Below are positions 1 to 21,534 of a DNA stretch of 21,534 bases, piece after piece. A model generated the notes under the pieces. The model had not been told where the DNA came from, ran no database searches, and saw nothing but the letters and a program-made list of their open reading frames with translations. Source of the DNA: a virus. Where the stretch lies: positions 1 to 21,534 of the IMG/VR virus record IMGVR_UViG_3300037628_000393; one strand, given 5' to 3'. The first letter of the stretch is position 1. The number at the start of each line of letters is the position of its first letter. The position numbers were made by a program, and so were the translations under genes.

Positions 1-30
1 GTTATTTTTCTACATCGGCCGGGGGAGATC

Positions 31-1353
31 ATGGCTGTCAGAGATCGAATCAAATCGTTTCGGCGGGTCCGGGCAAAGGACTTGCTCACAAACCCCAAGA
101 ACTGGCGGACGCACTCCGATGCCCAGGCGAACGCCCTGCGGGGAATCCTAGCGGAGGTCGGCTACGCCGATGCTCTGCTGGCCCGGGAGACCGAGGCGGG
201 GTTGATGCTTATCGACGGTCACCTCCGCGCTGAGACCACGCCGGATCAAGAGGTGCCGGTGCTCGTGCTGGACGTGACGGCCGAAGAGGCCGACAAGATT
301 CTCGCCACGCTCGACCCGCTGGCTTCGATGGCGGATGCCAACCAGCAGAAACTTGGCGAGCTACTCCGCGAGATCGACACCGAGAGCGAAGAGCTGCAAG
401 CGATGCTCGACTCGCTGGCGGAAGAGAACGACATTGATCTATACGAGACCAACGGCGAAGCGGCGGAAGATCCGGGTGCTCAGATCGACAAGGCTGCCGA
501 ACTGCAAGAGAAGTGGGGCACCGAGCGCGGGCAGCTTTGGGAGATCGTGGGGAAGCAGACGCATCGGCTGTTGTGTGGTGATTCGACGGATGAGGCGGAT
601 GTGGCCACTGTGATGGATGGGGATGATGCGGACTTGGTTTTCACTTCTCCACCCTATGGCCAGCAGCGAGACTACACCGACGCCAGCGACGTAAGTGACT
701 GGGACGGGTTGATGAATGGAGTGTTCGGTAATTTACCGACGCACGAGAAAACGCAAGTGCTGGTCAACCTTGGGTTGATTCATCGGGACTGCGAGTGGAT
801 ACCGTATTGGGAGTCGTGGATTGAGTGGATGCGAGAGCAGGGGTGGCGGCGTTTCGGGTGGTACGTTTGGGATCAGGGTCCAGGGCTGCCTGGGGACTGG
901 AACGGAAGACTTGCTCCATCGCACGAATTCGTTTTTCATTTCAATAAGAATGCACAGAAGCCTTATAAGTGGACTGAAAAGCTACCAGAGAGCATCGCGG
1001 TTAATCACGGAGGCATGCTACGTGGCAGCGATGGCGTGGTTCAAGTTCCGACGTCACCGAAGGCAGGATTGCAGGCCACGAAGATTGCGGATTCTGTACT
1101 GCGAATCATGCGTCATAAAGCTAGAGGCATAGAGTGCCAACATCCAGCAATCTACCCAGTTAGGCTACCGGAAAGTGTAATGAAATCCTGGCTCGGATCG
1201 GTTTACGACCCCTTCCTCGGTTCCGGCACAACAATGGTAGCCGCCGAGCAACTATCCCGCCGCTGCTACGGAATGGAGATCGAACCCAAATACGTGGCCG
1301 TGGCATTGGAACGCATGGCCGGCATGGGATGTGAGGCGAAGCTCATCAAATGA
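31..1353 (+). CDS. ParB-domain DNA methyltransferase (N6-adenine/N4-cytosine type)
   Basis: The 440-residue product joins an N-terminal ParB/sulfiredoxin-like domain (about residues 14-100, with IDGHLRAE at 61-68) to an S-adenosylmethionine-dependent DNA amino-methyltransferase. The catalytic motif TSPPYG is at 205-210 and the cofactor-binding motif DPFLGSGTT at 393-401. Catalytic motif before cofactor motif is the beta-class order. THRLLCGDST near 177-186 and HPAIYPVRLPE at 371-381 are further marks of this family. The start is supported by GGGGGAG just upstream of the ATG. The stop overlaps the terminase start (ATGA), so the two are translationally coupled. Such fusions are common beside phage terminase genes. 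They probably modify phage DNA against host restriction or mark it for packaging, but the target site cannot be read from sequence. No partner restriction enzyme is seen. Confidence 0.9.
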   Translation: MAVRDRIKSFRRVRAKDLLTNPKNWRTHSDAQANALRGILAEVGYADALLARETEAGLMLIDGHLRAETTPDQEVPVLVLDVTAEEADKILATLDPLASMADANQQKLGELLREIDTESEELQAMLDSLAEENDIDLYETNGEAAEDPGAQIDKAAELQEKWGTERGQLWEIVGKQTHRLLCGDSTDEADVATVMDGDDADLVFTSPPYGQQRDYTDASDVSDWDGLMNGVFGNLPTHEKTQVLVNLGLIHRDCEWIPYWESWIEWMREQGWRRFGWYVWDQGPGLPGDWNGRLAPSHEFVFHFNKNAQKPYKWTEKLPESIAVNHGGMLRGSDGVVQVPTSPKAGLQATKIADSVLRIMRHKARGIECQHPAIYPVRLPESVMKSWLGSVYDPFLGSGTTMVAAEQLSRRCYGMEIEPKYVAVALERMAGMGCEAKLIK

Positions 1354-3476
1354 GTGTGGACCTAAAAGAACTTGATAAGAAGCGGCGGGCGCTTAATCGC
1401 AAGTACAAGCAACTTGCGGGTCAGGCTGGGCCTTCGTCGATTGCCGGCAGTCAAGCCGAGATTATGCGAGAGCGGCGGCGGCTGGAGCAATCGATCTACG
1501 TGCCCGACGTGGCCGACCCGGACCGGCGCCGAGCCTGCGAAGCGGACATCTTCTCATTCCTGAAAACCTACTTCAGCGATTCCTTCTACCAGCCGTTCAC
1601 GGTCAAGCGAGCGGAGATTGTTACCGACATTTTGAACGCTGCCTCGCAGGGTGGAGACCAGGCCACGGCCGCTCCGCGTGGCGACGGCAAAACGACCATC
1701 GTCGAGTGCGTAACGATCTACTGCCTCAACCTGGGCCTGCTCAAGTTCCCCTTGATCTGTGCTGCCACGGGACCGGACGCCACGCGCATCCTAGAAAACA
1801 TCAAGCGGCAGTATGAAACAAACGACCTACTGGCCGCCGACTATCCCGAAATCTGCATCCCTATCATGAAACTCGAGCGCTGGGCATCTCGAGCTCTCCA
1901 GCAGACGGTCGACGGCGAATTCACGCTGATGACCTGGGGTAAGGACAAGGTCGTCTTCCCTACTGTACCCGACAAGTACGGGCTACCAGAGAACGCGGGC
2001 TCGCTGGCCGCTGGCTCCGTTCTCATGACACGCGGGTTGGATTCCGCCATTCGCGGCATTCGCTTGGGCACGGTGCGACCCGACCTCGTCATCATCGACG
2101 ACCCCGAAACGCGGGAAAGTGCGGAAAGCGACGTGCAAATCGAGCGACGCTCCAAAACCATCGAGCAGGACATCGGCGGCTTGGGCGGGCCAGGGAAGGC
2201 TATGTCGCGGCTTTTACTCTGCACGATCATGAATCGGAAGTGCGTGGCCCATACATACACCGACCGCCAGCAAAAGCCATCGTGGAACGGCAAACGCTAC
2301 CGCCTTATCGAGGAGTGGCCCGAACGTGAAGATCTCTGGGACGAATACATCTTATTACGTCAATCGGGCATGGCCGAGGGTGATACGACGGCGAAGGAAG
2401 CTTGCGAGTTCTACAAAAATAACCGCGAGGCGATGGACGCGGGCGCGGTGGTCTCGAACAAATACCGCTACATCGAGGGCGTGGAGGCGTCGGCGCTCGA
2501 GCATTGCTATCGCATCATCGCCGACCGGGGCCGCGAGGCCTTTCTTACCGAATATCAAAACGACCCGCCCGAGGACGCCGGCCCGCAAGAGAGCGGCATC
2601 AACGCCCGGCTGGTCCAGTCGCGGGTCAACGGCGTTCCCAAGCTGATTATTCCCGAGGACTTCTCACTGTTGACCGCGGGCGTAGACATCGGCAAGCGGG
2701 CTATTCACTGGACCGTGCTGGCTTGGAAAACAAACGCCACGGGGGCCGTCATCGACTACGGCGTGGCCGACGTGTTCCCCAAGGATACGGCCGACCGACA
2801 GTCGGTCGAGATCGCCATTTCCCAGTCGCTGCATCAACTGCGGGACTATTGGCTATCGCTGCCCTACATGACGGCCGATGGGGAGATTCTGCCCATCAAA
2901 CAGGTTTTGGTTGACTCGGGAAACTGGACCGACGCGATTTATGCTTTCTGCGCCAAGACGGGGCAGAAGATGTTTCGGCCCTCCAAGGGCTTTGGTAGCT
3001 CGGTCGACGGTCGCAAGTCACCGTTTCGCGCAGCCAAGGAAGGGACCAGCGATAATATCCCCGGCCAAATGTGCTGGCTCTCGAGGCAAAGGGGCAACGT
3101 CTGGCTGGTCGGCATGGATACCGATTTCTGGAAGGGCTGGCTACACGAGCGATTGATGACCGACATGGACAAACCGGCCAGTATCACGCTGTTCGGCAGC
3201 GAACGGCGCGAACACACGGCCTACGCCCATCATCTCGTGGCCGAGGTGGAAACCACGGAATTCGTCCCCGAAAAGGGCTTAAAGCATTATTGGAAGCAAA
3301 AGAGCCCCAACAACCACTGGCTGGACGCCACCTATCAGGCATGCGTGGCGGGCAGCCTGCACGGTATCAAGCTAATCGCCGGGGCTTCCGTGGCTCCCGT
3401 TCGACGGCGGCAAATGAACCAACCGAAAAACAATCTAATCCAACGGCCGGGCGGCTGGCTCAAGGGGATGCAGTGA
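1350..3476 (+). CDS. terL: Phage terminase large subunit
   Basis: This 708-residue protein should be the DNA-packaging motor and headful or cos nuclease that docks on the portal. The ATPase half has a Walker A-type loop APRGDGKT at 108-115 and a Walker B DLVIIDDPE at 245-253 (hydrophobic strand then DD). The nuclease half has acidic residues in LLTAGVDIGKR (D446), VLVDSGNW (D522) and near the C-terminus NHWLDA (D659), the usual spacing of an RNase H-like terminase nuclease. It is somewhat longer than many terminases, with an N-terminal basic, probably helical stretch (residues 1-60). Its ATG overlaps the methyltransferase stop and its own stop overlaps the GTG of the next gene. No ordinary small terminase subunit lies upstream in the window. 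Confidence 0.93.
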   Translation: MSVDLKELDKKRRALNRKYKQLAGQAGPSSIAGSQAEIMRERRRLEQSIYVPDVADPDRRRACEADIFSFLKTYFSDSFYQPFTVKRAEIVTDILNAASQGGDQATAAPRGDGKTTIVECVTIYCLNLGLLKFPLICAATGPDATRILENIKRQYETNDLLAADYPEICIPIMKLERWASRALQQTVDGEFTLMTWGKDKVVFPTVPDKYGLPENAGSLAAGSVLMTRGLDSAIRGIRLGTVRPDLVIIDDPETRESAESDVQIERRSKTIEQDIGGLGGPGKAMSRLLLCTIMNRKCVAHTYTDRQQKPSWNGKRYRLIEEWPEREDLWDEYILLRQSGMAEGDTTAKEACEFYKNNREAMDAGAVVSNKYRYIEGVEASALEHCYRIIADRGREAFLTEYQNDPPEDAGPQESGINARLVQSRVNGVPKLIIPEDFSLLTAGVDIGKRAIHWTVLAWKTNATGAVIDYGVADVFPKDTADRQSVEIAISQSLHQLRDYWLSLPYMTADGEILPIKQVLVDSGNWTDAIYAFCAKTGQKMFRPSKGFGSSVDGRKSPFRAAKEGTSDNIPGQMCWLSRQRGNVWLVGMDTDFWKGWLHERLMTDMDKPASITLFGSERREHTAYAHHLVAEVETTEFVPEKGLKHYWKQKSPNNHWLDATYQACVAGSLHGIKLIAGASVAPVRRRQMNQPKNNLIQRPGGWLKGMQ

Positions 3477-3736
3477 GCAGTAAGCGAAAAAATCAATCGC
3501 GGCTGCCCGACTGCCCCTTCTGCCACCCTTTCGAGCACAAGACGACCTGTGACGCGGGCGGGCCCAACGTGTTTCGCCTGCGGTGCAAGCGTTGCGGCTG
3601 GACCTGGACCATTAACATTCGAGATAAAGGTAACAAAATATGGGCAGAGGTGTTGAAATCGGCGAGGGGACCCGTCAAGAAGTCGTCCGGCTCCTCAAGG
3701 CGGGCTGCACGTACCGTGACGTCGCCTGGCAAATAA
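3473..3736 (+). CDS. Small zinc-ribbon protein
   Basis: An 87-residue protein read from a GTG that overlaps the terminase stop (GTGA). Two cysteine pairs, CPFC near residue 14 and CKRC near residue 40, frame a short domain ending in CGWTWT. This is a typical treble-clef or zinc-ribbon fold that would bind one zinc ion. The C-terminal third is basic and serine-rich (about residues 60-87). The open frame continues upstream to 3071 inside the terminase gene, but that part is a shadow of terL; the GTGA overlap picks the start. Its last 97 bases overlap the next gene in another frame, which is unusually long. The function is unknown. It may bind nucleic acid or be a packaging accessory protein. 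Confidence 0.7.
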   Translation: MSSKRKNQSRLPDCPFCHPFEHKTTCDAGGPNVFRLRCKRCGWTWTINIRDKGNKIWAEVLKSARGPVKKSSGSSRRAARTVTSPGK

Positions 3737-3840
3737 ACATCGGCATCAGCACGGTGGCGCTGGTCTACCTGCAATTATCAGAGCGGGAGCAAAAGGCCGT
3801 GCAAGCTGTCCGCGAGCGGCGGCTTAATCGGATGATGTAG
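3640..3840 (+). CDS. Small helix-turn-helix protein, possible small terminase or array-binding protein
   Basis: A 66-residue protein preceded by AAAGG eight bases before the ATG. Residues about 11-50 (TRQEVVRLLKAGCTYRDVAW then GISTVALVYLQL) read as a resolvase/sigma-like helix-turn-helix: helix, glycine turn, then a recognition helix following GIST. The C-terminus is highly charged (EREQKAVQAVRERRLNR). It starts inside the zinc-ribbon gene and ends 14 bases before the first GTCNN array. Its place directly after terL and beside a repeat array makes it a candidate for the DNA-recognition subunit of packaging or for a repressor of the reverse-strand genes. Both roles are inference. It is short for a complete small terminase. 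Confidence 0.6.
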   Translation: MGRGVEIGEGTRQEVVRLLKAGCTYRDVAWQINIGISTVALVYLQLSEREQKAVQAVRERRLNRMM

Positions 3841-3854
3841 GGATCAGAAAACAA

Positions 3855-4004
3855 GTCACGTCGGGTCGAGTCACGTCAAGTCACGTCACGTCATGTCAAG
3901 TCGAGTCCAGTCGAGTCCAGTCTCGGGGATAATTGAATGAGACCATCGGGTCTCGTCGGGTCGGGTCGAGTCATGTCAAGTCATGTCACGTCAAGTCGTG
4001 TCAC
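3855..4004 (+). repeat. GTCNN pentanucleotide array 1
   Basis: Fourteen consecutive five-base units of the form GTCNN (3855-3924), a 25-base core (3925-3949), then eleven more units (3950-4004). The first three bases are invariant across the array while the last two vary (AC, GG, GA, AA, AT, CA, TC, GT). The core is 5 x 5 bases, so the phase is kept across it. The last unit contains the stop codon of the minus-strand gene at 4001-4522. Array units cannot form stop codons on the plus strand unless NN is TA, so long plus-strand open frames here are an artefact of composition. Confidence 0.9.
3920..3954 (+). repeat. Array core element, copy 1 (GTCTC-core-GTCTC)
   Basis: The 25-base core reads GGGGATAATTGAATG and then AGACCATCGG, flanked on both sides by GTCTC. 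GAGACC-ATCG-GGTCTC forms a perfect six-base-pair hairpin with a four-base loop. The upstream GTCTC can instead pair with the same GAGAC, so two mutually exclusive stems are possible. Confidence 0.8.
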
Positions 4005-4522
4005 GCTTTCATTAAATCAATCAGCTTCCTTGGATCGGGCTGCGAAAGCCGCGAATCCTTGATCTCCGTTAGCCGCTTCCGAAAGCCACCGCTGGCACAT
4101 AAGTGAATCATACTGGCGGTGGCCATGTTGACGCGGTGCTCGTCGCGGGTGTTGCCGTCGAGTTTTTCGGCGTCCACCGTAGTGGCCACGTGCAAGGCCC
4201 GCGTGGTTTGTCGTCGGGCTCGGCCGAGTCCCGATCTAGTCTCCGTAACCCGCTCGGGATCCGTCAAGCAGGCCCAAGCCTTTCTTTCTCGGCACCAGCG
4301 CCAGACGATACCGTGGACTTTTTCCACGTGGCGAATGGCGCTGTTGACGTTGCCGTATCCGGGGCCGTGAACCGAGCATTCGCGAGTCACGATCTCGCTC
4401 ATCCGCTGGCGTGTGACCGTATCGCCCGGCTGGCCATTCTTTAGGAACTCGACTGCCCACCGCGTGAAGGGCGACATTTGGCCGGGGGCTAGTCTGTTGA
4501 ATTCGGGTGTTACCGTGCTCAT
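4001..4522 (-). CDS. Unknown protein with winged-helix-like DNA-binding region (minus-strand cassette A)
   Basis: A 173-residue protein on the strand opposite to all surrounding structural genes. The start is well supported: on the minus strand AAGGAGAA lies five bases before the ATG. Residues about 20-90 (from SPFTRWAVEFL through TVTRQRMSEIVT, then SAIRHVEKVHGIVWRW and a strand ending CLTDPERV) look like a winged helix-turn-helix: a helix, a turn, a recognition helix, then a beta wing. The rest (90-173) is basic with no motif I recognise. Its stop codon falls in the last unit of GTCNN array 1. Its leader begins only 28 bases from array 2 and resembles the leader of cassette B. It could be a regulator acting on the arrays; that is inference. 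Confidence 0.72.
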   Translation of the reverse strand: MSTVTPEFNRLAPGQMSPFTRWAVEFLKNGQPGDTVTRQRMSEIVTRECSVHGPGYGNVNSAIRHVEKVHGIVWRWCRERKAWACLTDPERVTETRSGLGRARRQTTRALHVATTVDAEKLDGNTRDEHRVNMATASMIHLCASGGFRKRLTEIKDSRLSQPDPRKLIDLMKA

Positions 4523-4605
4523 GTTTTTCTCCTTGTGGGTTAGAAATTGAGTCGCGTCGCGTCGCGTCGCGTCCGGTCTCGTCTTGTCTCGTCCTGTCTC
4601 GTCAG

Positions 4606-4640
4606 GTCTCGGGGATAATTGAATGAGACCATCGGGTCTC
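4606..4640 (+). repeat. Array core element, copy 2
   Basis: Identical in its 25 bases to copy 1 and flanked by GTCTC on both sides. Here GGTCTC precedes the core, so both alternative stems can have six base pairs: GGTCTC with GAGACC across a 14-base loop, or GAGACC with GGTCTC across ATCG. Confidence 0.8.
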
Positions 4641-4690
4641 GTCGGGTCGCGTCATGTCAGGTCGTGTCGTGTCCGGTCAAGTCAAGTCCA

Positions 4691-4725
4691 GTCTCGGGGA
4701 TAATTGAATGAGACCATCGAGTCTC
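4691..4725 (+). repeat. Array core element, copy 3
   Basis: Same core as copies 1 and 2 except for the last base (ATCGA instead of ATCGG), which shortens the small hairpin to GAGAC/GTCTC. GTCTC units flank it on both sides. Confidence 0.8.
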
Positions 4726-4780
4726 GTCGTGTTGGGTAATGTCCTGCCATGTCGAGTCGCATCCAGTCTAGTCCGGTCAC

Positions 4781-4807
4781 GGTTAAAATTACAAATGAGA
4801 CCATCGG
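4781..4807 (+). repeat. Array core element, degenerate copy
   Basis: 27 bases long. It keeps the right half (AATGAGACCATCGG) but the left half is changed to GGTTAAAATTACA. The flanking units are GTCAC and GTCGA rather than GTCTC, so the long stem is lost. It is probably a decayed copy. Confidence 0.6.
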
Positions 4808-4823
4808 GTCGAGTCAAGTCTCG

Positions 4824-5414
4824 TTACTCATCGCTCATTTCATAAGACTCAAAGTTCTCCACGGCAAACCGCCCGTTGATGCCACCGTTCTCCACTCGCA
4901 TGGAACCGAAGCCAATGAAGCGGCCGGCCGCCTTCAAGTGCGATTCCATCAGGTCGGGTGTAATCTTATTGTCGAAGATAAAAATCTTCGCTTTGGTTGC
5001 CCACTTGTCGATTGTAGGAAACACTCTCTCGACTCGCTTACCTGCACCTCGTACCCCTGTAGAGGGTACGAACATTGGTCGACCGTCGATTTTCTCAATG
5101 GTCACCGGGCCACCGTCACCGTTAATGAGCATAAGGCGGTCGGCCACCATGATTCCTTGTCGAAAGCGGGCAGTGTAGTTCTTTTTCCCTTCGCCTGGGA
5201 TCTTCTTGCCTAGCCACTTGGCGGACGATTCAAGAGCGTTTTTCAGGGCAAAGGGCTGAATGAAGGCGTTTCCCTTGTCATCCATGCGGACCTTCTTGGG
5301 CCATGTGCGGTGCTCGTAGGCCTCGTGTGTTTCGTCGTCCAGCTTCGGTTCGCTCACCGGGGCGCCGAAGACAAAATCGGAAGCACCCACTAAATCGCAT
5401 TCACAAACTAGCAT
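4824..5414 (-). CDS. Unknown phage protein with a glycine-rich C-terminal motif (minus-strand cassette B)
   Basis: The 196-residue reading starts at the ATG ending at 5414, which has AAGGAGA at the right distance on the minus strand. A longer open frame to 5483 exists, but its extra 23 residues are mostly translated GTCNN repeat and it lacks a binding site. The protein is mixed alpha/beta. Conserved-looking blocks are IQPFALKNALESSAKWLGKK (52-71), FVPSTGVRGAGKRVERVFP (115-133), FIFDNKITPDLMESHLKAAG (145-164) and RFIGFGSMRVENGGINGRF (165-183). I recall similar unnamed proteins in other phages, but no function. The final glycine-rich block followed by GRF is loosely reminiscent of RAMP/Cas7-type folds; this is a weak resemblance. 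The stop codon directly abuts array 2. Confidence 0.75.
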   Translation of the reverse strand: MLVCECDLVGASDFVFGAPVSEPKLDDETHEAYEHRTWPKKVRMDDKGNAFIQPFALKNALESSAKWLGKKIPGEGKKNYTARFRQGIMVADRLMLINGDGGPVTIEKIDGRPMFVPSTGVRGAGKRVERVFPTIDKWATKAKIFIFDNKITPDLMESHLKAAGRFIGFGSMRVENGGINGRFAVENFESYEMSDE

Positions 5415-5448
5415 TTCAGTCTCCTTGAGTCTGGGGTTGGGAAATAGA

Positions 5449-5613
5449 GTCGCGTCGCGTCCGGTCGAGTCTCGTCTTGTCATGTCTTGTCTCGTCGCGT
5501 CAGGTCTCGGGGATTATCGAATGAGACCATCGGGTCTCGTCGAGTCCCGTCATGTCTCGTCCAGTCCAGTCAAGTCGCGTCCCGTCACGTCATGTCGTGT
5601 CCGGTCAAGTCGC
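5449..5613 (+). repeat. GTCNN pentanucleotide array 3
   Basis: Twelve units (5449-5508), a core at 5509-5533, then sixteen units to 5613. Phase is perfect throughout and no unit is decayed. It lies upstream, in minus-strand terms, of cassette B, 34 bases from its start codon. The stretch between the array and the start codon resembles the matching stretch before cassette A. Confidence 0.9.
5504..5538 (+). repeat. Array core element, copy 5
   Basis: Differs from copy 1 at two positions (GGGGATTATCGAATG in place of GGGGATAATTGAATG) but keeps GAGACCATCGG and the flanking GTCTC units, so both stems remain possible. The changes lie in the loop of the longer stem. Confidence 0.78.
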
Positions 5614-5640
5614 GCAAACCCTCGACGGGCACAATTTTCA

Positions 5641-5698
5641 GCTACTACACAGGAAAGAGGCCACGCCGAGGGCGTAGTGTTTCATGACGTGTAGCAGC
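5641..5698. other. Nested inverted repeat between array 3 and the head genes
   Basis: GCTACTACAC (5641-5650) is the inverse complement of GTGTAGCAGC (5689-5698) with one mismatch. Inside lies a second small stem, ACGCC-GAG-GGCGT. Together they could form a 58-base structured element or a protein-binding site. It sits in the only long non-coding stretch before the late head genes (5614-5821), where I see no other gene. Confidence 0.4.
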
Positions 5699-5706
5699 GT
5701 GCCTAA

Positions 5707-5734
5707 ATCCTATCTAATTCATGATTCCCGTCAA
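5707..5734 (-). promoter_or_regulatory. Possible promoter for the minus-strand cassettes
   Basis: Read on the minus strand, TTGACG (5734-5729) is followed after 16 bases by TAGGAT (5712-5707). That is five of six and four of six matches to the sigma-70 boxes. Transcription would run through array 3 into cassettes B and A. This is a consensus-only call in a stretch with moderate A+T. Confidence 0.25.
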
Positions 5735-5821
5735 CATGTCTACAGAAATAATTCCGATGTAGTCAAATCAGCCCCACCCCCCTCTTGACACCCGCAAGGT
5801 TTGAACAGCAGCCCTGAAAGC

Positions 5822-6037
5822 ATGGGTGACTACTCAACATCCGCTGCGGCTGCATTGGCGGCCCTCAATAACTCCACCGACGGTGGTTTTGTCGAGGAGT
5901 ACCGCATCGGTCCCGAGCACGTCAAACGGGGAAAACTCGTCGACCAGATCAAAGCAGCCGCCATGTTGGAAGGCTTGGCGGCGCGTCGCTCTCGTGGATT
6001 GCATAACGTCGCTAAATTCACGGAGGCCAGACCGTGA
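5822..6037 (+). CDS. Small head-tail joining protein, gpW-like
   Basis: A 71-residue protein directly upstream of the portal and overlapping its GTG by GTGA. Residues from FVEEYRIGPEHVKRGKLVDQ onward show the gpW-like pattern of a short strand pair followed by a helix (LVDQIKAAAMLEGLAARRSR). Small gpW-type proteins normally sit just before lambda-type portals and seal the portal after packaging. I prefer the ATG at 5822. A longer frame can start at TTG 5801, but AAGG is only one base from that codon. No strong ribosome binding site precedes either start. Position is the main support for the function. Confidence 0.6.
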   Translation: MGDYSTSAAAALAALNNSTDGGFVEEYRIGPEHVKRGKLVDQIKAAAMLEGLAARRSRGLHNVAKFTEARP

Positions 6038-7560
6038 TTGGCGAAATCTTCGACAAGGCCGTCTCCGTGTTCAATCCCTCGATCGCCGCTAAGCGGGCTC
6101 ACGCTCGAAATGTCTTCAAGAAGATCACCGAGCGGGGCTATGACGCGGCCAAACGGGACCGCACCAACAGCCGCTGGGCCACCGCAAATCAATCCGCCGA
6201 CCTGGAGATGTTCGCGCAGGCCGACTTCGTTCGCGGCCGCGCGCGGGACCTGGTAAGAAACAACGCCTATGCCAAGGGAATTCTGCGCGCCATCGTCCGC
6301 AACGTGGTGGGACGCGGCATCATGCCGCAAGCCCAAATCGAGGGCCGCGAAGAACTCAACGAGAAACTGGAGTCGCTGTGGGCCAAGTGGTCCGATGTGG
6401 CCGACGTGACGGGCCGGCTCTCATTCCCCGAAATTCAACGGCTGGCGCTGTGGGAAGTCCACGAAGCGGGCGAGTGCCTGATTCACTTCGTCAAATCCGA
6501 CGACCGAGGCCGGCCGCTTCCACTGGCCATCGAACTAATCGAGGCCGACCGACTGGCCGGCGACGAAACATCGATCCGCCTAGCCCGTCGCACTACCGAA
6601 AACGAAATCCGCCGGGGAGTCGAACTCGACGACGCCGGACGGCCGATCGCCTATTGGCTCTATCCGAGTAACCCAAATGATGTCAACACGCGATTCCACC
6701 GGCCCGAGCGACACCCGGCGGAGAACTTCATCCACCTGTATAAGCAGGACCGCATTGGCCAGACGCGAGGCATGTCGAGCTTCGCGCCCATCGTGCTATG
6801 GCTCAAAAACCTGCATTTCTACACCGAAAACGAACTACAAGCCTCGGCCGTCGCTAGTTGCTTCACCGTGGCGATCAAAACAATGGGCGGACCAGTGGAC
6901 GCTCCACTGGACGACACCATCGACTTGAGTTCATCCGACGCCGACGGCAACGCCTTTGAATACTTACAACCGGGCCTGGTGACGCGACTATTCCCCGGTG
7001 AAGAGCTGGAAATGGTCAACCCCAGCCGCCCCAACGCGCAGGCGGACGCCTGGATCAACCTCATGCTCCGCAGTATGGCGGTCGGCATGGGGCTCTCTTA
7101 CGAGCGACTGACCCGCGATTACTCCTCGACTAACTTCTCGTCGAACCGAGCCAGTGACTTGGAAGATCGCCGCGAATTCCGGCCCGAGCAAGACTGGCTA
7201 ATCCGCGCGTTATGCGTGCCGACCTGGCACCGCTTCCTCGAGCAGGTGGTGATTGAGGAAGTAGATGCGGAACTACTCTCGGCCATCGAACTGTTAACCG
7301 ACTTCGACGGCCTAACCGCCCACCGCTGGCAACCGCCCGGCTGGGAGTGGGTCGATCCCAAAAATCAAGCCACCGCCAACCATCAAGGATTGGAAGACAA
7401 CACCACAACTTTGGCGGAAATATTGGGCGAACGGGGCATCGACTGGCGCGAGACGCTCCAGCAAAAGGCCAAAGAAAAAGAACTAATCGAGGAATTGGGG
7501 CTAGAGCCTGATGAAGAAGAACAGAGCCTGGAAAATGAACCTGAAACTGCTACGGCGTGA
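6034..7560 (+). CDS. Phage portal protein, lambda gpB family
   Basis: A 508-residue portal, the normal length for this family. It forms the twelve-membered ring at one capsid vertex through which terminase pumps DNA. Family hallmarks are RARDLVRNNAYAKGILRAIV and the following VVGRGI (69-96), QTRGMSSFAP (243-252), and AVGMGLSYERL with DYSSTNFSSNRA (349-373). The last block matches the lambda-type 'NYSSxRA' stretch. The GTG start has CGGAGG seven bases upstream and overlaps the gpW-like stop. The C-terminus is very acidic (EPDEEEQSLENEPE) and its last 50 bases overlap the capsid-fusion reading frame. Confidence 0.93.
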   Translation: MIGEIFDKAVSVFNPSIAAKRAHARNVFKKITERGYDAAKRDRTNSRWATANQSADLEMFAQADFVRGRARDLVRNNAYAKGILRAIVRNVVGRGIMPQAQIEGREELNEKLESLWAKWSDVADVTGRLSFPEIQRLALWEVHEAGECLIHFVKSDDRGRPLPLAIELIEADRLAGDETSIRLARRTTENEIRRGVELDDAGRPIAYWLYPSNPNDVNTRFHRPERHPAENFIHLYKQDRIGQTRGMSSFAPIVLWLKNLHFYTENELQASAVASCFTVAIKTMGGPVDAPLDDTIDLSSSDADGNAFEYLQPGLVTRLFPGEELEMVNPSRPNAQADAWINLMLRSMAVGMGLSYERLTRDYSSTNFSSNRASDLEDRREFRPEQDWLIRALCVPTWHRFLEQVVIEEVDAELLSAIELLTDFDGLTAHRWQPPGWEWVDPKNQATANHQGLEDNTTTLAEILGERGIDWRETLQQKAKEKELIEELGLEPDEEEQSLENEPETATA

Positions 7561-9835
7561 GCAACAGTCGGCAGTCGCCGACATCGCGGTGCGAATCGGC
7601 AAGTCGGGAGGAAACTCCAGCACCGAGGAGCGCAGTATCGACGTGGTGCTGGCCACCGAAGAGCCGGTTCCGGTTGTTGACCTTCAGCGAATGGCGATCG
7701 TGCCCGAGATCCTACTCATGGACGGAATGGAGTTCGGCAAGCAGATCCCCATCGTTGACTCGCACGACAGGACGTCGGTTCGCAATGTGCTGGGCTCGAT
7801 TCGCAATTTAAGGATTGAGGACAGCCAGCTCGTGGGCCGCGCTTTCTTTGGTCAGAAAGAGGCAGCCCGGGAAGTTTTCCAGGACATCGCGGACGGACAT
7901 ACAACGGACTTCTCGGTCACGGCAATGAGGAAAGACAAGGAATTCGTGGAACGCGGAGAAACTCGCGTTTTTGATGGCAGGACGATCCAGGGACCCGCGC
8001 GAGTAGTCACTAGATCGCGGGCAATCGATGGCTCCGTCGTGGCCGTGGGGGCCGACCCAAATGCAAAAGTTATACCTTCGTCAATCATGCGGGAGTCACT
8101 CGACCCCGCTTCACTATTGGAGGAAAAAACCGTGGAAAAGCTAATCGAACTTTGTCGAGCGCAAGGCATGCCCGAAGACGTGGAGGGAGCCGCAGTGTTT
8201 GACTGGCTGGAGCGGTCACTCAATGATAATCCCGCTCCAGACAACCTGACGGAACTAATTACGGCCGTCAGTGAAGCCAAACGCAGTCTGAAAGCGGCAG
8301 ACCCGTCGCCTGCGCCAACCGAGCCCGAAGACCCGGACAACTCGGCAGACGTCACACGCCGCGCTCTCGCCATCGTCAACCTCTGCGACGAAAACAACAT
8401 CGACGCCGCGCAGCGTAACAAATGGGCGGAATCCGATCTGACGGTCGACCAGGTGGCCCGCAAGATCCTGGAGGGCCGCTCCGAGGCGGACGATCCGGCT
8501 GGATTGGGACGCGTGGAATTCGTCGAATCCGAACTCGACAAGGTTTCTCGAGGCATGAGCGATGCACTCATATTGAGGATCGCGAAGGCTTCGGGGGTCG
8601 ATCCACACAAAGGTCTCAAGAGGGCGCGTGGTGAACATACGACAGTGGCAGGCAGTAACTCGCAAGAGTTCGCTGGTGGCCACATCGATCACGTGGCTGT
8701 GGAGAGAAATGAACACCTCATCCAGCAGTTGACTAAGCCGAGCGAATTCGCCCGCGATTTCCGTTACGCAAGTCTATTTGATATGGCCCGCACGATGGGT
8801 GAGGCCCGTGGCCTCAATCTAAGAGGGCTCCCGAATACGGAGGTAGTTCGCAGGGTGATTGGGCTGCCTGATTTGACCACCCGCGCCAGTGACGGAGCTG
8901 CCTTCAACACAACCGGCGGCTTTGCCAATCTGATGCTCGACGCCACCAACAAGACGCTACTGGCGGCGTTCGACGAAGTGGCCGTGACGTACCCGATGTG
9001 GGTCCGACAAGCTCCCAGTGCGTCCGACTTCAAACAACTCAATCGGATTCGCTTCGGCGAACTTCCCGATCCCGAAGTCGTGCACGAGAACGCGGAGTAC
9101 CCGGACAAGACGGCGGGTGACGAGCGCGAATCCTACCGAGTAGAAAAATACGGTGAACTGTTCTCGATCAGCATGGAGGCCATCATCAACGATGACCTCA
9201 ACGCCATCTCGCGTATCCCGCAAATGCAGGGCAACGCCATGCGGCGAAAGATCAACAAGGTCTGTTACGGCATCTTGACCGCCAACGCGGCGCTCGATTC
9301 GGACAGCATTGCATTGTTCCACGCCAGTTCGCACAACGCCAACCTCGACACGGTGGCGCTGGCTACGGCTGCCCTCAACACCGGCTACACGGTGATGATG
9401 ACGCAGGCGGGCGTGGAAGCGGGCACGATCCTGAACATCACTCCTCGATTCCTGATCGTTCCGGCCGCATTGGCTGCTACCGCGATGACGATTATCGGTT
9501 CGGTGGGCGACCCGTCCAATGTGGCTGCGTCGACTGAAGATGCGTCCCGTCCGAACTTCTCCAGCGCGACGGTAAACCTTTACGGCCCACAGGGCATGCG
9601 ACCGCTAACCCTGGTCGTGGAAGGCCAACTCGACGGCACAAGCACGACCGGCTGGTACTTGGCCGCAAGCTCCTCGCAAATCGACACGGTCGAGTTGACG
9701 TTTTTGGAAGGCGAAGAAAGTCCAGTCCTCTCACGCGAGGAAGCCTTCACTACCGACGGTGTGAAGTTCAAGATCCGCCAGACGTTCGCCAGCAAGGCGA
9801 TCGACTATCGCGGACTTTACCAAGGAAATACGTAG
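7511..9835 (+). CDS. Prohead protease-linker-major capsid fusion polyprotein
   Basis: One 774-residue frame covers three head functions. Residues about 40-190 look like an HK97-type serine protease: histidine in PIVDSHDR (H85), serine in DFSVTA (S135), and the ending SRAIDGSVVAVGADPNAKV. Residues about 200-440 are helical and charged, with a proline-rich hinge near 265-278, as expected of a scaffold or delta domain. Residues about 455-774 match the Mu gpT-like major head subunit style (GGFANLMLDATNKTLLAAF, ENAEYPDKTAGDERESY, GELFSISMEAIINDDLNAIS, ALFHASSHNANL). Self-cleavage would release mature capsid. An alternative start is the ATG at 7535 (residue 9); neither start has a strong binding site. 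No separate protease, scaffold or capsid gene is present. Confidence 0.85.
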   Translation: MKKNRAWKMNLKLLRREQQSAVADIAVRIGKSGGNSSTEERSIDVVLATEEPVPVVDLQRMAIVPEILLMDGMEFGKQIPIVDSHDRTSVRNVLGSIRNLRIEDSQLVGRAFFGQKEAAREVFQDIADGHTTDFSVTAMRKDKEFVERGETRVFDGRTIQGPARVVTRSRAIDGSVVAVGADPNAKVIPSSIMRESLDPASLLEEKTVEKLIELCRAQGMPEDVEGAAVFDWLERSLNDNPAPDNLTELITAVSEAKRSLKAADPSPAPTEPEDPDNSADVTRRALAIVNLCDENNIDAAQRNKWAESDLTVDQVARKILEGRSEADDPAGLGRVEFVESELDKVSRGMSDALILRIAKASGVDPHKGLKRARGEHTTVAGSNSQEFAGGHIDHVAVERNEHLIQQLTKPSEFARDFRYASLFDMARTMGEARGLNLRGLPNTEVVRRVIGLPDLTTRASDGAAFNTTGGFANLMLDATNKTLLAAFDEVAVTYPMWVRQAPSASDFKQLNRIRFGELPDPEVVHENAEYPDKTAGDERESYRVEKYGELFSISMEAIINDDLNAISRIPQMQGNAMRRKINKVCYGILTANAALDSDSIALFHASSHNANLDTVALATAALNTGYTVMMTQAGVEAGTILNITPRFLIVPAALAATAMTIIGSVGDPSNVAASTEDASRPNFSSATVNLYGPQGMRPLTLVVEGQLDGTSTTGWYLAASSSQIDTVELTFLEGEESPVLSREEAFTTDGVKFKIRQTFASKAIDYRGLYQGNT

Positions 9836-9846
9836 AAAGCGGTGCT

Positions 9847-10125
9847 ATGGCACGAATTCATACGACTCAGGAACTTGACCCGCATCCGCGACTCACGGAG
9901 GTGCGGGCCGCAATAGAAACGGCATGTAAATGCGGCCGCGCCAAGGCTGCGGGAATTGCCAATGGTTTATCGCATGAGAAGTGCGACCTAATCCTGAATC
10001 TCGCCTCGATTGACGATTGGAAGGCAATTCGCCGACTCACGATTGGCCCCAAGAAGGGCGAGCCGCCACCGCCAGAAGTTGCGGAAAAACCACGTACGAA
10101 ACGACGAGGGAGCCGGCCCCTTTAG
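9847..10125 (+). CDS. Small unknown protein between capsid and beta-rich paralogues
   Basis: A 92-residue basic protein beginning 11 bases after the capsid stop. The middle part (ETACKCGRAKAAGIANGLSH, then a helix through LILNLASIDDW) could be a small helical domain. The C-terminus is lysine-, proline- and arginine-rich (KKGEPPPPEVAEKPRTKRRG) and probably disordered. I do not recognise it. By position it could be a head-tail connector or capsid-associated peptide. The start lacks a strong ribosome binding site and probably relies on re-initiation after the capsid gene. The 116 bases that follow it hold no gene I can support. Confidence 0.55.
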   Translation: MARIHTTQELDPHPRLTEVRAAIETACKCGRAKAAGIANGLSHEKCDLILNLASIDDWKAIRRLTIGPKKGEPPPPEVAEKPRTKRRGSRPL

Positions 10126-10241
10126 AAAGATCGGAAGACAAGCGGCTAGGCTGATCACCGAACGGCGTGGGACCGAGACACGCCCGCCGCTTTTAACTCA
10201 CTCGGTTACCGCCCGCTCGGGGAGGGTATGTGCAATGACTA

Positions 10242-10976
10242 ATGTCAGGAATTCAGAACTTTTGGTGTTTCGAGGATGACTTTATCGGTGGTGGTATCTT
10301 TGGGACTTCGGCTACGGCGTTCGACCCCTGGGTTATCACCGACACATCGGCCGCCGGTACGCCGACTTACACGCGACTCGACCACGGCGAAACGGCCGGT
10401 GTATTTCGTCCCGGCGTGGCTCGGCTTTTGATGGCGTCCAATGTAGAGGCCGAAAACGTCTGCTTGTCATTTGGAGACAAACTCTGTTTCGACATCGACA
10501 AAATCCAGGGTTTCGAGTGCGCCTTGCAACTAGTCCCTGGCGGGACGCTGAAAGACGCCACCACGACCCTGGCTTGGGGTCTGGCGGGCGACCGTAACGA
10601 CGCCATCGACACCATCGCCATCGCGGCCTTGTTCCGCCTGGCGGATGGCACTGCGGTCAATACGGTGGTTGTCGAATCGGACGATGCCACCAACAACAAC
10701 GACGATGTGGCCACCGGCCAGTCTCTCGTTGATGGTGCAACCAATACGAACGTCGGCTGGCATCGATTCAAGATCGATTTCAGCAACGGCAAAAAAGATG
10801 TCCGCTTCTTTATGTCGGACAGCAACGACAACGTAAGCCGCGTGGCCGCTGGAACGACGTTTGATATGTCGAACTACTCGGCCGGTTTACAGCCGTTCTT
10901 CCAGCTTCAGAAAACGTCGGACTCCAACGTGGACGCCGTCGAGATCGACTACGTCAAAATCTGGGGGACTCGATAA
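10242..10976 (+). CDS. Beta-rich structural protein, first of two tandem paralogues
   Basis: A 244-residue protein that aligns along its whole length with the next gene. Shared blocks include TAFDP, ITDTSAAGTPTYTRLDHGE, GDKL, GFEC, AWG, GDRND and QPFFQLQK, ending EIDYV.-WG.R. The aromatic start (FEDDFIGGG), the alternating strand pattern and the ending are typical of concanavalin/LamG-like jelly rolls seen in phage decoration or fibre proteins. No signal peptide or membrane segment is seen. The ATG overlaps the stop of a four-codon reading frame (10228-10242) that follows GGAGGG, so the exact initiation mode is unclear. It is probably a capsid-surface or neck decoration protein; that role is inferred. 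Confidence 0.7.
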   Translation: MSGIQNFWCFEDDFIGGGIFGTSATAFDPWVITDTSAAGTPTYTRLDHGETAGVFRPGVARLLMASNVEAENVCLSFGDKLCFDIDKIQGFECALQLVPGGTLKDATTTLAWGLAGDRNDAIDTIAIAALFRLADGTAVNTVVVESDDATNNNDDVATGQSLVDGATNTNVGWHRFKIDFSNGKKDVRFFMSDSNDNVSRVAAGTTFDMSNYSAGLQPFFQLQKTSDSNVDAVEIDYVKIWGTR

Positions 10977-11671
10977 TGCCTAGCTACGATCCCCGGCATG
11001 AATGGGAATTCTTCGATGATTTTCTGGGGGGTGGAACCTTCGGGGCTACCCCCACGGCGTTCGACCCCTGGGACATCACCGACACGTCGGCCGCTGGTAC
11101 GCCAACGTATACGCGACTCGACCACGGCGAAAGCACGGGCGCGTTCGCCCTGGGAGTTGCCGAGCTGTCGCACGATACGCAGGCCGAGGCCCAGAACGTC
11201 TGCCTCTCTTGGGGCGACAAGTTGGCGCTGGACCTTGACAAGATGCGGGGCTTTGAATGCCGTATCCGTCAAGGTCAGGCCACTGCGGATGCCACGACTC
11301 AGATTGCCTGGGGCATGTCCGGCGACCGTAACGACACCATCGATACGATGGCCGTGGCTGCGATTTTCCGGATTGTTGGCGGAGACTCCACGACGAATAT
11401 CGTTTTGGAAACCGACGATGCCTCGGAGAATAACGACGACATCGCCAGCGGCACAACGCTCGTGGCCGCTTGGAAGATTTGTCGGATTGATTTTACAGAC
11501 AAGACGGACATCAAGTTCTACGTGAACGACGCGCGCGTGGGCAGTGCAACTACCTTCGGCATGGCCAACCACACGGGTGGTGTTCAGCCATTCTTTCAGT
11601 TGCAGAAGGCCTCGGACGCCAATGCCGATTCTGTGGAAATTGATTACGTCAGGCTGTGGGGGGTGCGGTGA
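10976..11671 (+). CDS. Beta-rich structural protein, second tandem paralogue
   Basis: A 231-residue product, read from an ATG sharing one base with the previous stop (TAATG). It opens with WEFFDDFLGGGTFG, then AFDPWDITDTSAAGTPTYTR, a near match to its neighbour. The middle block GDRNDTIDTMAVAAIFR and the end QPFFQLQKASDANADSVEID also match. It lacks a short loop present in the first copy. The pair arose by duplication; the divergence is spread evenly, so the event is old. Its stop overlaps the GTG of the next gene. The role is presumably the same as the first copy, perhaps as alternating subunits of one decoration. Confidence 0.7.
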   Translation: MPSYDPRHEWEFFDDFLGGGTFGATPTAFDPWDITDTSAAGTPTYTRLDHGESTGAFALGVAELSHDTQAEAQNVCLSWGDKLALDLDKMRGFECRIRQGQATADATTQIAWGMSGDRNDTIDTMAVAAIFRIVGGDSTTNIVLETDDASENNDDIASGTTLVAAWKICRIDFTDKTDIKFYVNDARVGSATTFGMANHTGGVQPFFQLQKASDANADSVEIDYVRLWGVR

Positions 11672-12048
11672 CCCTCAAGGAACTCATCGCAAAAGACCGT
11701 GACGCGATAATGCTCAACACCGACGAGCTGGCGGAGGACATCACGTATTTGCCCCGTGATGGCCCCTCCCGTTCGGTTACCGCTGTTGTTCAGGAACGCG
11801 TTGTTTACGCGGACGTGGGCAGCGAAACGGTAACGCAGCAAGAGGCGATGGTGTACGTCGGTCGCGACCCGACCAGCGACAAGGGCGGAATTGACAAACC
11901 ACGCATCAGAGACGGAATTCAATTAGCAGATGGCCGCATATTTGGCTTCACGGGTGACCGGGAAAACGTCCATCCTGGGAGTTGGTGGTTGAGATTCACG
12001 GCGGACATTCCGGGACGCGCGGGGACGGAACAAAAACAATCGAGATGA
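11668..12048 (+). CDS. Head-tail connector-type protein
   Basis: A 126-residue protein that starts at the GTG overlapping the previous stop (GTGA), preceded by a G-rich binding site (GGGGGGTG). A GTG at 11656 in the same frame lies inside the upstream gene and is less likely. The opening TLKELIAKDRDAIMLNTDEL and the strand-rich middle (SVTAVVQERVVYADVGSE, VYVGRDPTS) followed by DGRIFGFTGDRENVHPGSWW resemble lambda FII/HK97-type neck or head-closure proteins. Position between capsid and tail genes fits. The last residues are basic and polar. Confidence 0.55.
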   Translation: MTLKELIAKDRDAIMLNTDELAEDITYLPRDGPSRSVTAVVQERVVYADVGSETVTQQEAMVYVGRDPTSDKGGIDKPRIRDGIQLADGRIFGFTGDRENVHPGSWWLRFTADIPGRAGTEQKQSR

Positions 12049-12049
12049 C

Positions 12050-12553
12050 ATGCCCAGAATTGAAGCCACGGGAGCGCAGGGGCTGAATCTCCACAAGCTG
12101 GTTGAACTCGTCGCGGCCAGCAGTGTGTTTCAGGAGAAGCGCGATGTAACGACCGCGGCCCTGGCGGAAAACCATATTTATTGGCCTTGGCTGGAACTTG
12201 ACGACGGAGCGATCGACGACGCGCGGCCATTCGCCGTGATTGAACAGGGGGGCATCGAGTGGGAACGATTGGCGGGCGGAGGCGAGAACCATTTACTGCC
12301 CAGCGGCACGTTGCGGCTGACGTTGACCGACTTCGACCGCTGGGACACGGACTACAAATCGAGCGCAACGGATTTTTTGAATTTTGTGGATGGAGTCATC
12401 GCCGACGTGGTCGAGATGGCGGGCTCGGATGACCGGGCGGCCATTGAGGGTATCACGCAGACCCAAGTACCGATGCAAAACGACCCAACTAAGGAACCGG
12501 CCAGACGACGTTACTGGTCGACTCAATACGAAGTCAGCTGGAACCCAATTTAA
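12050..12553 (+). CDS. Neck or tail-terminator-type protein
   Basis: A 167-residue protein starting one base after the previous stop and ending in a TAATG overlap with the next. The segment LNLHKLVELVAASSVFQEKR is an amphipathic helix, followed by strands (HIYWPWLELDDG, PFAVIEQGGIEWERLAGG, LLPSGTLRLTLTDFDRW) and a final strand YWSTQYEVSWNPI. An N-terminal helix with a long antiparallel sheet fits tail-terminator (gpU-like) or minor tail proteins in this operon position. I see no diagnostic motif, so the name rests on position and fold guess. Confidence 0.5.
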   Translation: MPRIEATGAQGLNLHKLVELVAASSVFQEKRDVTTAALAENHIYWPWLELDDGAIDDARPFAVIEQGGIEWERLAGGGENHLLPSGTLRLTLTDFDRWDTDYKSSATDFLNFVDGVIADVVEMAGSDDRAAIEGITQTQVPMQNDPTKEPARRRYWSTQYEVSWNPI

Positions 12554-13092
12554 TGATCGCGTTGGCATTTACCATCGAAGTCCCCGAGGTCCTGGTTAGC
12601 AAGCGGGCTTTTAACCGCGTGCTCAAGGCGGGCATGCAAGGGGCGGCGGACGCCTGGCACGCCAAGATTCTCCCTAAGCATTTCGAGCCGGACGCCAAGC
12701 GAGTCTACAAGCATCAGCCGCGAACGTTGGCCTACCTCAGGGGCAAGGCTCGCCGGCAGCGGCTTGTCTCTGGAGATACACGAGACATGCCGAGATCCGT
12801 CGTGGAGTCGCTGACAACCGACCTGGTGAGCACGGGCAAAATGAAGTCCGCCATGATGCGGTTCAAGATCGTCAAGGCATTCAAAACTCGATTCACGGTC
12901 CGCATGAACGCGCCGTTTTATATGACCATGACCCCCAACCGATTCAAGGGCTCGAATCAGCCGCATAAATTTGGCGAGATTGAAACCACCACGGCCCGCG
13001 ATATCGACATTATCGAAGACGCTTACGGCGAGGCGGCGGCCAAGCAGCTTCAACGCGAATTCGACAACCCCCGCGCGCGGAGGAAGGTATAA
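12553..13092 (+). CDS. Neck/tail-completion protein (HK97 gp10-like position)
   Basis: A 179-residue basic protein with the opening pattern of neck proteins of the gp10/gpZ kind: a strand, then a helix with FNRVLKAGMQGAADAWHAKI. The middle is rich in lysine and arginine (AYLRGKARRQR). A strand pair (MRFKIVKAFKTRFTVRM) follows, then a C-terminal helix GEAAAKQLQREFDNP. It shares one base with the previous stop. The protein probably joins the tail terminator to the portal-side connector. This is supported by gene order more than by motif. Confidence 0.5.
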   Translation: MIALAFTIEVPEVLVSKRAFNRVLKAGMQGAADAWHAKILPKHFEPDAKRVYKHQPRTLAYLRGKARRQRLVSGDTRDMPRSVVESLTTDLVSTGKMKSAMMRFKIVKAFKTRFTVRMNAPFYMTMTPNRFKGSNQPHKFGEIETTTARDIDIIEDAYGEAAAKQLQREFDNPRARRKV

Positions 13093-13095
13093 ATC

Positions 13096-14022
13096 ATGGC
13101 TGTTGCCAACGCTCATGTACTACACGGCATCCTTAATGGTGCCTCGTTTATTTCGCAAGTCACCAACGCCCGCGTGAGCCCGCAGATTAACGAGCAGGTT
13201 TCCTTCGCGGCCGGTCTGCCCGTTCCGCTGTTTGTGGGGAATCTTGGCCAGAATCCAGATATTACGTTTGATACCACGCAACTGGTGACAATCCTGGATT
13301 TAGTTAAAAGCAGCACGACGCCGATCATCAAGGACCTGTCGGGCGCGAACACGGACTTGTACTTCAAGGTCGTCGCCGAGCGGGGGACGCGGACGGCGGA
13401 CGCCAGCCTGGCGCATCTCCGTTTCCGGGCTGCCGAAGCTGTGCTTATCTGCAATCAGATCACGGCCGGGCACCAAAGCGAGGCCAGTGCCTCCTGTCGA
13501 ATTGCCCTGCCCTACGACGGCACAAATGAACCACTCGTGCCAGCCGGATCGCTGGCCTTGGCAGGCACTCCCTCAGCGGCCACGCACTTTGTCGCCGGAC
13601 CCGTGTTTATTAACACCGTCCAAGTTACCGGCATCCAGGATATCACGATCGATTTCGGCTGGCAGCTTTTCGAGATCGGCGGCGGCGGGGAATTATACAA
13701 CACATTCCTGGCCGTCCAGTCACAAGCCCCGAGCGTTACGATCACAACCACGAACGTCCCCTGGCCTACCTACGGGCTCAATGGGACGGCACTGACGGCC
13801 CTCTCGGTCTACCTTCGCAAGGTCTCGGCAACCGGGCGGGTAGCCAATGGCACGGCTCAACACATCAAGTTCGCGGCCACGGCCGGTGATATTTTTATCA
13901 GCGACACCACGAGCGGCAATAACGACATGGCCAGCACGACGATCCGCATGCCGTTAGTGGCGCCCAGTGCGACCGGCGACCCACTTTCCATTACTTCAAC
14001 CGCAGTAGCGATCACGTCATGA
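13096..14022 (+). CDS. Major tail (tube) protein
   Basis: A 308-residue protein with a good ribosome binding site (GAGGAAGG) before the ATG. It is almost wholly beta-strand in pattern with many glycine, threonine and alanine residues, and few charged helices. It opens MAVANAHVLHGILNGASF and ends with a threonine/serine-rich strand set (SATGDPLSITSTAVAIT). It comes just before two small chaperone-position genes and the tape measure, which is the invariant place of the major tail protein in long-tailed phages. It could also include a C-terminal immunoglobulin-like surface domain. Its stop overlaps the next start (ATGA). Confidence 0.65.
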   Translation: MAVANAHVLHGILNGASFISQVTNARVSPQINEQVSFAAGLPVPLFVGNLGQNPDITFDTTQLVTILDLVKSSTTPIIKDLSGANTDLYFKVVAERGTRTADASLAHLRFRAAEAVLICNQITAGHQSEASASCRIALPYDGTNEPLVPAGSLALAGTPSAATHFVAGPVFINTVQVTGIQDITIDFGWQLFEIGGGGELYNTFLAVQSQAPSVTITTTNVPWPTYGLNGTALTALSVYLRKVSATGRVANGTAQHIKFAATAGDIFISDTTSGNNDMASTTIRMPLVAPSATGDPLSITSTAVAITS

Positions 14023-14210
14023 GCAACAATATCGAAGCCGAAGCGGCCCGGAACCGAGAGGCGACGAAGCGCGTGCTTACTCCGTTTGAAGTTCGCGTGC
14101 ATGCACTGGCAAAAGAGGAACGGATTACCAAAGCTGCTGCCGCGGATCGAATTCGCCAGCAAGATGCGGAAGAGGATGAAGCCGAAGCGGAGCCCCCAAC
14201 CACAGAATGA
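14019..14210 (+). CDS. Small acidic-tailed protein in the tail-chaperone region
   Basis: A 63-residue protein overlapping the major tail stop. Residues 1-45 form one charged helix-rich segment (FEVRVHALAKEERITKAAAA), followed by a strongly acidic end (QQDAEEDEAEAEPPTTE). It looks like an assembly adaptor or a truncated chaperone. The next gene begins six bases after its stop. I find no slippery sequence at its end that would fuse it with that gene. Not recognised by sequence. Confidence 0.5.
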   Translation: MSNNIEAEAARNREATKRVLTPFEVRVHALAKEERITKAAAADRIRQQDAEEDEAEAEPPTTE

Positions 14211-14216
14211 GAGACA

Positions 14217-15029
14217 ATGTCCCAACCTTTATATTTCCTCCCGGATCTTCGAGCCTCACACCTGGCCCCTGGTAGCAAGCTCTCGCGAGCTATTCTGGCC
14301 GAGCGTGGCCTCGACAAAGTCTTCGCCGATGTTGTCGGCACCGAAGCCGATTGTTCAGTGTCCGAGCTGCGGGGCACAGGCCCCGACAATCTGCCCGGTG
14401 CGATTCTCTGCTATCAAAATCCAGCCGGCGAGATGCCGTCCATGCTGGGCTATTACCCAGACAAGCAGACCTGGCACAAGTGCCGCGACGGTCAGTTTTA
14501 CATCGGCATCGATAATGTCCGGCCGCCCAGTCCCGAGGACATGGCCCGCAAGAAACAATGCTCGGGCTATCCCCTGGAACTAGCCGGCGGTGAGCCGTGG
14601 ACGATACCAATCATCCGCCGGCCCGACGATTCGTCAGAGCTTCCCAAGGATATGATCCTCAACGGCGATGGTCAGATTAAGCAGCCCATCAAGGAAGCCT
14701 ACTTAAAATACTGGGAGTCGACAGCGGAAGTCTGCCGCTGGATGACCGAGGAAACCGATCTGACGGAGTTGCTGCCCCGCGCGTTGGCGCTAGCCGTGGA
14801 GGCGATGTCAATTAACTATCGCTACGGAATCGAAGAACAAAACGTCTGCCGGCAGATTGACAGCGAGAATTACTTGGCACTACTGGCGTTCACAATCGAC
14901 TATCCCAAGATCCAGCAAGAGCTTGATGCGGCCGAAGACGCAAAAAAAAAGGAAACGGAGAGCATCGAGCCTGGCGAGCCGGACTCCTCCGAGATTACCG
15001 ACCCAGTCGAGGCGACCTCTTCCTCTTAG
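14217..15029 (+). CDS. Tail assembly chaperone-position protein with candidate -1 frameshift
   Basis: A 270-residue protein between the major tail protein and the tape measure, where long-tailed phages encode the chaperones that coat the tape measure. The N-terminal two thirds are mixed alpha/beta with several tryptophans and cysteines. Residues about 185-235 are helical (LLPRALALAVEAMSINYRYG, NYLALLAFTIDYPKIQQEL), typical of this class. The C-terminus is acidic and low in complexity. At codons 243-245 lies a run of nine A bases with the dnaX-type heptamer A AAA AAG. A -1 slip would replace the last residues by 28 others and end two bases before the tape measure start. It is longer than most chaperones, so the role is inferred from position. 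Confidence 0.55.
   Translation: MSQPLYFLPDLRASHLAPGSKLSRAILAERGLDKVFADVVGTEADCSVSELRGTGPDNLPGAILCYQNPAGEMPSMLGYYPDKQTWHKCRDGQFYIGIDNVRPPSPEDMARKKQCSGYPLELAGGEPWTIPIIRRPDDSSELPKDMILNGDGQIKQPIKEAYLKYWESTAEVCRWMTEETDLTELLPRALALAVEAMSINYRYGIEEQNVCRQIDSENYLALLAFTIDYPKIQQELDAAEDAKKKETESIEPGEPDSSEITDPVEATSSS
14942..14991 (+). promoter_or_regulatory. Candidate programmed -1 ribosomal frameshift signal
   Basis: In frame the codons read GCA AAA AAA AAG, containing A AAA AAG at 14945-14951. A five-base spacer (14951-14955) is followed by CGGAG (14956-14960), which can pair with CTCCG (14987-14991), and GAG (14967-14969) can pair with CTC (14984-14986). The -1 frame stays open to a TGA at 15035-15037. 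No Shine-Dalgarno-like stimulator is seen just upstream. Confidence 0.4.
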
Positions 15030-15038
15030 GTTATTGAT

Positions 15039-16349
15039 ATGGCTGTAACATTAAAGGGAAATGCCGATGTAAAAAACATATTGAAGGAGATGGGCCGTCT
15101 TGAGCGCGAGATGGCGAAGCTTGGGAAAGAGAACCAGAAGCTAAAAGAAACTAGTAAAAAAGCGACAATCGAAGCCGCGGGAGGATTTGGAAAACTTAAG
15201 AAGTCAGTCATAGCAACGGCGTTGAGTTTTGGAACTGCTCAAGGTGCTATTACTTTATTCAAGGATGCCATAAGGGCAATGAGACATGAAATAGACGGGG
15301 CAAAAACTTCTCTTGATGGCCTTCTGAATTCGAGAATATTATTAAATCAAGTAGCATTAGACGAGGCCGATAAAGCTCGATTGAACGCAAGAGCGGAAGC
15401 GGATGCGGGTGAATTCGGAATATCACGAGAAAAAGCAAGGCTGATACAATTCCAAGGTAGGTCGCAGAAGTTTGAAAAAGACACTAGGTTCATATCGCGT
15501 ACACGAACAGCGATTGACCCATTGTCAGCGGCAAAAGTCGGTGGTCAGCTGCGCAAGATTTTCGAGGGAGATGTAACACTTAAGCAAGCTGTTAATCTGG
15601 GATTCGTTGCGTCGGGTCAAAGTAGATTGAATTTTGAGGAACTAGGCCAGGCTCTCCCGATTGCTGCGGAAGGTGCGGCACTTACTGGAACCTCGGCCGT
15701 TGAGACTCTAGCACTAGCGGGCGTTTTGCCGGATGTGTTTGCTTCTGGGCAGACAGCCGGGGCACGTATTAGAGGGCTGGGAACTGCGTTGAGTCTCAGT
15801 AAAAAATTTGGTGGAAAAGGAATTTTGGGTGGCATTGAAGCGTTAGAGGCGGCACCGGAAGCGGAGAGAAAAAAATTCTTGGGTGAAAGTCAAGAGCGGA
15901 ACCAGGCCTTCCAGTTAATCGGCAATGCACGTGAAACAATACGCGAGCGGATAAAACTTTTAGAGAAAGAGAAATTGCTGTCCGGTACTCCGCAATCTGC
16001 CCTAAATAGGGCAATCGTTCGAGGTGAGAAAGACCCCGCAATAGGCGGCGTTTTTGATGTCAGGGCGGCACGAAATAGAGCTGAATTTGCCGTCGAAAAA
16101 CGAGCAGGCGGGAGAGGAGCCAGAGGCGATATAGCCGTTGCCGAAGTATCCGAGCGTGAAGGTGAAATCAATGCGGCTATTGCTCGTGGCGTAGAGATTG
16201 GGTTTGGCGCGGCGGGCGTGAGAACGGTCGATAAGTTCATTAATTCTCTCCCCGGTGGTTCAGGCAGTCTTATAGGGATAGAGAACGTATTGAAAGATAT
16301 ACGTGACAATCAGAAGACAGCCACACCGGCGGCGAATCCTGAAGGTTAG
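15039..16349 (+). CDS. Tape measure protein (short)
   Basis: A 436-residue helical protein that should span the tail lumen and fix tail length. The N-terminus is coiled-coil-like and lysine/glutamate-rich (LKEMGRLEREMAKLGKENQK), followed by a hydrophobic helix (KSVIATALSFGTAQGAITLF) and long alanine/arginine/glutamate helices. At the usual 1.5 angstrom per residue it predicts a tail near 65 nm, short for a siphovirus. Codon use is richer in A and T (AAA, AGA, ATA, GAA, TTA) than in flanking genes, which suggests a separate origin for this segment. No peptidase or lysozyme domain is seen. The stop codon overlaps the stop of a minus-strand gene. Confidence 0.75.
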   Translation: MAVTLKGNADVKNILKEMGRLEREMAKLGKENQKLKETSKKATIEAAGGFGKLKKSVIATALSFGTAQGAITLFKDAIRAMRHEIDGAKTSLDGLLNSRILLNQVALDEADKARLNARAEADAGEFGISREKARLIQFQGRSQKFEKDTRFISRTRTAIDPLSAAKVGGQLRKIFEGDVTLKQAVNLGFVASGQSRLNFEELGQALPIAAEGAALTGTSAVETLALAGVLPDVFASGQTAGARIRGLGTALSLSKKFGGKGILGGIEALEAAPEAERKKFLGESQERNQAFQLIGNARETIRERIKLLEKEKLLSGTPQSALNRAIVRGEKDPAIGGVFDVRAARNRAEFAVEKRAGGRGARGDIAVAEVSEREGEINAAIARGVEIGFGAAGVRTVDKFINSLPGGSGSLIGIENVLKDIRDNQKTATPAANPEG

Positions 16350-16510
16350 TTTTTCGTGAAGTGTATACCAAGCAAGCAGAGAATAAACGAGCACAACCAG
16401 ATAGAGCAGGCAATAGATCCGGTAACAGACAGGCTACCTACAGTTGAAGCGTAGGCAATTGCCAGTGAAGCTACAGCAGCACCGTTAAACCAATATCGCA
16501 TGCAACGCAT
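16346..16510 (-). CDS. Small antisense membrane protein (possible superinfection-exclusion moron)
   Basis: A 54-residue frame on the minus strand in the gap between the tape measure and the next tail gene. It has a good ribosome binding site (AGGAG, eight bases before the ATG). The product has two hydrophobic stretches, about residues 8-27 (FNGAAVASLAIAYASTV) and 30-51 (TGSIACSIWLCSFILCLLGI), separated by a short serine/valine turn. It begins with basic residues (MRCMRYW) and ends HFTKN. A hairpin membrane protein is predicted. Its stop TAA overlaps the tape measure TAG on the other strand. Small inner-membrane proteins expressed from moron genes can block infection by related phages (HK97 gp15 is a known case); a holin is the other option. 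The sequence family is unknown to me. Confidence 0.55.
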   Translation of the reverse strand: MRCMRYWFNGAAVASLAIAYASTVGSLSVTGSIACSIWLCSFILCLLGIHFTKN

Positions 16511-16512
16511 AA

Positions 16513-16926
16513 ATGGCACTCCTAGATAACAAAATCGGGACCGAGGAATTTGTCTCTATTATAGGCACATGGATACCCCCAGCGGAACAGGTGGAGGTAG
16601 ACCAAAGGCCGGGCGTGGACGGTACGCAAGTGACCAAGGTAGGCAAAAAGGGCCGCCCTTTCACGGTTTTGACCCGTGTGGACACCAACGATTATCCAGC
16701 GGCACATGACGCATTACAGCGATATCAGGGGCTAATTGACGGGGAACCGATCACGATGATCCAGGGTGGCGTGTCGTCGGACACGTTGGGTTTCAAGGTG
16801 CAAATACTTGACGTACAGCCCAGACGAATCCAGGCGATTAAGAATCCCAGCGGCGCGGGGGCTAAATCGTCCGACGGAACGGGCTGGATCGAAGCCGTTT
16901 GGCAGCTAATTGGAATTGCAAATTAA
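16513..16926 (+). CDS. Distal tail-associated protein
   Basis: A 137-residue beta-rich protein after the tape measure. It reads ALLDNKIGTEEFVSIIGTWI, then VDQRPGVDGTQVTKVGKKG, a strand FTVLTRVDTNDY, a helix AAHDALQRYQGLIDGE and strands to the end WIEAVWQLIGIAN. This layout resembles small baseplate or tail-tip adaptor proteins (for example LysM-less distal tail partners), but no signature lets me name it. An in-frame TAA immediately before the ATG fixes the start. No ribosome binding site precedes it, since the antisense membrane gene starts in that very stretch. The role is inferred from position. Confidence 0.55.
   Translation: MALLDNKIGTEEFVSIIGTWIPPAEQVEVDQRPGVDGTQVTKVGKKGRPFTVLTRVDTNDYPAAHDALQRYQGLIDGEPITMIQGGVSSDTLGFKVQILDVQPRRIQAIKNPSGAGAKSSDGTGWIEAVWQLIGIAN
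16558..16563 (-). promoter_or_regulatory. Exact TATAAT for the antisense membrane gene
   Basis: On the minus strand TATAAT lies 47 bases upstream of the ATG at 16510, inside the coding sequence of the next tail gene. The -35 region 17-18 bases further upstream (TTCCGC or TCCGCT) is poor, so it would need an activator or extended -10 contacts. Confidence 0.4.
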
Positions 16927-16935
16927 AGGTTGGGC

Positions 16936-16971
16936 GGGCGTCGTCGCGTGATCTCCTCCGCGGCGGCGCCC
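16936..16971 (+). promoter_or_regulatory. Strong intergenic RNA hairpin
   Basis: GGGCGTCGTCGCG (16936-16948) pairs along 13 positions with CGCGGCGGCGCCC (16959-16971), with two G-U wobble pairs and a ten-base loop (TGATCTCCTC). No U-run follows, so it is not a standard terminator. It may be a processing or stability element or a partial attenuator that lowers expression of the downstream tail genes. The loop contains CTCCT, which could pair with a Shine-Dalgarno sequence. Confidence 0.5.
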
Positions 16972-16993
16972 CATTTGAAAAAGGATATACGAA

Positions 16994-17476
16994 ATGACAG
17001 TAGACGCAACAATTACGATGGGTTTGGTTGCAACGGAAACCCTATCGACCAATGTTCCGGCGGCAAAAAACCCGGTTATCAGACACGACCAATTTGACTT
17101 GTCGGTGACCCTCAAGTCGACGCCGGCACCACCCGTTACCAAGACGTCAGCCAAGACATACGCACTCGTGGGAGGGGCGCTGACGATCGACCTAACGGCG
17201 CTCAGCGGCACGAGCAACGAGGCGGTTGACGGAACTGGCTTGAAGGTGCAGGCCATCAAGATAAAGAACACCGGCACCAACGCCATGACGTTCGTCCAGG
17301 GGGCAGCTAACGATTACGAACTCGTGGGTGCCACGTTCTCGTTCACGTTGCTGGCTGGACAACATGCCATGTTTTACCTGAACGACGCCGCGCCGGACGT
17401 GGGCGCGACGGATTCAGATATTGACGTCTCCGGTACGGGCACGGAAACATTCGAGATGATTCTGGTAATGGGCTAG
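16994..17476 (+). CDS. Beta-rich tail protein
   Basis: A 160-residue protein with AAAAAGGA before its ATG. It consists mainly of short strands with threonine, alanine, glycine and asparagine and no cysteine. It opens MTVDATITMGLVATETLSTN and contains AIKIKNTGTNAMTFVQGAAN and FSFTLLAGQHAMFYLND, a jelly-roll-like pattern found in phage surface and tail-tip proteins. I do not recognise a family. It lies between a distal tail protein and the large hub-like protein, so a tail-tip or decoration role is likely. Confidence 0.55.
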   Translation: MTVDATITMGLVATETLSTNVPAAKNPVIRHDQFDLSVTLKSTPAPPVTKTSAKTYALVGGALTIDLTALSGTSNEAVDGTGLKVQAIKIKNTGTNAMTFVQGAANDYELVGATFSFTLLAGQHAMFYLNDAAPDVGATDSDIDVSGTGTETFEMILVMG

Positions 17477-17477
17477 T

Positions 17478-19562
17478 ATGGCGATCCTCGACCACCAATC
17501 ACACAAAGTCTACACTCGCTTCTCGTGGGCCGATGCCTGGGAGCAAATCCCAAATCTGTTCGCAGACACGGTCATGGAGGCGGCGTCTCCCCGTCTGCCT
17601 CGGGCTACGTTTAGCTATCGGTTCGGAAACGTCAAAGCATACAACGCCGCGACATTCGCCACGGTCCCCAGGATCGACTACCTCAATTGGTACGTCAAGG
17701 TCGAGATCAGTCAACCCGACGGGGCGGCGGATCGAATTTGGTACGGCGTTATTACGGAGGAGTCAATTTCCTTCGACGGCGATGAATTTGGCATTAAGCC
17801 AGAGCAGGGCACGCAAAACTATACGGCGTTTGGGCTGGAATATTTGCTCACGCGCAAGGTGATCGATTCGTCTGTCGTGCGAACGGCAACTAATCCAGAA
17901 CTAAGAATCAACCGGGCCATTGCTTTCAATGCGGGTCAGGGGACAGGGAGTTCCACGGAACGCCGGGGTAACCAAACGGGTTTTGGTGCTTTAGGATTCC
18001 AAGTGTTCGCGGAATCATTGGACGAAGCTATCGAATGGGATGCTTTTGATATAATTCACTACCTGCTAAAATTCCATGAACCTACTGATGCTTTCGGCAC
18101 GGGTCCGCTGCTATGGTCGCAAACAAGTGGAAGTCAAGTATTCGGACTCAGGTACGATGTCCCCGTAATCCACACACAAGGAAAGACAGTAAAGCAAATC
18201 CTCGACCAGCTAATTAATAAGAGGCGAGGAGTCGGTTGGCACGTTGTTGTGGATGAAGATGCACCTCAGTTTGCCCAAATCCACGTGTTCTCATACAACG
18301 AGAGCAATATCACAACCGATGACGGAACCGTAATAGAAGCCAACCCCAATCAAACAACCTGGGACATCGGAACCAGCAAGGTCGTCCAGCAGGCCACCCT
18401 ATCCAAGAGCGCCTCGCAACAATACGATAAGGTAATCGCCCGAGGAGAGCAGCGGGGAAGTTGCTTCACGCTCGACAACGCCGAGAACACGCTCGACGCC
18501 GACTGGACCACGGCCCTACAAACGGCCTACAACGCCGGGGGAACTGGCGCCAGTGGACGGCTATCGAAGCAGGATCTCAATCAGCTTTACCGCAAGACGG
18601 ACAAATTCAAGCGCGTCTATCGCTACTTCCGCGTCGGAACCGATTGGAATGGAAAGGTTAATGCAAACGCGAACGCGGCCATGCCGGTTGTGCAGGGTTT
18701 TGCGGGCGTACTAGACACCGTCTCCGAACCTTTCTGGCTGCCCGGACTGCGGTTCCAGCCTCGATTGCCGCTGAAGAGCGACCACGATTATACCGGCGAC
18801 AACATTAAGGACGGCACGGTCACCGACGGTACGCCAGCCGCCAGCGAGCCCGAATTCCTCCGCCCATTCGCCACGATTCTAGATGGCACTCGCAATTACC
18901 AAATGGACAGGATGGGCAAAGGCGACACATTCGACACCGTACAAGAGGCTGGCGGACGGCAGTGGTCGGCCAGCCTACGCATGCAAGACGACCAGCCGGG
19001 CATCATCGTCGACGTACAGGGTTCAATGCAGCACGCCATCGCCAACGTGGAGTTCGCGGCTGCCGACGCCGATGATACGTCTGACTTTAAGGCTGATCTA
19101 GACTGGCACGATATGCTCATCACCGTATTCGTGCTTAGCGATTCCTTCGCAGAAGGTGCCTTCCCCGACCCACTACCCCCCACGCCCGGAGACCAGGAAC
19201 GGACACTCAAAATAAACGTTCCCGGTGCTCGCCTGGACTACGTGGCTAAGGCCACCGTGGTGGGCATCGCCAGTGACGGAACACTGTTAACGACCAACGG
19301 CGGATTCGTCCAGGATGACCGGGTCTATCTGCGCGAACTGGCGCGGCTGGCCTATGAGTGGTACAGCGTCCAGCGGCACGTCATCGACGTCACGGTCCGC
19401 GGCATGGACCCCACGTTCACGGTGGATGACTTGATAACCAGCATCGGCAACGCGGTCCCGGTCACCGTCAATAGCGTGGTTACGTCCATTACATTTGACT
19501 TACGCGCGAACACCTATCGAATAGAAACCGATTTCGCAAACCTGGATGTGGTGGGACTATGA
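17478..19562 (+). CDS. Baseplate hub/tail-tip protein
   Basis: A 694-residue protein of mixed strands and helices. Early blocks RIDYLNWYVKVEISQ and IWYGVITEESISFDGDEFGI resemble the hub domains of phage baseplates, which gauge and close the tail tube. The stretch KTVKQILDQLINKRRGVGWH followed by strands, then a repeated-looking KSASQQYDKVIARGEQRG, fits a hub core with an inserted helical part. The C-terminal part (from about residue 560) contains LKINVPGARLDYVAKATVV and later VTVNSVVTSITFDLRANTYR, again strand-rich. No lysozyme or peptidase domain is visible. The 18000-18340 stretch has lower G+C than the rest. Its stop overlaps the next start (ATGA). Confidence 0.6.
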   Translation: MAILDHQSHKVYTRFSWADAWEQIPNLFADTVMEAASPRLPRATFSYRFGNVKAYNAATFATVPRIDYLNWYVKVEISQPDGAADRIWYGVITEESISFDGDEFGIKPEQGTQNYTAFGLEYLLTRKVIDSSVVRTATNPELRINRAIAFNAGQGTGSSTERRGNQTGFGALGFQVFAESLDEAIEWDAFDIIHYLLKFHEPTDAFGTGPLLWSQTSGSQVFGLRYDVPVIHTQGKTVKQILDQLINKRRGVGWHVVVDEDAPQFAQIHVFSYNESNITTDDGTVIEANPNQTTWDIGTSKVVQQATLSKSASQQYDKVIARGEQRGSCFTLDNAENTLDADWTTALQTAYNAGGTGASGRLSKQDLNQLYRKTDKFKRVYRYFRVGTDWNGKVNANANAAMPVVQGFAGVLDTVSEPFWLPGLRFQPRLPLKSDHDYTGDNIKDGTVTDGTPAASEPEFLRPFATILDGTRNYQMDRMGKGDTFDTVQEAGGRQWSASLRMQDDQPGIIVDVQGSMQHAIANVEFAAADADDTSDFKADLDWHDMLITVFVLSDSFAEGAFPDPLPPTPGDQERTLKINVPGARLDYVAKATVVGIASDGTLLTTNGGFVQDDRVYLRELARLAYEWYSVQRHVIDVTVRGMDPTFTVDDLITSIGNAVPVTVNSVVTSITFDLRANTYRIETDFANLDVVGL

Positions 19563-21534
19563 CGCGCGGGACATCTTCAGAGCGAATTTCGGAACTCGAG
19601 CGACAGCTTGCCGAGGTCAAGCGGCAGATCCTCAACAGCGAGCAACGCCCGGCAGCTCCGCTGCCACAACCGGCTGGCAAGTACACCGCCCAGCCCGTCG
19701 GCACTGTTGCGGCGGAACAAAGCGGCACGTTCACGATCTTCGCTTTTAACGGCACGAGCTACGTCACTACCGGCAAGACGCTCCAGGCGGTCAACCTGAG
19801 CGATCACGACATGGTCAATCCAGAAGACGTGGTACTGCATTTCATGCCTGATAAGCGTTGGTATGCGGTGAGGCTGGATGATGATACCACCACAGGAAGT
19901 ATAGCCTCCTGGCTCTTCGACGCCTCGGCAGTACCCGGTGGTGACGGCCCGCAGACGATTGTCGATGGCAATACGATGTTGTTCGATGACACCGACAACA
20001 TCGTCTGGGAGACCGTAAACACTGACCGGATTCATGCCACGCTATCTGGGAATCTATTTGCGGTTAATCCTGGCGGTTCAGGCTCTGGGGCCGGGTTCAG
20101 TATTAGCGTGTCAGAAGTCTGGACGTTCACGCCGGGCACGGGCATTGCTATTGTCGTGGACACGGAAGACGTTTCCATCTCCCTCTCGGGCGAAACGCCG
20201 CTCACCCAGTGGCCCGTTGACGCCACGGTCTCGACATCGGACTACATTATCTGGTCGGATATTTCGGGGGCCCCAGAAAGTATTGCCAGGACGACACCGG
20301 GCGACCTATTCGCCCTCTACTCAATCACGCCCGGCGTGGGCCTCAGTGGATCATCGGCCCTGGCCCTGAATACCTCGCCCACGTTGACGCTCGATTTGAA
20401 TGAGTTGGCCACGCAAGCCCTGACAACCGTCGGTGGTGATTTTCTGGCGATGGTTGACGGGACGGTCACTAAAAAAGACACCGTCGACAACGTATTGGGT
20501 GTGCGGACGATCAACACCACTGGAGGCATCACCGGTGGCGGTTCCTTGAGTGGTGATTTAACACTTGATGGATCAACTGTAGTAGGGACATATAACTGGA
20601 CTATTTCCGGGGATACCGGAATAGATACGATAACGGATGGAACCACACTGGCGGTTTCAGGTGTCGGGATTGATTCTGCTGTAGGCGTGGATTCTTTGGC
20701 GTTGAAGTTAGATTTTGCAAATACCGGAGAATTAGCGACAATTGGAACTCCAGTTGGTGCGGATTGGATAGCTATTGCTGATGATAGCGATGTGGTTGGT
20801 GATGGAAAAATTGTCAATAAAGTTACTGTTGATAATTTATTGGGCGTGCGAGCGATCAACACAACCGGCGGGCTCACCGGTGGCGGCTCGTTGAGTGGCG
20901 ACCTGACACTCGACGGCAGTACGATCGTCGGCACCTACGATTGGACTTTTGCAGGCGACATTGGCTCTACGGTAATTATCAACGATGCGACGGCCAAAGT
21001 TGCCGGAAGCGTTGGCATCGATACCGCGGAAAGCGCGGGCACGGTTACGGTGAGCCTGGACCTATTTGAAATCGCAGCCATCACCCCCACAACCAGCGAC
21101 TGGATCATACTGGCTGATTCCTCACCGGTGGGTAACGGTTCGGCGACGATTGCTACTGTGTTTGGCCTGTTCTCGATTTCGACCGGTGCCACGAGTGGCC
21201 TCAGTGGCGGGGCTGCTCTTAACAGCAATCCGGCACTGGTGCTCGATATTAACCGGCTGAACACTGACCTGCCCGCCACGGGCGACGTGGTGGCCTTTTA
21301 TGATACTAGCGATCTTGCAACAACCAGCGCCCCGCTGACAGATATCTTTGGCCTGTTTTCGATTACGCAAGGCACGGGGATAACGGTCACCAATCCCGCT
21401 CTGGATGATAATCCAACGATTGCGGTCGACGGCACGGTGGTGCGAACGACCAGGACGCTGACCGGGGCGGCGGGAATAGAAATCGATGACGTTCAAACGC
21501 CTACTTCAAAAGACTTTTCCGCCAACAGAACGAT
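19559..21534 (+). CDS. Large repeat-bearing tail fibre-like protein (partial, runs off the end)
   Basis: The frame is open from the ATG at 19559 to the last base of the window, giving at least 658 residues. The start overlaps the previous stop (ATGA). It opens with a coiled-coil-like helix (SSERISELERQLAEVKRQIL), then a short proline-rich linker and a beta domain (TFTIFAFNGTSYVTTGKTLQ, VVLHFMPDKRWYAVRL). From about residue 215 it is built of modular repeats: a strand DxIxxxDxS, a segment ending NLLGV or DIFGLF, then a loop such as TGGGSLSGDLTLDGS. Glycine-rich TGGGxL repeats of this kind are typical of trimeric phage tail fibres. It probably binds the host surface. The C-terminal receptor-binding tip is outside the window. 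Confidence 0.7.
   Translation, partial: MTRGTSSERISELERQLAEVKRQILNSEQRPAAPLPQPAGKYTAQPVGTVAAEQSGTFTIFAFNGTSYVTTGKTLQAVNLSDHDMVNPEDVVLHFMPDKRWYAVRLDDDTTTGSIASWLFDASAVPGGDGPQTIVDGNTMLFDDTDNIVWETVNTDRIHATLSGNLFAVNPGGSGSGAGFSISVSEVWTFTPGTGIAIVVDTEDVSISLSGETPLTQWPVDATVSTSDYIIWSDISGAPESIARTTPGDLFALYSITPGVGLSGSSALALNTSPTLTLDLNELATQALTTVGGDFLAMVDGTVTKKDTVDNVLGVRTINTTGGITGGGSLSGDLTLDGSTVVGTYNWTISGDTGIDTITDGTTLAVSGVGIDSAVGVDSLALKLDFANTGELATIGTPVGADWIAIADDSDVVGDGKIVNKVTVDNLLGVRAINTTGGLTGGGSLSGDLTLDGSTIVGTYDWTFAGDIGSTVIINDATAKVAGSVGIDTAESAGTVTVSLDLFEIAAITPTTSDWIILADSSPVGNGSATIATVFGLFSISTGATSGLSGGAALNSNPALVLDINRLNTDLPATGDVVAFYDTSDLATTSAPLTDIFGLFSITQGTGITVTNPALDDNPTIAVDGTVVRTTRTLTGAAGIEIDDVQTPTSKDFSANRT
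20501..20599 (+). repeat. Fibre-gene repeat, copy 1
   Basis: Codons 315-347 encode VRTINTTGGITGGGSLSGDL, then TLDGSTVVGTYNW. The copy at 20846-20944 differs at only five of the 33 residues. Copy 1 uses A/T-ending codons in its second half, unlike copy 2. Confidence 0.8.
20846..20944 (+). repeat. Fibre-gene repeat, copy 2
   Basis: Codons 430-462 encode VRAINTTGGLTGGGSLSGDL, then TLDGSTIVGTYDW, 345 bases after copy 1. Codons are G/C-ending, matching the gene's overall style. The stretch between the two copies (about 20540-20845) is A+T-rich. Confidence 0.8.

Follow-up and report, generated by a model that had tools for sequence, protein, structure and literature searches.

A probable VIPR system with GACNN repeat arrays in an uncultivated tailed phage

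The DNA analysed here (the window) is the whole stretch of 21,534 nucleotides, positions 1 to 21,534, of the 21.5-kb virus record IMGVR_UViG_3300037628_000393. It encodes a ParB-methyltransferase, TerL and a lambda-type portal protein; the nearest portal proteins of cultured phages share about 30-35% identity with it. Between terL and the portal gene there are three arrays of GTCNN units (plus strand) that alternate with two genes, A and B (Table 1). As the initial annotation had described, both genes run against the terL/portal operon, being encoded on the minus strand, and their ends fall in or next to an array unit, the stop codon of gene A (4001-4003) lying inside one. Gene B starts at 5414 with the RBS AAGGAG, and not at the first ATG of the longer open reading frame (5483), which falls inside array 3. 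The names vipr, vap and vrRNA in the table anticipate the assignment of the locus to a VIPR (Viral Interference Programmable Repeat) system argued for below.

Table 1. Features of the array locus in the window (tract coordinates given in minus-strand order).
Feature	Position	Strand	Description
Array 1	3855-4004	minus	3' of vap; two perfect tracts, proposed vrRNAs, 4004-3950 (11 units) and 3924-3855 (14 units)
Core, array 1	3925-3949	minus	Hairpin GAGACC-CGAT-GGTCTC formed with the neighbouring unit, then ATTCAATTATCCCC; proposed vrRNA 3' tail
Gene A, probable vap	4001..4522	minus	173 aa, probable Vap1-like accessory protein
Array 2	4551-4822	minus	Between vipr and vap; perfect tracts 4695-4636 and 4610-4551, 12 units each
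Core, array 2	4611-4635	minus	Hairpin as in array 1 core
Core, array 2	4696-4720	minus	Hairpin of array 1 type, one C-G pair changed to U-G
Array 2, remaining tracts	4780-4721; 4822-4808	minus	Degenerate; three phase-shifted units; cores in between
Variant core, array 2	4781-4807	minus	27 nt, hairpin shortened, phase broken
Gene B, vipr	4824..5414	minus	196 aa, RAMP/Cas7-like predicted guide-RNA-binding protein
Array 3	5449-5613	minus	5' of vipr on the gene strand; two proposed vrRNA tracts with a 25-nt core between
Array 3, tracts	5613-5534; 5508-5449	minus	Perfect, 16 and 12 units
Core, array 3	5509-5533	minus	Hairpin of array 1 type; plus strand GGGGATTATCGAATGAGACCATCGG

The arrays are real, with perfect runs of 11-16 units; in 200 simulated sequences (first-order Markov, composition matched), GTCNN runs reached three units at most. 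In total, array 1 contains 25 units, array 2 about 33-39 and array 3 28, and among the 77 units of the exact runs 14 of the 16 possible NN dinucleotides are present. The degenerate tract of array 2 is weaker, with exact GTC in eight of its 12 units. The initial annotation held that phase is kept across 25-base cores, which is true of four of them (GGGGATAATTGAATGAGACCATCGG and close variants); it had missed the 27-base variant core, which breaks the phase, the three units at 4808-4822 being out of phase with the others of array 2. The anatomy of the arrays, with 5-nt tandem units of three fixed and two hypervariable bases, is that of VIPR arrays, which have about 9-16 units per vrRNA.

Many unrelated contigs of IMG/VR contain diverse GTCNN arrays. 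When the database was scanned for 13 units, 50 stretches were obtained, 42 of them with high NN entropy and eight plain microsatellites, whereas the reversed motif, CTGNN, used as a control, yielded 29 stretches and none that was diverse (0/29). In bacterial genomes, only four of the 120 stretches listed were diverse (L138, L184, L209 and L229) and the other 116 were microsatellites, so that, like VIPR systems, diverse arrays belong mainly to phages and prophages. From these three scans we conclude that the NN positions vary, that GTC is under constraint and that the element is viral, in line with the earlier suggestion that selection acts on the GTC positions and that plain slippage does not explain them. 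Diverse runs of at least seven units in the fetched loci were of GTC/GAC only, with the exception of one TTG/CAA run, although this set had been chosen for GTC. A slippage microsatellite, which is what nearly all the bacterial stretches are, is refuted by the split in NN entropy (2.4-3.8 bits in viral arrays, mostly 0-1 in microsatellites), and the common form shared by independent contigs from different samples speaks against an assembly artefact; we regard this explanation as having next to no probability. Two of the bacterial assemblies, a Vicinamibacterales MAG (L138:7177-7241) and an Aminicenantes MAG (L184:2322-2381), carry diverse GACNN tracts and no Vipr detectable at E<=0.001.

The search of contigs for GTCNN runs and their neighbours, proposed in the initial annotation, also showed that the widespread arrays come with a conserved two-gene module. 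In contigs oriented by GTC the common layout is array, gene of ~160-180 aa, array, gene of ~185-200 aa, array, and in many of them the relatives keep both the periodicity and the alternation with genes on the strand opposite GTC. Iterated HMM searches starting from genes A and B found 38 and 59 homologs, respectively, in array loci (aligned as families A2 and A1, respectively). Diverse tracts are present at 77 loci, and at 58 of these a homolog of Vipr, the family of gene B (see below), was found; no more than 1.5 kb separates it from 200 of the 203 tracts.

This distribution bears on two roles suggested earlier. The position between terL and the portal gene, found also at locus L015 (between portal and TerL), could point to a packaging site for TerL, or the arrays could be methylated by the upstream ParB-methyltransferase. 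TerL homologs were found, however, at 6 of the 77 array loci and methyltransferase homologs at 5 (minimum counts, the loci being partial), arrays being present at many loci where these genes were not seen, and in other phages the module adjoins helicases, exonucleases or methyltransferases, making both roles highly improbable. The alternation of arrays and genes might also be taken for attC-like recombination cassettes that swap gene modules, the more so as modules with GAC and GGY repeats can share one genome. Yet the two intervening genes belong to two constant families across unrelated phages and not to a changing pool, and the cores vary between phages; the cassette exchange envisaged earlier is thus hardly credible.

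When the profile of the gene B family (A1) was compared with PDB, a single solved protein was matched, 36pp_D, 'SUSP1 Vipr protein' (E=3.8e-10), and the direct comparison with the Vipr gene of SUSP1 (L281:28474-29061) by hhalign gave 97.8%, E=8e-13. The two proteins are 20% identical, and a profile was required to recover the relation in PDB, where a single-sequence phmmer search with gene B gave chance matches only; Pfam gave no convincing match for either gene A or gene B. The AF2 model of gene B (pLDDT 94.9) resembles Csm3/Cas7 of type III and type VII CRISPR complexes, both by Foldseek (E to 1.6e-7) and by VIA-align (Z to 12.5, rmsd 3.9-4.1 over 161-167 residues), and the protein has a G-rich loop, GFGSMRVENGGINGRF. 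Gene B is, therefore, a Vipr, a RAMP-fold homolog of SUSP1 Vipr with the G-loop. In cultured phages, the search for close relatives gave one weak match for each of two queries and none for the third, and in plasmids none was found.

The RAMP fold and the glycine-rich loop are shared with the Csm3/Cas7 backbone of type III and VII CRISPR complexes, but in the window there is a single small RAMP, the period is of 5 nt instead of 6 and the RNA would have fixed triplets; no CRISPR array or cas genes were seen beside the locus, nor any cas gene among the window proteins scanned. TIGR-Tas is another phage-borne system for RNA-guided DNA targeting, with short spacers and tandem guide arrays, although Tas proteins have Nop-like domains and TIGR spacers are longer than those of the window. 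A fixed triplet with two-base spacers is also the arrangement of TRAP sites, (G/U)AGNN, of which about 11 repeats are found in leaders. In a TRAP-like RNA array, a ring protein would wrap the triplets in mRNA leaders and control the translation of the neighbouring gene, and the identical spacing, the location before the RBS of both B and A and the GAC in the mRNA sense would all suit it. The protein fold is nevertheless the wrong one, gene B being a RAMP, with SUSP1 Vipr as its closest solved relative, and not a TRAP beta-ring, and neither the tracts found also downstream of genes nor the diversity of NN fits, so that we consider a TRAP-like array very unlikely.

Gene A is less clear. Its family (A2) is present at many array loci and is probably distantly related to SUSP1 Vap1, as suggested by a match that is only moderate (hhalign, 74%, E=2.7e-5). 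Through this match it would be the accessory vap that VIPR systems have next to vipr. The AF2 model is of good quality (pLDDT 92) and Foldseek gave no significant match to it; the N-terminal half is possibly a winged helix, judging from weak, non-significant wHTH/MarR-like matches. Such a fold in protein A, together with a GTC every five base pairs, could be seen as favouring a role as DNA sites, the arrays being iterons, operators or a centromere bound in double-stranded form by protein A or by the HTH protein encoded at 3640-3840, with GTC each half turn on alternate faces of the helix. Binding sites would have no need, however, for hypervariable NN that resemble adjacent natural dinucleotides, and would require neither conserved one-sided 3' tails nor a Cas7-like predicted RNA-binding protein at most array loci. 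Among the 77 partial loci, the HTH protein was found only in the window. We find DNA binding sites very unlikely, if slightly less so than the TRAP-like array.

On the gene strand the motif of the window is GACNN and not GGYNN. GAC is on the gene strand in 136 of the 139 tracts near A-family genes. In SUSP1, GGY tracts are on the vipr/vap strand, one upstream and three downstream, and GGY is likewise on the gene strand at the loci with weaker Vipr matches and arrays (L282, L325, L285, L327-L330). By analogy with these GGY loci, the vrRNAs of the window would be GACNN RNAs transcribed from the minus strand. The sequences that follow the tracts fit this choice of strand. The array 1 core hairpin has a predicted RNA fold of -9.3 kcal/mol, with z -2.24 on the gene (minus) strand and -0.7 on the plus strand. 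In the window, inner tracts are followed by the GAGACC-CGAT-GGTCTC hairpin and the three outer ones by GACTC/T..TTTC..CCC-like tails, while in other contigs the sequence 3' of the GAC tracts is conserved from tract to tract of one contig (TTGATTT in L027, AAGATTT in L041, CCTTTTT in L109, AAGAATACATAATGGCAT in L113 and a strong hairpin, z -3.8, in L250). These flanks and the window hairpin correspond to the invariable 3' tail of VIPR. The core pattern itself had no matches in the viral contigs searched, and Rfam gave nothing at gathering level, and no ribozyme, over 3500-6000. The last units before the RBS of vipr and of vap (5449-5508 and 4551-4610) have in common the NN series CG GC GC .. 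TC, and many other guides finish in AA AA; the 3'-most guide units may therefore be constant and not target-specific. A promoter search found none that stood out as strong (one found, 1.0 expected); just upstream of array 3, at 5661-5734 (minus strand), there are a weak promoter-like TTGACG-16-TAGGAT, at chance level, and a terminator-like hairpin.

The gene strand does not always appear to be the RNA strand. GAC arrays are opposite vipr at a set of divergent Vipr loci (L010, L019, L033, L038, L061, L095, L096, L106 and L119) and at two sister loci (L042:4326-5519 and L076:5309-6512), which differ from almost every other locus of the main clade in that vipr and vap are both on the strand opposite GAC. 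Arrays opposite vipr may have their own promoters. At the divergent loci the tracts are often phase-shifted, perhaps overlapping, and may match the staggered arrays of the preprint on VIPR (PMC13142463).

The literature provides a precedent for an array of which the initial annotation knew no standard form. VIPR, described in 2026, is an RNA-guided system of viruses related to CRISPR (PMC13142463). Phages carry its Vipr proteins together with accessory vap genes and vrRNAs, each vrRNA having 9-16 YNNGG units and then a 3' tail; the vrRNAs alternate GGY and NN and guide Vipr to double-stranded DNA, which the NN bases read with one base skipped between pairs, and the complex represses transcription, the predicted targets being satellites and competing prophages (PMC13142463). 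The VIPR of Escherichia phage SUSP1 (KT454805, type II; PMC13142463) is like the window in having a Vipr RAMP followed by Vap on one strand, vrRNA tracts upstream and downstream of them, a 3' tail, 5-nt units of three fixed and two hypervariable bases and a phage as carrier. It differs in its motif (GGY, GAC in the window), in its tail (a pseudoknot, in the window a short hairpin or A/T-rich element) and in the window tracts flanking each gene on both sides.

Since gene B matches SUSP1 Vipr by profile and has the RAMP fold, and gene A is a probable distant relative of Vap1, we interpret the locus as a VIPR system of a tailed phage, the arrays being vrRNA genes, with a probability of roughly 0.92. 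Following the SUSP1 precedent, the minus strand would be read in the order array 3, vipr, array 2, vap, array 1, and each tract of ~11-16 GACNN units would be the variable part of a vrRNA closed by a short tail that is conserved or forms a hairpin. The Cas7-like Vipr would line this RNA in several copies, one per five nucleotides, keeping the GAC triplet unpaired and exposing the NN dinucleotides, which would pair with double-stranded target DNA as NN-x-NN-x, one base being skipped. Binding would repress transcription in a competing phage, prophage or satellite, and Vap might assist, perhaps as a DNA-binding partner.

A way to look for the skip rule is to compare the NN strings of guides (190 unique ones) with coding DNA. 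With NN taken as codon positions 1-2 the fit was better than with positions 2-3 by 54 log units, and a period of 3 (constant codon phase, 1-nt skip) was better than periods 2, 4 and 5 by 55-58. Simulated period-3 guides gave an equal amount, and simulated guides of other periods the opposite sign or none. When units were shuffled among the guides of one locus, however, 47+/-7 of the 55-58 log units remained, so that the signal is mostly one of composition and the period test had to be rejected as decisive for a skip code; the statistics are compatible with the one-base skip rule and are no proof of it. Searches for targets with a 1-nt skip were negative. In all viral contigs, guide 5534-5613 had no matches at nine NN and nine at eight NN, none extending, and guide 5449-5508 had 30 matches at eight NN, none extending either. 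There were no matches for an L012 guide at ten NN, for an L229 guide in 141 genomes or for an L284 guide in 132 genomes. When 158 guides were compared with fetched DNA totalling 2.3 Mb, at skips of 0 to 3, only self-overlaps at skip 3 rose above noise. These failures are unsurprising for uncultivated phages.

The GAC alphabet differs from the GGY of the published main text, where GAC is not mentioned; all seven VIPR types are described there as having GGY/NN 'or a related consensus (fig. S17)' (PMC13142463), which may include GAC. A tree built from 56 Vipr proteins places the window in a GAC clade of 34 members (support 99/98); another 12 proteins form a second GAC clade (100/93), and the GGY rows are outside both. 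The repeat motif thus seems largely to follow the Vipr clade, although its history is unsettled, with three changes required on the tree and long branches. Deviants of GAC that are in phase (GAT 72, AAC 51, GGC 42, GCC 26) lean to GRY. GAC-type Viprs (window:4827-5414:-, A1 columns) share a block, IPGKGK-TYTKHF plus RTW, that is absent from the GGY Viprs aligned and is a candidate, from the alignment, for the reading of the fixed triplet. One assembly of an FCB-group MAG (G002) has a GAC system (L284) and a GGY system (L285), which may be orthogonal systems sharing a cell or the result of a binning error. With this pair as the suggestion of coexistence, we put forward, tentatively and at somewhat less than even odds, that GAC/NN VIPRs are a large branch, mainly of uncultivated viruses, with a repeat alphabet of its own, in which Vipr clade and motif have co-diverged, and that GAC and GGY systems can therefore coexist orthogonally in one cell.

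The arrays were spotted in the raw sequence without knowledge of VIPR, and provide support for such systems from a separate direction, that of the uncultivated virosphere. The GAC branch offers dozens of loci in which to ask how Vipr reads its fixed triplet, and raises the questions of whether guide sets become orthogonal through a difference in triplet and of what the phages target; a protein of ~20 kDa and a single short RNA would be enough to test all of them directly.
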